This document shows, piece by piece, positions 1 to 64,000 of a DNA stretch of 64,000 nucleotides; the stretch's first letter is position 1; each line of letters opens with the position of its first letter. The translations under genes were made by a program, and so were the position numbers. Origin of the DNA: Draconibacterium aestuarii (GTDB lineage: Bacteria; Bacteroidota; Bacteroidia; Bacteroidales; Prolixibacteraceae); the NCBI GenBank assembly GCA_026671195.1, contig JAPOHD010000002.1:62001-126000 (forward strand), in the 5' to 3' direction. A model generated the notes under the pieces. That model was not told where the DNA came from. It saw only the letters and a list, made by a program, of their open reading frames with translations, and searched no databases.

Positions 1-185
1 TTATTATGTCGCAATGTTCAAACAGAACTAGTTAAAGTTGAGCACAATATAGCATCAACTTGTTTTTAATACTTATGATAAGAGCTTAGATCATTAAGCA
101 CCTTCTCCAACTTATATACTTGCCACAAAGAACATCTTACTATGTTACAATTTTTTATTAAGAGAAATAATTTCTAACCATAAAA
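1..185. other. non-coding stretch at window edge
   Basis: AT-rich sequence downstream of the minus-strand sulfatase gene. I see no convincing reading frame, tRNA or clear terminator hairpin here. It may be the end of the polysaccharide locus or a spacer to a gene outside the window. Confidence 0.4.
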
Positions 186-1763
186 TTAGGGTTGAACCTT
201 TACACCTGGTAATATAAATTTCTGATAGGAAAAGTATCCATTTGCCAAATCTTCGTTGCACTCTTTCTTTAAAATAGCTTTTAACTCCTCAACTTTCTCA
301 GGATATTTATCTGCCAGATCAAACTCTTCTTTGTAATCATCGGGCAAGTAATACAACTGGAAAATATTCTTTGAATAATAGTTACGTAGCTTCCATCCAT
401 CTTTTGTTACAATTGCTCCGCCATACATCGATGCGTTAACGGTATAATCATGTTCAATAGCTGTATTTTCTCCGGTTATTAAAGGTAAAATTGAAAGGCC
501 ATCTTTCTTTTTAGTTAGCTTTACGTTCAGTAGATCCGCAAAGGTTGGTAGTAAATCATAATTTGCGACCAGGTTGTCAAGTTCTTCATTCTCTGCAGTT
601 ACTCCGGGCCACTTTACAATCAGAGGAACTCTGTATCCACCTTCCCAATTGTCGTATTTCAATCCTGCCATACCATCGTTCCCGTTAAAAACATCTCCTC
701 CTAATTCTGAATAAAATTTTGTTGAGACATTATCAAATTTTTCGCCGGTTTGCATATTCCGAACCGGTTTTAGAATTCTTCCTTCCTGCGAATAGTAGAT
801 CTCATGTCCATTATCTGAACTGAAAATAACTATAGTATTTTTCTCTAATCCTAATTTTTTTAGTTCTTTAAGGATGATTCCCACATGATCGTCAAGCATT
901 TTTACCATAGAGGCATATTCTTTTTCAATCTGGGTCAATCGTTTGTCGTCTTTAAAATCAGGGTGTACCTCTGGTATAGCAACGGGTCCGTGTGGTAATT
1001 GTGTTGGGTGAAACAGAAAAAAGGGGCGGTCTTTGTTTTCCCGAATAAAAGCGAGCATTTTATCCAAAAACAAATTTTGGGAATATTCCTTTTTCCCCTC
1101 CATATTCCATCTATTTTTAAAGGTTTCGGGAGTTTCGCGTTCCAGTGTTTTACCACAATCTTGACGCGTATTTCCGGGAATCTCAATTTTATTACCGTTT
1201 TCAAACATGTAAGGAGGATAAAAGCCATGCGCCATTACATGGTCGAGATAACCATAATAATAATCCCAGCCATGTTGTTTCATCTCCTCGAATGAAACAG
1301 CAAAGCCCCACTCTAACTTTCCAACCTGACCGGTAGTATAGCCTGCTTTTTTGAATACTTCAGCCATCGTAATTGTTGAAGTATTCGAATTACCAACCTG
1401 TTTTTCCAAAGCTTGTGAAACGGCATCAGCTGTAACATTGCCAGTAAACACTTTCTTATAAACACCTGCACTTGTAATCTTCCATTTATCTGCATGGCAA
1501 TCGTGATAACCGGTTAACAGACTTGCTCTTGCCGGGGCACAAAACATACATCCGCGAACATTGCTAAAACGAACTCCCTCTGCTGCAAGGTGGTCAATGT
1601 TGGGTGTTTTTACAATTTGCTGTCCTTCATGTGACAGCATGCCACGTCCCAAATCATCGGCGTAAATAAAAACTACATTGGGCAACTTGTTTTGTACATC
1701 ATTCCTTGCCTGACATCCAACAAAAGCAAATAAAGCGACAAGGCCAATAAGAAATCTTTTCAT
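186..1763 (-). CDS. Sulfatase lipoprotein (type I, formylglycine-dependent)
   Basis: Hydrolyses sulfate esters, probably on a glycan, at the cell envelope. The 525-residue product starts with a lipoprotein signal (Cys17 in AFVGC), then the sulfatase core with the metal-site region PNVVFIYADDLG at about 29-40 and the signature CAPARASLLTGY. Cys75 of C-x-P-x-R is the residue expected to become formylglycine, so an anaerobic or FGE-type maturase is needed; none is seen in the window. A SSDNGHE metal/active-site motif lies in the middle. The gene is last in the sigma-FecR-SusC-SusD series but is separated from susD by a hairpin terminator, so it may be transcribed less than the transport pair. 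The substrate cannot be read from the sequence. Confidence 0.92.
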   Translation of the reverse strand: MKRFLIGLVALFAFVGCQARNDVQNKLPNVVFIYADDLGRGMLSHEGQQIVKTPNIDHLAAEGVRFSNVRGCMFCAPARASLLTGYHDCHADKWKITSAGVYKKVFTGNVTADAVSQALEKQVGNSNTSTITMAEVFKKAGYTTGQVGKLEWGFAVSFEEMKQHGWDYYYGYLDHVMAHGFYPPYMFENGNKIEIPGNTRQDCGKTLERETPETFKNRWNMEGKKEYSQNLFLDKMLAFIRENKDRPFFLFHPTQLPHGPVAIPEVHPDFKDDKRLTQIEKEYASMVKMLDDHVGIILKELKKLGLEKNTIVIFSSDNGHEIYYSQEGRILKPVRNMQTGEKFDNVSTKFYSELGGDVFNGNDGMAGLKYDNWEGGYRVPLIVKWPGVTAENEELDNLVANYDLLPTFADLLNVKLTKKKDGLSILPLITGENTAIEHDYTVNASMYGGAIVTKDGWKLRNYYSKNIFQLYYLPDDYKEEFDLADKYPEKVEELKAILKKECNEDLANGYFSYQKFILPGVKVQP

Positions 1764-1816
1764 TATGTTAAAATTGATATTTTTTTAGAAATTATATGGA
1801 ATTTTGAACATAAAAA

Positions 1817-1850
1817 TAAGCTGCCCTTTAATGATTTAAAAGGCAGCTTA
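1817..1850 (-). terminator. Intrinsic terminator or attenuator between susD and sulfatase
   Basis: A hairpin with arms TAAGCTGCC and GGCAGCTTA extended by a TTTAA/TTAAA inner stem, followed on the minus strand by a run of U residues. It lies 17 bases past the susD stop and 54 bases before the sulfatase start. Confidence 0.7.
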
Positions 1851-1867
1851 AATATTGTAATGCGTTA

Positions 1868-3784
1868 TTATTCCCAGCCTGAATTCTGTTCTAACGCTTC
1901 ATTAAGTATCAATTGGGTTTTTGGAATAGGATTCAGGTTATAATGATTCTGCCATCCCTTTCCTTGTTTTACAAAATCGCCAACACAAACTACACGGCCA
2001 ACATCATCGGCGTTAACCGAGGCATCGGGATCAATATCGCTTGCAGTAACAAATTTCGAGGCGTTACCAAAGTAGTCACTTTTTTCAGCTTCAGCAACTC
2101 TAACTCCTAATGGTCTTTGATTCATAAAATATTCAGCCCGGTTCCATCTTCTAATATCATAGAATCCAAATCCTTCACCCATTAATTCAACCATCCTCTC
2201 GCGGCGTATTTCCCAGACCATTGCTTCAACCTGAGGATCTCTGTCCGGATCAAATGCATCATTAATTTCGCCAACTACCATATTGGCAACATTGGCTCGC
2301 TGACGTAGTTTGTTAATGGTTAAATCTGCAACCCCCTGAGAGAATTTTCCAAGTTCATATTCTACTTCTGCGTAATTTAACATGATCTCTTCGATGTGGA
2401 AAATAGGGCAATCAGTTACGGCAAAACGTCCACCTGCCTGAATTGCAGATTCGTTATAGGTGCTGTAGTACATGTACAAATAATACCCGCCGTAATTTCT
2501 CATCGGCCCCCACGAATTAGAGGACGTTTGTATCATAGGTATTCTTGAAAGGAACTGCGGTTGCCATGTATGTAATGGGAATTGATGGAATTGATCATTT
2601 ATGCTATTCATATAATCGATGTAATACCGGTCTTTAGGATCCATTCCTTCTGTCCACCACGAGTCTTTATTCTCGGCAGTAACTGCGACTCCGTTCCCTT
2701 TATTGGTTTTATAGGGAGGAACACATCTCCAGTACAGGCGATGATCACGGTTTTTAAATTCGTCGTTAACCGTAGCCGCAGCCCCTGCCCCTTCATACAT
2801 CAGGCTTGTACTGATAGGTTTTCCATCCTGACACAAATAGCGACCAACCGTACGGGCATGCATTGCAGCTTTATGACCACCACCTCTTTCTGCACGCGGG
2901 AAAGTAGACATTTCCAAATCGGCTGCCAGTTCTTTGTAAAGTATCATTCCCGGAACTTTTGACAGATCGTCGGAAGTCCATACCTCAACGTAATTTGCTG
3001 CGATTGTTGGGTACGAGTCGATTAAATTTTTTGAAACGCGTTCACATTCGTTTAAATAAGTTTCACTATTTCCTAGTGAATGATACTTACGCCATGTACC
3101 CTCGAACAAACAGAAACGCGACATTAAAGCACGCACAGTATTCTGATTGATTGTATTGCTGCCGGCTCCTTCGCCATCAACATAAATGTTTTCTTCGGCA
3201 TATTTCAAATCGCGGAGAATATTTGCAGCAACCTTGTCGCGCGAAGTACGCGGACCATATAAAATGTCAGTATCTTCGTCACTTAAAACATTTTCAATCC
3301 ATGGTACATCGCTATAGCGGGCAAGTAATTCAAAATACCTGTACGAACGAAAGAAAAGTCCGACAGAGCGCCAGTGTTCTTTTTCTTTTTCACTCATTTC
3401 TGAACCATCGATATTTTGTAGCATAATATTCACCTTGCGGATATAGGCAAAATCCCAGGTATCGTCGGTGTTGGTTGTTGACGATATGGTATTCCATTGC
3501 CAGACATTGTTTTGTACATCGGTACCACTGCTGTAATAAAGGTAATTAGCATAAACATCACCTTTGGGTGGACTGGATACACCTTGAGTATGCCCAATAT
3601 ATTGCCTCATTGAAGGATCAGTAAAAATACCGTACAACCCCCAGGCATAGGTTTTAAAATTGTTGTAAGAAAGAAATGCTGTTTTCTCTGTCAGCGAAGT
3701 TTTTGGCGTATAATCCAGGAAGCTGTCGTTGCACCCCGTAAATGCCAATATTAATATGTAGAGTATGTATTTTTTAAGTTTCAT
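1868..3784 (-). CDS. SusD/RagB family outer-membrane glycan-binding lipoprotein
   Basis: Surface lipoprotein that caps the SusC channel and binds the oligosaccharide for import. The 638-residue product has a lipoprotein signal ending in FTGC at about residue 18, the SusD N-terminal pattern (FLDYTPKTSLTEKTAF, then WGLYGIF), and a C-terminal RagB-type region with RRERMVELMGEGFGFYDIRRW, typical of the family. Length is slightly above the usual 500-600. It starts 4 bases after the SusC stop, so the two are one transcript and the partners of one complex. The substrate is unknown; the sulfatase next door suggests a sulfated glycan (inference). Confidence 0.95.
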   Translation of the reverse strand: MKLKKYILYILILAFTGCNDSFLDYTPKTSLTEKTAFLSYNNFKTYAWGLYGIFTDPSMRQYIGHTQGVSSPPKGDVYANYLYYSSGTDVQNNVWQWNTISSTTNTDDTWDFAYIRKVNIMLQNIDGSEMSEKEKEHWRSVGLFFRSYRYFELLARYSDVPWIENVLSDEDTDILYGPRTSRDKVAANILRDLKYAEENIYVDGEGAGSNTINQNTVRALMSRFCLFEGTWRKYHSLGNSETYLNECERVSKNLIDSYPTIAANYVEVWTSDDLSKVPGMILYKELAADLEMSTFPRAERGGGHKAAMHARTVGRYLCQDGKPISTSLMYEGAGAAATVNDEFKNRDHRLYWRCVPPYKTNKGNGVAVTAENKDSWWTEGMDPKDRYYIDYMNSINDQFHQFPLHTWQPQFLSRIPMIQTSSNSWGPMRNYGGYYLYMYYSTYNESAIQAGGRFAVTDCPIFHIEEIMLNYAEVEYELGKFSQGVADLTINKLRQRANVANMVVGEINDAFDPDRDPQVEAMVWEIRRERMVELMGEGFGFYDIRRWNRAEYFMNQRPLGVRVAEAEKSDYFGNASKFVTASDIDPDASVNADDVGRVVCVGDFVKQGKGWQNHYNLNPIPKTQLILNEALEQNSGWE

Positions 3785-3788
3785 AGTT

Positions 3789-6700
3789 CTATAAGTTTAA
3801 ATTAATACCAAACGAAATCGTTCTGTAATGAGGATAATTCCAACCCAAACTTTCAGGATCGATTCCACTGGGTAAATGATCGAATGTGAATAAATTTTCC
3901 CCGCTTATGAAGAGTTTCAAATTTTTCAGATGCATTTTCTGCAACACACTTTTGGGCAAATTATAGCTAAGCGTAATATTTTTAACACGAAGATAGGATG
4001 CATCGCTCAGGAATTTATCAGACACTCTTTGGTTAGATCCCTGTGAACTTCCTGCATTTTCGTAGATACGGCCATAGTAGGCATTTTGAGTATTCTCCGG
4101 CGTCCATATTTTTCCAACCTGATCATCATAAACAGTTCCGTATTGGTTGGACATTGGGAAAATAATATTGCCGCCAATCCATGCATCACGTTTACCAACT
4201 CCCTGAAGAATAAACGAGAAACCAAATCCATCCCATTTAGCATTTCCGTTAAATCCATACTGGTAGTGCGGGCGACTGTTTCCAATAATCGTACGGTCTC
4301 CCGGATCATCAGCAGTGTTGTCGCCAGTATTAATGATATTCGTGCTACTTTCGTTGTCGCTTAGGTTTTTATATTTAATGTCGCCAACATGCGATGTAAC
4401 ACCATTAATATGAACAACATCTTCTTTCAATGCACCGGTCTCATCAAAATCGCTTTCAGTGTAGAAACCGTCGGTAACATAGCCCCAGATTTCACCAATC
4501 TCCTGACCAACGTAATAAGGAGCAGACAATAATTTAGTTTCATTTTTGTACCTGGTAATTTCAGAACGAGAATCGTAAATATTGAACCCGAGTCCGTATT
4601 TTACTTCACCAATATTTCCTTTGTAGTTAATCGCAAATTCCCAGCCATTTGTTTTTAAATCGGCAGCATTTTGGTTAGGTGCCGTAGCTCCTGCTACTGC
4701 CGGAAACTCTTCTCCGGGCCCTAACATGCCAATTGTATTACGTTGGAAGATATCGAAAGAACCTGAGAGCTTGTTATTCAGGAACCCAAAATCGATACCA
4801 CCGTTTATGGTGTTTACACTTTCCCAGGTATAATTGGCTCTCACCATGGCCAAATTGCCTATTGTTTGTGGCAAAATACCATTGTTGATCCAGTGTCCGT
4901 CGATAACTGGCAGGGTAGGCAGGAAGCCATAGTTTCCAATACTCTGATTTCCAAGCGTACCATACGAAGCTCTTAATTTTAGCAACGAAACCGTTTTTTC
5001 AGCATCTTTCATAAACGACTCTTTGGCTATGTTCCAAGCAGCAGATACTGATGGGAAAAATCCTGTGCGATAATCTTTAGGGAATTTTGATGAAAGGTCG
5101 TAACGGCCATTAAATTCTACAAAGTATTTCTGCGCATAATTATAATTAGCCCTGAAAAATCCACTCCTGAGAGCATACTCGTTATAATCGTCGTTTGTTG
5201 CTGACGGTGTTGCTCCATTTGTTCCGCTAAGGGAAGGAAGCTCATTGCTGATCATATTGTATGCCTGGGCATAAAGGTATCGGTAATCGCTGTATTCCTG
5301 ATTATATCCGGCAACAGCTGAGATATTATGCTTCTCACCAACGGTTTTGTCATAATTTGTGTAGGCATTAATGGTAGAATAGCGGGTCGATGACCGGTAG
5401 GTAGTAAACGGATCGGTAGCTGTAGAAGGCTTTATACTTTCTGCCAATCCCTGATGAACCTGAAAATAGTTGGCATACGACTCGTAATCGGTAGAACTTA
5501 ACTGATACGAGTATTCGAAAATTGCTTTTAAGCCTTCCAACGGTTTAATTTCGGTTCGTGAAAATACCCGGGTATTATCTGTTACACTAGACGAAACATC
5601 TGTCAGTTCAATCACATTTGCCGGTGTCATTACCGGGTACTCGGTACCGTCGGTTCCGTAAGGCAGTAAACTGTCAGGATGATAGGAAGGCAGATTTGAC
5701 CTCCATATTCTAAGTTCACTGCTTCCGTCGGTATACGGATAAGTTTTATCTCCCTTCATGTATTTAATATCCAGCGAGCTTGTCAGCCACGGTGTAATAT
5801 CTCCGTTTACATACGAAGAAACATTGGTTCTTGTAAAAGCATCTTTGTCGGTTACCAGAATTCCGTTTTCATCAGTGTACCCCATTGATATACGATAATT
5901 GATACTTTCACTTCCGCCCTGCACCGAGATGTTGTGTGTTTGTTTCCACGATGATTCAAACATATCGCCCATTAAATCATTCTCTCTCAGAAAATATTTT
6001 GTCCCGTTATCTTCGGTCCATCCAAGCGGATAAGCAGAAGGATTATTGTTGTAATCCTGAAGCAGGTTTCCATAAACTTCCATATTCTGGCCCGACCATA
6101 TTGACGAATAACCACCATCCTGCAAGGTTTGAATCATTTCAGTAGGAGGGGCTAGTTCTGGCAGGTTATCTACTTTTGAAATTGCAAAACTGTTGTTGTA
6201 ATTGATTGAGAGTTGATTGTTTCGTTTGCCTTTTTTGGTCGTAATCAGTATTACGCCAAAAGAAGCACGGGCACCGTAAATTGCTGCAGAAGAAGCATCT
6301 TTCAGGACAGAAACACTTTCAATGTCTTCAGGGTTAATTAAACTAAGATTGTTAAAAACCACATTGTCTACCAATACCAGGGGAGCACCGCCATTGATCG
6401 ATTCCAGCCCCCTGATATTAAATGAATTTCCTCCACCGGGAACTACCGACGATGAGGATGTAAATCCCGGAACAGACCCTTGCAGAATTGCTCCCAAACT
6501 TGTTACAGGCCTGTCGCCCAGCACTTCGTCCATTTTAACTACCGCAACTGCACCGGTCAAATTAACTTTCTTTTGAGTTCCGTATCCAATGGCGACTACT
6601 TCATCTAATCCAATGGCATCGCCAATCATCGTTACATTAATGGTCTGTTGATTTGTTACAACAATTTCCTGAGTCCTCATTCCTACGAATGAAAAAACCA

Positions 6701-7247
6701 AAGTAGCATTTTCGGGAACGTTTGGAATAGAATAGTTACCATCCATATCGGTAACCGTACCAGTACTTGTACCTTTTATTATTATAGTTACCCCAGGCAG
6801 TGGCTCCCCGGCATCATCGGTAACCGATCCGGAAATTGATTTTTGCTGCTGAAGAACTGGAGTTTCCAACAATTCTGATTTTCCTTCCCTATGAACAACA
6901 ATTAAGCGGTTGTTCACTGTATAGGTAATTTTAGTTCCTTCAAGAACCTGATCCAGAATTTTTTCTATTTGTTCGTTTTTAAAATCGACATCCACCTTTT
7001 GGCTAAGGTCGATTTGTTTCAGGTTATAAATAAATGAAAACTCCGATTGATCTTCGATGAGCTCAAAAACCTTTTCCAGAGTAAGATTTTGCCCGGTTAC
7101 ATTAAGTTTTGTGTTTTGCGAATAGCTTGAGGCAGAAACCTGCACCAAGACAGCAAACATAAACAAACATATTAATTTCATAGTCCGTAAGATTTTGGGA
7201 AGGTCACCAAACAGGCAACTACTCCCGCGAATTCGTTTTTTTTTCAT
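3789..7247 (-). CDS. SusC/RagA TonB-dependent transporter with STN signalling domain
   Basis: Outer-membrane TonB-dependent channel for a SusD-bound ligand. After an extended start and a signal peptide ending near SASSYSQ come an STN domain (about residues 50-120, LTLEKVFELIEDQSEFSF), a carboxypeptidase-regulatory-like domain (about 140-215, ISGSVTDDAGEPLPGVT), the plug beginning at AIGYGTQKKVNLTGAV, and the beta-barrel to the C terminus. The STN domain is the part known to talk to a FecR anti-sigma factor, matching the two genes upstream. Start chosen at the MKKKRIRG methionine; an ATG seven codons earlier (7268) is also possible. Total about 1152 residues, normal for SusC. Confidence 0.95.
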   Translation of the reverse strand: MKKKRIRGSSCLFGDLPKILRTMKLICLFMFAVLVQVSASSYSQNTKLNVTGQNLTLEKVFELIEDQSEFSFIYNLKQIDLSQKVDVDFKNEQIEKILDQVLEGTKITYTVNNRLIVVHREGKSELLETPVLQQQKSISGSVTDDAGEPLPGVTIIIKGTSTGTVTDMDGNYSIPNVPENATLVFSFVGMRTQEIVVTNQQTINVTMIGDAIGLDEVVAIGYGTQKKVNLTGAVAVVKMDEVLGDRPVTSLGAILQGSVPGFTSSSSVVPGGGNSFNIRGLESINGGAPLVLVDNVVFNNLSLINPEDIESVSVLKDASSAAIYGARASFGVILITTKKGKRNNQLSINYNNSFAISKVDNLPELAPPTEMIQTLQDGGYSSIWSGQNMEVYGNLLQDYNNNPSAYPLGWTEDNGTKYFLRENDLMGDMFESSWKQTHNISVQGGSESINYRISMGYTDENGILVTDKDAFTRTNVSSYVNGDITPWLTSSLDIKYMKGDKTYPYTDGSSELRIWRSNLPSYHPDSLLPYGTDGTEYPVMTPANVIELTDVSSSVTDNTRVFSRTEIKPLEGLKAIFEYSYQLSSTDYESYANYFQVHQGLAESIKPSTATDPFTTYRSSTRYSTINAYTNYDKTVGEKHNISAVAGYNQEYSDYRYLYAQAYNMISNELPSLSGTNGATPSATNDDYNEYALRSGFFRANYNYAQKYFVEFNGRYDLSSKFPKDYRTGFFPSVSAAWNIAKESFMKDAEKTVSLLKLRASYGTLGNQSIGNYGFLPTLPVIDGHWINNGILPQTIGNLAMVRANYTWESVNTINGGIDFGFLNNKLSGSFDIFQRNTIGMLGPGEEFPAVAGATAPNQNAADLKTNGWEFAINYKGNIGEVKYGLGFNIYDSRSEITRYKNETKLLSAPYYVGQEIGEIWGYVTDGFYTESDFDETGALKEDVVHINGVTSHVGDIKYKNLSDNESSTNIINTGDNTADDPGDRTIIGNSRPHYQYGFNGNAKWDGFGFSFILQGVGKRDAWIGGNIIFPMSNQYGTVYDDQVGKIWTPENTQNAYYGRIYENAGSSQGSNQRVSDKFLSDASYLRVKNITLSYNLPKSVLQKMHLKNLKLFISGENLFTFDHLPSGIDPESLGWNYPHYRTISFGINLNL

Positions 7248-7468
7248 AAATTTGAAATGTTTAAACAATGATTTTAAAATTATTGGTTATCAAAGGTGGA
7301 TTGTCCTGGCCGACTTTCCACCTTTTCTTTTTTTACATCGTGTCTGCAAGAAAACACCAACTTCTGCGTTACGCTTGCCCGAAAAATGCTCATTTACACC
7401 AGTAGACTGCGCTTTTTCAGGCTTCGCAAGCCTTGAATTTGATGCCTTCTTATCAGCCACCTGAGTTT

Positions 7469-8485
7469 TTATTTGCTTTTACTCATAGGCTTGTATATTA
7501 TTTTAAATTCTCTGAATCCGGTTTTTTTATAGTCAATGGGGGTGGTTAGCTTGAGGGCGTCAAGTACCTGCCATATCGTTTCTTGATTTTTAAAACGTCC
7601 GTTGTAAAGCATTGTTTCCAACTCGGGGGCTGTATGTTGAAGTTTTACGTCGTACCAGCGTTCCAGTCGTTTAACCAACTCGGGGAAAGCAATTTCCTTA
7701 AACCGGAATTCTCCATCCTTCCAGGCGATTTCACTTTCCACGTCTATCTCTTCTATATGATACTTTCGATTTTCGCGATCGAGGTTTAGTTGTTGGCTGG
7801 GAGCAATGTCGACTAAGTTGTTGTTTCCAGGAAACTGTACACCCACTTCCCCTTCTGCAAGGGTAACCGAAGCATAAGAATTATCAGCGTAAGAGCATAC
7901 ATTAAATTGCGTACCGGTTACCTGCACATTAAAATCGTTTGTCTTAACAATAAACGGATTTGTTTTATCAGATTTCACCTTAAAAAAGGCCTCTCCGCTC
8001 AAATTCACCACACGCTTACCTTCTACAAAAACCGGGGGATAGTGAAGTTCTGAACCTGAGTTTAAAACAACGGTTGTTCCATCGGGTAAACTAACCTCGG
8101 AGCGTGATCCCAGTGGAACCTTAAATGAAACCAGAGCTGAAGCTGACTGAGTTAAGGAATCTCGGTTCAGAGTTTGTAACAGAAATAAGGTAATAAATCC
8201 GATGGCCAGTACAGCTGCCACTCCGGCTACTGCTTTCCATATATGGAGTACCTTTGTAGAAGCATTGTTTTTTGCTGCCTGCTGTTGGTAAAATTGTAAC
8301 AATGCCGTATTGGTCCTGTTTTTCCTTTTCTGGGTGGCATCCCAAATATCTTTGATCTGATAAAAAGTTCTTTTATTTTTATCTGATTGCTCCAGCCACC
8401 GGGTGAATGTCTGTCTGTCGGCAACATTGCAGCTGCCATCCAGGTAACGGATTATTAATTGTTGGATATCAGTTTTATGGTCCAT
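7469..8485 (-). CDS. FecR family anti-sigma factor
   Basis: Inner-membrane sensor that holds the neighbouring ECF sigma factor and passes on the signal from the SusC STN domain. The 338-residue product has a short cytoplasmic part (DGSCNVADRQTFTRWL, typical FecR N terminus), one membrane segment at about 85-105, a periplasmic FecR domain (SFKVPLGSRSEVSLPDGTTVVLNSGS) and a C-terminal DUF4974-like end. It lies between the sigma gene and susC, the usual order sigma-FecR-SusC-SusD. 200 bases separate it from susC, leaving room for the sigma-dependent promoter. Confidence 0.93.
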   Translation of the reverse strand: MDHKTDIQQLIIRYLDGSCNVADRQTFTRWLEQSDKNKRTFYQIKDIWDATQKRKNRTNTALLQFYQQQAAKNNASTKVLHIWKAVAGVAAVLAIGFITLFLLQTLNRDSLTQSASALVSFKVPLGSRSEVSLPDGTTVVLNSGSELHYPPVFVEGKRVVNLSGEAFFKVKSDKTNPFIVKTNDFNVQVTGTQFNVCSYADNSYASVTLAEGEVGVQFPGNNNLVDIAPSQQLNLDRENRKYHIEEIDVESEIAWKDGEFRFKEIAFPELVKRLERWYDVKLQHTAPELETMLYNGRFKNQETIWQVLDALKLTTPIDYKKTGFREFKIIYKPMSKSK

Positions 8486-8583
8486 TTTTCGTTTCGTTCT
8501 GTTTCTATTACACTTTGCCTGCAGAAACTACGTCAATGGAAATGATTTTTTTTACAAAAACTGTTATTCAATAAAAAAATGCG

Positions 8584-9129
8584 CTAATTAGCGGTATTTA
8601 ACGACAGGTTCATCAGGATATATATTTGCTTATTGGTAAGACTTTTTCGCAGGCTTGAGAGCGCTCTGAACAAACGGGTTTCTACAGTGCGCAAGGGGAT
8701 ATTTAACTTTTCGGCAATTTCTTTATTTTTTAACCCCTGAAACCGGCTCAATTCAATCACTTCTTTATAATTATCGGACAATGAATTAATGGCCACATAA
8801 ATCTTTTCCAGGCCCTCTTTTTCTATCAGCGACTTCTCGCCACTTTGGTAAAAATGCAGTTCGTTAAAAGAGGCAGTAACTTTCTCTTGTTCTGCATGTT
8901 TTTGGACAACTGATTGGTGGCGCAGGTAGTTTAAACAGCCGTTTCGTACCGAGTTATACAGATAAGATTTTAAATGATCTGTTTCGAGTTTGTATTTCTC
9001 CTTTTCCCATACCACAGCGAATACTTCCTGTAAAATATCATTCACATCATTATCATTGCTGATAAATTTCAGACCATACAAAAGCAACGAATGATAATAT
9101 TTTTGAAATATTTGATCGAAAGTAACCAT
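8584..9129 (-). CDS. ECF-type RNA polymerase sigma factor of the SusC/D locus
   Basis: Group 4 sigma factor expected to activate the downstream FecR/SusC/SusD genes. Region 2 is seen in FDQIFQKYYHSLLLYGLKF and DVNDILQEVFAVVWE, and region 4 in LSDNYKEVIELSRFQGLKNKEIAEKLNIPLRTVETRL, close to the C terminus. Start placed at the ATG at 9129, which gives the usual N-terminal distance to region 2; an in-frame ATG at 9198 would add 23 residues that look unlike the family. The regulator is paired with FecR directly downstream. Confidence 0.93.
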   Translation of the reverse strand: MVTFDQIFQKYYHSLLLYGLKFISNDNDVNDILQEVFAVVWEKEKYKLETDHLKSYLYNSVRNGCLNYLRHQSVVQKHAEQEKVTASFNELHFYQSGEKSLIEKEGLEKIYVAINSLSDNYKEVIELSRFQGLKNKEIAEKLNIPLRTVETRLFRALSSLRKSLTNKQIYILMNLSLNTAN

Positions 9130-9263
9130 GGGCTGCAATATTAAATAATTTTTATTGCTTATTGAAATCCCGCTACATGCAATAAAATCATTTCCCATGA
9201 AGGCGAAAAAAAACTACACATCCATTTTAATATCCTGCCCAATTACTTTGTTCGGTTTTTTTT

Positions 9264-11597
9264 CTAATCCTTTCCAAAAATTACCTCCCTGTACTTGTTG
9301 TATATAAACGAAACAATAAGTAAAATGGCACCTATCGAAAGAAAAACAATGGTTTTTTGAATCGTATCCAAATTGGTGAGGTCGTAAACAAAAAGTTTAA
9401 TTAATGTACCCGCAAAAAGAACAATTGATGTTATTCGCAAATGCTTTTTCTGTTTCCAAATACCGTATCCTACTAAAATAAAGGAAAGTACTCCCCATAA
9501 AATACTTAAGCCATGTTTGTATACTTCGGTTGAACCCGATAAACTTAGCCAGTCGATTAGTTCGCTGCTGCAAATCCAGATAATACTTACACTTAATATA
9601 ATCTCGAATACTTTAATAAAGTTTTTATTGGGGAACAACGAAACTGAAAAGCGGTAAGTTGAATAGAAAAGAATGGCAAAAAATGAGTAAGCGACATACC
9701 TGATGAGCAAGTGGAACCTATTTATATCGTAATTAGCCGGCAAGTCAGTATTCAGATAACTTTCCCGGAGAAAACCAACCGCTGCCAGTCCACTTCCCAG
9801 AAAGATCAGGATCATGAATCCACTCATTACAAAAACAACGGCATTTAATACTGTATTTTTTAACCATTTAAAATTTACAAAAGCCAGAACAGATGTAAAA
9901 AGCATGGAATAGTTGATGAGCCATATTGTTTTGAAATCAAAAATGTCCTGATTTAGCTGTTTGTAGACTTTCACCCATTCACCATCATTATTTGGTTGGT
10001 ACGAGGTGTAAACCTGTATATTGTTCCAGTAAAGGTCAATTTCGGTGTAGAAAGTAAAGAACAAAACAATCAGAAAAGATATCGGGAATAAAATATTAAA
10101 TGTATTAAGCCATCCCAGAATTCTTTCTTTTGTAGGAACCAGTTTTCTACTGGTGTAATAGATAAATGAGAAGGAAAGGATTACGATAACGGAGGCCAAA
10201 AAATCGAGGTTGAATACGGGTTTGAAGATTTCACTAATGGAATTTCCGTAAAAAGGATACGAAACTGATACCCAATTGCTAACTGTAATAATAAATGTAG
10301 TGGTGATAAGAGCAAAGGAAAGATAGTCGAACAATTCGATCCTCTTGCTTCGGCCGAACCAGAAGAGGAAAGCAGCTTCGAGCGACCAAAGTATGGCCGA
10401 ATAGTAATCGTTGAATTGTAGCCCTATGGCAATGGTTACAAAGGTGATAACAAAACCAACTGTCCAGAAAAATAAATTGTTCTTAACATCAGCCTTATAA
10501 ATCAGATAGGCTGTAAAACCATGAACTACAGCATTTATAAGCGAGAATAATCCGCCGTAGGAATCGTTTAAGTTGCTCATGTTCAAGGCCGTAATGCCAA
10601 TAAAAAAGAATATGGCTGTATTTAGCAGAAGATATGGAATATCGTCGATTTGCGCTTGCTCTTTTAATAACAGTTTGTAGGAAAGAAAGACCAGGTAGAA
10701 TGTTAAAAAAAACAGGACAGAAAAAGTGAGTGCTGTCCCCAGTTCGTTATTGTAATCTTTTGAAACAAACCACGACAAAAATATAACCCAGGTGGCGAGA
10801 AAAGCCAGGTAGTTTAATGGTTTCCAGCGTTTTTTTGTGGAAATAAAGAGTATGCCCGAATTTATAATAACCATGTAAGTAAACAGCACCACAACACTGG
10901 CGTCGGGATCGCCTACCAAAAAAGGCACAAGATAAGCACCCACCAGTCCGAAATGCGCAATAACCTGCCTGTTGTAATACAAGGCAAGGGCCACCGTTAT
11001 AACCGTAAATAAAACCATTAAAATAAAGGCAACAGAATTGGGATATAAGCTGTAATAACTGTAGGCCGCATAAGTTATAAAATAATGAATGGCCATTGCT
11101 CCGCTAATTAGTACAGCGCTAAAATTGAAGTATTCCTTTTTTAGCCGGACGGCAAAAAATGTTAATATCGCGCCAACCAGGTAACCCAGAATTATTCGTA
11201 CCAATGGAGAAATCAGATTGTTGTCGATGGCATATTTTGTGCCTATTCCAACACCAATTATTACCACGGCCATTCCAATTTTGTTGATTAAATTGGTACC
11301 GATAAATTGTTCAACTTCAGAGCTAATGGCACTTCTCTGCCAGGGGCTTGCCTGCGGGCTATGTTGTTCTGCTTTATGTTTTCGAATAATTTGTTCAATC
11401 TCTTTGGGTTTTGTTTCGGCAACTTCCTGAACTTCTTTTTCAACCACGGGTGCTGGTTCTGCTTCTGTTTCTTCAAATTTTAACTGCGTAATTTCACGCT
11501 GCAATTTGTTTATTGCCTGCTGAAACTGCGATTGTTTTTCGAGTAATTCGTTTAATTTTTGGAGAAGTTCTGTTTTATCAGATTTATTTATGGGCAT
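9264..11597 (-). CDS. DUF2339 polytopic membrane protein
   Basis: Large integral membrane protein of unknown function. The 777-residue product begins with a coiled-coil segment (KTELLQKLNELLEKQSQFQQ) and a charged Glu/Pro/Lys-rich linker to about residue 90, then more than twenty hydrophobic segments from about 110 to the end. This layout, soluble coiled-coil head followed by many membrane spans, is that of the DUF2339 family. No catalytic motif is visible. It stands alone between the sigma gene and the RNase P RNA region, so context gives no role. Confidence 0.85.
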   Translation of the reverse strand: MPINKSDKTELLQKLNELLEKQSQFQQAINKLQREITQLKFEETEAEPAPVVEKEVQEVAETKPKEIEQIIRKHKAEQHSPQASPWQRSAISSEVEQFIGTNLINKIGMAVVIIGVGIGTKYAIDNNLISPLVRIILGYLVGAILTFFAVRLKKEYFNFSAVLISGAMAIHYFITYAAYSYYSLYPNSVAFILMVLFTVITVALALYYNRQVIAHFGLVGAYLVPFLVGDPDASVVVLFTYMVIINSGILFISTKKRWKPLNYLAFLATWVIFLSWFVSKDYNNELGTALTFSVLFFLTFYLVFLSYKLLLKEQAQIDDIPYLLLNTAIFFFIGITALNMSNLNDSYGGLFSLINAVVHGFTAYLIYKADVKNNLFFWTVGFVITFVTIAIGLQFNDYYSAILWSLEAAFLFWFGRSKRIELFDYLSFALITTTFIITVSNWVSVSYPFYGNSISEIFKPVFNLDFLASVIVILSFSFIYYTSRKLVPTKERILGWLNTFNILFPISFLIVLFFTFYTEIDLYWNNIQVYTSYQPNNDGEWVKVYKQLNQDIFDFKTIWLINYSMLFTSVLAFVNFKWLKNTVLNAVVFVMSGFMILIFLGSGLAAVGFLRESYLNTDLPANYDINRFHLLIRYVAYSFFAILFYSTYRFSVSLFPNKNFIKVFEIILSVSIIWICSSELIDWLSLSGSTEVYKHGLSILWGVLSFILVGYGIWKQKKHLRITSIVLFAGTLIKLFVYDLTNLDTIQKTIVFLSIGAILLIVSFIYNKYREVIFGKD

Positions 11598-11718
11598 AGC
11601 TTTGGTTTTTTGTGCATACGAAAAATAGATGTGTCAGTTTCATCTAATTTTCTTCATTTGAATCATGAAACTTTAATCTGCATAATTCGCCGTGGCTTTG
11701 CCTCGGGGTTCCGCTTTT

Positions 11719-11768
11719 TCTCCCCTGTCGAGGGAAGATGGCAGCCTTTAAGGCTGACAGAGGGGTGA
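11719..11768. repeat. Imperfect palindromic intergenic element
   Basis: Outer arms TTCTCCCCTGTC and GACAGAGGGGTGAA pair with a one-base bulge, and an inner perfect hairpin CAGCCTT/AAGGCTG sits near the centre. It is GC-richer than the surrounding DNA. From general knowledge this resembles dispersed non-coding elements of Bacteroidota; only one copy is seen here. Confidence 0.5.
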
Positions 11769-11770
11769 AA

Positions 11771-11820
11771 TTAATAAAATTCGGGTTTCAGCGTTTTAGC
11801 TGAAACCCGAATTTTATTAA
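11771..11820. repeat. Perfect 22-bp inverted repeat upstream of rnpB
   Basis: Two 22-base arms (TTAATAAAATTCGGGTTTCA... and its exact complement) enclose a 6-base loop GTTTTA. The outer third is AT only, the inner part GC-rich, so the element has A-runs and T-runs on both flanks like a bidirectional terminator. It ends 18 bases before the rnpB -7 box. Confidence 0.75.
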
Positions 11821-11838
11821 TTGTTTCAACTAAATGTG

Positions 11839-11846
11839 TACTTTTG
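11839..11846 (+). promoter_or_regulatory. Bacteroidota -7 box of rnpB (TACTTTTG)
   Basis: TACTTTTG fits TAnnTTTG and is identical to the -7 box of tRNA-Lys at 21010. It lies just before the mature 5' end of the RNase P RNA. No good -33 TTTG is seen at the expected distance; that position falls within the end of the palindrome. Confidence 0.6.
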
Positions 11847-11847
11847 C

Positions 11848-12272
11848 AGCGGCAGGCCGCTTTATCGCTGCTTCGGTTAAACGGGGCAGAGGAAAGTCCG
11901 GGCAACGCAGGGCGCCGTGTTTCCTAGCGGGAAGGTCTTTGAAAGGGGACAGCAACGTAACAGAAAATAACCACCTTGTTGTGGCGTGTCCACGACGGGG
12001 AACGGGTGAAAAGGTGCGGTAAAAGCGCACCGGTGATGGTGGTAACATCGTCAGCCGTACGTCTCACGGGTTGCAAGGCCATGTATATCCAAAGTGTTTG
12101 CCGCTGTTGCGGTACAGCAAAACGGCCCGTTTTGTTCTCAACGCACAAGAGACTTTGGAGGGGTAGGCTGCAGGATTCCGACAGTGATGTCGGGACTAGA
12201 TAAATGATAAAGGCTTTTCGTTTGTTTTCGGATGGATGGAAGAGTACAGGACCCGGCTTACAGGCCTGCCAC
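11848..12272 (+). ncRNA. rnpB: RNase P RNA, bacterial class A
   Basis: Catalytic RNA that removes 5' leaders from pre-tRNA. The conserved core is plain: GAGGAAAGTCCGGGC near 11890, the CACGACGGGGAACGGGTGAAAAGG and GGTGCGGTAAAAGCGCACC block near 12000, GGGTAGGCTGCAGG near 12160, ACTAGATAAATGATAA near 12200 and the 3' part ACAGGACCCGGCTTACAGGCC. The 5' GGCAGGCC at 11851 pairs with AGGCCTGCC ending at 12270, closing helix P1. Ends are set by this pairing, within a few bases. Length about 425, somewhat longer than in E. coli (377). Confidence 0.95.
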
Positions 12273-12278
12273 TATTTT

Positions 12279-12330
12279 ATTCAGCGGGTGAGTTTGAGTG
12301 TAAACTTAAACTCACCCGCTGAATTGTTTT
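12279..12330. terminator. Shared bidirectional terminator of rnpB and lgt
   Basis: A 17-bp stem (ATTCAGCGGGTGAGTTT with its exact complement) and a 12-base loop, followed by TGTTTTTG on the plus strand and with AT-rich flank on the minus side. It separates the convergent rnpB and lgt. Confidence 0.75.
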
Positions 12331-12334
12331 TGTT

Positions 12335-13159
12335 TTATGCCCTGGCTTTTCTTTTCCAAATCATTAAAGTTAGTCCGCTTAATACAAACGGGATGCTCAA
12401 CAACTGACCCATATTTAATAGCATTCCATCTTCAAAGTTTGCCTGGTTTATTTTAAAGAATTCGATTAAAAACCTCACCGCGAACAAGAGAACCAAAAAC
12501 AGGCCAAAAATAAACCCGTTCTTTCTTTTCTCTATCTGTTTTGAATAGAACCACAGCAGTAGCCCAAATATGAGTAAATAAGAACATGCTTCGTAAAGTT
12601 GTGCCGGATGCCGTGGCAATAAATCAACCCGGTTAAAAACAACACCATACTCCGAATTGGTTGGGCTTCCTATTATTTCCGAGTTCATGAAATTTCCGAA
12701 ACGGATAAATGCTCCTGTAAGGGGTGTGGCAATGGCCAGCCTGTCGAGTACCCACAGAAATTTAACTTTATATTTGCGGCAATATAGAAGTAGGGCCGTA
12801 AGTACACCAATGGCGCCGCCATGACTGGCCAGGCCCTGGTATCCTGTGAATTCGAAGCTTTTGCCCGGTATCCATTTAAATGGAAGTATCATTTCCAAAG
12901 GATGGCTTAAATAATAGCCTGGTTCGTAAAATAAACAGTGCCCTAATCGTGCTCCTATTATTGTTCCGGCAAAAACAAATACAGCTAATTTTTCCAGATT
13001 TTCTACCGTCTCTTTTTCTTTCAGATAGATTTGTTTTACAATGTAATAGCCTAGAATTAATCCCGATACAAATAGAAGGCTGTAATACCTCAGCGAAATT
13101 ACTCCAAATAATTTAACGATTTCAGGATCAACATTCCAGTTTATATATGATAGTAGCAT
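12335..13159 (-). CDS. lgt: Prolipoprotein diacylglyceryl transferase
   Basis: Inner-membrane enzyme that attaches diacylglycerol from phosphatidylglycerol to the lipobox cysteine of prolipoproteins, the first step of lipoprotein maturation. The 274-residue product has about seven membrane segments, the Lgt signature RFGNFMNSEIIG near residue 155, HGGAIG near 110 and a C-terminal FLIEFFK region. Length is normal. The many lipoproteins encoded in this window (SusD, sulfatase, OmpA-like protein) need this enzyme. Confidence 0.96.
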   Translation of the reverse strand: MLLSYINWNVDPEIVKLFGVISLRYYSLLFVSGLILGYYIVKQIYLKEKETVENLEKLAVFVFAGTIIGARLGHCLFYEPGYYLSHPLEMILPFKWIPGKSFEFTGYQGLASHGGAIGVLTALLLYCRKYKVKFLWVLDRLAIATPLTGAFIRFGNFMNSEIIGSPTNSEYGVVFNRVDLLPRHPAQLYEACSYLLIFGLLLWFYSKQIEKRKNGFIFGLFLVLLFAVRFLIEFFKINQANFEDGMLLNMGQLLSIPFVLSGLTLMIWKRKARA

Positions 13160-13254
13160 GTTCTGATTTTAGGTTCTAATTGTTGTTCATCTTTTTAACA
13201 ACGAGGTGCAGTCGCGTGGCAGCGGTGATTTTGTTGTGGGGCATTTCCTTTTTT

Positions 13255-13674
13255 TCATTCTTTATTCATGTTCGGGAAATTCGGGACTACCATATCTTTT
13301 GCTTTTGAATTCAGATAAAGTCTTATTGAGTCATTCCCTGGTATCAACCAAACCATTTCCTCAGAGTCGATCTTTTCAATATGTACAACAGTCGAATCAA
13401 ACTCATTAAAAATTAGTAAGGTGTGATTATTAAGTTGCCATTCACCTTCAATTAGATTCTCTATACTCTCGGCTTTGGTTTTATAATAATATCTATTACC
13501 TGATGAAAAGTCCCATGTTTTTTTATTGCCCTTATCTGTTTGATTAATCGTTCCCGATTTAAAGTCAACAACTTTTTGTATTTCCCAGCTATAGGCAGTC
13601 AGCATTTGCTCATCCTTGTTTTGGCACGAGATTAAAATGATGCTTGGAATTATTAATAGCAGTAATTTTTTCAT
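13255..13674 (-). CDS. Small hypothetical lipoprotein
   Basis: 139 residues, not recognised. An N-terminal lipoprotein signal ends in ILISC with Cys17. The rest is soluble, with alternating hydrophobic and polar residues (WEIQKVVDF, RYYYKTKAE, EGEWQLNNHTLLIF) that suggest a small beta-barrel of lipocalin-like type, which is a guess from pattern alone. It starts upstream of the 22-bp repeat array and diverges from the HU-like gene. Probably anchored in a membrane facing the periplasm or outside. Confidence 0.75.
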   Translation of the reverse strand: MKKLLLLIIPSIILISCQNKDEQMLTAYSWEIQKVVDFKSGTINQTDKGNKKTWDFSSGNRYYYKTKAESIENLIEGEWQLNNHTLLIFNEFDSTVVHIEKIDSEEMVWLIPGNDSIRLYLNSKAKDMVVPNFPNMNKE

Positions 13675-14206
13675 TTGCTTTTAGTTTGTATAATTTTGTT
13701 TTCTCAAGCTTGAAATTAACTTGCTTATCCATCCACAAATCCCATAAACTATTTCCACATAAGTTATGTGTTACCATAAGTTCATTCAGGGAGACTTTCC
13801 TTCGCTGCTAATCTTTTCTGTGTCGCCGGGAACTGTGTTTTCAAATGTAACAATAAGCATGGAAAAGAAAAATTATTTTGTTTTACCTTTTTTTTTGAGG
13901 TTTTTCCATTTTGTATAGGGCATGCAAAAAACAAACAAAGGTGTTGCGCAAAACAAACACAGGTGATTAACAAAACAAACACAGGTGTTTAATTGCGAGA
14001 ACACAGGTGTTTGAAAACAACAACACAGCAGATTGAAAACAGAATTACCTGTGTTAGAATTGGGCAGGTTGTATCTGTTTACTATTTTCGAAATTATGTT
14101 CTCTAACATTTCAGATGTAAAAAATCGGTTGTAGTTTTATTCCTGTTAACCGAGATTCCTACCCTTGAACGGATTCTCATAATTATTAACCTTAAATTTT
14201 AATCCA
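13675..14206. other. Intergenic region with phased 22-bp repeats
   Basis: 532 bases without a believable gene, between a leftward lipoprotein gene and the rightward HU-like gene. It carries the repeat array listed separately. Short frames across the array are low-complexity translations of the repeats. Confidence 0.6.
13925..14057. repeat. Tandem array, 22-bp period, dyad AAACACAGGTGTTT
   Basis: AGGTG occurs at 13939, 13961, 13983 and 14005, exactly 22 bases apart, with a weaker copy (AGCAG) at 14027 and an inverted ACCTGTGTT near 14047. The best unit AAACACAGGTGTTT is a dyad, AAACAC and GTGTTT around AG. The array ends about 150 bases before the HU-like gene. Confidence 0.8.
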
Positions 14207-14587
14207 ATGTTAAAGTACAAACTCATTGAAAAGGCAAATCCTCAGGATGTAACTGCCCCTAAAAAGTTTTATGCCAGTCATGCCTCATCGGGCCGGAAAA
14301 CCTTAAAAAACATTAGTCGCGACATAGAAGATAAATCGTCGCTTAGCCGCGGAGATATCAGCAATGTACTTGATAACCTGGTTGACCAGATTCCGAAGTA
14401 TTTGCTCGACGGGCAAACTGTTAGTCTTGGCGACCTGGGATCGATTCGTTTAACACTTAGCAGCGAAGGTGCCGGCGAGGAAAAAGATTTTAAAGTAAAT
14501 ATGATTAAGAATGTAAAAATAATATTCACTCCCGGAAAAATGTTAAAGGAAGAGGTGGCTAAAGCTAAATTCGAAAAAACAGAATAA
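14207..14587 (+). CDS. HU-family DNA-binding protein (Bacteroidota HU-HIG type)
   Basis: Nucleoid-type DNA-binding protein. The 126-residue product contains an HU fold: helices at about 40-75 (LKNISRDIEDKSSLSRGDISNVLDNLVDQIPKYL, in part), then beta strands (VSLGDLGSIRLTL) leading to the DNA-binding arm and a C-terminal VKIIFTPGK. It is longer than classical HU (about 90 residues) with an extra N-terminal segment containing YASHASSGRKT, the layout of the HU-HIG proteins of this phylum. It stands alone, with the 22-bp array upstream and its own terminator downstream. Confidence 0.88.
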   Translation: MLKYKLIEKANPQDVTAPKKFYASHASSGRKTLKNISRDIEDKSSLSRGDISNVLDNLVDQIPKYLLDGQTVSLGDLGSIRLTLSSEGAGEEKDFKVNMIKNVKIIFTPGKMLKEEVAKAKFEKTE

Positions 14588-14630
14588 TATTGTTTTTGGT
14601 TAAATTTCCAATGTTTGTTATTTGAATTGT

Positions 14631-14664
14631 AATGGCATCGCCTTTGGGGCGGTGCCATTTTTTG
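14631..14664 (+). terminator. Intrinsic terminator after the HU-like gene
   Basis: AATGGCATCGCC, loop TTTG, then GGGCGGTGCCATT, followed by TTTTTT. It lies 44 bases past the HU-like stop and 22 bases from the stop of the convergent epimerase gene. Confidence 0.8.
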
Positions 14665-14685
14665 TATGTCGTTTGCAGCTGTTTC

Positions 14686-15693
14686 CTAGGTATAAAACCG
14701 CCTGTACCACTTCACAAATTCCCCAATTCCTTTTTCCAAAGTAGTATTGGGCGAGTAGCCAAAATCTTTTTCAAGTTCGCTAACATCGGCGTAGGTTTTA
14801 TACACATCGCCGGGCTGCATATCGTGAAACTCTTTTTCAGCTTCCTGTCCCAATGCTTTTTCAATGGTTTGAATAAACTCCATCAACTGAACCGGAGAGG
14901 CGTTCCCAATATTATGAACTTTGTAGGGTGGTGTTGAAGATGGTGCACCATTTAAAATCTTAATAATTCCCTCAACAATATCGTCGATATAAGTAAAGTC
15001 GCGGTACAAATCGCCGTGATTGAATATTTTAATCGGAGCTCCCGAGAGGATGTTTTTTGTAAACGAAAAATACGCCATGTCGGGGCGACCCCAGGGACCG
15101 TAAACCGTAAAAAAACGCAATCCCGTTGTGGGAATACCAAACAAGTGACTGTAGGTGTGTGCCATCAACTCGTTGCTCTTTTTCGTAGCTGCGTACAAAC
15201 TCACCGGATTATCCACCGAATCGGAAACCGATAAAGGCATTTTTGCACTGTTGCCATAAACGCTTGATGAGCTGGCATACACCAAATGCTGAATGTTGTT
15301 GTGGCGGCAGGCTTCCAGAATATTTATAAAACCGACAATGTTACTGTCGATGTAGGCCTGCGGATTTTCAATACTGTAACGTACACCAGCCTGTGCCGCC
15401 AGGTTGCACACCATGTCAAACTTTTCGGTTTCGAAAAGCTGATTCACCTGCTCTCTGTCTTCCAGGTTCATTCGCACAAACGAATAGTTGGCGTTTTTTG
15501 TGCTGGTAATTTTTTTGTGCCAGTTTTCAGCTTCAGCAGATATACCTGCTTCGGCCAGACGTGCATATTTTAAATCAGTAGAATAGTAGTTGTTAATATT
15601 ATCGATACCAACAACTTCTATTCCCTGTTCCAGTAGCTTATTTGTTAAATGGAATCCAATGAATCCCGCTGTACCTGTAACCAGAATCTTCAT
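14686..15693 (-). CDS. NAD-dependent epimerase, UDP-glucuronate 4-epimerase-like
   Basis: Extended short-chain dehydrogenase acting on a nucleotide sugar, probably UDP-glucuronate to UDP-galacturonate, for envelope or capsule glycans. The 335-residue product has the NAD motif TGTAGFIGFHL at residues 6-16, a catalytic SSSSVYG strand and the Tyr-x-x-x-Lys pair in YAATKKSNELMAH at about 165, then FTVYGPWGRPDMA, the pattern of CapI/WbpP-type 4-epimerases. It follows the cysN-cysC gene by 12 bases and is probably cotranscribed with it, linking sugar acid supply with activated sulfate (inference). Confidence 0.85.
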   Translation of the reverse strand: MKILVTGTAGFIGFHLTNKLLEQGIEVVGIDNINNYYSTDLKYARLAEAGISAEAENWHKKITSTKNANYSFVRMNLEDREQVNQLFETEKFDMVCNLAAQAGVRYSIENPQAYIDSNIVGFINILEACRHNNIQHLVYASSSSVYGNSAKMPLSVSDSVDNPVSLYAATKKSNELMAHTYSHLFGIPTTGLRFFTVYGPWGRPDMAYFSFTKNILSGAPIKIFNHGDLYRDFTYIDDIVEGIIKILNGAPSSTPPYKVHNIGNASPVQLMEFIQTIEKALGQEAEKEFHDMQPGDVYKTYADVSELEKDFGYSPNTTLEKGIGEFVKWYRRFYT

Positions 15694-15705
15694 TTCTGAA
15701 CATTT

Positions 15706-17625
15706 TTAGTGATTCGGATAAATCTTATTCTGCGCCAGATAATCCAAAATCGCATCCAGGTTTTCTTCGTTTTTCACCGGATCGAAAGATAATTTTGCAT
15801 TTGTTGGCACTTCGTATTCCAGGTCAACACCGGGGAGATTACTTGTTTTCCCCTGTTCGATTAGCTCGTACAATTCGGGTTTATTGTTTTTGCAATAATC
15901 CAACGTAGCATCCATATAAAACATATGGAAACGATCTTCACCGATAATTTCAGCTACCTGGCTACGCAGCGATTCGTTGCGTGAAATAAACGAAGCGATG
16001 GCAATAATACCCTGGTCGTTAAGTAACTTGCAAATATGTGCCACACGACGCAGGTTCTCGGCCCTGTCGGCAGGAGAAAAGTCGAGTTCGCGGTTTAAAC
16101 CCGAACGCACCGAACTACCATCGATTAATACGGCAGTAGCACCGTTTTCAAACAATTTCTTTTCGAGACTGAAAGCCAGCTCGTTTTTACCTGAACCATG
16201 TAAGCCGGTAATCCAGATGGTTTCCCCTTTCTGGTTGAGTTGCTGTACTCTTTCTTCCGTTTTAATCAACGATTTTCCAAGTGCAATTTTTTCTTTATCC
16301 ACATCGGTAATGCGCGAAGGTAAGTTTTCGCTTCCCAAATGGTCGATAATCATACCTACTGCACAGGTATTGTGTGTTACCGGGTCGATTAAAATAAACG
16401 AACCGGTTTGTTTGTTCTTTTTGTAGGGATCGAAGAAAAGTGGTTTGGTAGTAGTAATTACAACCCGTCCAATTTCATTTAGTTTGAACTTTTCGATGTT
16501 CGATTTCTCGAGCGTGTTAACATCCACCTTGTATTTAATTTCGTCGATACGTGCTTTGGTGTTGTTGTTGGCATGCTTGATGTAGAATTGGGTTGAAAGG
16601 TTCATGTCGTTTTCATCCATCCAAACCAACATGGCTTCAAACTGGCGCTCTACCCGTGGTAGGTTATCGGGGTGAACCAACATATCTCCACGCGAAATAT
16701 CAATTTCGTCTTCCAGCGTAACTGTAACCGATTGCGGAGGGAAAGCATAATCCAACTCTTTGTCGTAGGTTACAATCTTTTCAACCTTCGATTTTTTCAT
16801 CGAAGGCAAAACCATTACCTCGTCGCCTTTTTTTATGATTCCTGAAGCTACAGATGTAGAGAATCCACGGAATTTAATATCGGGACGCAAAACGTACTGA
16901 ACCGGATAACGCAAATCGGTAAAATTGCGGTCGCTGCTTACGTGTACGTTTTCCAGGAAATCAAGCAGGCTGGGACCGTGGTACCAGGGCATTCTGTCCG
17001 ATGTTTCAACCACGTTGTCGCCTTTTAATGCCGAAAGCGGGATGAAGGTAACATCAGGAATATCGAGCTGTGTAACAAATGCTTTGTAGGTGCTGCGGAT
17101 TTCTTCAAAACGCTCCTCGCTGAATTCGACTAAATCCATTTTGTTAATGGCTACAACCACGTGCTTTATTCCCAAAAGGTTGGCCAGGTAGGTGTGACGT
17201 TTGGTCTGTGTAATTACACCATAACGTGCATCAATAAGAATAATCGCCAGGTTGGCAGTCGATCCTCCGGTAATCATGTTACGCGTGTATTGCTCGTGTC
17301 CGGGAGTATCGGCAATAATAAACTTCCGTTTTGCCGTTGAAAAATAGCGGTACGCCACATCGATTGTAATTCCCTGCTCGCGTTCGGCTTTTAATCCGTC
17401 CAACAGAAGGGCATAGTCGATGTCCTCGCCGGCGTGGCCCACACGTTTGCTGTCGCGGTGTAAGGCCTCAAGCTGATCCTCGTAAAGCATTTTACTGTCA
17501 GCCATTAAACGTCCTATCAATGTTGATTTTCCATCGTCAACCGAACCGGCAGTTAAAAGTCTCAGTAAGTCTTTTTTCTGGTCTTGATCGAGGAACTCTT
17601 GTATGTTTAATTTTTTTGTTGTCAT
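15706..17625 (-). CDS. cysNC: Sulfate adenylyltransferase large subunit fused to APS kinase
   Basis: Cytoplasmic bifunctional protein. Residues 1 to about 440 are the GTPase subunit of ATP sulfurylase (G1 GSVDDGKST at about 27-35, G3 [13 protein letters not shown]4 NKMDL), which with CysD makes APS from sulfate and ATP. Residues about 470-639 are an APS kinase domain ([37 protein letters not shown]) making PAPS. The Walker A ends in Lys-Asn rather than Lys-Ser/Thr, and the usual LDGD is IDGS, so kinase activity is less certain than the GTPase. 639 residues is the normal fusion length. It follows cysD after 212 bases containing an inverted-repeat pair. Confidence 0.92.
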
Positions 17626-17837
17626 TTTTTTGATGCTTTTTCTTGTAGACCGTATCTGCTTGCTTGAGATCCCTCGCTGCGCTCGGGATGACAGCGAAAA
17701 TTATTATCAGGCGGCGCTACAATGTTTATTGTTTTAACAAAATGGTTTCAAGCGCCGCAGATGATTAGTCCCATAAATTGTCATTCCGAAGGAGGAACGA
17801 CTGAGGAATCTTTTCCCGGCAGCTTTATCACTTTTCA
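17626..17837. other. cysD-cysNC spacer with inverted-repeat pair
   Basis: 212 bases, unusually long for two subunits of one enzyme. The inner part holds two related inverted elements (listed separately); no gene is seen. Confidence 0.6.
17666..17812. repeat. Pair of inverted intergenic repeats
   Basis: Left arm 17666-17693 starts GAGATCCCTCG and ends CGGGATGACAG; right arm 17779-17812 starts TGTCATTCCGAAGGAGGAAC and ends CTGAGGAATCT. The right arm is the imperfect reverse complement of the left. The wording matches a dispersed element I know from many Bacteroidota genomes (recalled, not searched). Confidence 0.65.
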
Positions 17838-18746
17838 TTAAAAATACCCTTCTCTTTTCTTTTGTTCCATCGAGGCTTCCTGGTCGAAGTCGATCACCCG
17901 TGTTGTACGTTCCGAAACGGTTACCGTCATCATTTCTTCCACAATCTCTTCAATGGTGGTTGCATTCGATTCAACCGCACCGGTTAAAGGGTAGCAGCCC
18001 AAAGTACGGAAACGTACCATGCGCATTTCTGCCTTGTCGCGTAATTCTTTTGGCATACGTTCGTCGTCCACCAAAATCAAACTACCGTCCATGTCAACCA
18101 CAGGGCGTTCTTTTGCATAATACAGTGGTACAATCGGAATGTTCTCCAATCGAATGTATTGCCAAATATCTAATTCTGTCCAGTTTGAAATTGGGAATAC
18201 ACGAATGGATTCTCCCTTTTGAACGCGTGAGTTGTAAATGTTCCACAACTCGGGACGTTGATTTTTGGGATCCCACTGGTGGAATTTATCACGGAACGAA
18301 AAGATTCGTTCTTTAGCACGCGATTTTTCTTCATCGCGACGTGCACCACCAAAAGCTGCATCAAATTTATGAATGTTCAAACCTTCAAGTAAAGCCTGGG
18401 TTTTCATAATGTCGGTGTGCACCTTACTTCCATGAGTAAATGGTCCAACACCACTTTCAAAACCTTCTTTGTTGTGATGTACAATTAAATCCCATCCTTT
18501 GTCATTGGCATATTGTTCGCGGAAATCAATCATTTCTTTAAACTTCCATTTCGAATCGATATGCATTAATGGAAAGGGAACTTTTCCGGGGTAAAAGGCT
18601 TTTTCGGCTAAACGTACCATAACCGAAGAGTCTTTCCCAATGGAATACAGCATTACAGGATTTTCGAATTCAGCTGCCACTTCGCGGATAATGTGAATGG
18701 CTTCTGCTTCCAACTCGCGAAGGTTTGTTAATGAATATTCATTCAT
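17838..18746 (-). CDS. cysD: Sulfate adenylyltransferase small subunit
   Basis: Catalytic subunit of ATP sulfurylase; forms APS from ATP and sulfate, driven by the CysN GTPase. The 302-residue product belongs to the PP-loop/PAPS reductase-like superfamily: the ATP-binding [17 protein letters not shown] at about 36-52, [15 protein letters not shown], and the CysD blocks [26 protein letters not shown] and [21 protein letters not shown] (all in part). Length is standard. It lies upstream of cysNC on the same strand and after the SLC13 permease gene. Confidence 0.96.
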
Positions 18747-18932
18747 TCGTTTCTATTTTTATTTAATACAACTCATGTTGCAGTTTCCTGATTTTCAGAG
18801 AAGACGTCATGTAGCTATATTAATTCAATTAATACTTATCAAAAAGGATTGCAAAGATAGAATTTTATTCCTTTTTGGACGAGTAATTAAGGACAATAAG
18901 GTCTATATTTAAACTGGATTTATGACAATTAT

Positions 18933-20741
18933 CTAGAAACTCCAGAAATAGGGGATGAGGAGCATTGACAAAATAAAAGCGATAATATTAAGAGGTAGTC
19001 CGATTTTTACGTAATCGCTGAATTTGTAATTTCCGATTGCCTGAACTATCAGGTTGGTTTGATAACCAATTGGAGTTGAGAAGCTTGCTGATGCTGCTAT
19101 TGCAATGGTTACAAAAAATGGTTTCGGATCGACATTCATTTGCTCGGCAGCGGCAAGTGCAATGGGAAAAACCATGGCAGCTGCGGCGTTGTTCGTAATA
19201 ATTTCAGTAAAAATTGCTGTTATAATAAACAGGGCAGCAAGTACCCCAACCGGCCCAAATTGCTGCGAAATATTTATAGTGGCCCGGGCAATGGTTTCAT
19301 CAGCTCCCGAATTTTGCATGGCCTTACTTATAGCAAAAGCACAGGCAATGGTGATAAGTACATCCCAGCTTATGGCTTTGGTGTATTTCTGGTGCGGCAT
19401 TATTTTTAGCCAGATAAGTAACATAGCTGCAATGGATGCAAAATAGAACATGTCGAAATTTATGCCATTGGGTGAAGTTATAAATTTACCGACTGTAGTT
19501 CCAATCACCATTGCCAGAAGAATGATGGTTGCGATCCATTTTTTCCAGAAAGTTCCTGTTGTACGATAATCACGGATATAGGAAGTAAGATAAAATATTT
19601 TTGATTCTCCCCAGTTCTCAATAAACTTTTCGGTAGTGAGGAGTACCAGGTTGTCGCCGGGTTTTAAGTGTAGCTTATCCATGTTTGTGGTAATACGCTC
19701 ACCGTTTCGGTGGATGGCTAGCACAACTGCCTGGTAATGATCGTAAAAGTTAAATTCGTGAATGGTTTTGCCAATGGCGGGAAATCTTGGAGCCAGCACG
19801 GCTTCATATTGTTTTAACTTGTCTTTATCAATCCCTTTTATTAAGTCGATACCACTTAGTTTTAGGTTTTGGTTGGCAATAATATAATTTAACCGATCGG
19901 ATTTTCCGGCCACCAGCAATTTGTCGTTAACCAGAAGCTTAAATATTCCTTTTTTTGTTTCAATTATATTTCCTTCGCGGTTAATAATTTGAATAAAAAG
20001 TCCTTTTAGATCTTTTGACCTGCCGTTTTTTATTTCCAGTCCAATCAGGTTGCTCCCTTCGGGTATTATTACATCGTAGTGGTAATCTTTGTACTCGGTA
20101 GAACTTTTTGAGTTGAAAAATATTTTTTCACCGGGCAGGAACCTGTTCCCAAAAACGGTCATGTAAATCGTTCCGATAATGGCTATAAAAATGCCCACTT
20201 TGCCCAGTTCAAACATGCTAAATCCTTGGTAGCCGTTTTCCAGAATCAACCCGTGTACCACAAGATTGGTCGATGTTCCGATGAGTGTGCACATACCTCC
20301 AAAAATTGTGGCATATGACAGGGGGATCAAAAACTTCTTAGATGAAAGGTTTAGGGTCTCTGACCATCGTTTTATGATTGGTGCAAAAATAATTACAACC
20401 GGGGTGTTATTTAAAAATCCGGAGAGAAAAGATACCGGTAGCATTATTTGTGGAATAAGCGAGACCATTTTTCTTCTTTTTCGAGGGAGGTAGGTTTGTG
20501 CCAGCCTGTTTAGTACACCTGATTGTCGGATACCTTCACTAACCAGAAACAAAACAGCAATTGAAATCATTCCCTTGTTTGAAAAGCCGGCCAGCATTTC
20601 TTTGTCGGTGATTATGCCGGTTGCCATTAATACAATTGCCGATGAGAAAAAGATAAGCCCCGGGCGCATCACTTCTTTGGCCAGAGCAACTATTGTTATA
20701 AAAACTATTGCAAGAACAATATATCCGTCGGTACTAATCAA
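18933..20741 (-). CDS. SLC13/DASS-type anion permease with two RCK-C domains
   Basis: Inner-membrane transporter, probably for sulfate given the cysD/cysNC genes directly downstream on the same strand. The 602-residue product has membrane segments in two halves (about 1-200 and 400-602) with the family's repeated patterns NNTPVVIIFAPI and TNNAAAAMVFPIALA. Between them lie two soluble TrkA-C/RCK-C-like modules (about 210-380; EGSNLIGLEIKNGRSKDLKG and FPAIGKTIHEFNFYDHYQAV). This layout is common to bacterial SLC13 sulfate carriers. Substrate is inferred from context; other dianions cannot be excluded. Confidence 0.88.
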   Translation of the reverse strand: MISTDGYIVLAIVFITIVALAKEVMRPGLIFFSSAIVLMATGIITDKEMLAGFSNKGMISIAVLFLVSEGIRQSGVLNRLAQTYLPRKRRKMVSLIPQIMLPVSFLSGFLNNTPVVIIFAPIIKRWSETLNLSSKKFLIPLSYATIFGGMCTLIGTSTNLVVHGLILENGYQGFSMFELGKVGIFIAIIGTIYMTVFGNRFLPGEKIFFNSKSSTEYKDYHYDVIIPEGSNLIGLEIKNGRSKDLKGLFIQIINREGNIIETKKGIFKLLVNDKLLVAGKSDRLNYIIANQNLKLSGIDLIKGIDKDKLKQYEAVLAPRFPAIGKTIHEFNFYDHYQAVVLAIHRNGERITTNMDKLHLKPGDNLVLLTTEKFIENWGESKIFYLTSYIRDYRTTGTFWKKWIATIILLAMVIGTTVGKFITSPNGINFDMFYFASIAAMLLIWLKIMPHQKYTKAISWDVLITIACAFAISKAMQNSGADETIARATINISQQFGPVGVLAALFIITAIFTEIITNNAAAAMVFPIALAAAEQMNVDPKPFFVTIAIAASASFSTPIGYQTNLIVQAIGNYKFSDYVKIGLPLNIIAFILSMLLIPYFWSF

Positions 20742-21051
20742 AATATTTCTGGTATTTTATTGCTTACTAATTGGTCGAAGTCTGTTTTTTTTTGATGGAT
20801 CAAAACTACTACTAAAATTTAGTTCATTCAAAATAAAATTTCACAATCTGCATCCAGGGGTAGGTGTGCGCTTGTAAGTGTCAGTAGTATAGGCGATTGT
20901 TGTGGTTGGTTAGCTGTGTGTGCAAAGGAGAAAGTTGTTAAGAGATGCAAAAAAGTGGATTTTTTTTCGAAAAAATGCCCGTTGGGTTTGTATGGAAAAA
21001 AATAATTTCTACTTTTGCATCGCCTTTGAAAAACAAGGGCACTACAAGGAT
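20742..21051. other. Divergent upstream region of permease and tRNA-Lys
   Basis: 310 bases without a gene. The right part holds the tRNA-Lys promoter; for the leftward permease gene I see no clear promoter. Confidence 0.5.
20987..21017 (+). promoter_or_regulatory. Promoter of tRNA-Lys (TTTG-19-TACTTTTG)
   Basis: TTTG at 20987-20990 and TACTTTTG at 21010-21017 with a 19-base spacer, an exact fit to the Bacteroidota housekeeping sigma consensus TTTG/TAnnTTTG. It is followed 34 bases later by the tRNA. Confidence 0.82.
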
Positions 21052-21124
21052 GACTCAGTAGCTCAGTTGGTAGAGCACATCCCTTTTAAGGATGGGGTCC
21101 TGGGTTCGAGACCCAGCTGAGTCA
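21052..21124 (+). tRNA. tRNA-Lys (anticodon TTT)
   Basis: Full cloverleaf: acceptor GACTCAG/CTGAGTC, D arm GCTCAGTTGGTAGAGC, anticodon stem CATCC/GGATG around loop CTTTTAA with anticodon TTT at 21085-21087, T arm CTGGG-TTCGAGA-CCCAG, discriminator A. CCA is not encoded. It has its own promoter and terminator. No partial copy of its 3' end, as would mark an integrated element, is seen in the window. Confidence 0.97.
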
Positions 21125-21133
21125 CACCAAGAC

Positions 21134-21165
21134 AAAAAGCTTCAGTTTAACTGGAGCTTTTTTTG
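21134..21165 (+). terminator. Terminator of tRNA-Lys
   Basis: AAAAAGCTTCAGT and ACTGGAGCTTTTTTT form a hairpin with a TTA loop and a U tail, 10 bases after the tRNA. Confidence 0.85.
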
Positions 21166-21220
21166 TTTTTAAACGATTGCCTATTTTGTCATTGCTTTGA
21201 TCCATTTTAAAAAATCAAAA

Positions 21221-21246
21221 AAAAACAGGAACCAGACGATTCCTGC
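21221..21246 (-). terminator. Terminator after the TldE gene
   Basis: CAGGAA and TTCCTG arms 8 bases apart; on the minus strand the hairpin is followed by a U run (the A run at 21216-21225). It lies 25 bases past the stop of the TldE-like gene. Confidence 0.7.
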
Positions 21247-21270
21247 TTTTATATGATATCCGGCCTTCTT

Positions 21271-22587
21271 TTAAATTCCGCTAAAATCAACATTCTCAAA
21301 TAAAACAGAAGGTGTAAGCCACGATGAATTTTTGTTTACATCGTTGCCTATTTCGCCAATGTTCGACCAAAGAGTAAGCATATTGCCTGTAATATTCATT
21401 TCTGAAACCGGTTTCGTCAATTGGCCATTTTCAATTAGAAATCCGTCGATACCATATGAGAAATCGCCAGTTGATCCATTGCAGTTTCCTCCGTTAAAAC
21501 CGGTAACCAGAATTCCTTTTTTTGTCGATGCCACCATTTCGTCAAGATTTTTATTGCTGGTTTCGAATACCAGATTGGTTGTACCTCCGCTGGTAGGAGC
21601 CATTTTTAGTTTTTTCCCGTAATAAGTATCAATATAGTAGGTTTCCAGAACACCTTTGTTGAACACCGGACGTTTTTTAGTTGCAAGACCTTCACCATCG
21701 AACAAACGCGATCCGCGCCCTCCAATAATAAATGGGTCGTCGATTAGTGTAAGTTTGTCGGAAACAACTTTTTTGCCCAATTTATCGATCAGGAATGAAT
21801 TTTTCTGTTGTATTGCCGATCCGTTTAAGGCATTAATAAGTGGTCCGAATATTCGTCCCATTGAACGGTTCTCAACAATCATCGACATCGTTCCGGATTC
21901 GATCTTTTCCTGGCCAATTTTTTTCAGTGCTCTTTCGAGGGCGATTTTACCGGTGCCTTCTTTTTTTAGTTTGTTGTATTTTATGGCACTTTCGCTCCAG
22001 CCTGATTCAGGACGTGCTTCGCCACCATCTACTGAAACCGAAGTGAAGATACCAAAATGCGAGTTGGCGGTATACCCCTCGAAACCGTTGCTGGTAACTG
22101 TAATGCGCTCGTTCAGTCCGTCGTAATAACTACACGAAACTGAAATGAGTCGTTCGTCTTTTCCGAATACTTCTTTTTCGGCAGCAAATGCTAGATCAAT
22201 CTTTTCTTTTGGGGTAATTTTGCTGAAATTTTCATCCAATAAATCCAGGTTTTCACCTTCGCCCTTATAATATAGTTCAGGTTCGGGTAAGGTGCGGAAT
22301 TCGTCTTCCGACAGGAACCTTGTTCCTTCGATAGCTTCTTCAATAAAACGGGCCAGCTCTTCTTTTTTCATTCGGCTGGTAGAGTGGGCTGAATATTTTC
22401 CATCCACAAATAAACGGATAGAAAGACTGCTTTGAATAGCTTGTTCCAGTTTGTCGATTTTTTGTTCGCGAACCTCAACACTGCTGCTCTGACTATTGGC
22501 AATGCTAACGCTTGCTTGTTGGGCACCATTTTCTAAGGCGTGATTCATGGCCCATTTGGCTAATATATGTTTTTCTTCTTTTGTCAT
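21271..22587 (-). CDS. TldE/PmbA-like subunit of the TldD/TldE metalloprotease
   Basis: Non-catalytic partner expected to pair with the TldD protein encoded just upstream; the complex degrades small unfolded peptides and, in E. coli, matures microcin B17 and CcdA. The 438-residue product lacks the HExxxH zinc motif and has the PmbA/TldE C-terminal pattern (VTGFNGGNCNGSTGDFSYGIDGFLIENG, in part). No signal peptide is seen, in contrast to its partner. The gap to tldD is 83 bases, same strand, so one operon is likely. Confidence 0.9.
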   Translation of the reverse strand: MTKEEKHILAKWAMNHALENGAQQASVSIANSQSSSVEVREQKIDKLEQAIQSSLSIRLFVDGKYSAHSTSRMKKEELARFIEEAIEGTRFLSEDEFRTLPEPELYYKGEGENLDLLDENFSKITPKEKIDLAFAAEKEVFGKDERLISVSCSYYDGLNERITVTSNGFEGYTANSHFGIFTSVSVDGGEARPESGWSESAIKYNKLKKEGTGKIALERALKKIGQEKIESGTMSMIVENRSMGRIFGPLINALNGSAIQQKNSFLIDKLGKKVVSDKLTLIDDPFIIGGRGSRLFDGEGLATKKRPVFNKGVLETYYIDTYYGKKLKMAPTSGGTTNLVFETSNKNLDEMVASTKKGILVTGFNGGNCNGSTGDFSYGIDGFLIENGQLTKPVSEMNITGNMLTLWSNIGEIGNDVNKNSSWLTPSVLFENVDFSGI

Positions 22588-22670
22588 TTTTTTTAGATTT
22601 TAGCTATGAGCTTCTAGCTGTGAGCTACAAGCAAAATTCTTTAAATTCTAAACATTAAATCCTGAATTAA

Positions 22671-24197
22671 TTAGGCATTTGTTCCGCCAACGGTCATTTT
22701 CTTTACTAATACAGTGGGTAATCCAAGTGTAACCGGAACTGACTGTCCGTCTTTTCCGCACGTCCAGGTGCCACTGTCGTTTTTGTAATCGTTGGCTGCC
22801 ATAGATATATCGGCTAAAGCCTGAGGCCCGTTTCCAACAATGTTAATGTCTTTAATGGGGCGGGTTAGTTTCCCTTTTTCAATAATGTATCCCGATTTTA
22901 CGAAGAATGTAAAGTCACCAGCACCGATTTTTACTTCGCCATTGCTAAAGTTATCTACATATACTCCATAATCAACTTCAGCAAATATTTGCTCTACTGA
23001 GTGCGGACCATTTTCCATGTAGGTAGAACGCATCCTGGGAAGTGGCATGTTGCGGAATCCCTCACGGCGTCCGTTCCCGGTTGGTTCAACACCATAATGT
23101 TTGGCACTGATACGGTCGTGAATGTAACTGTTCAAAATGCCATCTTTTACCAGGTAGGTTTTTTGTACATCGTTCCCTTCGTCATCAATATTGATAGCGC
23201 CACGATCGTTTGGAAGTGTGCCGTCGTCAATAATATTGATAAAATTTTCAGCTACTTTTTTATTCAGTTTGTCGCTGAAAATTGAAGTTCCCTTTCGGTT
23301 AAAATCAGCTTCGAAAGTATGTCCTATTGCTTCGTGTAAAAGAATTCCGGAACCACCTGCACCCAAAACAACGGGCATTTCGCCGGCTTTTGGTTTAACG
23401 GCTTCAAATAAAATATTGGTTTTACTGATGGCTTCATTGGCTAACTCGTCAATTAAATCTTCGTTTAACCATTCAAATCCTTTTCGCACCGAGCGGGCCG
23501 CATAGGCATTTTCAATTTGTTCGCCCTTCTGCATAATACAAACAGCATAGAAGCTAACCATCGGTCGATAATCGTAGGTTAATCTTCCTTCCGAATTGTA
23601 AAACAAAACGAAGCTTGTTTCGTCACTTAAACCGGCATTCACTTTAATTACTTTATCGTCGAGACTAAAAATTTTATCGTTTATTCCCTGCACAAAAGGT
23701 ACTTTGTCTTTAACCGAAACATCTTCCCATTTTTTCGAAATTTTATAATAATCAGAAGGAAGTTTTTCGCTAAAAGCTTGTTGTTTAAAATCACTGCTGC
23801 TGTCGGCAATGTTCGCTGCTAATTTTGCAGCGTTTAACATATCGTCAAGTGCGATGTTTTCAGAGTAGGCAAAACCAGTTTGGTCGCCTTTTAAAACCCG
23901 AATACCAACACCAAAGTCGATGTTTGAATAGGCTCGGTTTACTTTGCCGTCTTCAAGGCCAATGCTATTTGATGTTTTATGTTCGAAAAAAAGATCGGCA
24001 TAATCGCCACCTTTGCTCATAGCAGTTGCAACTACTTTTTGCAACATCTCGGTTGAAACCTCAAAATGGTCTAAATAATTTTTCACGTCTGCTGAAATTT
24101 GTACGTTCTGGCACGATTGCATAAAAGGAGGCAATACCATGCTTCCGGCTGCAAACATACCACTTGTTTTAATAAAATTACGTCTGTCAACTTTCAT
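22671..24197 (-). CDS. TldD-like zinc metalloprotease with Tat-type signal
   Basis: Catalytic half of a TldD/TldE protease. The zinc motif HEAIGH is at residues 288-293 (HExxxH), and the C-terminal GTWTCGKDGQSVPV contains the conserved Cys ligand. Residues 1-30 carry RRNFIK followed by a hydrophobic stretch and MQSC, which reads as a twin-arginine signal with a possible lipobox. That predicts export of TldD while its TldE partner has no signal. 508 residues, slightly above the E. coli protein because of the signal. Confidence 0.92.
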   Translation of the reverse strand: MKVDRRNFIKTSGMFAAGSMVLPPFMQSCQNVQISADVKNYLDHFEVSTEMLQKVVATAMSKGGDYADLFFEHKTSNSIGLEDGKVNRAYSNIDFGVGIRVLKGDQTGFAYSENIALDDMLNAAKLAANIADSSSDFKQQAFSEKLPSDYYKISKKWEDVSVKDKVPFVQGINDKIFSLDDKVIKVNAGLSDETSFVLFYNSEGRLTYDYRPMVSFYAVCIMQKGEQIENAYAARSVRKGFEWLNEDLIDELANEAISKTNILFEAVKPKAGEMPVVLGAGGSGILLHEAIGHTFEADFNRKGTSIFSDKLNKKVAENFINIIDDGTLPNDRGAINIDDEGNDVQKTYLVKDGILNSYIHDRISAKHYGVEPTGNGRREGFRNMPLPRMRSTYMENGPHSVEQIFAEVDYGVYVDNFSNGEVKIGAGDFTFFVKSGYIIEKGKLTRPIKDINIVGNGPQALADISMAANDYKNDSGTWTCGKDGQSVPVTLGLPTVLVKKMTVGGTNA

Positions 24198-24638
24198 TCT
24201 GGTGTATTTAATGTGAATATCTGATTTGTAATAGTAGTTGCTTCAAGGCAATATAGGTAATAATCGTGACGAATAAATTACAGATTTAACTGAATTATAT
24301 TGCTTATGTAGTTGTTTTAACGGGGAAATGTAATGAAATCTTACATGTATTTTAAAAATATTTTGTTGGGTGTGTGAAATTGGGGCATTGCAATAAAAAA
24401 TGATTAGTTTCGAACCCGCTGGGGTATATGTTTTTAAGGATGCTTCAGTAAAAAATATTGTTTTTTGTCATTATGTGTAGTTTGTAGAAGGGGGGCTGAC
24501 AAAAATCTAATTTTAATGTAAAATATTTATTAATTTATTACAAATTGTTATATAATTGCACTCTTAGATTTCATATAAGCATAAATTTGTATCGAACAGT
24601 TATAGAATATCCATATTTAAATATAATTTAATTACATC
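24198..24638. other. Upstream region of the GSII gene
   Basis: 441 bases, strongly AT-rich. The right end holds a possible -7 box; the remainder shows no gene, and no riboswitch that I recognise. Confidence 0.5.
24556..24589 (+). promoter_or_regulatory. Possible promoter of the GSII gene
   Basis: TAAATTTG at 24582-24589 fits TAnnTTTG; the nearest upstream TTG is at 24556 with a 23-base spacer, longer than ideal. It would give a leader of about 45 bases. Confidence 0.45.
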
Positions 24639-25652
24639 ATGAAATCAAAATTGGAATACATTTGGCTGGATGGTTCTGAACCAACTCAGCAACTTAGAGC
24701 TAAAACACGCGTAGCAGAAAATTTTAGCGGTAACCTGGAAGATTGTCCGGTATGGTCTTTTGATGGATCATCAACGAACCAGGCAGGTGGTGAACTTTCT
24801 GACCTTTTATTAAAGCCAGTATTTGTTTGTCCTGACCCGGATCGCAAAAATGCATATTTGGTATTAACTGAGGTTTTAAATCCTGACGGAACTGCACACG
24901 AAACAAATGGTCGTGCGCACATTGAAGAAGAGGATGAAGATTTCTGGTTTGGTTTTGAGCAGGAATATTTCTTGTATGATCCACAAACTCGTCTTCCTTT
25001 AGGTTTCCCTGCAGGAGGTTTTCCTGAGCCACAAGGACCTTATTATTGTGGAGTAGGTGGTTCTAAAGCTTTCGGTCGTGCAATTGTTGAAGAGCATTTC
25101 GATCTTTGTTTGGAAGCCGGATTAAACGTAGAAGGTATTAATGCAGAGGTAGCTGCCGGACAGTGGGAATATCAGATTTTCGCTAAAGGTGCTCACAATG
25201 CTGGTGACCAGATTTGGGTGTCACGTTTCCTTTTGGAACGTACTGCTGAAAAATATGGTGTTGATGTTGAATGGCATCCAAAACCACTTGGAAAAGATCT
25301 TGACTGGAACGGTTCGGGTATGCACGCAAACTTCTCGAATGGTTTAATGAGAACTTGTGGCGACGAAAAAGTATTTACTGCAATTTGCGAAGAGTTCGGT
25401 AAATATATTCCTGAGCACATTGCTGTTTACGGAGCATACAACGACCAACGTCTAACCGGTAAACACGAAACTGCATCGATTCACGATTACAGCTATGGCG
25501 TATCTGACCGTGGTGCTTCGATTCGTATTCCTGTTGGAACAGTAGAAGATGGTTGGAAAGGTCGTTTGGAAGACCGTCGTCCTTCTTCAAATGCAGATCC
25601 ATACAAAGTTGGAGCTCGTATCATTAAAACGGTGCACGGAGCAAAAGTTTAA
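24639..25652 (+). CDS. Glutamine synthetase type II (eukaryote-like)
   Basis: Makes glutamine from glutamate, ammonia and ATP in the cytoplasm. The 337-residue product has the short GSII form: beta-grasp N terminus (LEYIWLDGSEPTQQLRAKTRV), the WSFDGSSTNQAGG motif at about 38-50, the metal-binding FGFEQEYFLYD, the ATP-site GSGMHANFS at about 225-235 and NDQRLTGKHETASIHDYSYG. It lacks the C-terminal adenylylation segment of GSI. It is monocistronic with its own terminator. It is one of three glutamine synthetase relatives within 8 kb. Confidence 0.95.
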   Translation: MKSKLEYIWLDGSEPTQQLRAKTRVAENFSGNLEDCPVWSFDGSSTNQAGGELSDLLLKPVFVCPDPDRKNAYLVLTEVLNPDGTAHETNGRAHIEEEDEDFWFGFEQEYFLYDPQTRLPLGFPAGGFPEPQGPYYCGVGGSKAFGRAIVEEHFDLCLEAGLNVEGINAEVAAGQWEYQIFAKGAHNAGDQIWVSRFLLERTAEKYGVDVEWHPKPLGKDLDWNGSGMHANFSNGLMRTCGDEKVFTAICEEFGKYIPEHIAVYGAYNDQRLTGKHETASIHDYSYGVSDRGASIRIPVGTVEDGWKGRLEDRRPSSNADPYKVGARIIKTVHGAKV

Positions 25653-25675
25653 TTTATTATCTTTTATATAGAAAG

Positions 25676-25703
25676 AACTGCCTCTTGTGGGGCAGTTTTT
25701 TTT
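25676..25703 (+). terminator. Terminator of the GSII gene
   Basis: AACTGCC and GGCAGTT arms around TCTTGTGG, then TTTTTT. The aminotransferase gene begins within 30 bases, so read-through could feed it. Confidence 0.8.
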
Positions 25704-25733
25704 ATGCCATTTTTGCCGAAAAATACAATGTTT

Positions 25734-26840
25734 ATGAAGAGGTTAGAAATTAATCACCATCTTTTTTACGAGACTTCTCATTCGCCTTCTTTAGTTGATA
25801 TTGTTGGTGAAAAGATGTTGGGCCGGGTGCTGGATTTTTGTTTTATTGAGAATCCTTATTATCCGGGGAAACGCCTGCTACGAAAGTTAAAGCGTAAATT
25901 GCCGGTGGTTATAAAATCATATCCGTCGAGTAATCCAACTTTGGCACAAAAAGATCTGGCTACAGTAATTCATACCCATCCCAACCACATTGTTATTGGA
26001 AACGGGGCCACTGAACTGATTACAATTATCGAAAATCAGTTGGTTGAAAATATTGGGATTCCAATACCTACTTTTAGCGAATACATTGAAAAACTAAGAA
26101 GCTCAGATCAGGTTAAATTATTCCAGTTGCCTGCCGAAAATCGCTATCAGCTCGATTTGGATGAGTATGCCGGGTGGATTAATGCAGAAGGATTGTCCGC
26201 TGCTTTAATTATTAATCCGGGAAATCCAACAGGGCAATTTATTTCAACCGAAAAGATGCTCGGTTTTCTGGAACAAATGAGGGATTTACAACTAATATTG
26301 GTTGATGAATCGTTTATTGATTTTGCCGGAGAAGAAGTCCCCAGCCTAATTCCTTTTATTGAAAAATATCCGAATGTGATTATTGTGCGAAGCATGAGCA
26401 AACATTGTGGGATTCCGGGTTTGAGGTTGGGGTATTGTTGTACTTCAAACGCTGATTTCCTTCGTAAAATAAGAAGTGCTTTACCCATTTGGAATATTAA
26501 CACTTTGGCTGAATATTTTCTGACTCAGTTAAAAGATACTGATCGGGAATATCATATTGCGCGAAAAAAAGTGATTGCCGATGTGGAAGATTTGTACCTG
26601 AAATTGAAAACGATTCAGGGATTTGAAGTGTATCCGACTGGTAGTAATTTTATTTTGTTAAAAATTACCTACGGTCCAACAGCATACGAACTGCAAATGA
26701 AACTTTTGGAAGAATACGGTGTTTACGTGCGCGACTGTTCAAACAAAGTTGGTCTCGATAAATATCATATCCGTGTGGCTTCGCAGGGGCGAAAAAAAGA
26801 TAAGTTTTTACTAAAAGCCCTTGTAGAATTAGCCGGGTAG
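25734..26840 (+). CDS. PLP-dependent aminotransferase, class I/II (HisC/CobD-like)
   Basis: Fold-type I aminotransferase or decarboxylase. The product of about 368 residues shows the phosphate/cofactor region GNGATELI, the INPGNPTGQF loop, ILVDESFIDF with the Asp that contacts the pyridine nitrogen, and SMSKHCGIPGLRLGY with the Schiff-base Lys. These are shared by histidinol-phosphate aminotransferase and threonine-phosphate decarboxylase; the substrate cannot be chosen. No other his or cob gene is near. In-frame ATGs at 25704 and 25728 also exist; 25704 touches the U tail of the terminator, so a later start was preferred. Convergent with the HAD gene. Confidence 0.85.
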   Translation: MKRLEINHHLFYETSHSPSLVDIVGEKMLGRVLDFCFIENPYYPGKRLLRKLKRKLPVVIKSYPSSNPTLAQKDLATVIHTHPNHIVIGNGATELITIIENQLVENIGIPIPTFSEYIEKLRSSDQVKLFQLPAENRYQLDLDEYAGWINAEGLSAALIINPGNPTGQFISTEKMLGFLEQMRDLQLILVDESFIDFAGEEVPSLIPFIEKYPNVIIVRSMSKHCGIPGLRLGYCCTSNADFLRKIRSALPIWNINTLAEYFLTQLKDTDREYHIARKKVIADVEDLYLKLKTIQGFEVYPTGSNFILLKITYGPTAYELQMKLLEEYGVYVRDCSNKVGLDKYHIRVASQGRKKDKFLLKALVELAG

Positions 26841-26913
26841 CTTTTTACTTTGGTAGGCTTGTTTATGCATTTGTAAAGTCGAATGTTTTGCTTATTTGAA
26901 TGTAATATTGGTA

Positions 26914-27771
26914 TTATAATTCAATGACTGCCGATTCGCATACGTATGTAGGTATTATTCCTGTACTCCCTATTTTTATTCTGGCCATTTCGGGTAGGGT
27001 ATTACCTGAAAGAACCAGCGCGGTATCGAGTCCAAATTTGTTCCCTCCAATAATGTCGGTGTAAAGTGTGTCGCCAACCATTAAAATCTCGCCACGTTTT
27101 ATATCAGGAATGTCTTTCATGGCTCTTTCGTATGCCAGTAAAAACATTTGGGCATCGGGTTTACCAAAGCGGATAAACTTTTTCCCCAGTATTTTTTCAA
27201 CCATATCGGCCAGCCCTCCAACGGCAACAGAGATGTCGTTTTTATTCACCGGGTAATTGATATCGGTATTGGCAACAACCACGGTCATGTTTTTTTTACG
27301 CAGTAGGTTGATGGTTTTGTTAATGTCTTCGTTCCAGTCGAAACCTTCATCATCTAAAAATGCACACGATTCAATGTGATCAATGTCGTTTAGATCCAGA
27401 TTGCGGATTGAAACTGTTTTTAAACCGGCAGTTTCAATATAGTGGGCCGAATCATTGGTTCCCAAAAATGCAACAGCATTTCCATTAGTGACTTTGGTTT
27501 TAAAAAATTCCATGGCTAACATCCCCGACGACAAGATCTTGTCGGTTGTAATACAGCCCAAACCTCTTTCCTGGTACCATTTCGATAGTGCTTCCGGACT
27601 TCTTGATGAGTCGTTTGTGAGTACGTAATACGGAATTCCTTTTTTGTCCAGATATTGAAAAGTATTGGCAATATCCGGGATTAAACCCTTGTGGTTTTTT
27701 AGTACTCCGAATGCATCAAAAAACACTGCTTTGTAGTTTTTTACCACACTTCTAAAGCTTCTTGTTCTCAT
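26914..27771 (-). CDS. HAD superfamily class IIA protein (NagD-like)
   Basis: 285-residue protein of the NagD-like HAD group, which includes phosphatases for small phosphorylated metabolites. Motif I is VFFDAFGVL, where the second Asp of the normal D-x-D is Phe; motif II has VLTNDSSRSPE; motif III/IV is GKPDAQMFLLAYE then MVGDTLYTDIIGG. The nucleophile and magnesium Asp residues are there but the acid/base Asp is missing, as in some class IIA subgroups. Third gene of a tight operon with the kinase-like protein (10-base gap) and the GSI-like ligase. Substrate unknown. Confidence 0.85.
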   Translation of the reverse strand: MRTRSFRSVVKNYKAVFFDAFGVLKNHKGLIPDIANTFQYLDKKGIPYYVLTNDSSRSPEALSKWYQERGLGCITTDKILSSGMLAMEFFKTKVTNGNAVAFLGTNDSAHYIETAGLKTVSIRNLDLNDIDHIESCAFLDDEGFDWNEDINKTINLLRKKNMTVVVANTDINYPVNKNDISVAVGGLADMVEKILGKKFIRFGKPDAQMFLLAYERAMKDIPDIKRGEILMVGDTLYTDIIGGNKFGLDTALVLSGNTLPEMARIKIGSTGIIPTYVCESAVIEL

Positions 27772-27781
27772 ATTGTTAGTT

Positions 27782-28855
27782 CTATAATTTTAAGGCTTTT
27801 AAAATTTTCTCGACCCGGTAGTTGGCATCCATCGCCGGAAAATACTTATCGTAGGCCTCTTGAATTAATTTGCTCGAATATTGTTTCCTGAAAAAATACG
27901 GGCCGTCTTTTATTACATAGTTCAAAATAAAAAAGCGGTAAACTTCTTTAATCAGTCGAACTTCGGGTTCGGTTAATGGAAAAATCTTGTGATATTCTTT
28001 CAAAAACATCATAAAGCGGTCTTCCATTAAGGTATCCACCATGTAACTAAAAACAGTGCAGTCGCCAACATCGGAAACCACCCGGCTAAAAAAGTAAAAA
28101 TCCATTACCCGCGACGACATTCTGAACCAATCGTAATCCCAGCGTGAGTAAAATCTGCCATCGCCTGTAATCGAAAAATTTCCAATATTCCAGTCAACCA
28201 AAACAGGGATGGTTTCAATTTCGGTGGTGTAATTTACTTTGTCGGCATTGTTCAAAAAGCTATCGGCATTGCGCAGTATAAGATCTTTGTGCGAGGGGCA
28301 CATCTTAATCTCATTTTTTTGAATAGAGCGCTTTAGTTTTTGAATATCGGTGATTACATTTTTTGACGAATGTGGCAGTTGGTTGGTAACGTTTGTACAC
28401 GCTTTGTGGAATCTTGCCAATTCGCGTCCGAGTTTTTTTATGTGCTTTTCTTCCAGTCTTCGCGGAAGTTTATTCCGTATTTGTATGGGATTGTAAAAAA
28501 CTACCCAGGCACTTCGTTCCAGTTCGTGATAGCGATAAATAAACAGCTCGTTTCTTTTTACCAGCGATTGTGCCAAAAACATTTGATACGGATGCTCAAG
28601 GTTGTTTGCCAGATTATTTATTATAATGTGGTCTTCTCTAAAGTCCTCAAAATTTCCGTATTCCGAAAGTTTGGCGAAAACGGGCTCTCGTTCGTAAAAT
28701 GAAACTTTGTAAACATGGTTTGTCGAAACCTGGGCACTTACATCAAATACCCCTTTTATTTCGTGCCTGTCGTTGTCAAATTCTTTCCAGGCCAGTTTTA
28801 TTATTTGTGAGTAATCTAATTTTTGCATCTTTTTTTTTGATGTATTGGAAATCAA
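27782..28855 (-). CDS. Aminoglycoside-phosphotransferase-fold kinase-like protein
   Basis: 357-residue cytoplasmic protein resembling the APH/choline kinase group. The catalytic loop appears as VLVDWNIGNFSI, where Asp and the distal Asn are kept but the usual preceding His (H-x-D-x4-N) is absent, and the metal-binding motif is RWDYDWFR. A second stretch SHKDLILRN fits the H-x-D-x4-N wording but lies about 40 residues earlier; which one is catalytic is unclear. The N-terminal lobe (VYKVSFYEREPVFAKLSEYGNF, in part) may hold the ATP-binding Lys. It lies between the GSI-like gene (7-base gap) and the HAD gene (10-base gap). Phosphoacceptor unknown. Confidence 0.78.
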   Translation of the reverse strand: MISNTSKKKMQKLDYSQIIKLAWKEFDNDRHEIKGVFDVSAQVSTNHVYKVSFYEREPVFAKLSEYGNFEDFREDHIIINNLANNLEHPYQMFLAQSLVKRNELFIYRYHELERSAWVVFYNPIQIRNKLPRRLEEKHIKKLGRELARFHKACTNVTNQLPHSSKNVITDIQKLKRSIQKNEIKMCPSHKDLILRNADSFLNNADKVNYTTEIETIPVLVDWNIGNFSITGDGRFYSRWDYDWFRMSSRVMDFYFFSRVVSDVGDCTVFSYMVDTLMEDRFMMFLKEYHKIFPLTEPEVRLIKEVYRFFILNYVIKDGPYFFRKQYSSKLIQEAYDKYFPAMDANYRVEKILKALKL

Positions 28856-28862
28856 AAGTAGC

Positions 28863-30221
28863 TTAAATTATCTCAAAATATCTTCTTCGTTCCCAATTTG
28901 GATCGTTGTGGTCAATTTGCTTGCATTCCCATTCGCGGGTTAAGGTAAAATATTTCACAAATGCTTCGCCAAAAAGTTTGTTGGCAATTTCTGAATTTGC
29001 CATTTTTTCAGTTGCTGCTTCAAGCGATACAGGCAAAATACCATTTGTTTCGTTGGTGTATCCATTCCCGGTTGTTGGTGCAACATCAAGGCGAAGTTTG
29101 TTTTTTATTCCGTATAATCCTGCTGCCAGCGAAGCCGCTAAAGCCAAATAAGCATTTGTGTCAGATCCCGGCACGCGCAGTTCAATTCGGGTTGATTTAT
29201 TTCCGCCAGGAATGGCGCGAATTGCAGTAGTTCGGTTGTCAATTCCCCAGGTTAAAGTTGAGGGAGCCCAGTCGCCGCCACACAATCGTTTGTAACTGTT
29301 CGGGTTCGGAGCAAACATGGGAAGTATTTCGGGCAAGCACTTTAATTGTCCGGCAATGTATTGTTCCATGGTTTGGCTAAGCCTTGTTTCTTTTTGTGCA
29401 TCAAAAAACAAATTCTTTTTCTTGCTCATATCCCACAAACTTTGATGAATGTGCCCCCCGCACCCGGGAAGTTTCTCATTCCATTTGGCCATAAAAGTGG
29501 CCACAAAATTATGCCGGTATGCAATTTCTTTTACTGCCGTTTTAAAAAGTAAGGCTTTGTCGGCTGCTTTTAAAATATCGTCAAAAATAACGGTTGCTTC
29601 AATTACGCCAGGCCCTGTTTCGGTGTGCATTCCTTCCAGCGGAATATCAAATTTCTGAAGCAATTCAAACAAATCGTTAAAATAAGGCTGGTTTAACGAA
29701 GTTCTTAAAATGGAATATCCAAACATGCCCGGTGTTATCGGTTTTAAATCCTGAAAACCGGAAGCGTAAATTTCATTTGGAGAGCCCAGAAAATTAAACC
29801 ATTCGAATTCCTGGGCAAAAATGGGTTTAAAACCAAGCGACTCACTTTCTGCAGCAATTTTTTTTAAGAGACTGCGTGAGCAGGTCGAGTTGGCATATTT
29901 TTTATCAGCACTAAAATCTCCCAGAAAAAAAGGAGTACCGTTTTCCCATGGGATTTCCCGAAAAGTATCCATGTCGATTATTGCTTTTGCATCGGGATAA
30001 CCGGTGTGCCATCCGGTAATTTCTGAGTTTTCGAAACATTTATCGTTGCAATCCCAGCCAAAAATTACATCACAAAAACCCATTCCGTTTTCAATAGCAC
30101 TTAAAAACTTATCCTTGTGAATGTATTTTCCTCTCAAAATTCCGTCAATGTCGGCAACTGCGAATTTAACCTTTGTAATTTCTGCAGCTTTTATTTTATC
30201 TATGATTTCTGTTTTCTTCAT
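28863..30221 (-). CDS. Glutamine synthetase type I-like ligase (GlnA/PuuA family)
   Basis: ATP-dependent ligase that joins ammonia or an amine to the gamma-carboxyl of glutamate. The 452-residue product has the GSI fold: metal-site FAQEFEWFNF, HTETGPGVIEATV, MAKWNEKLPGCGGHIHQSL, APNPNSYKRL, IDNRTTAIRAIPG and IELRVPGSDTNAYLALAASLA. The last block resembles gamma-glutamylputrescine/gamma-glutamylmethylamide synthetases (GADANPYL type) more than true GlnA, and no adenylylation Tyr segment is obvious. First gene of the operon with a kinase-like and a HAD protein, which also points to a small-amine pathway rather than bulk nitrogen assimilation (inference). Confidence 0.88.
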   Translation of the reverse strand: MKKTEIIDKIKAAEITKVKFAVADIDGILRGKYIHKDKFLSAIENGMGFCDVIFGWDCNDKCFENSEITGWHTGYPDAKAIIDMDTFREIPWENGTPFFLGDFSADKKYANSTCSRSLLKKIAAESESLGFKPIFAQEFEWFNFLGSPNEIYASGFQDLKPITPGMFGYSILRTSLNQPYFNDLFELLQKFDIPLEGMHTETGPGVIEATVIFDDILKAADKALLFKTAVKEIAYRHNFVATFMAKWNEKLPGCGGHIHQSLWDMSKKKNLFFDAQKETRLSQTMEQYIAGQLKCLPEILPMFAPNPNSYKRLCGGDWAPSTLTWGIDNRTTAIRAIPGGNKSTRIELRVPGSDTNAYLALAASLAAGLYGIKNKLRLDVAPTTGNGYTNETNGILPVSLEAATEKMANSEIANKLFGEAFVKYFTLTREWECKQIDHNDPNWERRRYFEII

Positions 30222-30427
30222 TCTAACGTTAAAATAGTTTTTGTTTTTATAAATATCAAATTCATTTTTATGAAATATTGTGTTGAGGTATTTGAATTTT
30301 ATGACTGTTTTGTCAAAATGTCAAAAAAACAGCACTCATACCCCTGGAAAACTACATCTGTTCGTAAATAATTCTTAAAAATTGATGATTGGGTATGATA
30401 AATATCAGGATTACGTTCAGGATTTGT

Positions 30428-30435
30428 TATTTTTG
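30428..30435 (+). promoter_or_regulatory. Possible -7 box of the GSIII gene (TATTTTTG)
   Basis: Fits TAnnTTTG, 41 bases before the ATG in the divergent GSI-like/GSIII spacer. No matching -33 element at about 19 bases, so an activator may be needed or the site may be false. Confidence 0.4.
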
Positions 30436-30475
30436 ATACCAGACAAAAAAACGACAGACTTAAAATTCATTAATC

Positions 30476-32665
30476 ATGGCACAATTTAGATTTAAAGCAC
30501 TGGAGGAAGTGTTAAACCGTATTCCCGACGAATTTATAAGGGAAGAAAATCTGGTTTCGGATTACTATGGAATGATGGTGTTCGACAAAGCGAAAATGAA
30601 AAAGTACCTTTCGCGGGAAGCATACAAAGCAGTTACCGATGCAATTGAGAAAGGTACAATTGTTGACCGAAAAATGGCGGATCAGGTGGCACAGGGAATG
30701 AAAGCCTGGGCTATCGAAAATGGTGCAACTCACTACACGCACTGGTTTCATCCGTTAACCGACGGAACAGCAGAAAAACACGATGCATTTATTGTACACG
30801 GAGCCGATGGTGGAGTTATCGAATCGTTCTCGGGGAACCTTTTGTCGCAGCAGGAACCCGATGCTTCTTCTTTCCCTAGTGGCGGAATTCGCCAAACTTT
30901 TGAGGCGCGTGGTTACACGGCATGGGATCCAACATCACCCGCTTTTATCAGCGAAACTACGCTAACCATTCCTACCATATTTATTTCATTCACCGGTGAA
31001 GCCCTTGATTATAAAACACCTTTACTGCGTGCATTAAATGTAGTAAATAAAGCTGCAACCGATGTGTGCCATTATTTTGATAAAAATGTTACCTCGGTGC
31101 AAGCAAACCTGGGCTGGGAACAAGAGTATTTTCTGATTGATGAAGCTTTATACATGGCGCGTCCCGACCTTGTGTTAACCGGACGTACTTTAATGGGGCA
31201 CAGTTCATCGAAAGACCAGCAGTTGGACGACCACTATTTTTCATCGATTCCGACACGTGCAAACCGATTTATGCAAGATGTTGAGAATGAAGCCTACAAA
31301 CTGGGTATTCCTGTAAAAACACGTCATAACGAGGTGGCTCCAAACCAATTTGAATTTGCCCCCATTTACGAAGAAGCAAACCTGGCTAACGACCATAACC
31401 AGTTGATGATGGATATTATGCAGAAGATTGCCCGCAGGCATAAGTTCCGCATCTTATTTCACGAAAAACCTTTTGCCGGAATCAATGGTTCGGGGAAACA
31501 CAACAACTGGTCGTTGGAAACCAATACCGGTGTAAACGTGTATAAACCAGGTAAAAATCCGAAATCGAACTTGCAGTTCTTAACCTTTGTAATTAATACT
31601 TTGCAGGCTGTTTACGAAGGGCAGGATTTGTTACGTGCAAGTATTTTAACGGCTTCCAACTCGCATCGTTTGGGTGCAAATGAAGCACCACCGTCAATTC
31701 TTTCGGTTTTCCTCGGAACGGAAGTTTCTAAAATGCTCGACCTAATGGAAGAGGCTGTTGTGGACAGAAAAATGACACCGGACGAAAAAACGGCCCTGAA
31801 ATTAAATATCGGCCGTATTCCTGAAATTATTCTGGACAATACTGACCGCAACCGTACTTCGCCTTTTGCCTTTACCGGTAACCGTTTTGAGTTCCGTGCT
31901 GTGGGGTCAACGGCAAATAATGCATCAGCATTAATTGTGCTGAATACTTTGGTAGCAAGCCAACTAAAAAAGTTTAAGGTGGCTGTTGATAAATTAATTG
32001 AAAAAGACGTTAAAAAGGATGAAGCCATTTTTCAGGTCTTAAAGGGTTTAATTATTAGCTCGAAACCAATTCGTTTTAATGGCGATGGTTATAGTGAAGA
32101 ATGGGTAAAAGAAGCAGCAAAACGCGGTCTTACAAATGTTCGTAATGTACCCGAGTCGCTGGCGGCATACATGCGTCCCGAAAGCAAGGAGCTTTTTGAA
32201 ACATTGGGCATCTTCAACGAATCGGAATTACGCGGCAGGGTAGAGGTTGAGTACGAAAAATTTATCATGAAAATTCAGATCGAATCGCGTGTGCTTGCTG
32301 ATATCGCCATTAATCATATTGTGCCAACAGCTGTTGAATACCAAACAATGCTGCTCGAGAATGTGAAAAACCTGAAAGCAGTATTTTCGGAAAAAGAGTT
32401 TAATTCGTTGGCTGAAGGTAGGCTGGAATTAATTAGAGAAGTTGGAAAACACGTTTCGGTAATTAAGCTAAAACGTAAAGAAATGACCAATGCCCGTGCC
32501 GAGGCAAATGTTATTGAAGATTTAATTGAGAAGGCAAAAGCTTACGACAGTACGGTTCGTCCGTTCCTTGAAGAAATAAGAGGACACATTGATAAGCTTG
32601 AGTTAATTGTGGATAATGAAAAATGGCCATTGCCAAAATATCGTGAGTTACTTTTTGTAAGATAA
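30476..32665 (+). CDS. glnN: Glutamine synthetase type III
   Basis: Large dodecameric glutamine synthetase typical of Bacteroidota and cyanobacteria. The 729-residue product opens with the GSIII N domain (YYGMMVFDKAKMKKYLS), then THWFHPLTDGTAEKHDAF, the metal-site GWEQEYFLID near 215, KTRHNEVAPNQFEFAPIYEEAN (in part), the ATP-site GINGSGKHNNWSLETNTG near 340, and NRTSPFAFTGNRFEFRAVGS. Length is standard. It is transcribed away from the GSI-like operon and ends in its own terminator. Probably the main ammonia-assimilating enzyme (inference from the phylum). Confidence 0.97.
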   Translation: MAQFRFKALEEVLNRIPDEFIREENLVSDYYGMMVFDKAKMKKYLSREAYKAVTDAIEKGTIVDRKMADQVAQGMKAWAIENGATHYTHWFHPLTDGTAEKHDAFIVHGADGGVIESFSGNLLSQQEPDASSFPSGGIRQTFEARGYTAWDPTSPAFISETTLTIPTIFISFTGEALDYKTPLLRALNVVNKAATDVCHYFDKNVTSVQANLGWEQEYFLIDEALYMARPDLVLTGRTLMGHSSSKDQQLDDHYFSSIPTRANRFMQDVENEAYKLGIPVKTRHNEVAPNQFEFAPIYEEANLANDHNQLMMDIMQKIARRHKFRILFHEKPFAGINGSGKHNNWSLETNTGVNVYKPGKNPKSNLQFLTFVINTLQAVYEGQDLLRASILTASNSHRLGANEAPPSILSVFLGTEVSKMLDLMEEAVVDRKMTPDEKTALKLNIGRIPEIILDNTDRNRTSPFAFTGNRFEFRAVGSTANNASALIVLNTLVASQLKKFKVAVDKLIEKDVKKDEAIFQVLKGLIISSKPIRFNGDGYSEEWVKEAAKRGLTNVRNVPESLAAYMRPESKELFETLGIFNESELRGRVEVEYEKFIMKIQIESRVLADIAINHIVPTAVEYQTMLLENVKNLKAVFSEKEFNSLAEGRLELIREVGKHVSVIKLKRKEMTNARAEANVIEDLIEKAKAYDSTVRPFLEEIRGHIDKLELIVDNEKWPLPKYRELLFVR

Positions 32666-32687
32666 TATTCGATTAATACGAACTTTT

Positions 32688-32723
32688 AAAAGACTTTCGG
32701 GATAATCCTGAAAGTCTTTTTTT
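32688..32723 (+). terminator. Terminator of the GSIII gene
   Basis: AAAAGACTTTC and GAAAGTCTTTT arms with inner GGAT/ATCC pairing, then a T run, 22 bases past the stop. Confidence 0.85.
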
Positions 32724-32800
32724 ATTGATTTATACTTAAGTTACTTATCAAACGTTATTCTAAAAAATATTTTACTTTTACTTCCCAAATCAAACGGGGT

Positions 32801-34792
32801 ATGAAGCAGATCAGATTAGCTGTTTTTTCTTTAATTATTATCGTCTTAAGTGGTTGTGGTTCTGCCAAACACGGGCGTGAAGCATTGTTGTCGCAAGATA
32901 TTGGAGAATATTACAAGGCTATTGAAAAATATAAAAAGGCGCGTAAAAAGGAGAAAGATCGCACCAAACGAATTGAATATGCATATAATATTGCCGAATG
33001 TTACAGGGCAATTGGACAATACGATTACGCCGCGCAAAATTATAAATTTGCCATTCGTTTAGGTTATCCCGCCCCCGAAGCTTTATTGCATTATGCAAAC
33101 ATGCTGCGAATTACACAAAAATTTGAAGAGGCTACAGAAACGTATCGAACTTATCTCGATTCGGTACCCGGCGATACACGTGCCCTGGAAGGTATTGAAG
33201 CCATGCGGAAAACGCAGGAATGGGTCGCAAATCCTACACGGCATATTATTAACCCGATAAAAGAGATTAACAAAACAGGGAGCGATTTTGCCCCGGTTTT
33301 TGTGGGCGGACGCGATAACGAAATAATTTTTACATCATCGCGCAAGTCTTCCACCGGGAAAAAAGAAAGTATGATTACCGGACAAGCATATACCGATCTT
33401 TTTAGGGCAACATTTAGCGTACAACGCCAAAAATGGGAAGAACCAAAATTGCTGGATCAGAACCTGATAATAAATACCGGCGATGAAGAAGGTGCTGCAA
33501 CATTAAACTCTACAGGAGAACAAATGATTTTTACCCGTTGCAGGTACGATAAAGCGCAGGCAATGGGAGCCGAGTTATACTCTACTTCGCAGTCGCGGGG
33601 ATCGTGGTCCGATCCCATAAAAGTGCAGGTAATTGGCGATAGTTTAACAGCTGCCCATCCGGCTTTAAGCCCCGATGGAAGTATGCTTTATTTTGTGTCG
33701 GATAAACCCGGCGGACAAGGCGGAAAAGATATCTGGAGGGCCCCTGCTGAAGGAGGAACTTTTGGAAAGGCGGTGAATTTGGGAGCTGCTATTAATACCG
33801 AAGGCGACGAAATGTTCCCGTTTGTTCGCGACAACGACGAACTGTATTTTGCTTCAAACGGCCACATTGGTATGGGTGGTTTCGATATTTTTAAAGCCAT
33901 TGAAGATGAAAATGGTGTTTGGAAGGTTGAGAATATGGGATCGCCAATGAACTCGTCGGCCGATGATTTTGGAATCGCTTTTGTTACCGGCGAAAACAAA
34001 GGGATGTTTAGTTCGAACCGGAAAGGATCGCGTGGCGACGATATTTATTCGTTTCTGGTTCCTCCAAAAATTTACCAGGTTGAAGGTGAAATTTTTGATA
34101 AGGAAACCAATTCGAAACTGGATGGAGCAACCGTTCGTATTATTGGAACCGATGGTACAAACCTGAAAATGCGCGCACAGAATGGTAAGTTTAAAATGAA
34201 ATTGAAACCTGAAACAGAATACATTTTTGCAGCCTATAAAGACGGTTTCCTGCGCGATAAAGCCGCAGCAAATACAATTGGACTGGATGATAGCCGCGAT
34301 TTCAGGTTTGAAATGTATTTAACACCAACCGATGCACCTATTAAGGTCGATAATATTAATTACGAATTTGGTAGCTGGGAACTGCTCGAAAGCTCGAAGG
34401 TGGCACTCGATACTTTGGTGCAGATACTTGTGTTTAATCCTACCATTACCATTGAGCTAATGGCGCATACCGACCATGTGGGAAGCGATCAGTTTAACTT
34501 TGATTTGTCGCAAAAACGCGCACAAAGTGTGGTCGATTATCTCATTGAGAAGGGCATAAATCCCGATCGTTTGGTAGCCAAAGGTTATGGCGAAACCTGG
34601 CCTAAAACAATTACGCGTAAAATGGCTAATCAGTATGATTTTCTTAAACGCAACGATGAGCTGACCGAAGAATTTATTCTGAAATTAACACCTGCTCAAC
34701 AGGAAATTGCCACAGCTATTAACCGTCGTACCGAATTTAGGGTATTGTCAACCGACTTTATTGAGAAGTTTGATGCTGAGCCGGAGAAATAG
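32801..34792 (+). CDS. PorE-like OmpA family lipoprotein (TPR, beta-propeller, CRD, OmpA)
   Basis: Outer-membrane lipoprotein that binds peptidoglycan. Domain order in 663 residues: lipoprotein signal with Cys19 (LSGC), TPR helices at about 25-135 (EYYKAIEKYKKARKK, ECYRAIGQYDYAAQNYKFA), PD40/WD40-like propeller at about 150-410 (HPALSPDGSMLYFVSDKPGG), a carboxypeptidase-regulatory-like module at about 425-505, and an OmpA domain at about 520-655 (FNFDLSQKRAQSVVDYLIEKGINPDRL, in part). This is the layout of PorE, a T9SS-associated lipoprotein, but several paralogues usually exist, so the T9SS role is an inference supported by PorP/SprF and type B cargo at 52-57 kb. Confidence 0.88.
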   Translation: MKQIRLAVFSLIIIVLSGCGSAKHGREALLSQDIGEYYKAIEKYKKARKKEKDRTKRIEYAYNIAECYRAIGQYDYAAQNYKFAIRLGYPAPEALLHYANMLRITQKFEEATETYRTYLDSVPGDTRALEGIEAMRKTQEWVANPTRHIINPIKEINKTGSDFAPVFVGGRDNEIIFTSSRKSSTGKKESMITGQAYTDLFRATFSVQRQKWEEPKLLDQNLIINTGDEEGAATLNSTGEQMIFTRCRYDKAQAMGAELYSTSQSRGSWSDPIKVQVIGDSLTAAHPALSPDGSMLYFVSDKPGGQGGKDIWRAPAEGGTFGKAVNLGAAINTEGDEMFPFVRDNDELYFASNGHIGMGGFDIFKAIEDENGVWKVENMGSPMNSSADDFGIAFVTGENKGMFSSNRKGSRGDDIYSFLVPPKIYQVEGEIFDKETNSKLDGATVRIIGTDGTNLKMRAQNGKFKMKLKPETEYIFAAYKDGFLRDKAAANTIGLDDSRDFRFEMYLTPTDAPIKVDNINYEFGSWELLESSKVALDTLVQILVFNPTITIELMAHTDHVGSDQFNFDLSQKRAQSVVDYLIEKGINPDRLVAKGYGETWPKTITRKMANQYDFLKRNDELTEEFILKLTPAQQEIATAINRRTEFRVLSTDFIEKFDAEPEK

Positions 34793-34821
34793 ATTGTAAC
34801 AACTTTGCTTACGAATTAATT

Positions 34822-35424
34822 TTAGTCATCAGGATGAAGGTCTTTTTGTTTTCGTGTTGAATAGTAGCTGTTATATCTTTTTCTTTTAATCTTCTTTTTC
34901 TTCGAAAATATGTTTATCGATTCTAAGGGGATCTGCATTAAATTGATGGAACTTGCTTCAGTGCGCATCATTTTGTTGTGTTCGGTCATTATATCCTGAA
35001 CAGGATCACTTTCAGGTTTTATTTTGGTATAACTCTGAACTTTGTAATCCTTTAAAAATGAGAGGTTCTTTTTGGCCTTCTCAAGATCGCCGGCGTTATC
35101 AGGGGTAACGGTTATTTCCGGAATTTCTATATTGTCAGACTCGAGGGTTATTACAGGAGCCTTTAACAGTGTGTAAACCTGCACTGATTTCCTGTTGTAA
35201 GAGATGTGTGATAAAATCAACGAATCACCGGGCGATACAGTAATGGTAAAAATACCATTGGCCAGCGTTATGTCTTTTTCGTAATTGCTACTGTTGATAA
35301 TATATACATCACTAATTGGATCTCCGTTAGTGTTAACCACTTTTCCCTGAAGTATTATTTTTTCGTCTTGCGAGAAGGTATTAAAACAACAAAATAAGAA
35401 CAGTAAGGCAGGTATAGTTTTCAT
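34822..35424 (-). CDS. Exported carboxypeptidase-regulatory-like domain protein
   Basis: About 200 residues. After a signal peptide (MKTIPALLFLFCCFNTFSQ) comes a CarboxypepD_reg-like beta-sandwich (LQGKVVNTNGDPISDVYIINSS) and a Lys/Arg-rich C-terminal tail (KKKIKRKRYNSYYSTRKQ). No enzyme motif. Start set at the ATG at 35424 because the 10 residues before it do not look like a signal. This domain is usually a module of larger outer-membrane or secreted proteins; alone its role is unknown. It converges on the OmpA-like gene. Confidence 0.8.
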   Translation of the reverse strand: MKTIPALLFLFCCFNTFSQDEKIILQGKVVNTNGDPISDVYIINSSNYEKDITLANGIFTITVSPGDSLILSHISYNRKSVQVYTLLKAPVITLESDNIEIPEITVTPDNAGDLEKAKKNLSFLKDYKVQSYTKIKPESDPVQDIMTEHNKMMRTEASSINLMQIPLESINIFSKKKKIKRKRYNSYYSTRKQKDLHPDD

Positions 35425-35648
35425 GTACAAAGTTTTGCAGTGATAAAGATGCACATAAAGTGTATTAAGTTTTCTGAAAAATAGCTAACATTTGTTAACC
35501 ATAATGTAGCTACGATTGGATTAAATACGATACTATCCTTTGCTTTCTGAATTGTGCTTCAAAGAAAATATGAATTCGTGTTAACTGGGTGTTGTATTTG
35601 GTTTCTTAAAAAAGTTGGTTGATGGTTATATACAAAGTTAAAAACCAG

Positions 35649-36575
35649 TTATTCTGCTTTTAAATAGGGAATGGTAAAGTAAAACGAAGAACCTTTTCCG
35701 GGATTCGATTCAACCCATATTTTCCCGCCCAGCAATTCAACGTTTCCTTTACAAATAGACAAGCCTAAACCTACACCATCGTTTATTTTTGTTTCCGAGG
35801 TATTTAACTGCCTGAAACGTTGAAATACCTGCTTATGGAATTGGGGCGGTATTCCTGCACCCGTATCGCTTACACAAAACCGAATTTCATTGTTCTGCAG
35901 CAGATAACTTAATGTAATGCTCCCTTCTTCCGAATATTTATTTGCATTGGTAACCAGGTTCGAAATAATTTGACTGAGTTTCATTTCGTCGGTGCATATT
36001 GTGCCCCGTTCATCCGAAAGTCCTTTTTTTACTGCGAATTGAATCTTGTTTTTTATCAGCGGTGTAAACGAATTGTATATATCATCCAAAAGCAGGTTTA
36101 GGTTCACCTTGTCCTGGCTTACTTTCATATTCCCCGTTTCAATTAGCGATATATCCATCAGCTCATCTACAATTTTCAGCAGTTGTTTCGAACTGGTTGT
36201 TATGTTCGCAACATATTCCGATGTTTCCTGTTTCGATACATTCTCTGTTTCCAGCAAATTTGAAAAACCAATGATGCTGTTCATTGGAGTCCGTATTTCG
36301 TGTGATATATTTTGCAGAAAAGCACTTTTTAAGCGGTTGCTTTCCACCGCCTCTTGTTGGGCCTTTCGTAATTTCAAAAGGTGATTTTTTACCATAAAAA
36401 AAAGAAGGATAGCCGTAATGGTTACATAAAACCAGCCTTTATAGGTTTGCATTTCAGTAAGTACCGAATTGTCATCGGTTAATGAAGCAATCAGTTTGTC
36501 GGAAAAAATTATCCAGGCACCACCAACAATTAAATAAATGATTGTGATTTTATATTCGAATTTAAATTTTCGCAT
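35649..36575 (-). CDS. Membrane sensor histidine kinase
   Basis: 308-residue orphan kinase. Two membrane segments (about 10-28 and 46-63) frame a short periplasmic loop, followed by a HisKA domain with NISHEIRTPMNSIIGFSNLL (His about 92, phospho-acceptor), and an ATPase domain with the N box LVTNANKYSE, DTGAGIP, GVGLGLSICK and SNPGKGSSFYFTIP. The periplasmic loop is only about 15 residues, so it may sense the membrane or a partner. No response regulator gene lies next to it. Confidence 0.93.
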   Translation of the reverse strand: MRKFKFEYKITIIYLIVGGAWIIFSDKLIASLTDDNSVLTEMQTYKGWFYVTITAILLFFMVKNHLLKLRKAQQEAVESNRLKSAFLQNISHEIRTPMNSIIGFSNLLETENVSKQETSEYVANITTSSKQLLKIVDELMDISLIETGNMKVSQDKVNLNLLLDDIYNSFTPLIKNKIQFAVKKGLSDERGTICTDEMKLSQIISNLVTNANKYSEEGSITLSYLLQNNEIRFCVSDTGAGIPPQFHKQVFQRFRQLNTSETKINDGVGLGLSICKGNVELLGGKIWVESNPGKGSSFYFTIPYLKAE

Positions 36576-36758
36576 ACCGGACTGTCTAATGTTGCTATAA
36601 ATATTTATGCAAACATAAAGAATTATAACGACTCAAATGCCTTCTCCATTGTTGCAGTTGAAAATCATAATATTTATCGCGCTGGTTGTAGTTGCAAACA
36701 GGAAGGTGGTTACCTGATGGCTGCATAGGGTTGAACCGGGGTTGATGATTAGGCCTCT

Positions 36759-37118
36759 TTACTCTTGTTCCGAAGCCAGTTGCTCTTTTATCAGTTGTTC
36801 AATCTTATCAAGCTTGTTTATGGGAACCGAATGGAGTGTTTTTGTGATATCTACTATCTTTTCGGGTTTGCGGATGTTGTTAATCGGATGATCTTTTGCC
36901 ACATCGGCTTGAGAGTCGGGAACCCATTCGAAAAAATCGTTAGGCGTGCAACACAGCAGTATACACAGTTTTTCCATATCCTGTAGCCTGATGCTGCTTA
37001 CTCTGTTTTTACTAATCTTTGCGGCAAAGTTTTCAGGGAATCCTGAACGATGAAGAAAAGTAAAGCGTTTCTCAATGCCGCGGGCTTTAAAAATCCTGTC
37101 GAAATTGTAACGTAACAT
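36759..37118 (-). CDS. Cro/C1-type helix-turn-helix protein
   Basis: 119-residue putative regulator. The N-terminal 65 residues have the helical pattern of a minimal XRE/HTH_26 domain (LRYNFDRIFKARGIEKRF, then ISKNRVSSIRLQDMEKLCILLCCTPNDFFEW), typical of single-domain Bacteroidota regulators. The C-terminal half is polar, with a possible amphipathic helix (NKLDKIEQLIKEQLASEQE). Immediately upstream is the 21-bp phased array, a candidate regulatory target. No partner gene is on the same strand nearby. Confidence 0.8.
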   Translation of the reverse strand: MLRYNFDRIFKARGIEKRFTFLHRSGFPENFAAKISKNRVSSIRLQDMEKLCILLCCTPNDFFEWVPDSQADVAKDHPINNIRKPEKIVDITKTLHSVPINKLDKIEQLIKEQLASEQE

Positions 37119-37467
37119 GTGGTTGTTTTATTTTGAGTTTAACTTTCAACAAGTTACGTTAAAATACCGATACTTTACCAATAGAAATAATACGAATACG
37201 TTAAAAAAGCTTCAGTTTACTTTAAATAATGGGTAGTTAACTTTAAACAAAGGGTGCTTCACTTTCCACAATTGGTATTTTACTTTTTGCAATAGATTCT
37301 TGACTTTACGTAATAAGTTATTGACTTTAAGCAATATGTACTGTGCTTTAAGTTGTGGATTCATTACTTTTAGTAATGAGATATTTACTTTAAGTAATAA
37401 GTGATTTACTTTAATAAATAGATATTTTACTTTGTGCAACGTAAGTTGGTGGTAGTTGTATAGCTGC
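37119..37467. other. Intergenic region carrying the 21-bp array
   Basis: 349 bases between the HTH gene start and the stop of the K+ channel gene. The array takes most of it. A 75-codon minus-strand frame across the array is a heptad translation of the 21-base unit and is not taken as a gene. Confidence 0.6.
37213..37449. repeat. Tandem array, 11 copies, 21-bp period
   Basis: The anchor ACTTTA (or close variants) begins at 37219, 37240, 37261, 37282, 37303, 37324, 37345, 37366, 37387, 37408 and 37429, always exactly 21 bases apart although the unit sequence varies (for example ACTTTAAGTAATAAG). 21 bases are two turns of B-DNA, so all anchors face the same side of the helix. Confidence 0.88.
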
Positions 37468-38511
37468 TTATTCTTCGCTTTGCATTACATCAATCAGCTT
37501 TTTTATTTGATCAGGGTTCCCCAAAACAAATAACTGGTCGTTACGCGAGAGTATCATTTGCGGATCAGGATTAAAAACATAACGGGCTCCACTAATTTTT
37601 ATCCCAATAATATTGGCACCTGTATGTTCGCGTACTTTCAAATCGGCAATCGATTTACCCACAAAACGTTGTGCCAGATTTTTACACGGAATCTCTTCGA
37701 GGCTCACATCCTGTGTTTTTTGCAGTAAAATGTATTCAATAAATTCTACAACATCGGGTTGGTGAACCAGCTTGGCCATTCGTTGGCCGCCAATACGTTC
37801 AGGCATAATAATATTGGTAGCGCCGGCACGTTTCAATTTCATCTGGCTTTCCAGTTCCGAAGCACGGCTAATCACCGTTAGTCCCGGATTCATACTTCGG
37901 GCAGTGAGCACCACAAATACATTGTCGGCATCATTGGGTGTGGTGGCAATTAGTGCTCTGGCCTGGTGAATACGCGCCTGGTCAAGCGTTTCTTCGTGAG
38001 TGGCATCGCCTCTGATGTAGAGTAAATTCTCATTGTCGCGTATCCTCGAAATTACATTCTCGCGCTTATCCAGAATTACAAACGGTACTCCATTTTCTTC
38101 CAGTTCCATGGCGGCCTGCTCGCCATTTCTTCCGTAGCCCACAATAATTACATGGTCTTTTAATTTTGCAATTTTTTTATCCACTCTGTACGTTTTTATA
38201 TAGTTAGCCAATTCTCCGTCAAAAACAAAACGTGCCATATTCGATCCTACATATGCCAAACTTCCCAAACTCACAATAATCAGCACAATCGTGAAAACCA
38301 TTCCTGCCTCAGTCGGATCGTGTCCCACATGTTTAAACCCAACGGTTGAAATGGTAATTACCGTCATGTAGAGGCTTTCCAGCAAACTCAGTTCTTCAAT
38401 ATAATAATAGCCGATTGTTCCAAATCCAAGAATCGAAATAAGAAGTGCGATACCTATTTTTATCGTGTTGCTCGAAACCTCTTGAAATTTATTGTACTGT
38501 TGACTATACAT
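37468..38511 (-). CDS. K+ channel-like protein with TrkA-N and TrkA-C domains
   Basis: Two-transmembrane pore plus cytoplasmic RCK domain. The 347-residue product has membrane helices at about 16-36 and 72-92 around a pore region TVITISTVGFKHVGHDPTEAG, a Rossmann TrkA-N domain from about 115 (HVIIVGYGRNGEQAAMEL, with GxGxxG-like turn) and a TrkA-C domain from about 260. The filter reads TVGFK where K+ channels have TVGYG or TVGFG, so ion selectivity is doubtful. It is 6 bases downstream of the DUF2851 gene, so cotranscribed. Confidence 0.88.
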   Translation of the reverse strand: MYSQQYNKFQEVSSNTIKIGIALLISILGFGTIGYYYIEELSLLESLYMTVITISTVGFKHVGHDPTEAGMVFTIVLIIVSLGSLAYVGSNMARFVFDGELANYIKTYRVDKKIAKLKDHVIIVGYGRNGEQAAMELEENGVPFVILDKRENVISRIRDNENLLYIRGDATHEETLDQARIHQARALIATTPNDADNVFVVLTARSMNPGLTVISRASELESQMKLKRAGATNIIMPERIGGQRMAKLVHQPDVVEFIEYILLQKTQDVSLEEIPCKNLAQRFVGKSIADLKVREHTGANIIGIKISGARYVFNPDPQMILSRNDQLFVLGNPDQIKKLIDVMQSEE

Positions 38512-38517
38512 ATATGG

Positions 38518-39825
38518 TTAATGGTTTTGATTTTCGGGTGCCGATACCAGTTTTGCACCCACGTGGCAATTTAAGCATTTTTTTGTTTTGCAGTAGTGGT
38601 TTTTTAACTGAAGTAGTGCCTGCGATTCAAAGGCTGAACGCGGCTCAATACCTAATTCGTGCCATTTTGTTACAACCGAATTATGTTCTGCCGGCAGTTT
38701 GTCTAAAAATTCCAGTGCCCTGTTCTTTAAGTGGTGTTTGTTTTGTTTTTCGCCGTAAACAAAAAGAAAGGGGATTACAACATTGAGTATGAGAATATTT
38801 GTTGATGTTTCGCCCAGTTCTTTTTCCGCCGTGTTTTTCGATATTTTGTTAAAATTGTAATGCGTATTCCAGTATTCCGATGCTTTTACTTTGAAAAGCG
38901 CTTTTAATGTGTCCATGTTTTCAAGCTCTAAAATTTTTGAAAAAAGTCCGTGCGATTTATAAATTAAAGCTGCCAACTGTGCTATCCGTATGGTTGGGAA
39001 GTTTACAGGGCGTAATCGCATAAATTTCCAAAGGTGACTTTCAATGGCTTGCAACTTGTATTTTTTGTACAGAAACGAATACTCATCGCGCAGCCGAAGA
39101 AAATACTCATCGCCCAGAAGTTGATTGTTTAATAATCCCGAATTCCCGAATAATAAAGCCTCAAGCTGAAAAATATTGTTTTTGTGTTTTGCCAGAATGG
39201 GCATGGGAAGCGAATTTGCCAGCAACCCGAACGGAATGGCATTTACTTTAAATCCAAACATCCGTACCAGCATCTGGTAAAACGTTTCGTTCCAGTCGTT
39301 GTTGTTTTGGTGTAAACGCGCAAAAATTTCTTTGGTTTTGTCCTCAAGGCGTTCAATCATCAGGCGGTTGAATCCGAGTTGCAAAATAATAGGATCAATT
39401 TTATGGAAATGGTTCTGGCAGGCAATCCAGGTTTTGGCTTCCAACAGGTTTTTATAGTTTTTTCGAAGATGTTCCGGATAATCCAGAATCAATGTTGGTA
39501 TGATTTCTCCGTTGCTCCGGGGAACTTGCATGTCATTGGTTTCAACCACGTGCAAAATTACATTGTCGTAAGCTTTATCGACATGGTGATTGTGTTTTTG
39601 CCAATCAGAAGCTTTTTTGTGAATCTCAATGTTCCCCGCCCAAACGGTGTCGCCGATTTTAACTTTGGCATTAAAAAAATCAGGCCCCGAATCCATGTTT
39701 CGTTTTCCCTGATTTATAATTTCCAGTTCATTATTTTCTGTTGTTATTAAATCTTCAGAATAAAACAACCGGCTTTCCCAGATAAACTGTAAAAATTCTT
39801 CGGACATACTTTGTGGGTTATTCAT
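38518..39825 (-). CDS. DUF2851 family protein
   Basis: 435-residue protein, function unknown. The family is recognised by the N-terminal MSEEFLQFIWESRLF, NMDSGPDFFNAKVKIGDTVWAGNIEIHKKASDW (in part), HNHHVDKAYDNVILHVV and a C-terminal CKTKKCLNCHVG cysteine cluster. The N-terminal half has the look of a restriction-endonuclease-like fold (Asp and Glu in PDF...IEIH), which is only a suggestion. No signal peptide. It lies directly upstream of the K+ channel gene. Confidence 0.85.
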   Translation of the reverse strand: MNNPQSMSEEFLQFIWESRLFYSEDLITTENNELEIINQGKRNMDSGPDFFNAKVKIGDTVWAGNIEIHKKASDWQKHNHHVDKAYDNVILHVVETNDMQVPRSNGEIIPTLILDYPEHLRKNYKNLLEAKTWIACQNHFHKIDPIILQLGFNRLMIERLEDKTKEIFARLHQNNNDWNETFYQMLVRMFGFKVNAIPFGLLANSLPMPILAKHKNNIFQLEALLFGNSGLLNNQLLGDEYFLRLRDEYSFLYKKYKLQAIESHLWKFMRLRPVNFPTIRIAQLAALIYKSHGLFSKILELENMDTLKALFKVKASEYWNTHYNFNKISKNTAEKELGETSTNILILNVVIPFLFVYGEKQNKHHLKNRALEFLDKLPAEHNSVVTKWHELGIEPRSAFESQALLQLKNHYCKTKKCLNCHVGAKLVSAPENQNH

Positions 39826-39883
39826 GTAGGAAATGATTTGATTCCCTATAAAAATAATGAAAATGTTTGAACAAAAATAATCA

Positions 39884-40420
39884 CTATTCGCTCCGGGTTA
39901 TTTTCTGAAATACATCCCACAAAACAATTCCGGCACTAACCGAAATGTTAAACGAATGTTTGATGCCAAATTGTGGAATTTCAATGCTTCCGTCGCAACT
40001 ATTAACCACCGATTGTTTTACGCCTTTTACTTCGTTTCCAAAAACCAGTGCTGGTTTCTCTCCGGGGGCCGGGTTGTAATCGGGGAGCGAAATGCTGTTC
40101 TCCACTTGTTCGATGGCATACACTTTATACCCTTCAGTTTGCAGTTTTTTTACCACGTCTTCGGTGTTTTCAAAGTATTCCCATTCCACCGATTTTTCGG
40201 CATCTAAAGCTGTTTTGCGAATTTCGTTATTCGGAGGAGTTGCTGTTATTCCGCAGAGGTAAATCTTTTCAATCAGCAAAGCATCCGAAGTACGAAATAC
40301 CGATCCAATGTTGTTGCAACTTCTAATGTTGTCTAAAACCACAACTATTGGTGTTTTTTGTGTGCTTTTGTATTGGTCTACCGTCAAACGGTTGAGTTCT
40401 TTATTTCGTAGTTTACGCAT
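39884..40420 (-). CDS. TrmH/SpoU family RNA 2'-O-methyltransferase
   Basis: SPOUT-fold enzyme that methylates a ribose in tRNA or rRNA with S-adenosylmethionine. The product of 178 residues shows motif 1 LDNIRSCNNIGSVFRTSDAL, motif 2 LVFGNEVKGV and motif 3 IPQFGIKHSFNISVSAGIVLWD (in part), the knot region. It is a minimal catalytic domain without an added RNA-binding domain, as in TrmL/TrmH relatives; the target cannot be told. Start at MRKLRNKEL; an ATG three codons earlier is possible. Confidence 0.9.
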   Translation of the reverse strand: MRKLRNKELNRLTVDQYKSTQKTPIVVVLDNIRSCNNIGSVFRTSDALLIEKIYLCGITATPPNNEIRKTALDAEKSVEWEYFENTEDVVKKLQTEGYKVYAIEQVENSISLPDYNPAPGEKPALVFGNEVKGVKQSVVNSCDGSIEIPQFGIKHSFNISVSAGIVLWDVFQKITRSE

Positions 40421-40499
40421 ACAGTTCAATTTTTGCTGTCATTTCAACGAGTTACGAGGAGAAATCTGATAATTGTGAAGGTAAATTACCTTTCATTTT

Positions 40500-41759
40500 T
40501 TACCAATTTACTTTTGCTCTTTTAAAAGGTTGTGTCATACAACGTGCGCCACCGCCACCGCGCGCCAGTTCCGATCCGGCAATAGTTACCACACATTTTT
40601 TGTAATTGTCGGGTGATACTTTCCCTGAAATAACATCGGTTGCTGCCAACACTTCAAAGCCATTTTTATGCAATTCCTCAATGGTGTGCACATTGCGTTG
40701 GTACCCAATTACTTTTCCCGGGGCAAAAGCAAAAAAATTCGCTCCACTGTGCCATTGTTCTCTTTCCTGGGTCCAGGGATCGTTGTTGCCGCCGCAATAA
40801 ATCGGTTCCAAATCCATTCCTAGTTTTTTTAATGCTGCCGGAATGTTGGGTATTTCTTCAATTTGGGTAACCTTGCCATTCTCAATTTCCAGATGAATAG
40901 TTTTGTACCTGTTCATTCCAAATATCACCGGCGGATAAACCATGCAGGTATCGGTATCTAAAAAAGTAAAAACCATATCGAGGTGAATAAACGACTCGGG
41001 TGTTGCGGGTAGTTCCTGAACAATAATATGGTGTTTTCCCTTTTTCAGGTGTTTTATGTTTTCAATAATAAAATCAATTCCCTGGGTGCTGGAACGCACA
41101 CCGGTTCCGATTACAAAAATATCTTCGCGGGCAACCTGAAAATCGCCGCCTTCAATTTTTGATTTCCGGTTGACCAATAAACCTTCGCGCGGTTTTCCGG
41201 CATTTAAAGTTTGTGTTTCAAAATTTGAATGATGCTTATAAATCGCTTCCATAATTATCGATTCCCGCTCTCGAACCGGATTGGCCATTTTCCCAATTAA
41301 CATGTGCTCGTTCATTGCCATGGCCGAGTCGCGCGTAAAAAACAGGTTGTGTAACGGACGAAGCAAAAAACGTTCGTTGCTTAAGTAATTTGTGAGGTTG
41401 TTTTTTTCCAGCACCACACCTTCAATTAGTAAATTTGCCAGTTCTGCCGGGGAAACTCCCAGTAATTGATCACACGAGTTCAGATGTTCGGTAATACAGA
41501 TTTCCTTCAAAAGGTTCGTTTTTACCTTTTCATCTTTTACTATGTCGGCAAGCAGATCTTTTACTTCAAATACAGTAGATACTTTTCTTAAAACACCTGC
41601 AAACTGTGCATACTCTTTCGATGCAATAGAAAGATTTAATATATCGCTGTACAGTGCACGTTCGGCATTTTCGGGTGTCATGTTTTCCACTTCCGAACCG
41701 GGTGTATGAATCAGAACACCTTCTAATTTTCCAATTTCAGAATGAACTGCTGTCTTCAT
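40500..41759 (-). CDS. Arginine deiminase family protein
   Basis: Guanidino-group modifying enzyme of the pentein fold; hydrolyses arginine to citrulline and ammonia if it is a true ArcA. The product of about 419 residues has the ADI signatures: LFFTRDSAMAM near 165, SKIEGGDFQVAREDIFVIG near 222, FIHLDMVFTFLD near 265 and the C-terminal ARGGGGARCMTQP with the nucleophilic Cys. Length is right for ArcA. No arcB, arcC or antiporter gene is next to it. Start placed at MKTAVHSEIGKLEGVLIHTPG, which matches the family N terminus. Confidence 0.88.
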   Translation of the reverse strand: MKTAVHSEIGKLEGVLIHTPGSEVENMTPENAERALYSDILNLSIASKEYAQFAGVLRKVSTVFEVKDLLADIVKDEKVKTNLLKEICITEHLNSCDQLLGVSPAELANLLIEGVVLEKNNLTNYLSNERFLLRPLHNLFFTRDSAMAMNEHMLIGKMANPVRERESIIMEAIYKHHSNFETQTLNAGKPREGLLVNRKSKIEGGDFQVAREDIFVIGTGVRSSTQGIDFIIENIKHLKKGKHHIIVQELPATPESFIHLDMVFTFLDTDTCMVYPPVIFGMNRYKTIHLEIENGKVTQIEEIPNIPAALKKLGMDLEPIYCGGNNDPWTQEREQWHSGANFFAFAPGKVIGYQRNVHTIEELHKNGFEVLAATDVISGKVSPDNYKKCVVTIAGSELARGGGGARCMTQPFKRAKVNW

Positions 41760-41879
41760 TTTTCGTATACAATTTGTAGCTTTCGCCAAGTTTAAACGGC
41801 TCAAAGATATAAACTTTGCATGGGGTACAATTGTAAAATACATTATTCGTTCTACTTTTATGTTTTTAAAAATGTTTAT

Positions 41880-42464
41880 GTGAAAAGGCTAATTTTCATA
41901 CTGTTTTTATCTACTGCTTTTGTTATTTCTAAAGCACAGGAGCGCGACACATCGAAAGAATTTATGGGATATGTTGAAGATGGCGACACCATAATTTTTA
42001 AAAATATAAAGGAGGTGGTTGTTTTTCCGCAACGAGAGTTTAAAAACAAGCGGCAATACCGGCGTTATTCGAGGTATGTTCAAAAGGTAAAGAAAGTATA
42101 TCCGGTGGCGGTTGAAGCCCGCGAACTTTTGGAAGAATACGAGCCTCAATATTATGCCCTTGAAAGCAATAAAGAGCGGCGAAGAATGATGAAACAAGTG
42201 GAGAAAGAGCTGCTTGACAAACACAAAGAGGAATTAAAAAAGTGGTCGATTTCGGATGGCCGGATTCTTCTAAAGCTAATAAATCGCGAAACCGAACGTA
42301 CTCCGTATAGTTTGATTCAGGATTTTAGAGGCGATGTGAGTGCGCTGTTCTGGCAGGGGATTGCCCGGCTGTTTAAAAATAACCTGAAAGATGGATACGA
42401 GCCCGACGACGAAGATAAAATGCTGGAGGAAATTGTTACTTTAATCGAACTGGGATATTTGTAA
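41880..42464 (+). CDS. DUF4294 family exported protein
   Basis: About 195 residues, function unknown. A signal peptide (KRLIFILFLSTAFVISKAQ) is followed by an acidic strand region (GYVEDGDTIIFKNIKEVVVFP) and a long basic helical part (RRYSRYVQKVKKVYPVAVEA, ESNKERRRMMKQVEKELLDK), the DUF4294 pattern. Start taken as GTG at 41880, which puts the signal at the N terminus; an ATG at 41820 would add 20 residues. The stop is followed at once by the ATG of thpR, so translation is coupled. Confidence 0.82.
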   Translation: MKRLIFILFLSTAFVISKAQERDTSKEFMGYVEDGDTIIFKNIKEVVVFPQREFKNKRQYRRYSRYVQKVKKVYPVAVEARELLEEYEPQYYALESNKERRRMMKQVEKELLDKHKEELKKWSISDGRILLKLINRETERTPYSLIQDFRGDVSALFWQGIARLFKNNLKDGYEPDDEDKMLEEIVTLIELGYL

Positions 42465-43031
42465 ATGCAATCGGAAATAAGAACATTTATTGCGGTTAAA
42501 ATTCGCCCTGAACAAAAGCTGTTGAAGCTGCTTAAAGATTTTAAAAGTGTTTTTGCCGGCGAAAGTATAAAATGGGTTGATGAGGATAATCTTCATCTTA
42601 CGCTTCGCTTTTTAGGCAATACTACACGACAACAATTGTATGAATTGGTTGACCGTTTGCAGGTAGTTGCAGAACTGACTGATTCTTTTCAGCTAAAAAT
42701 TAAAGGTGCTGGTTATTTTAAAAGCAAGGGGCAGCCGCGTGTTGTGTTTGTACGAATTATAGATTCTGATTCATTGTCGGAACTGGTTGCCGGGATCGAG
42801 CAAAATGCAGTAGCTATCGGATTTCAGGATGAATTAAAAGCTTTCCGGCCTCATTTAACACTGGGCAGGATAAAACATTTAGAAAACAAAAACCGTTTTT
42901 ATTCGAAGATGGAAAAACTGGAAAGCATCGATTTTCAAAAGGTAGATGTTACGGAGTTTATACTTTATCAAAGTATATTACGACCAGAAGGGCCTGTTTA
43001 TAGAGTAATTAAAAAATTCGAACTAAAATGA
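42465..43031 (+). CDS. thpR: RNA 2',3'-cyclic phosphodiesterase
   Basis: 2H-family enzyme that opens 2',3'-cyclic phosphate ends of RNA. The 188-residue product has both H-x-T-x motifs, HLTLRFLG near 45 and HLTLGRI near 127, and the IRTFIAVKI N terminus typical of LigT/ThpR. Its ATG abuts the stop of the DUF4294 gene and its last four bases overlap the ATG of the next gene. Confidence 0.92.
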   Translation: MQSEIRTFIAVKIRPEQKLLKLLKDFKSVFAGESIKWVDEDNLHLTLRFLGNTTRQQLYELVDRLQVVAELTDSFQLKIKGAGYFKSKGQPRVVFVRIIDSDSLSELVAGIEQNAVAIGFQDELKAFRPHLTLGRIKHLENKNRFYSKMEKLESIDFQKVDVTEFILYQSILRPEGPVYRVIKKFELK

Positions 43032-43345
43032 TAAGCAAAACGCCTGAACCACCTTATTACGCGGTAATTTTTACTTCACTCAGGACCGACGGGGACGAGG
43101 GATATGCTGCCATGTCGGAGAAAATGCTACAACTTGCAAGTAGGGCAAAAGGTTTTTTAGGAGCCGAATGGGCCAGGAATGAGCTTGGAATAACGGTATC
43201 GTATTGGGAAAGCCTGGAAGCCATTAAATGCTGGAAAAACGATGTGCAACACACCGTTGCTCGGAAATTGGGTAAAGAAAAGTGGTATAAAGCGTTTCGT
43301 GTGCGGGTGGCAAAGGTTGAAAGAGAGTACGGATTTGACGGTTGA
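43028..43345 (+). CDS. Antibiotic biosynthesis monooxygenase (ABM) domain protein
   Basis: 105-residue dimeric alpha-beta barrel protein. The pattern YYAVIFTSLRT, then MLQLASRAKGFLGAEWARNELGITVSYWESLEAIKCW (in part), fits the small ABM family found in many bacteria as single-domain oxidoreductase-like proteins of unclear substrate. It overlaps thpR by ATGA and is therefore the last gene of the DUF4294-thpR-ABM operon. Confidence 0.88.
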   Translation: MISKTPEPPYYAVIFTSLRTDGDEGYAAMSEKMLQLASRAKGFLGAEWARNELGITVSYWESLEAIKCWKNDVQHTVARKLGKEKWYKAFRVRVAKVEREYGFDG

Positions 43346-43348
43346 ATT

Positions 43349-44767
43349 TTATTTTCCGTTTCCTTTAAAACTAACCATTACAGTATAAATCAGAATTTTA
43401 AAATCAATGTAGAGTGAAATGTTTTTTAGGTACATCATATCGTAAGTTAATCGCTCCAGCATTTCATCTACATTCGATGCGTAACCATATTTAACCTGAC
43501 CCCACGATGTTATGCCCGGGCGCAATTTGTGTAAATGCGTATAATGGGGCGCCCTTTTTATTATCTGATTAATATAGTATTCGCGCTCAGGACGTGGACC
43601 AACCAACGACATACTTCCGGTAATTACATTGTAAAATTGTGGAATCTCATCGAGGTGAGTCTTGCGTAAAAATTTCCCAATGGGTGTAATACGATTGTCT
43701 TCTTCTGATGAAAGAGCAGGTGTTCCGTTTTCGGCTTCTGCAATCATACTTCGAAGTTTGTATATGTGAAAAGGTTTGCCAAACCTGCCAATACGCTCTT
43801 GTTTATAAAAAACCGGTCCTTTCGATGTAGTTTTAATGATAATACACAAAACAATAAATACAGGTAAAAACAGAATAATCGCCATGAGCGAGAACACAAC
43901 GTCTAACAAACGTTTGGTGTTTTCCTGCCAGCCCGGCATTAATCCGTTGCTTATTTTTATTAGCGGACTACCAAAAATGGTATTGGTTTTTGTCATTCCC
44001 GAAAGCAGATCGTATAAATCGGGGATTCCCCAGATCGTTATCTGGCGATTTTCGACGATGGTGAGTATTTCACTCAGTTTTTCGTGTTCTTTGGTTTCGA
44101 GCGCTAAAATAACCTCTTCAATATTCTTGTTTTCAATAATAGCTGCAATATCAGATATTTGTCCAAGCTTGGTAAGATGGTGACTTAAAATAGTATCATC
44201 ATTATCATCTAAACCAACATAACCCACAAATTTATTTCCAGCGGGTCGAATCTGGTTGGTCATTTCCTGATAGACCTTTAACGCCTTTTCGTTACTGCCA
44301 ATGATTAATGTATCAAAACCAATTTTACGTTTATGAATGTTGTGGATGGTTTGAGTAGTTAATATTAATCTGAAAAAATAGGTAATTGAAAAGTGTAGCG
44401 AAAATAAGGTAAAAAACAGGTGGTAGTAGTTTTTGTACGAGCCAATCCAGTCGTCGAGAAGAAAGGCAAAGAAAATAGCCACAACACCAACCAGGGTGAT
44501 CGAGAAAGTCTGGCCCAATTCCAATAATCGCGATCGGCGATAAATGTTTTTATAATAGCCGGTAATGTAATAAATGGTAATCCAAAACGAAGGAATAATA
44601 ATCAGCCCCAGGAAAAACTGCGGCGTAAATTCGAAAGGTATGTCCCAGTCGCCAAAAAACTGGGGCTCAATTACTTTTTTCCGATATACAAAAAACGTAG
44701 CCCACGCTATGGCAGCAGCAAAAAAATCGAAAAATAAATATTTGGCAACCTGCCTTGATTTATTCAT
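43349..44767 (-). CDS. Undecaprenyl-phosphate sugar phosphotransferase (WcaJ-like)
   Basis: Membrane enzyme that starts exopolysaccharide synthesis by placing a hexose-1-phosphate on undecaprenyl phosphate. In 472 residues: four N-terminal membrane segments (about 10-130), a CoA-binding-like Rossmann region (about 145-250, FDTLIIGSNEKALKVYQEM), a membrane-reentrant helix (VVFSLMAIILFLPVFIVLCI) and the bacterial sugar transferase domain (KGPVFYKQERIGRFGKPFHIYKLRSM, RKTHLDEIPQFYNVITGSMSLVGPRPE, both in part). Length fits the polyprenyl glycosylphosphotransferase family. No glycosyltransferase cluster is adjacent. Confidence 0.93.
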   Translation of the reverse strand: MNKSRQVAKYLFFDFFAAAIAWATFFVYRKKVIEPQFFGDWDIPFEFTPQFFLGLIIIPSFWITIYYITGYYKNIYRRSRLLELGQTFSITLVGVVAIFFAFLLDDWIGSYKNYYHLFFTLFSLHFSITYFFRLILTTQTIHNIHKRKIGFDTLIIGSNEKALKVYQEMTNQIRPAGNKFVGYVGLDDNDDTILSHHLTKLGQISDIAAIIENKNIEEVILALETKEHEKLSEILTIVENRQITIWGIPDLYDLLSGMTKTNTIFGSPLIKISNGLMPGWQENTKRLLDVVFSLMAIILFLPVFIVLCIIIKTTSKGPVFYKQERIGRFGKPFHIYKLRSMIAEAENGTPALSSEEDNRITPIGKFLRKTHLDEIPQFYNVITGSMSLVGPRPEREYYINQIIKRAPHYTHLHKLRPGITSWGQVKYGYASNVDEMLERLTYDMMYLKNISLYIDFKILIYTVMVSFKGNGK

Positions 44768-44862
44768 AAAAGCGATTAAGTCTGGTTATTTCAACAATGC
44801 AATTCATTGTTAAAACGTTAGCAAAAAAAAAATATTGCCGCAAAAGTATATTTTTATCGCTA

Positions 44863-45726
44863 TTAATGAATGGAAAACTGCGCAATCTTTTTGTCGATCT
44901 TTTGGGCCACGTGCATGGCAATTAAAAAATCTTCCAAAGTTGACATCTTTTTTACTTTCCCAAGAATAGAATCCACAAATAAATCGAGTTCATTAACATC
45001 TGAGTAACCCGTTAAATCGATAGGATTGTTATCGCATGAAAACTTTTGTTTGGTAAAATTGAAAGTGGCAAATTGGTTGTCGGAATAGATGCGTACCTTA
45101 AAATTTTTAAGTGATTCAAGGCTGCCAAAATTGAGATTAACTACGGAAGCATCACCGAATTCGAGTCGTACATTTGTAAATTTAGAATTGTTGTACCCGG
45201 GAAAAGTAACTGTTCCGATTTTTTTGGGACTAATTCCGGTTGAGCCAATCAACATGAGTAGCATTGGAAACAACGAATTGGTTTCTGCTGCATTTCTTTC
45301 GAAATTTGAATAATCGATAAATGCTGGTGTGGTTATATTTTTATTCATCCATTGAATAGCAGGTGTGAAAAAGTAAGGATTGCTAACCTGCACCACCGAT
45401 CTTGATTCGTTGATCAGCTTGTTCAATTCGGTACATTCGTCGATGGTTAAATCCGGATATTCGGCACAAAAAATATGTTTCGACTTTTTAATAATATCGC
45501 GCATAAATTTAAACGGCACTGGCGTAGAATTGTCCATCAAAATTACATCAGCCCTTTCAATCAGTTCAACACGATTAAATTCAGGAATAGAAAAATGAAA
45601 ACTGTTAAGCTGTGCACTTGTGCCTATCGATGCTTTTCCAATAATATTTATTTCAGTATTTTTTTTGATGGTAGTAACGTAAGGCTCAAGAATTTCTGTG
45701 TTCCCTATTAGTCCGACATTCAGCAT
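44863..45726 (-). CDS. Gfo/Idh/MocA-like oxidoreductase, divergent
   Basis: About 287 residues. The N terminus LNVGLIGNTEILEPYVTTIKK and ADVILMDNSTPVPFKFMRDIIKKSKHIFCAEYPDLTIDEC (in part) are a Rossmann NAD(P)-binding fold with the EKP-type position as CAEYP, so the usual Lys of the Gfo/Idh catalytic motif is replaced by Tyr. The second half is an alpha/beta substrate domain. Probably nucleotide-sugar or inositol-related metabolism near the exopolysaccharide initiator, but activity is doubtful given the motif. A TTG three codons upstream was rejected as start. Confidence 0.75.
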   Translation of the reverse strand: MLNVGLIGNTEILEPYVTTIKKNTEINIIGKASIGTSAQLNSFHFSIPEFNRVELIERADVILMDNSTPVPFKFMRDIIKKSKHIFCAEYPDLTIDECTELNKLINESRSVVQVSNPYFFTPAIQWMNKNITTPAFIDYSNFERNAAETNSLFPMLLMLIGSTGISPKKIGTVTFPGYNNSKFTNVRLEFGDASVVNLNFGSLESLKNFKVRIYSDNQFATFNFTKQKFSCDNNPIDLTGYSDVNELDLFVDSILGKVKKMSTLEDFLIAMHVAQKIDKKIAQFSIH

Positions 45727-45863
45727 ATTATGCAAAGTTTAATAATTCATGTACAAATATAAACTACCCAAAGCTATGTTTTATTCTTCAGACAAGTAAC
45801 TTATCAACGTTAAATGTTAATATTCATTAGGTACAATAAACATAAAACAACCACGATTTCGAT

Positions 45864-45871
45864 TATTTTTG
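45864..45871 (+). promoter_or_regulatory. Possible -7 box of pcm (TATTTTTG)
   Basis: Fits TAnnTTTG and lies 16 bases before the ATG; it would give a very short leader. No convincing -33 element at the right distance. Confidence 0.4.
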
Positions 45872-45887
45872 CGCTATATTAAACCAT

Positions 45888-46541
45888 ATGAATTACAATG
45901 ATACTCCCCGACATCAGGGTTTACGCAAACGACTGGTTGACGGGTTAAAAATAAAAGGCATACGTAACGAGAAAGTGCTGGAAGCCATTGGCAAGGTTCC
46001 CCGGCATCTTTTTATGGAGAGTGGATTTATAAACTTTGCCTATAAAGATCAGGCTTTCCCGATTGGGGCAGGGCAAACCATTTCGCAGCCTTTTACCGTT
46101 GCCTTTCAAACACAATTGCTGAATATCCAAAAAAACGAGAAAGTACTTGAAGTGGGGACCGGCTCGGGATATCAGGCCGCTGTATTGGTAGAAATGGGAG
46201 CCAAGGTTTTTACCATTGAACGCCAACGCGAATTGTATTTAAAAGTGCAGAAATTTTTGCCTTCAATCGGGTATAGTCCGGCCTGTTTTTTTGGCGATGG
46301 CTACAAAGGTTTGCCTAATCTGGCTCCGTTCGATAAAATACTGGTAACCGCCGGCGCTCCTTCTATTCCGCAAGAACTTAAACTTCAACTTAAAATTGGA
46401 GGAACTATGGTTATTCCGGTTGGTGATAAAAACCGTCAGGAAATGTATGAAATTGTACGTGTGGCAGAAAATGATTTCACTTCGAAAAAACATGGAGGCT
46501 TTGTTTTTGTTCCTCTGTTAAAAGGAACAGTAAATAATTAG
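45888..46541 (+). CDS. pcm: Protein-L-isoaspartate O-methyltransferase
   Basis: Repairs isoaspartyl residues of aged proteins using S-adenosylmethionine. The 217-residue product has the PCMT motifs: RHLFMESGFINFAYKDQAFPIGAGQTISQP (in part) with the substrate loop, motif I VLEVGTGSGYQAAVL near 84-98, VFTIERQ, and the C-terminal GGTMVIPVGD. Standard length. Followed after 3 bases by an MBL-fold hydrolase, so a two-gene operon. Confidence 0.95.
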   Translation: MNYNDTPRHQGLRKRLVDGLKIKGIRNEKVLEAIGKVPRHLFMESGFINFAYKDQAFPIGAGQTISQPFTVAFQTQLLNIQKNEKVLEVGTGSGYQAAVLVEMGAKVFTIERQRELYLKVQKFLPSIGYSPACFFGDGYKGLPNLAPFDKILVTAGAPSIPQELKLQLKIGGTMVIPVGDKNRQEMYEIVRVAENDFTSKKHGGFVFVPLLKGTVNN

Positions 46542-46544
46542 TAG

Positions 46545-47183
46545 ATGATTAAAATAGAAAAATTTGTAGTAAATCCTTTGGGAGAGAATAGTTTTGTAAT
46601 TTCAGATGACACAGGCGAATGTATTTTTATCGATCCGGGATTTTTTTACAACGAAGAAAAAGATGAGATTCGCAGTTATATTGCTGAAAATAATTTGAAT
46701 CCGGTAAAAATAACCAATACGCATTGCCATTTCGATCATATTATGGGCGTGGAATTTATTCGTCAAGAATACGGAATTCCATTACAGGCACATGCCGATG
46801 ATGCTTTTTGGATTGAACGAGCCGAAGAACAGGCCAATCGGTTTGGTTTCGAAATTAATCCCGTAAGACCCATCGATGCTTTTTTGGTGGAAAATGAGAA
46901 AATTAAATTCGGGAACTCAGAATTGGAAGTGATTCATATTCCGGGGCACACGCCGGGGCATGTGGTTTTTTACAACAAAGAGGCAGAAGTGCTGATTGCC
47001 GGCGATGTGTTGTTTTACGGAAGCATTGGAAGAACCGATTTGCCCGGAGGAAACCACAACGATTTAATTTCGAATATTAAAAATAAACTTTTTGACTTGC
47101 CCGATAACACGAAAGTGTACTGTGGGCATGGCCCCGAAACAACGATTGGTTTCGAAAAAAGTACCAATCCGTTTCTAACTTGA
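46545..47183 (+). CDS. MBL-fold metallo-hydrolase (glyoxalase II-like)
   Basis: Cytoplasmic zinc/iron hydrolase of 212 residues. The metal-binding THCHFDHIMG (H-x-H-x-D-H) is near residue 60, followed by HIPGHTPGHVVFY, AGDVLFYGSIGRTD and a C-terminal VYCGHGPETTIGFE. This is the short YcbL/GloB-like subgroup, which lacks the long glyoxalase II C-terminal domain; thioester or lactoyl-type substrates are possible but not proven. It follows pcm by 3 bases. Confidence 0.9.
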   Translation: MIKIEKFVVNPLGENSFVISDDTGECIFIDPGFFYNEEKDEIRSYIAENNLNPVKITNTHCHFDHIMGVEFIRQEYGIPLQAHADDAFWIERAEEQANRFGFEINPVRPIDAFLVENEKIKFGNSELEVIHIPGHTPGHVVFYNKEAEVLIAGDVLFYGSIGRTDLPGGNHNDLISNIKNKLFDLPDNTKVYCGHGPETTIGFEKSTNPFLT

Positions 47184-47266
47184 TCTGAAATTGGTTTAAA
47201 ATCATTTTTTGATTAAAACACAGTTCCTATACTTGCAAAAAATTTACACATAAATAATTACAACAA

Positions 47267-50146
47267 ATGTCTCAGGATAGATTTGTGACCCGCCACATTG
47301 GCCCTCGTAATAACGAGATAGCAGAAATGCTTGAAGCAGTAGGTGTTTCTTCAATGGAAGAATTATTGGAACAAACCGTTCCTTCAAATATCCGTTTGCA
47401 ACAACCGTTAAAGTTGAATGAAGGTTTGTCGGAAAGAAAATACTTCAGAAGAATTTTAGATCTGGCTTCAAAAAACAAGGTGTACAACACCTACATTGGA
47501 ATGGGGTATTACGATACAATTACCCCGGCGGTAATTTTGCGCAATGTGCTCGAAAATCCGGTATGGTACACATCATATACTCCGTATCAGGCTGAGATTT
47601 CGCAGGGGCGATTGGAGGCTTTGCTGAATTTCCAGACCATGGTTTGCGGATTAACCGGAATGGACGTAGCCAATGCTTCGTTGCTCGACGAATCGACTGC
47701 AGCTGCCGAAGCTATGGTAATGATGGCCAATCTTCGTTCGCGAAAAATGGTAAAAGAAGGTGTAAATACTGTTTTGGTTGACGATAAAATGTGGCCACAA
47801 ACACACGATGTATTAAAAACCCGAGCACTTCCTTTAGGGTTCGAATTAAAAATTCTTCCAAAAGATAATTTTGAATTTGACGATAGCGTATTTGGCCTTA
47901 TTGTACAATATCCAAACTCCGATGGCGAAATAACTGATTATTCGGAATTGGTTGAAAAAGCACACGAAAAAGACATTAAAGTAGCGGTGGCTGCCGATTT
48001 ACTTTCGCTGGCCATTTTAACTCCTCCGGGAGAGTGGGGTGCCGATATTGTTTTTGGAAACTCGCAACGTTTTGGAGTGCCAATGGGGTATGGTGGCCCG
48101 CACGCTGCATTTTTTACCGCGAAAGAAGCCTACAAAAGAAATATGCCGGGACGAATTATCGGTATAACAAAAGATAAACACGGCAACCGTGCTTTACGTA
48201 TGGCCTTGCAAACCCGCGAGCAACACATCAAGCGTGAAAAAGCCACATCGAATATTTGTACTGCCCAGGCTTTACTGGCAATTATGGCGGGTTTCTTTGG
48301 GGTTTACCATGGTCCGGAAGGAATAAAGGCAATTGCAGAACGGGTATACAACATCGCAGCATTTCTTGCTTTAGAAATTGAAAAGCTGGGATATACTCAG
48401 GTAAATAAGGCTTATTTTGATACGATACGTTTTTCTTTACCAAAACATGTAATGCGCGAAGACATTGAGTGGTTGTCGCTGGAGTTGGAAATGAATTTCC
48501 GTTATTTCGAAAACGGCGATGTTGGAATTAGTATCGATGAAACAACCAACCCCGAAGACATTGGCTGGATTGTTGAAGTTTTTGCCAAAGCCGCCAATAA
48601 AAAATGGCAGGTGGCACAGGAATATCCTGATGGCTTTTTTATAGATGAGCAATTTAAACGTACTTCGGAGTTTCTGACCGAAGCGGTGTTTAATAAATAC
48701 CGCTCGGAGACAGAAATGCTTCGTTACATAAAATACCTGGCTAAAAAGGATATTTCGTTAACTCAGTCGATGATTTCGCTGGGCTCGTGTACCATGAAAC
48801 TGAATGCGGCAACAGAAATGCTTCCTCTTAGCTGGATTGAATTTACCGGTTTGCACCCGTTTATTCCAAAGAATCAGGCACGGGGTTACCACGAAATGAT
48901 GGAGGAATTGCGCCGCGATTTGTCGGAAATTACCGGTATGGCCGATGTTAGTTTAATGCCAAACTCTGGTGCGGCTGGCGAATATGCCGGATTAATGGTG
49001 ATTCACGAGTACCACAAAAGCCGTGGTGACGATCAGCGCGATATTGTTCTGATTCCTGCTTCGGCACACGGAACCAACCCTGCAAGTGCAGTAATGGCCG
49101 GAATGAAAGTGGTTGTGGTAGCCTGCGACGAACGCGGAAATGTGGATATGGATGATTTACGCACCAAAGCAGAACTGCACAAAGAGCGTTTGTCGTCGTT
49201 TATGGTAACGTATCCTTCAACGCATGGTGTGTTCGAATCGTCGATTATTGAAATGTGCGAAGTGATTCATGACAATGGCGGACAGGTTTATATGGACGGT
49301 GCAAATATGAATGCGCAGGTTGGATTAACCAATCCGCGTATGATTGGTGCCGATGTTTGCCACCTGAACCTGCATAAAACATTTGCCATTCCTCACGGTG
49401 GTGGTGGCCCGGGTGTTGGCCCGATCGGCGTTGCCAGTCATTTGGTCGATTTCCTGCCATCGCACCCAATAATGAATAACGGTCACGTTGGTATTACTGC
49501 AGTTTCGGGTGCTCCCTGGGGAAGCGCCTCGGTTCTTCCGATAACTTACGGATACATTAAAATGATGGGAGCCGAAGGTTTAACGGAAGCAACAAAAGTG
49601 GCCATTCTGAATGCCAATTACATTGCAACAGCATTAAAAGATAATTTCGGAATATTATATACCGGTGAAAACGGACGGGTAGCACACGAACTAATTTTAG
49701 AGTGCCGCCACCTGAAAGCATCGGCCGGAATTACCGAAGAAGATATTGCCAAACGTTTAATGGATTATGGCTTCCATGCTCCAACGTTATCATTCCCGGT
49801 ACACGGAACTTTAATGATTGAACCAACCGAGAGTGAATCGAAAGGTGAACTGGATCGTTTTATCAGTGCTTTAAACTCGATTTTCGACGAAGTTAAAGAA
49901 GTGGAAAATGGAACTGTTGATAAAGCGGATAATGTTCTGAAAAATGCTCCTCACACTGCGCAAACCGTTTGTGCCGACAAGTGGGAGCATGGTTACGGAC
50001 GCGAAAAAGCAGCTTATCCGCTGGATTGGGTGCGCGACAACAAATACTGGGTGCCGGTAGGCCGGGTTGACAATGCCTGGGGCGATCGGAACCTGATTTG
50101 CACCTGTGGTTCGCCTGAAGAATACGAAGCTTTTACCGAGAACTAA
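47267..50146 (+). CDS. gcvP: Glycine dehydrogenase (decarboxylating), P protein
   Basis: PLP-dependent first enzyme of the glycine cleavage system; decarboxylates glycine and passes aminomethyl to the lipoyl H protein. The 959-residue product is the fused P1-P2 form. Seen: N-terminal RHIGPRNNEIAEML, YTPYQAEISQGRLEALLNFQ, the Lys-bearing HLNLHKTFAIPHGGGGPGVGP near 700, and the C-terminal YPLDWVRDNKYWVPVGRVDNAWGDRNLICTC (in part). No gcvT or gcvH is adjacent and the 83-base leader is too short to hold a full tandem glycine riboswitch. It ends in a strong terminator. Confidence 0.98.
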   Translation: MSQDRFVTRHIGPRNNEIAEMLEAVGVSSMEELLEQTVPSNIRLQQPLKLNEGLSERKYFRRILDLASKNKVYNTYIGMGYYDTITPAVILRNVLENPVWYTSYTPYQAEISQGRLEALLNFQTMVCGLTGMDVANASLLDESTAAAEAMVMMANLRSRKMVKEGVNTVLVDDKMWPQTHDVLKTRALPLGFELKILPKDNFEFDDSVFGLIVQYPNSDGEITDYSELVEKAHEKDIKVAVAADLLSLAILTPPGEWGADIVFGNSQRFGVPMGYGGPHAAFFTAKEAYKRNMPGRIIGITKDKHGNRALRMALQTREQHIKREKATSNICTAQALLAIMAGFFGVYHGPEGIKAIAERVYNIAAFLALEIEKLGYTQVNKAYFDTIRFSLPKHVMREDIEWLSLELEMNFRYFENGDVGISIDETTNPEDIGWIVEVFAKAANKKWQVAQEYPDGFFIDEQFKRTSEFLTEAVFNKYRSETEMLRYIKYLAKKDISLTQSMISLGSCTMKLNAATEMLPLSWIEFTGLHPFIPKNQARGYHEMMEELRRDLSEITGMADVSLMPNSGAAGEYAGLMVIHEYHKSRGDDQRDIVLIPASAHGTNPASAVMAGMKVVVVACDERGNVDMDDLRTKAELHKERLSSFMVTYPSTHGVFESSIIEMCEVIHDNGGQVYMDGANMNAQVGLTNPRMIGADVCHLNLHKTFAIPHGGGGPGVGPIGVASHLVDFLPSHPIMNNGHVGITAVSGAPWGSASVLPITYGYIKMMGAEGLTEATKVAILNANYIATALKDNFGILYTGENGRVAHELILECRHLKASAGITEEDIAKRLMDYGFHAPTLSFPVHGTLMIEPTESESKGELDRFISALNSIFDEVKEVENGTVDKADNVLKNAPHTAQTVCADKWEHGYGREKAAYPLDWVRDNKYWVPVGRVDNAWGDRNLICTCGSPEEYEAFTEN

Positions 50147-50168
50147 CAAGTTTGTACTGATTATATAT

Positions 50169-50200
50169 AAAGCCGTCTGAATCTTCAGGCGGCTTTTTTG
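50169..50200 (+). terminator. Terminator of gcvP
   Basis: AAAGCCGTCTG and CAGGCGGCTTT arms around AATCTT, then TTTTG, 22 bases past the stop. Confidence 0.85.
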
Positions 50201-50208
50201 TTTTGCAC

Positions 50209-50536
50209 AAATTATAGCTGTTTTGACAATTCATTTTGATGTTTTGAACAGAAAACAACGATTTTGAGGGTTCATTTTTATATTTCCAACAGAAAACAAC
50301 GATCCTGATAATTTATTTCCTTGGTTTAAGTAGAAAACAACGATTTTGAAAATCAATTTCCTTGGTTTGAACAGAAAACAACGATTTTGAAAATTTATTT
50401 CCTTGTTTTGAACAGAAAACAAAGATCTTGACGGTTCGTTTTCATGTTTTCTGCAAAAAGGAACAATCCTGACGATATGTTTTTATGTTGCGAACAGAAA
50501 GGATACATTCCCTGAATTTTCGTTACCACAGTTGAT
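50209..50536. repeat. Tandem array, 8 copies, 41-bp period
   Basis: Unit anchor AGAAAACAACGATTTTGA and variants begin at 50209 (weak first half), 50250, 50291, 50332, 50373, 50414, 50455 and 50496, always exactly 41 bases apart. The middle four copies are very alike; end copies are diverged. Between anchors are lines such as TTATTTCCTTGGTTTGAAC. 41 bases is just under four helical turns. Confidence 0.88.
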
Positions 50537-50565
50537 TGGTTGGTAGACTGAAAGTTTTATTTTTG
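50536..50565 (+). promoter_or_regulatory. Promoter of ispE (TTG-19-TATTTTTG)
   Basis: TTG at 50536-50538, 19-base spacer, TATTTTTG at 50558-50565. The box ends only 4 bases before the ispE ATG, so transcription would start at or next to the initiation codon. The -33 part coincides with the end of the 41-bp array. Confidence 0.6.
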
Positions 50566-50569
50566 TTGC

Positions 50570-51373
50570 ATGATTTCATTTCCGAATGCGAAAATAAATA
50601 TTGGTTTGAATGTGGTTGCTAAACGAGAGGATGGCTACCACAACCTGGAAACCGTATTCTATCCGGTAAAACTGGCCGACGCATTGGAAATGGTAGAATC
50701 GGAAAAAACCGAATTCTCATCATCGGGAATCGAAATTGATGGGAAAGCAGAAAACAACCTGGTTTTTAAAGCGTACCATCTCCTTCGAAACGATTTTGAT
50801 TTGCCTCCTGTAAAACTTCATTTGCACAAAGTAGTTCCTTTTGGAGCAGGTTTAGGGGGCGGTTCTTCTGATGCTGCATTTACTCTAAAAATGCTGAACG
50901 AATATTTCAAACTTGGAATTTCTGCTGAAAAATTAGAAAGCTACGCTGCACAAATTGGTGCCGACTGTCCTTTTTTTATTCAAAATAAACCAACCTTTGC
51001 ATCCGGAATCGGCGACCAGTTCGAACCGGTTCACCTTGATTTGTCTGCTTTCGAAATTGTGATTGTTAAACCCAATTTTTCGGTGAGTACACCCGATGCC
51101 TATCGGAACATTGTGCTTGCACCGGCTGCTTTCAATCTAAAAGAAATTGAAAATCTTCCCATTGAAGAATGGCGTGATGTGGTGAAAAATGACTTTGAGA
51201 AGTCAGTGTTTCCGCAGTATCCCGAAATTGAAAAGCTTAAAAACCAACTCTATGAACTGGGGGCAGTTTATGCTTCCATGTCGGGAAGTGGTTCGGCAGT
51301 GTTTGGCATTTTTCGCCATTTACCGATAAATATAGACAAATACCTACCGAAAGGTATTTTTATTTACCGCTAA
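50570..51373 (+). CDS. ispE: 4-diphosphocytidyl-2-C-methyl-D-erythritol kinase
   Basis: GHMP kinase of the non-mevalonate isoprenoid pathway. The 267-residue product begins with the conserved FPNAKINIGLNVVAKREDGYH, has the GHMP ATP loop PFGAGLGGGSSDAAF near 97-111, and ends with the MSGSGSAVFGIF glycine-rich motif. The N terminus fits the family exactly, so the ATG at 50570 is firm. It is preceded by the 41-bp array and a promoter that leaves almost no leader. Confidence 0.96.
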   Translation: MISFPNAKINIGLNVVAKREDGYHNLETVFYPVKLADALEMVESEKTEFSSSGIEIDGKAENNLVFKAYHLLRNDFDLPPVKLHLHKVVPFGAGLGGGSSDAAFTLKMLNEYFKLGISAEKLESYAAQIGADCPFFIQNKPTFASGIGDQFEPVHLDLSAFEIVIVKPNFSVSTPDAYRNIVLAPAAFNLKEIENLPIEEWRDVVKNDFEKSVFPQYPEIEKLKNQLYELGAVYASMSGSGSAVFGIFRHLPINIDKYLPKGIFIYR

Positions 51374-51552
51374 TTCGGGTCGTTTACCGACCTTAAGATT
51401 TCATTAACAACTTTTTTGTTCTTTTTAACAAAATGTCGTGTAACCTTTGTCTTCGAAAACAGTCTATTATTACGAAAACAAGAAAACAAAAGTCCTGCAC
51501 AGGGCAGGCAGATGACAAACAATTAAAAAGAAACAGTTAAACAACAGAAAAC

Positions 51553-51942
51553 ATGAAAACAAGAATTAGTCAATTAGTAGCAGCATTATTTTTTACCTTT
51601 TTAGTAGTAGGAAATGGATATGCAACTGAGCATAAAACGAAAGCCTCAAGCCATGAAAGCAACTACGAAGCTTCCCTTGAATTAGAAAACTGGATGTTGG
51701 ATGAAACCATCTGGAGTACTTCTGGTTCGCAATTGAAAATAGCACAGGAAACAAGAATGGAGGTTGAAAACTGGATGACCAATATGTATGTATGGGACGT
51801 TCAGGTTGAAAATCTTCGTTTGGAAAACTGGATGGTTAACGAAAATATATGGGAAGTTGATCATGTAGTAGCCTATTCAGAAACAGAGCAGGACCTATCC
51901 ATTGAAAACTGGATGGTTAACGAAAATATTTGGAAGATTTAG
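51553..51942 (+). CDS. Small exported protein with four ENWM...W repeats
   Basis: 129 residues, function unknown. A signal peptide (about 1-24, LVAALFFTFLVVGNGYA) precedes a mature part made of four copies of ENWMxxxxxW beginning at residues 45, 72, 91 and 118 (ENWMLDETIW, ENWMTNMYVW, ENWMVNENIW twice), each preceded by a Leu/Val/Ile-containing strand-like triplet. Spacing 27, 19, 27. No Cys, no enzyme motif. It has its own 170-base leader region and terminator, so it is a single-gene unit. Expected in the periplasm or outside. Confidence 0.85.
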   Translation: MKTRISQLVAALFFTFLVVGNGYATEHKTKASSHESNYEASLELENWMLDETIWSTSGSQLKIAQETRMEVENWMTNMYVWDVQVENLRLENWMVNENIWEVDHVVAYSETEQDLSIENWMVNENIWKI

Positions 51943-51975
51943 TTTGAAAACGCGATTAGTTTTATTTGATTTTTT

Positions 51976-52005
51976 AGAGGTTGCCGTATTTGGCAGCCTC
52001 TTTTT
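51976..52005 (+). terminator. Terminator of the ENWM-repeat gene
   Basis: AGAGGTTGCC and GGCAGCCTCT arms (one G-U pair) around GTATTT, then TTTT. Confidence 0.85.
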
Positions 52006-52077
52006 GTATTAAACAGTTATATATGATTTGCATTTAAATAAAGTTATATTTACCCCGCTTAATTGGGCTCTGAGATT

Positions 52078-53085
52078 GTGGGAAAACTGGCAGTATATAT
52101 TTTTCTGGTCTTTATACTTGGGATAAATTGTGTAAATGGGCAAGATGTTTCATTTTCTCAGTTCTATTCGAACCCACTTTATTTGAATCCTGCTTTTGCC
52201 GGATCGGTTGGGGTGCCGCGATTTGCCCTTCAGTACCGTAACCAATGGCAATCGTTTAGCAATGCTTTTAATTCGTATAGCGCAGCAGCCGATTTCCCGG
52301 TTGAAAGGCTCAGTGGAGGCCTTGGTATTAACGTTATAAATGATGCTCAGGCCAACGGAGCCTTAAATTCTTATATGGTTAGTGCTGCGTATGCGGTTCA
52401 TTTGCGTGTGAACGAAAAGTTCCGGTTTCACGGAGGGCTGCAGGTTGCCTACAATCAAAACTCGTTAAAGGTTAACGATTTAATTTTTGCCGATAACTTA
52501 GATATTAATTTTGGAAACCACGGAGTATCAGGCGAATTAAATTATTTAACGGATCCTAATTTTTCTTACGTCGATTTTTCTACCGGAGTGTTGGTGTTTA
52601 GTGAAAAAGTATTCTTCGGAGTGGCGGCCCATCATTTAAACGAGCCTAACCAATCGTTTGTATCGGGGCAAAATTCCGACACTAAATTGAATCGAAAATA
52701 TACAGCCCATTTGGGGGCGCGGTTACCGGTGTACTTATATGGGCACAACCGGAAAAAGTTTGATATTTCGCCACAACTTATTCTGCAGAGTCAGGGCGAG
52801 TTTCAGCAAATAAATTACGGAATGTTCGCCACCAAAAGAGGGCTGGCGGCCGGAGCCTGGTTTCGGCAAAATTTTGGAATACGTTATGATGCCGTAATAT
52901 TCTTAGTCGGTTTTGTAAGAAAAAGATGGCAGTTTACCTACAGTTACGATATGACGGTCTCCGGTCTTGGAGGCGACAGTGGAGGGACAAGCGAAGTGTC
53001 GCTGGTATTTTTATTACGCGAAATGAAAAAGGGAGGAAATTTGCCATTTTTCGATAAATATGAAGAAGAGTTTGGAGAGATGTAG
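52078..53085 (+). CDS. PorP/SprF family type IX secretion outer-membrane protein
   Basis: Outer-membrane barrel of the type IX secretion/gliding group; PorP and SprF link large type B cargo to the machinery. About 335 residues: signal peptide ending NCVNGQ, then the family start DVSFSQFYSNPLYLNPAFAGS, YRNQWQSF and a barrel of alternating strands. Start taken as GTG at 52078; TTG at 52063 is also possible, and no ATG is available before the signal. Its stop codon touches the stop codon of the convergent cargo-like gene. Confidence 0.92.
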   Translation: MGKLAVYIFLVFILGINCVNGQDVSFSQFYSNPLYLNPAFAGSVGVPRFALQYRNQWQSFSNAFNSYSAAADFPVERLSGGLGINVINDAQANGALNSYMVSAAYAVHLRVNEKFRFHGGLQVAYNQNSLKVNDLIFADNLDINFGNHGVSGELNYLTDPNFSYVDFSTGVLVFSEKVFFGVAAHHLNEPNQSFVSGQNSDTKLNRKYTAHLGARLPVYLYGHNRKKFDISPQLILQSQGEFQQINYGMFATKRGLAAGAWFRQNFGIRYDAVIFLVGFVRKRWQFTYSYDMTVSGLGGDSGGTSEVSLVFLLREMKKGGNLPFFDKYEEEFGEM

Positions 53086-56000
53086 TTATCGAACAAGAAC
53101 TACCTGACCTTTTTGGTTGTGTTCAAATCCCTGGATATCGTAATAGTTCGAAATCCAGATGTAATTTCCCATAGGTGCCGGCTTCCCGTTTTTTGTTGTT
53201 CCATCCCATGGATGTTCGGGAGAACTTGATTCGAAAATAATTTGCCCCCAACGGTCATAAATCCTTAAATTGAATTGCGAAGGATCGGCACCCACACCAA
53301 CCGGCATAAACGTTCTGTTTTCGCTTATTTCGCTATCAGGCCTAAAGGCATTGGGCGTAAATACCGAGAACGGAAGGATTTTTATAACAAACGCTGAAGT
53401 ATCTTTGCAGCCGTAGTCTGACTCAACAAATAATTGAGAATTATATTCTCCGAGTTGTGTATAGGTATGTTTTGGCGAATCTTCGGTTGAAGTTCCTTCA
53501 TCGCCAAAATCCCAGAAAAAATAATTGGCAGATTCTGAATAATTGGAAAAAGTGATATCGGCATGTTCGAGCAGAGCAACGGGATAATCAACTTCAAAAG
53601 CTGCAGCTGGTTTTGGGTGAATCCAAATCCAGTCGGTTTTTGTTAGTGTATCGAAACAACCGGTTTGGGTTGATGTTGCCACAAGTGTTACATCCACTTT
53701 CCCCGAGTCGGGGAAAGTAAAAAACGTAGAGTTCCCAATCGGATGAGGCAGAGAATCGGTTAACCAGGTAAAATCCAGAAAATCGTCTTGAGCATTTGCA
53801 AAAACTTCGGGAGAGTAGGGTTGACACCCTTCTTCAAAATCGGTATAAAAATCGAAATGAGGCAAGCGTTTTAATGTTGTTTCAGCAGGCAAACTTATAC
53901 AGCCGTATTCGTTAACAGTTAACATCGCCTTCCCGAAAGGTTCATCTATAATCATTAGTATCGAATCGTTTTCGGTGCCCGATTGATGTGCCCCTTCAAA
54001 CTCCCATAAACAAATAGAAGAATCGATATTATGCGTGTAAATCAACTCTGCAGAATCGGGGTAACAAATCGAAGCGTCTACGGTTATTTCGGCAATCGGA
54101 GTTGGGAAAACCTTAATCATACTGTCAATTTCGAAACCTATCTGACACCCCGAGAGCGTGTTGGTAATCAGTAACCCAACATCGTAAAAACCTGTTGATG
54201 AATAGAAATGTTCTACTTCCTGTTCATTTCTTATGGGTGATCCGTCTCCAAAATCCCATTCAAACAGAAGCGCATCTTCTACATTGAGTTCGCCTTTAAA
54301 CAGAACGGTGAGTGAGTCGCAGCCGCGTGCCTTTTCAGTTTCCAGTATAAAATCCGGATTTGCTCCGAGTAATTTTGCAGTGGTGTCGCTCCAGCAACCA
54401 TTTTCTTCGACATAAAGTGTCAGGTATGGATTTGAATTATATGCACCAATGGAAACTGTAAAATTATTCCAGTCAAAAGTTTCAATGAGTTTTGCTCCTC
54501 CATAATCCCAATAGTAGTTGGCATTTTTTGTTGCATTACCGGTATACAATACTTCTCTCGAATATCCCTTACATTCGTCATCCGGATCGTCCACAAACTT
54601 AAATGCAGAGGTTGGTGTTGGCTCAAACTGAACGCGAAAAGTGTCGATGGTAATACAGGCATCGGTGGTGGTTAACTCGTAATAAATTTCAAATTTACCC
54701 CAATCATTTGTTTCAAGGGTTGTTTTTTTGTGCGACTGATTTGAGAAAACAATGGATGGATTATTTGAGCTCCATTTGAAGCTCCCGTTGTAGTTCCAAA
54801 CCGATTCAGGAGCATTGCTAATGTTAACGGTTAGTTCAGATTCTTTAGCTCCGCAAATCAGTGTTTCTCCAGAAATTTCAATATCCGGAACAGGGAAAAC
54901 AACCAGGTTCATAGTATCGCGGGCCGGACAATTGTATTTGTTATAAACGGTTATTCTGTATTCATCAGTAATATTGGCTGTATAAAACTGGCTGGTTGAA
55001 AGTGTATCGTCCTTTTGGTTTTGCCATATATATTTATCAAAACCATCACTACCATTTAATTCAATCGAATACGGTGCACATCCTTCATCGTAATCAATTC
55101 CTAAATCAACTTCAGGCTGGCTCACATAAATATAAATTGAATCCTCCAATTGACAGCCATCAATAGTTGTCGTTTTTACGCTGTATTCTCCACCTGATAT
55201 AATTTTTAATATCTGGGTGGTATCACCGGTATTCCATTGGTACGTATCAAAATACGGGCCTGCATCCAGTGTAACCGATTCGCCATAACAAAGCAATAAT
55301 GTGTCGCCATTAAAATTAATACTTTCGCCGAGGTCCAAAACTAAATCCAGGTTGAATCCAACTCCGTAACCATAAGATTCAACGCCGCCATAACCGTATA
55401 CATAAGCTAAAAAACCGCGGTCCTCATTCAGGTTTTTAATCCGGTGTGTTCCCGGATTTATGGTGATTTGGGCAAAAGAATATTTTCCTTCAGGAAAAGC
55501 CTGAAAGCTACCGCTGATTGAATTCCCGTTTAAACGTATGTTGTTTATTTCTTCTGTTAATGTAATGATATTGACAAAGTAGTTTTGGATGATCTCTGAA
55601 TCGTAGGCTACAAATGTTACATCATTTTTCGATTGGGTGACCGAACTCAAAATAATCATAAAAGGATCACCGGTGCCATCTACATTGTTCGATTGGCTGT
55701 ATTGGGCCACCATTATGGGTTTGTCGGAAAAAATACGGGAAGGTTCGGTACTGTACAAAACAATTTCTTCAAATTCTCCCCGGTTCAACGTAATATTGTT
55801 TTTATTACTGATATGAATGGTTGTATTGTCTTCGGCGGCGATTATGCGGTAGCGATCCGAGTTTCTTGATTTTAGGGGGGTTGTATAGTATTCGCGACCC
55901 CAGGAGTGTATTGGGGGGATTTGTTCGTAAAGATGGTCCCATGCGGAAGTTCCGGAAGTTGCAGGTACAGTTGTGCCCAGCGAACCCGAATAAAAAGCAA

Positions 56001-56703
56001 CAGGCTTACTGCTTTTAATATAACTTTGAGTGAGGTCGCCTTGTCCGCTTAGGTTGTTTCTGTTTTTTGACTGAACCTGGTACACTTCGCCTTTGTTTAG
56101 TGTAATATTAATTGAGTCGCCAGCCTGAACAAGTTGGTCGGTTACTTTGCTCGGAATAATTAAAACCTTGGTTGAATCTTCCGAAGCAACAACTAGGAAT
56201 TCACTATTTCTTCCATTGCCATAAGTGCCATCATTCCGTTCGTTAATATTCACATCGTAACACATGGCAAAGTATTCTTTGCCAAGCGATTCAGTTGGGT
56301 AAATTACAGCAACGTCGGCTGAATTTTTGTCGTAGTTTAAGGCATATACATTCACCGGCTTTTGCGAAACCAGATGAAGCCCTTTGTTTTCGATACTTTC
56401 TGATCCCAAGGCTTCAACCATATCCCAGGGTATTCTAATTTGTTGCGAATTATTTGCAGCAACCGAAAAGACTCCCTGAAAAGGGGTTTCGTTGGTGCCA
56501 ATTGTAATTGTGAATGTTGTTGCCTCACGAGCAGTTACAGTAATTTCGATATAATGGTTTGCACTGTAGTTACGGCTTTCCATAAAACCAAACCAAAAAT
56601 CATTTCCTTCTGTTGATTTGCGGCAAGGATCTGCTCCTTCATAACACCAGGAATAGGGTGCGATAATGAGAAGCAGAAGTATTGATATAAGTTGTTTTTT
56701 CAC
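53086..56703 (-). CDS. Large secreted protein with IgGFc-binding-like and PKD domains and T9SS type B C terminus
   Basis: 1205 residues. Signal peptide (about 1-20), an IgGFc-binding-like N-terminal domain (about 100-430, NSADVAVIYPTESLGKEYFAM, in part), then repeated PKD/Ig-like modules (WDFGDGSPIRNEQEVEHFYSSTGFYDVGL, in part; YWDYGG; FWDFGDEGTSTEDSPKHTY, in part), and the C-terminal gliding-associated (CHU_C) domain FTPNAFRPDSEISENRTF ... LRIYDRWGQIIFESS ... PAPMGNYIW, the type B sorting signal of T9SS. A surface adhesin-like role is likely but unproven. PorP/SprF lies convergent next to it, as often found for such cargo. Confidence 0.92.
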   Translation of the reverse strand: MKKQLISILLLLIIAPYSWCYEGADPCRKSTEGNDFWFGFMESRNYSANHYIEITVTAREATTFTITIGTNETPFQGVFSVAANNSQQIRIPWDMVEALGSESIENKGLHLVSQKPVNVYALNYDKNSADVAVIYPTESLGKEYFAMCYDVNINERNDGTYGNGRNSEFLVVASEDSTKVLIIPSKVTDQLVQAGDSINITLNKGEVYQVQSKNRNNLSGQGDLTQSYIKSSKPVAFYSGSLGTTVPATSGTSAWDHLYEQIPPIHSWGREYYTTPLKSRNSDRYRIIAAEDNTTIHISNKNNITLNRGEFEEIVLYSTEPSRIFSDKPIMVAQYSQSNNVDGTGDPFMIILSSVTQSKNDVTFVAYDSEIIQNYFVNIITLTEEINNIRLNGNSISGSFQAFPEGKYSFAQITINPGTHRIKNLNEDRGFLAYVYGYGGVESYGYGVGFNLDLVLDLGESINFNGDTLLLCYGESVTLDAGPYFDTYQWNTGDTTQILKIISGGEYSVKTTTIDGCQLEDSIYIYVSQPEVDLGIDYDEGCAPYSIELNGSDGFDKYIWQNQKDDTLSTSQFYTANITDEYRITVYNKYNCPARDTMNLVVFPVPDIEISGETLICGAKESELTVNISNAPESVWNYNGSFKWSSNNPSIVFSNQSHKKTTLETNDWGKFEIYYELTTTDACITIDTFRVQFEPTPTSAFKFVDDPDDECKGYSREVLYTGNATKNANYYWDYGGAKLIETFDWNNFTVSIGAYNSNPYLTLYVEENGCWSDTTAKLLGANPDFILETEKARGCDSLTVLFKGELNVEDALLFEWDFGDGSPIRNEQEVEHFYSSTGFYDVGLLITNTLSGCQIGFEIDSMIKVFPTPIAEITVDASICYPDSAELIYTHNIDSSICLWEFEGAHQSGTENDSILMIIDEPFGKAMLTVNEYGCISLPAETTLKRLPHFDFYTDFEEGCQPYSPEVFANAQDDFLDFTWLTDSLPHPIGNSTFFTFPDSGKVDVTLVATSTQTGCFDTLTKTDWIWIHPKPAAAFEVDYPVALLEHADITFSNYSESANYFFWDFGDEGTSTEDSPKHTYTQLGEYNSQLFVESDYGCKDTSAFVIKILPFSVFTPNAFRPDSEISENRTFMPVGVGADPSQFNLRIYDRWGQIIFESSSPEHPWDGTTKNGKPAPMGNYIWISNYYDIQGFEHNQKGQVVLVR

Positions 56704-56743
56704 TCTGGTATTAATCGGCGGCTAAATCTAAACATTATTCATA

Positions 56744-56778
56744 AAAAAACCGCGCAAATAACTTTGCACGGTTTTAAT
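56744..56778 (-). terminator. Terminator after the biotin carrier gene
   Basis: AAAACCGCGCAAA and TTTGCACGGTTTT arms around TAAC; on the minus strand followed by a U run from the A tract at 56743-56749. Lies 20 bases past the stop at 56798. Confidence 0.8.
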
Positions 56779-56797
56779 ATCTATAGATAGTTCCGGT

Positions 56798-57124
56798 TTA
56801 TTTCGACTTTTTAATTTCAATCATTAAATGTCGGTTTGGAATCACTTCATCTTTTTTTACGTGAATTTTAACAATTTCACCGTCAAAAGGCATTCGCACC
56901 TGGTTTTGCATTTTCATTGCTTCAAGCAATAACAATGTTTCGCCTTCTTTTACTTTCTCCCGGGTTTTAACGTAAATATCGATAATTGTTCCCGGAATAA
57001 AAGAATATAACATATTCTCATTGGGAGTTTCATAATTAACTCTGTTTTCAAACTTCTTGGTAAAAGTAGTTTTGTAAACAGCTCCCTGAATAATCAGATT
57101 TTTTAACTCTTTTTCTTCTGCCAT
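56798..57124 (-). CDS. Biotin carboxyl carrier protein (biotin/lipoyl domain)
   Basis: 108-residue carrier whose Lys in LLLEAMKMQNQV (Lys about 76) is biotinylated by a BirA-type ligase. The N-terminal 35 residues have no recognised fold; the rest is a single biotinyl domain (MLYSFIPGTIIDIYVKTREKVKEGE, in part, ending ...VIPNRHLMIEIKKS). It lies 17 bases after the carboxyltransferase gene on the same strand, so the two form an acyl-CoA carboxylase or decarboxylase. The biotin carboxylase or decarboxylase membrane subunit is not in the window. Confidence 0.92.
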   Translation of the reverse strand: MAEEKELKNLIIQGAVYKTTFTKKFENRVNYETPNENMLYSFIPGTIIDIYVKTREKVKEGETLLLLEAMKMQNQVRMPFDGEIVKIHVKKDEVIPNRHLMIEIKKSK

Positions 57125-57141
57125 ATTGCCAGTTTTTACGA

Positions 57142-58686
57142 TTAAAACGGAGGAATTCCGTGTTTTTTATTTGGCAAGAATACACTCTTATTCTCTGAAA
57201 CTTGCAGAGCATGTAGAATTCTTGCACGGGTTTGGCTCGGCTCAATAACTTCGTCAATGTAACCTTGAGCAGCTGCTACATATGGATTGGCAAATTTTTC
57301 TTTGTACTCCTGAATTTTTTGCTGACGCATTTCTTCCGGATTTTCGGCTTCTGCAATTTCTTTACGGAAAACAATGTTTGCAGCACCTTCAGGTCCCATA
57401 ACTGCAATTTCAGCAGTTGGCCATGCAAAAACAAAGTCAGCACGCAAATGACGAGAGTTCATGGCAATGTAACCACCACCATAAGCTTTTCTTAAAATAA
57501 CCGTAATTTTTGCCACGGTTGCTTCACTGTATGCATACAGTATTTTTGCTCCGTGACGAATAACACCGGCGTGTTCCTGGTCGGCTCCCGGCAAGTATCC
57601 CGGAAGGTCTTCCATGGTTACAATAGGGATATTAAAAGCATCGCAGTAACGAATAAAACGTGCTGCTTTATCCGAACTGTCGCAATCCAATACACCTGCA
57701 AGTACCATGGGCTGGTTGGCAACAAAACCTACTGTTTCGCCTTCCATTCTACCAAAACCAATAATAATGTTAGGTGCAAAATCTTCCATTACCTCAAGAA
57801 ATTCCGAACCGTCGGTAATACTTTTCAGAATATCACGCATGTCGTATGGGATTCTTGGATCAACCGGAACAATGTCTTCTGCCGAAGGTCCTTTTAGTGG
57901 TGCTTTAGGTTCATGAGCTAAAGCTTTTTTTGAATTATTTCGTGGAATATAGCTAATCAGGCTTTTTATCTGATCGAAACATTCTAATTCTGTTTTTGCA
58001 TAGAAATGTGCATTACCTGTAACTTCAGAATGAACTTTTGCTCCACCAAGTTCTTCCATCGAAATTTCTTCACCAAGTACCGATTTTATTACAGAAGGAC
58101 CTGTGATGAACATTTTTGAAATATTTTCAACCACAAATACAAAGTCGGTTAAAGCCGGAGAATAAACCGCACCACCTGCACATGGCCCAAGAATTACCGA
58201 AATTTGCGGAATTACACCTGAAGCCAAGGTATTACGGAAGAAAATCTCACCATAACCAGCCAGCGAGTTAACACCCTCTTGAATACGGGCACCACCTGAG
58301 TCGTTAATTCCAATTAACGGAACGCGCATTTTTAATGCATGATCCATGATTTTGGTAATTTTACGGGCATGCATTAAGCCCAACGAACCTCCTGCAACGG
58401 TAAAGTCTTGTGCAAAAATACAAACAGGTTTGTTGTAAATAGTACCTGTTCCAATAATCACACCATCGCCATGAAGGGTTTTGCCTTCCATGCCAAAATC
58501 TTTTGCGGCGTGTGATACAAATAAATCATATTCGTGAAAAGAATTTTTATCCAATAAAGCCAGTATACGTTCACGAGCGGTGAGTTTCCCCATTTTCGCT
58601 TGTTTCTCAATGGCTTTATCTCCACCACCTTTTTGTACTTCTTTCTTCCTTTTACGGAGGTCAAGTACGTTACTTCTTAGTGACAT
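57142..58686 (-). CDS. Acyl-CoA carboxyltransferase (propionyl-CoA carboxylase beta/MmdA-like)
   Basis: Transfers CO2 between carboxybiotin and an acyl-CoA, most likely propionyl-/methylmalonyl-CoA. The 514-residue product has the crotonase-like carboxyltransferase halves: GKLTARERILALLD, the CoA/oxyanion motifs INDSGGARIQEGVNSLAGYGEIFFRN (in part) and GPCAGGAVYSPALTDF, and the second-half VTMEDLPGYLPGADQEHAGVIRHGAKILYAYSEA (in part) and KAYGGGYIAM. Followed by the biotin carrier gene. In this phylum such pairs serve propionate metabolism; no sodium-pump genes are near. Confidence 0.95.
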   Translation of the reverse strand: MSLRSNVLDLRKRKKEVQKGGGDKAIEKQAKMGKLTARERILALLDKNSFHEYDLFVSHAAKDFGMEGKTLHGDGVIIGTGTIYNKPVCIFAQDFTVAGGSLGLMHARKITKIMDHALKMRVPLIGINDSGGARIQEGVNSLAGYGEIFFRNTLASGVIPQISVILGPCAGGAVYSPALTDFVFVVENISKMFITGPSVIKSVLGEEISMEELGGAKVHSEVTGNAHFYAKTELECFDQIKSLISYIPRNNSKKALAHEPKAPLKGPSAEDIVPVDPRIPYDMRDILKSITDGSEFLEVMEDFAPNIIIGFGRMEGETVGFVANQPMVLAGVLDCDSSDKAARFIRYCDAFNIPIVTMEDLPGYLPGADQEHAGVIRHGAKILYAYSEATVAKITVILRKAYGGGYIAMNSRHLRADFVFAWPTAEIAVMGPEGAANIVFRKEIAEAENPEEMRQQKIQEYKEKFANPYVAAAQGYIDEVIEPSQTRARILHALQVSENKSVFLPNKKHGIPPF

Positions 58687-58987
58687 AAAGTAATTTTTAA
58701 GTTATAAATTTCCCTGTAATCAGCTGGGTATTGTTTTAATTTTGCGTGGCAAACTTATAATTTTTTTTTTATTGCCATTAGTAAATCTATTCAAGTACTA
58801 CGTATTTTCGGTAACATAGATACAATACATTCGAATTATAGTATTGTATGTTTGAAAAGTATTGCGGCCTTTTTCTAAAAATAAGAGCAGAGTGAATGGA
58901 TATACAAAGTATTATTCCTCATCAAATTAGTACACCGATTCCCGAGAACAGCAAGAACTGCTGTAATATTGCCAATAAGAGCCTGTT
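58687..58987. other. Intergenic region upstream of the carboxyltransferase gene
   Basis: 301 bases. It holds a TAAGTTTG on the minus strand at 58757-58750, a fair -7 box for the carboxyltransferase gene, next to a poly-A/T stretch. I see no gene in the rest. Confidence 0.5.
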
Positions 58988-60067
58988 TTAGCGGGCAGCC
59001 CAGCGATAAACAAAAAGAGCGATAAGGGCAAAAACAAGATTTGGAATCCATACTGCAACGAATGGTGGAGTGTTGCCGCTTACTGCAAATACCGTAGAAA
59101 TTTGCATAAATAATATGTACGAGAAACTAAGCAACAAACCAAGTCCAAGGTGTAATCCAAGTCCTCCTTTAATTTTGCGCGAAGCCAACCCTGCTCCAAT
59201 AAGTGTTAAAATAAAGGCAGAAAACGGGCCTGCCAGTCGTTTGTGTTTTTCAATTACCCACTCTACATAATTTACTCCCCGCATTTTCATTAAATCAATT
59301 TCCTTAATTAAATTGGGGGTTATAAATGTCTCCATTTCGTTTCGTAGTTGTGTAAAATCTTTTGGACTCATATTTAGGGTGGTGTCCATCCTGTACCCAT
59401 TTGTTAATTCTTCGTAATCGTCGTGTATAATACGTTTCCAGTATGAATTTATAATCCATTTCCCCGATTCTTCATCCCAGCGTATGTTTTGTGCAGTAAG
59501 TTTTTCTTTTAGCTGCGCTTCCTCAAAATGTTCCAAGGTAAAGTGGTAACCTACATTGTTCGAATTGAAGCTTTGCATGTAAATGTAAAGCCCCGGTTCA
59601 ATTTGCCGATGGATATTTCGTTCGGTATTTATTTGCCGGGTACGAATGTATTTTTCTCTGAAGTTAATCATTGTACTGTTCGCCGGAGGAATAATATAGT
59701 TGCCAAGAACAAACGAAAAAACAGCTATAATTAAAGCAGAAACAAGATAAGGCCGCATTAACCGGGCATAAGAAACTCCACTACTTAAAATAGCTATAAT
59801 TTCGGTGTTATAGGCCATTTTTGAAGTAAAATAAATAACGGCAATAAAGGTAAACAGCGGACTAAACAGATTGGCAAAATATGGAATGAAGTTGAGGTAG
59901 TAATCGAAAATGATATCACTAAGAGGGATGTCTTTTGATATAAACTCGTCGAGGTTTTCCGAAATGTCGAAAACAATGGCAATACTTAGAATAAGCCCAA
60001 TTGCATAAAAAAAGGTACCCAGAAATTTCCGTGTAATATAAAAATCTATTGTTTTATAGAATTTCAT
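58988..60067 (-). CDS. LptF/LptG family permease
   Basis: Inner-membrane component of the lipopolysaccharide export ABC transporter. The 359-residue product has membrane segments at about 10-35, 55-80, 100-120 and three near the C terminus, with a periplasmic jellyroll between (about 130-260), the YjgP/YjgQ layout. The N-terminal IDFYITRKFLGTFFYAIGL and the SPLFTFIAVIYFTSKMAYNTEIIAILSSGVSYARLMRP region (in part) are characteristic. F or G cannot be separated by eye. It lies 6 bases downstream of tgt on the same strand. Confidence 0.93.
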   Translation of the reverse strand: MKFYKTIDFYITRKFLGTFFYAIGLILSIAIVFDISENLDEFISKDIPLSDIIFDYYLNFIPYFANLFSPLFTFIAVIYFTSKMAYNTEIIAILSSGVSYARLMRPYLVSALIIAVFSFVLGNYIIPPANSTMINFREKYIRTRQINTERNIHRQIEPGLYIYMQSFNSNNVGYHFTLEHFEEAQLKEKLTAQNIRWDEESGKWIINSYWKRIIHDDYEELTNGYRMDTTLNMSPKDFTQLRNEMETFITPNLIKEIDLMKMRGVNYVEWVIEKHKRLAGPFSAFILTLIGAGLASRKIKGGLGLHLGLGLLLSFSYILFMQISTVFAVSGNTPPFVAVWIPNLVFALIALFVYRWAAR

Positions 60068-60073
60068 GTTGTG

Positions 60074-61201
60074 CTAAAGTCTTTGTTTAAGTTTTACTAC
60101 CATTTCTTTTTTCCAACCTAAAAATTCACCATTTAGTATTTTTTCGCGTGCTGTTTTTACCAGCCATAAATAAAAGGCCAGGTTATGCTGGCTTGCAATT
60201 TGTGCCCCAAGCATTTCGTTGGAAATTACCAGATGGCGAAGATAAGCTTTTGAATATTGGTCGACAAACGAAGTGCCATTTTCATCGATGGGAGAATGAT
60301 CGTTTTCCCATTTTTTATTTCTGATGTTGATTACTCCTTCGCTGGTAAACAACATTCCGTTGCGGCCATTGCGGGTTGGCATCACACAATCGAACATGTC
60401 AATTCCGCGGTCGATCGACTCCAGAATATTTACCGGAGTGCCAACTCCCATCAGGTAGCGCGGTTTATTTTCCGGTAAATCGGCAGTGGCAACTTCGGTC
60501 ATTTCGTACATTACCTCTTCCGATTCGCCAACCGAAAGACCACCAATGGCATAACCATTGGCATCGAAATTTTTAACATGTGCTACTGCAAGTTTACGCA
60601 AATCTGCATATGTATTTCCCTGAACAATAGGGAAAAGACTTTGCTCGTAACCGTATTTAGCTTGTGTTTTGTTAAATTGTATAAAACATCTTTCTAACCA
60701 GCGTTGTGTAAGTTCGAGCGATTTTTTTGCATATGTGTAATCGGCATCTCCGGGTGCACATTCATCAAAAGCCATTATGATATCGGCACCAATTGTGCGT
60801 TGAATGTCCATCACATTTTCGGGCGTAAACATATGATACGAACCATCGATGTGTGACTGAAATTTTGCACCCTCTTCCGATAACTTTCGGATATCGCCCA
60901 ACGAAAAAACCTGAAAGCCTCCGCTGTCGGTTAATATTGGCCCGTCCCAACCGTTAAATTTATGCAGTCCACCGGCTTTTTCAATTATATCAATTCCTGG
61001 GCGCAGGTACAAATGGTAGGTATTACCCAAAATTATTTGGGCTTTTATATCTTCCTTAATATCACGGGTGTGAATACCTTTAACCGAACCGGCAGTGCCT
61101 ACAGGCATAAAAATAGGTGTTTCAATTACACCATGATCGGTACTAAGAACGCCTGCTCTTGCCCGCGAGTTTTCCGTTGTTGTTAGTAGTTCGAAATTCA
61201 T
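60074..61201 (-). CDS. tgt: tRNA-guanine transglycosylase
   Basis: Exchanges guanine 34 of GUN-anticodon tRNAs for preQ1 on the way to queuosine. The 375-residue product has the TIM-barrel signatures: LGNTYHLYLRPG, LTDSGGFQVFSLG with the base-binding Asp, MAFDECAPGDADYTYAKKS (in part), GGLSVGES, MGVGTP and FDCVMPTRNGRNGMLFT with the nucleophile Asp. The zinc site expected as CxCxxC before YSRAYL reads ENGTSFVDQYSKAYLRHL here, so the cysteines are absent while the later His (QHNLAFY) is kept. Cotranscribed with the LptF/G gene. Confidence 0.95.
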   Translation of the reverse strand: MNFELLTTTENSRARAGVLSTDHGVIETPIFMPVGTAGSVKGIHTRDIKEDIKAQIILGNTYHLYLRPGIDIIEKAGGLHKFNGWDGPILTDSGGFQVFSLGDIRKLSEEGAKFQSHIDGSYHMFTPENVMDIQRTIGADIIMAFDECAPGDADYTYAKKSLELTQRWLERCFIQFNKTQAKYGYEQSLFPIVQGNTYADLRKLAVAHVKNFDANGYAIGGLSVGESEEVMYEMTEVATADLPENKPRYLMGVGTPVNILESIDRGIDMFDCVMPTRNGRNGMLFTSEGVINIRNKKWENDHSPIDENGTSFVDQYSKAYLRHLVISNEMLGAQIASQHNLAFYLWLVKTAREKILNGEFLGWKKEMVVKLKQRL

Positions 61202-61380
61202 ATATACAAAATAGTGGCGCTAATATAGCTATTAAACTTGAATTGATTGAGAAATCAACGTAAAGCCAGCTGTTAATAAAAACTAATTCATGTAAAGTAA
61301 TTAGAATGTATTTAAAGCTTTAATTTATGTGAATTTTGCTACTATTGCCAGCGTTATTTAATACCTATTTTCTATTCCTA

Positions 61381-62526
61381 ATGATACAGTACGTTCAAAA
61401 TATTTTTAACTCGTTATCAAATGCCCAGTTAACAGTTCTGCTTTTGTTTATTGTGATTTTTTTATTGCGAATTTTGCATTTGTTTTTGATAACCGGGCGA
61501 GTTTTGTTTATCAAGAAAAACAATAATCGTGATAAAATAAATACGCCCTTAACTTTGGTTTTTACTCCCCGAAACGAAGAAGAACATATTCGAAATATAC
61601 TTTCGAAGATACTTGCAATTGACGATTTAAACTATGAAGTGGTTGTGGTTGACGACTTCTCGCAGGATAATTCGTTTTCTGCTCTTGGGCTGTTAAGCCA
61701 GCAGTACAGTCATTTAAAAATCTCGTCGTTAAATCAGGAAACCCGATATTCTGTGAAGCTGGCACAAAATATTGCATTAAAATCGGCCACAAACAATTGG
61801 GTACTGATAAGGCCAATTGCTTTAAACGAAGTAAAAAGCGAGTGGTTGCATGGTATTTCGCAAAATATGAAGGGCGAAAATGTAGATCTTGTTATAGGAT
61901 ATTCTTCTGTTGTTAGGGCAAGTGGAATGTTCAATTTACTTTATCGAATTGAAAATTTTTATCAGCAAATTACAAATGCCGGATACATTTTTAGCGGAGT
62001 GCCGTTTGTTTATAATGAAGATAACCTGGCTTTTAAAAAAGACAAGTATTTTCAGCAGGGCGGTTATGGTAAAAATATAAAAGAATCATATGCCAATCTC
62101 GAGTTGATTGCAAATTTGTTTATTACAAAAAAGAATACGGTAGTAGATTTCTCGCGTGAATCGGCCATTTGTAAAGCTATTGAGATTAACAAAGCTGAGT
62201 ACGTTGATTTAATGAGGAAACGCTTTCGGATTGAAAAGCATTTGCCTCTGTGGAAGCGGTCGGTTTTGTTTATCGACTCATTTACCAATTTACTTTATTT
62301 ACCGGTAATTGTGCTTGCAATGGTTTTTGTTTCTCCTGTTTGGTTGTTGATTATCATACTTGTAGGTGTTCTGCTTTTTATCCATGTGCTTATCATAAAA
62401 ATTACCCAGAATCGTTTGAATGAACGCAAAATATTCATATCTTCGTTAATATATGGTTTGTTTATACCTTATTATAAATTATTTCATAAGTGGTATTTTA
62501 AACAATCAAACGGGAAATACGAATGA
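61381..62526 (+). CDS. Family 2 glycosyltransferase, membrane-bound
   Basis: About 381 residues. N-terminal membrane segment (about 15-45), a GT-A domain with the start FTPRNEEEHIRNILSKIL (in part) and VVVDDFSQDNS, a later NEDNLAFKKDKYFQQGGYG where processive enzymes have their acceptor/DxD area, and one or two membrane segments near the end. The usual DxD after strand 4 is not plain (RPIALNE there), so the acceptor chemistry is uncertain. Start at ATG 61381; a TTG 45 bases earlier would only extend a hydrophobic tail. Its stop overlaps the next gene's ATG by 4 bases. Confidence 0.82.
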   Translation: MIQYVQNIFNSLSNAQLTVLLLFIVIFLLRILHLFLITGRVLFIKKNNNRDKINTPLTLVFTPRNEEEHIRNILSKILAIDDLNYEVVVVDDFSQDNSFSALGLLSQQYSHLKISSLNQETRYSVKLAQNIALKSATNNWVLIRPIALNEVKSEWLHGISQNMKGENVDLVIGYSSVVRASGMFNLLYRIENFYQQITNAGYIFSGVPFVYNEDNLAFKKDKYFQQGGYGKNIKESYANLELIANLFITKKNTVVDFSRESAICKAIEINKAEYVDLMRKRFRIEKHLPLWKRSVLFIDSFTNLLYLPVIVLAMVFVSPVWLLIIILVGVLLFIHVLIIKITQNRLNERKIFISSLIYGLFIPYYKLFHKWYFKQSNGKYE

Positions 62527-63131
62527 AGGAGCATGGTTTAATACTTTCTGACAAAGCTCGCCAGGATTACGAATTTGTAAAAAAAGCACTTGATGGCGAC
62601 GAAAAAGCCTTTGCCCGTTTGCTAACCCGATACAAAGACACGATTTACTTTATGCTGCTAAAAATGGTGAATAATCGCAGCGATGCCGAAGACCTTACAC
62701 TTGAGGCTTTTGGAAAAGCATTTAAAAGCCTTCACCAGTATTCTCCAACTTATGCCTTTAGTACCTGGCTGTTTAAAATTGCATCGAATAACTGTATCGA
62801 TTTTTTACGGAAGAAAAAGGGTGTTCAGGTTTCAATTGAAAATGGGGAACAAAACGAAAACAGCGAACAGTTAAAACTAAAGGCCAAAGATCCGGATCCG
62901 GAGGAAAGATTAATACGGCAGCAAAAGGCAATTCTATTGAGGAAAGTGGTGCGAAAATTAAAACCACGTTATCAAATTTTGGTTGAACTTCGATATTTTC
63001 GCGAGTTTTCATACGAAGAAATTGCAAAAGAATTAGATTTGCCGCTCGGTACAGTAAAAGCCCAACTTTTCAGAGCACGCGAAATGCTGTTTAAGATGAT
63101 TGAGTACACCGAGATTGGTCAAAAAGATTGA
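62523..63131 (+). CDS. ECF-type RNA polymerase sigma factor
   Basis: 202-residue sigma factor. Region 2: DEKAFARLLTRYKDTIYFMLLKMVNNRSDAEDLTLEAFGKAF (in part); linker rich in Asn/Glu/Lys at about 110-130; region 4: RKLKPRYQILVELRYFREFSYEEIAKELDLPLGTVKAQLFRARE (in part). There is no FecR or other anti-sigma gene adjacent, unlike the sigma factor at 8.6 kb. It overlaps the glycosyltransferase gene by ATGA and is followed after 3 bases by rsmG. Confidence 0.93.
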   Translation: MKEHGLILSDKARQDYEFVKKALDGDEKAFARLLTRYKDTIYFMLLKMVNNRSDAEDLTLEAFGKAFKSLHQYSPTYAFSTWLFKIASNNCIDFLRKKKGVQVSIENGEQNENSEQLKLKAKDPDPEERLIRQQKAILLRKVVRKLKPRYQILVELRYFREFSYEEIAKELDLPLGTVKAQLFRAREMLFKMIEYTEIGQKD

Positions 63132-63134
63132 TAA

Positions 63135-63755
63135 ATGGATATAATTCTAAAATACTTCCCTAATTTAAGCGAAACCCAGATTGAACTGTTTAAGCAGTTG
63201 GAACCGCTTTATGCCGAGTGGAACTCGCAAATTAATGTAATTTCAAGAAAAGACTTTTCCGAATTTTACGAAAGGCATGTGTTGCACTCGCTGAGTATTG
63301 GGAAGTTTACAAAGTTTGTAGGAAATACCAAAATACTTGATGTGGGAACAGGCGGCGGATTCCCGGGAATTCCGCTGGCCATATTATTTCCCGATGTCAA
63401 ATTTCATTTGGTAGATTCAATTGGGAAAAAAATTAAGGTGGTAAATGGTGTTGCCGGTTCGCTGGGATTAAAAAATGTACAGGCCAAGCAAATCCGGGCC
63501 GAGCAGTTAAAAGAGAAATACGATTTTGTTATTAGTCGTGCTGTTACGCGTTTGCCGGAGTTTGTGCCATGGATCCAAAAAAACATTTCGAAGAAAAATT
63601 TAAATGCACTGCCCAATGGAGTAATTTATTTAAAGGGCGGCGATTTAAGCCAGGAAATTAAACCCTATCGAAAAAAAATATTTGTACAGGATTTGTCGGA
63701 ATACTTTGAAGAGGAGTTTTTTGAAACAAAAAAAGTACTGCATTTGCCTCTTTAA
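63135..63755 (+). CDS. rsmG: 16S rRNA (guanine527-N7)-methyltransferase
   Basis: Methylates G527 of 16S rRNA using S-adenosylmethionine. The 206-residue product has the GidB/RsmG pattern: NVISRKDFSEFYERHVLHSLS (in part), the AdoMet loop ILDVGTGGGFPGIPLA near 73-88, VDSIGKKIKVV and DFVISRAVTRLPEFVPW. Standard length. Third gene of the glycosyltransferase-sigma-rsmG operon, closed by a terminator. Confidence 0.95.
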   Translation: MDIILKYFPNLSETQIELFKQLEPLYAEWNSQINVISRKDFSEFYERHVLHSLSIGKFTKFVGNTKILDVGTGGGFPGIPLAILFPDVKFHLVDSIGKKIKVVNGVAGSLGLKNVQAKQIRAEQLKEKYDFVISRAVTRLPEFVPWIQKNISKKNLNALPNGVIYLKGGDLSQEIKPYRKKIFVQDLSEYFEEEFFETKKVLHLPL

Positions 63756-63772
63756 TTGTGGCAACAAAAAAG

Positions 63773-63808
63773 AAAGCCCGTTCTGCTTACTAATGGAACG
63801 GGCTTTTT
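63773..63808. terminator. Shared terminator of rsmG and the phosphofructokinase gene
   Basis: AAAGCCCGTTC and GAACGGGCTTT arms with a 12-base loop; T run on the plus side and, from the A run at 63765-63771, a U run on the minus strand. It lies between two convergent genes. Confidence 0.82.
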
Positions 63809-63829
63809 ATATTTATCTACTTTTTGATT

Positions 63830-64000
63830 TTATAAGTATTCGTCGCCAAACGAAACACCCATTTTCCGGGCTTTTTGAATGAGTGGGAAATTGGCGTCAA
63901 CCAAACGTAATTTACCGCCCACCTCTTCTAAAGGTACTGTTGTTAGCTCGTTGTTTTTTATGGCAACCATGGTTCCAAAGTTTTCTTCGGCAATACACTG
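63830..64000 (-). CDS. 6-phosphofructokinase, C-terminal end (partial)
   Basis: The last 56 codons of a minus-strand gene cut by the window edge. It ends ...QCIAEENFGTMVAIKN, then VPLEEVGGKLRLVDANF, KARKMGVSFGDEYL and a TAA stop at 63830. The GTMVAI...VPLEEV...SFGD pattern is the C terminus of PfkA-type phosphofructokinase, the glycolytic enzyme for fructose 6-phosphate. ATP or pyrophosphate dependence cannot be judged from this part. Confidence 0.85.
   Translation of the reverse strand, partial: QCIAEENFGTMVAIKNNELTTVPLEEVGGKLRLVDANFPLIQKARKMGVSFGDEYL

Follow-up and report, generated by a model that had tools for sequence, protein, structure and literature searches.

A conserved operon of a glutamine synthetase-like ligase, a kinase-fold protein and a HAD protein in Draconibacterium aestuarii, with a possible role in ethanolamine gamma-glutamylation and phosphorylation

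Organisation of the locus

What is the function of an operon encoding a glutamine synthetase-like ligase, a kinase-like protein and a HAD-like protein, when it is found between two further genes of the glutamine synthetase superfamily? The question is raised by the window analysed here, a stretch of 64,000 nucleotides from the genome of Draconibacterium aestuarii (Prolixibacteraceae), where GSII, GS1 and GSIII are located within 8 kb and the minus-strand operon GS1-KIN-HAD sits between GSII and GSIII. All six open reading frames of the original prediction were confirmed at their coordinates, and the observation itself is upheld. GSII (24639..25652, plus strand, 337 aa) matches Pfam Gln-synt_N and Gln-synt_C and reaches 397 bits against NCBIfam GlnII, below the 500-bit cut-off; judged by profile, it is a genuine glutamine synthetase type. 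GSIII (30476..32665, plus strand, 729 aa) is divergent from the operon and carries the domains GSIII_N, Gln-synt_C-ter and Gln-synt_C (PF12437, PF18318 and PF00120).

The operon is real, and consists of GS1 (28863..30221, 452 aa), KIN (27782..28828, 348 aa) and HAD (26914..27771, 285 aa), all on the minus strand. Of the two short gaps first reported, the 10 nt between KIN and HAD was upheld, whereas the 7 nt between GS1 and KIN depends on an unlikely TTG start of KIN and was rejected. The ATG at 28828 is the most likely start, because all 15 relatives that were inspected share this Met, while the residues ahead of it are not alike; with this start the gap is 34 nt. Convergent with the operon is AT (25704..26840, plus strand), a CobD/HisC-like PLP enzyme with the likely start ATG 25728, which matches the starting Met of a 68% identical copy in another locus (L007). 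Between GSII and AT, 3' of GSII, lies a terminator-like hairpin (25667..25706, plus strand) with an 18-pair stem and a T-rich tail, weak on its own as the whole terminator scan gave 10 hits vs 9.1 in shuffles. A search for Bacteroidota-type promoters in four intergenic stretches revealed no -33/-7 pair; two -7-like boxes were seen on the plus strand. A sigma-70 scan was of no use (22 sites vs 21.2 in shuffles).

Conservation of the cassette in Bacteroidota

Among 296 Bacteroidota genomes surveyed, KIN and HAD are confined to the same 36 (KIN+; the other 260 are KIN-), and are linked in every one. Of 80 named loci, 75 have a downstream flank of 1 kb or more, and in 73 of these HAD follows 3' of KIN on the same strand within 400 nt. 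Likewise, GS1 is located 5' of KIN, on the same strand and within 3 kb, in 75 of the 79 loci whose upstream flank is 1.5 kb or longer. The order GS1-KIN-HAD is fixed in Prolixibacteraceae, Sphingobacteriaceae and a third family, f24. The three genes are thus kept together in distant lineages, and the possibility that they would be scattered in related genomes, which would have spoken against the original prediction, is not borne out. Distance correlations of 0.95, 0.94 and 0.92 were obtained for KIN, HAD and GS1 over 97 loci; since no control gene was run, they are not counted as evidence. No publication on the cassette was found among the matches listed in our literature searches, which is not proof of absence.

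The association with GS1 is looser. GS1 is present in 30 of the 36 KIN+ genomes and missing from six, and it occurs without KIN-HAD in four genomes. In four of the genomes with KIN-HAD only (G119, G171, G190 and G203) our searches found no gamma-glutamylethanolamide-type ligase, and KIN therefore cannot depend on GS1 everywhere. The other two, G064 and G158, encode another GS-like gene (33–34% identity) together with a permease, an aldehyde dehydrogenase, an SDR and a GATase.

In Prolixibacteraceae (21 loci in all), GSIII accompanies the cassette in 18 of the 19 loci whose upstream flank is long enough, and GSII in 15 of the 16 whose downstream flank is; the island of three glutamine synthetase types is a trait of this family. 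Among the named loci of other families, GSII adjoins the cassette in 46 of the 53 whose flank suffices; in family f24 the count is 8 of 17. A GGACT cyclotransferase gene, divergent from GS1, lies beside it in 45 of the 46 loci holding both (Pfam was checked on one member); the window genome has one GGACT gene, located elsewhere.

AT matches Pfam Aminotran_1_2, with CobD/HisC as the best NCBIfam match, under the cut-off, and threonine phosphate decarboxylase-like 6oux as the best PDB match (E 3.5e-57). It was detected in 11 of the 21 Prolixibacteraceae loci, is absent from 6 of the 16 with at least 3.5 kb downstream, and was found in none of 59 loci of other families, where flank lengths vary. 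The suggestion that an aminotransferase forms part of the pathway core was therefore abandoned: AT is a lineage-specific Prolixibacteraceae add-on, not part of the cassette core.

GS1 as a probable gamma-glutamyl-amine ligase

GS1 scores 301 bits against Gln-synt_C (Pfam PF00120) and contains the PuuA-type block GSDTNAYLALAASLA noticed earlier. It reaches no NCBIfam equivalog cut-off for glutamine synthetase or PuuA, scoring 205 of the required 429 bits against GlnA and 192 of 650 bits against PuuA. The residues E129, E131, E212, E220, H269, R321, R339, R344, R355, E357 and R359 (numbering of E. coli GlnA), which serve metal, glutamate and ATP, are kept in 55 of 55 homologues, and H271 in 54. 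In GSI, E327 is the flap glutamate, and N264 and Y179 are located near the ammonia/glutamate site. All 55 homologues carry Trp, Pro and Phe at these three positions, respectively, which makes it very unlikely that GS1 is a glutamine synthetase. The earlier proposal of a ligase of the gamma-glutamyl-amine type is favoured instead.

The nature of the amine is suggested by gene context. In five genomes a GS1 homologue (54–60% identity) adjoins genes for an ethanolamine permease, an Fe-alcohol dehydrogenase and an aldehyde dehydrogenase. The neighbouring gene exceeds the NCBIfam ethanolamine permease cut-off in all five; the Fe-alcohol dehydrogenase, a Peptidase_C26 protein and the aldehyde dehydrogenase were identified by profile in L171 and by eye in L167, L168 and L170, and the Fe-alcohol dehydrogenase by profile in L169. 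The permease-linked GS1s form one clade (support 98/96) within the same GS1 family. Only one column in an alignment of 55 sequences is specific to either the cassette or the permease-linked group, and the pocket residues match. An amino alcohol, as originally suggested, is thus the likely amine, and reading GS1 as a gamma-glutamyl-ethanolamide (amino-alcohol) synthetase is fairly well supported by residues and neighbours.

Across the survey, an ethanolamine permease is encoded in 7 of 36 KIN+ vs 6 of 260 KIN- genomes (p 2e-4) and EutB in 4 of 36 vs 4 of 260 (p 0.009; equal absolute numbers), both p-values being overstated because the genomes share ancestry. The permease is found in 7 of the 11 KIN+ genomes outside family f24. 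It is absent from 29 of the 36, including 25 of 25 in family f24 and the window genome, which also lacks EutB. KIN+ genomes with the permease use three different routes: GS1 with dehydrogenases (G126), another GS-like ligase with an SDR (G064 and G158), or EutBC (G099, G214 and G249). At the window locus itself there is no ethanolamine-utilisation gene context, and the closest Fe-alcohol dehydrogenase in the window genome is 35% identical over part of the query. Six C26-type hydrolase matches in this genome exceed the family cut-off but are uninformative, because 14 of 14 control genomes pass it too.

KIN and HAD

KIN has no Pfam match at 1e-3, one weak NCBIfam match far below the cut-off (homoserine kinase, 2.7e-4) and only chance matches in sequence searches of the PDB, single or profile. 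An AlphaFold2 model (pLDDT 79.7), poor at 210–216 and 230–236 (pLDDT <50), stretches which hold catalytic residues, gave 119 PDB matches in Foldseek at E <= 0.001. The best 50 of the 119 are APH-superfamily kinases or kinase-fold entries, led by YtaA (2q83), amicoumacin kinase (6sui) and N-acetylhexosamine kinase (4wh2 and 4ocv), none of which is an ethanolamine kinase; aminopropanol kinase (6ef6) and choline kinase (7nb2) are among the weaker matches. K52, D211, N216, D230 and D232 are invariant in 23 sequences, and the His that we take to be usual before the catalytic Asp is not kept. The predicted structure thus identifies KIN as a kinase of the APH/choline-kinase fold, in line with its first description as kinase-like.

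HAD scores 115 bits against the HAD-IIA subfamily profile (cut-off 100 bits) and matches PDB entry 2hx1 (E 3e-103). In all 113 sequences D19 (the nucleophile), T52 (motif II), K204 (motif III) and the acidic pair D234 and D239 (motif IV) are kept, and motif I reads D-[AS]-[FY]-G-V instead of the phosphatase DxD. A role as a plain phosphatase is doubtful, because the Asp two residues past the nucleophile is replaced by Phe or Tyr in every one of them. The original prediction of a kinase and a HAD that handle a phosphate is supported as regards the small-molecule-kinase fold of KIN and doubtful as regards HAD as a plain phosphatase.

Proposed pathway and alternatives

We propose, at about even confidence, that the operon is a module for gamma-glutamylation and phosphorylation of ethanolamine or a similar small amino alcohol. 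GS1 would use ATP to couple ethanolamine, through its amine, to the gamma-carboxyl of glutamate, giving gamma-glutamylethanolamide, a step with fair support. KIN would then phosphorylate the hydroxyl of this compound, or of ethanolamine itself. HAD may act on the phosphorylated product through its Asp nucleophile, though not as a textbook phosphatase because its acid/base Asp is Phe or Tyr; this is the weakest step, and the substrates of both KIN and HAD are inferred. In Sphingobacteriaceae-type genomes the divergent GGACT-type cyclotransferase could free the amine again, and in some Prolixibacteraceae the CobD-like AT could supply ethanolamine phosphate. In the EUT-type operons found in relatives, alcohol and aldehyde dehydrogenases stand where the cassette has KIN and HAD. 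As the window genome has neither permease nor EutB, its ethanolamine would have an internal origin (lipid turnover) or arrive in some other way. A bolder version is possible but rather doubtful: a new Bacteroidota route, without a known counterpart and in place of the GlnA4-type dehydrogenase route, in which ethanolamine is capped with glutamate and then O-phosphorylated by an undescribed kinase family, and a HAD lacking the acid/base Asp acts on gamma-glutamyl-ethanolamine phosphate.

The inseparability of KIN and HAD (36 of 36 genomes), set beside the absence of GS1 from six KIN+ genomes, its presence without KIN-HAD in four genomes and the three routes among permease-encoding KIN+ genomes, could also mean that two separate modules share ethanolamine. 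KIN would make phosphoethanolamine for lipid or cell-surface use, HAD would act on it, and GS1 would dispose of or store the excess. The fixed gene order in three families suggests consecutive steps instead, and no recurrent Kennedy-type cytidylyltransferase or phosphotransferase was seen in the flanks (by eye and clustering); we regard this alternative as possible but unlikely. An amino sugar or other amino alcohol as the amine, with KIN as a sugar-type kinase and HAD acting on an anomeric phosphate that needs less acid catalysis, would suit the missing acid/base Asp, the N-acetylhexosamine 1-kinases among the best fold matches (4wh2 and 4ocv), and the galT and galM homologues and glycosidases (named by eye) after HAD in many Mucilaginibacter loci. 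Such sugar genes are not recurrent in Prolixibacteraceae or family f24, however, and the pocket of GS1 agrees with the permease-linked forms, making this reading improbable. Finally, with GSII and GSIII flanking GS1, and GSII by the cassette in three lineages, GS1 might be an ordinary or regulatory glutamine synthetase of a nitrogen-assimilation island, with KIN-HAD unrelated. The replaced active-site residues, the missed cut-offs and the ethanolamine permease context in five genomes make this highly improbable, and a plain glutamine synthetase was rejected because of the active-site residues.

Comparison with known systems

The ethanolamine module proposed here has partial counterparts. AT resembles CobD-like 6oux, which we take to be SMUL_1544, the L-serine-phosphate decarboxylase of norcobamide synthesis, along its whole length, the N-terminal SHSPS motif included; unlike the cassette genes it lies outside the core, and its function is predicted. 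KIN shares the fold and the D-xxxx-N and DxD motifs with the APH/choline-kinase superfamily (YtaA 2q83, amicoumacin kinase 6sui, NahK 4wh2 and microcompartment aminopropanol kinase 6ef6), but is only 12–17% identical in the matches inspected and belongs to no Pfam family. HAD is homologous over its whole length to the HAD-IIA proteins 2hx1, chronophin and NagD, sharing the nucleophile Asp, motif II Thr, motif III Lys and motif IV Asps; it differs at the acid/base position, where chronophin has Asp in the alignment. Under this proposal, a kinase outside all Pfam families and a HAD group would gain candidate functions; the solved member of this group, 2hx1, is annotated only as a predicted sugar phosphatase. 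The surprising part is the inseparable pair of a kinase and a non-canonical HAD, which points to phosphoryl chemistry or to a metabolite that is new.

For the ligase, E. coli PuuA (gamma-glutamylputrescine synthetase, L172) likewise glutamylates an amine on a glutamine synthetase fold and lacks E327 (Tyr), but is 28% identical to GS1 and sits on a very long tree branch. GS-like genes of the GS1 kind should not be counted as extra glutamine synthetases. GlnA4 of Streptomyces coelicolor makes gamma-glutamylethanolamide and is a GS-like ligase without E327, as is GS1 (compared by residue and gene context); its cluster of dehydrogenase, aldehyde dehydrogenase, permease and glutamine amidotransferase is like the permease-linked GS1 operons of relatives (PMC6529630). 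In the same paper, the terms kinase, phosphatase and phosphorylat- occur in the reference list only (PMC6529630). Where the GlnA4 cluster has dehydrogenases, the cassette of the window encodes a kinase and a HAD and, if our reading is correct, would bring to Bacteroidota the gamma-glutamylation logic known from PuuA and GlnA4.

Organization and conservation of the operon

As the original prediction held, the window carries three glutamine synthetase-type genes, GSII (24639-25652, plus strand), GS1 (28863-30221, minus strand) and GSIII (30476-32665, plus strand). Likewise borne out was a minus-strand operon of GS1, encoding a glutamine synthetase-like ligase, a kinase-like gene (KIN) and a HAD gene, with a CobD-like PLP enzyme (AT) convergent to it. 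The gap between GS1 and KIN, put at 7 nt, is instead 34 nt with the KIN start most likely at the ATG at 28828, because this Met is kept in relatives and the preceding sequence is unshared. A pair of TldD/PmbA-like ORFs (22671-24197 and 21271-22587; family names by eye) adjoins GSII, and homologues were found again in 13 loci. The first opens with a sequence resembling a twin-arginine/lipoprotein signal (MKVDRRNFIKTSG...MQSC), which is atypical of TldD-like proteins. The window also holds an ordinary bacterial class A RNase P RNA (11849-12276, 218.8 bits).

The operon and its conservation are established by computation. Scanning genome contigs for KIN gave 310 stretches encoding a relative, and the best 80 of these were kept and read; relatives at 88-89% identity belong to Draconibacterium and Maribellus, which points to Prolixibacteraceae as the family of the window. 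Among these best 80 of 310, 75 loci have enough flank to place HAD; in 73 of them it comes after KIN in the same orientation, no more than 400 nt away (1.3-1.4 kb in the other two). GS1 lies ahead of KIN, same strand and within 3 kb, in 75/79, the exceptions being three loci without GS1 and one with GS1 inverted. In a separate sample of 296 Bacteroidota genomes, an identical set of 36 carries KIN (E <= 1e-3) and HAD (E <= 1e-50), the two genes sharing a strand and separated by no more than about 2.3 kb. GS1 (at least 50% identity) was found in 34 of the 296, 30 with KIN-HAD and four without; two more matches were weak (33-35%). Within Prolixibacteraceae KIN is patchy (45/140 genomes; 27/37 in the genus), which fits an accessory, niche-linked function.

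The surroundings of the cassette differ between lineages. In Prolixibacteraceae it is placed between GSIII and GSII, and AT adjoins it in some members of this family only. Outside this family, 53 named loci have enough flank: 46 of them show GSII on the upstream side, and 41 have a GGACT-type gamma-glutamyl cyclotransferase (Pfam on one member), which is divergent from GS1 in 45 of the 46 loci that carry both genes. In family f24, from a different class of Bacteroidota, GSII is near the cassette in 8/17 loci read. Three f24 loci (L122, L124 and L127, from G203, G171 and G119) have GSII directly followed by KIN-HAD in genomes without GS1, as if GSII had replaced it in its position. A short gene, which we take to resemble a GxxExxY-type protein, recurs inside or beside the cassette, either separating GS1 from KIN or positioned behind HAD. 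It does so in two lineages far apart, as cluster c12 (15 loci, including L025, L034, L037 and L042) and as cluster c20 (L125, L135 and L136).

The ligase and its proposed link to ethanolamine

The key evidence for GS1 function comes from five genomes, four with GS1 and no KIN-HAD (G033, G091, G150, G162) and one with KIN-HAD on another contig (G126). In all five an ethanolamine permease gene (over the NCBIfam cut-off) directly precedes GS1, and iron-type alcohol dehydrogenase and aldehyde dehydrogenase genes lie 3', accompanied in four by a class-I amidotransferase/C26 hydrolase, which in G033 reads as a single ORF with the aldehyde dehydrogenase. The downstream genes were profile-confirmed in L171, partly in L169, and assigned by eye elsewhere. 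These permease-linked GS1s group as a single clade (98/96) nested in the family that also contains the cassette GS1s, in a tree with short, poorly resolved basal branches and an unsure root, because PuuA (gamma-glutamylputrescine synthetase) sits on a very long branch.

The ligase departs from glutamine synthetases. Across 55 sequences the metal, glutamate and ATP residues are kept, the glutamine synthetase positions E327, N264 and Y179 carry W, P and F in cassette and permease-linked GS1s alike, and a single column tells the two groups apart. It is therefore very probable that GS1 acts as a gamma-glutamyl-amine ligase, and the amine of the cassette enzyme is probably the same as, or similar to, that of its permease-linked relatives.

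KIN-HAD is linked to ethanolamine less firmly than GS1. The permease occurs in 13/296 genomes, 7/36 with KIN vs 6/260 without (p = 2e-4, the genomes not being independent). Outside f24, 7/11 KIN genomes have it; it was found in 0/25 KIN genomes of f24 and is absent from the window genome, and EutB occurs in one f24 genome only. Genomes with both KIN and permease have varied routes: the GS1 operon (G126), a different GS-like ligase accompanied by SDR, aldehyde dehydrogenase and GATase (G064, G158), EutBC (G099, G214, G249), or a permease standing by itself some 15 kb away from KIN (G190); EutC and the SDR/GATase set were each profile-checked in one genome.

The kinase and the HAD protein

KIN resembles no Pfam family. 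Its AlphaFold2 model (20 sequences, pLDDT 79.7) establishes a predicted kinase fold, matching the APH-superfamily small-molecule kinases YtaA, amicoumacin kinase and N-acetylhexosamine kinase and, lower-ranked, aminopropanol kinase and choline kinase, with modest TM-scores (0.43-0.67 by query length). The model is weak precisely at residues 210-216 and 230-236. As K52, D211, N216, D230 and D232 are invariant (n=23 sequences), KIN is probably active.

HAD is a HAD-IIA protein and a whole-length homologue of PDB 2hx1 (E 3e-103), presumably from Cytophaga hutchinsonii. In the HAD superfamily, Asp at nucleophile +2 is the phosphatase acid/base. Chronophin has this Asp, unlike the cassette HAD, where computation establishes Phe or Tyr in 113/113 sequences; with this replacement, dephosphorylation of an ordinary alkyl phosphate cannot safely be inferred. 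The solved structure 2hx1 is labelled a predicted sugar phosphatase, a doubtful name because it is a close homologue with the same motif, D-A-F.

Proposed pathway and comparison with Streptomyces GlnA4

Every substrate, and the sequence in which the enzymes act, is our inference: GS1 would form gamma-glutamylethanolamide, KIN would place a phosphate on the hydroxyl of this compound or of ethanolamine, and HAD would act on the KIN product by variant HAD chemistry. Also well placed is that KIN-HAD handles free ethanolamine separately from GS1, because four KIN genomes showed no gamma-glutamylethanolamide-type ligase in the searches. We rate the cassette as belonging to a known type, the glutamylation of amines by GS-like enzymes, to which an orphan pair of kinase and HAD is added; if a phosphorylated gamma-glutamyl intermediate is real, this pair would be more than a variant of that type.

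For GlnA4, the gamma-glutamylethanolamide synthetase of Streptomyces, the portion of PMC6529630 drawn on here proposes a route from ethanolamine to gamma-glutamylethanolamide, then by oxidation to gamma-glutamylglycine and on by hydrolysis to glutamate and glycine, of which the GlnA4 step alone was demonstrated and the later steps are proposals. The same portion gives W in PauA7 and F in GlnA4 at the E327 position. The permease-linked GS1 loci share the gene layout proposed there for GlnA4. The operons at L180 and L181 (G064, G158) also have the Streptomyces glnA4 layout: a further GS-like ligase, 33-34% identical to GS1, is grouped there with SDR, aldehyde dehydrogenase, GATase and the ethanolamine permease (profiles: L180).
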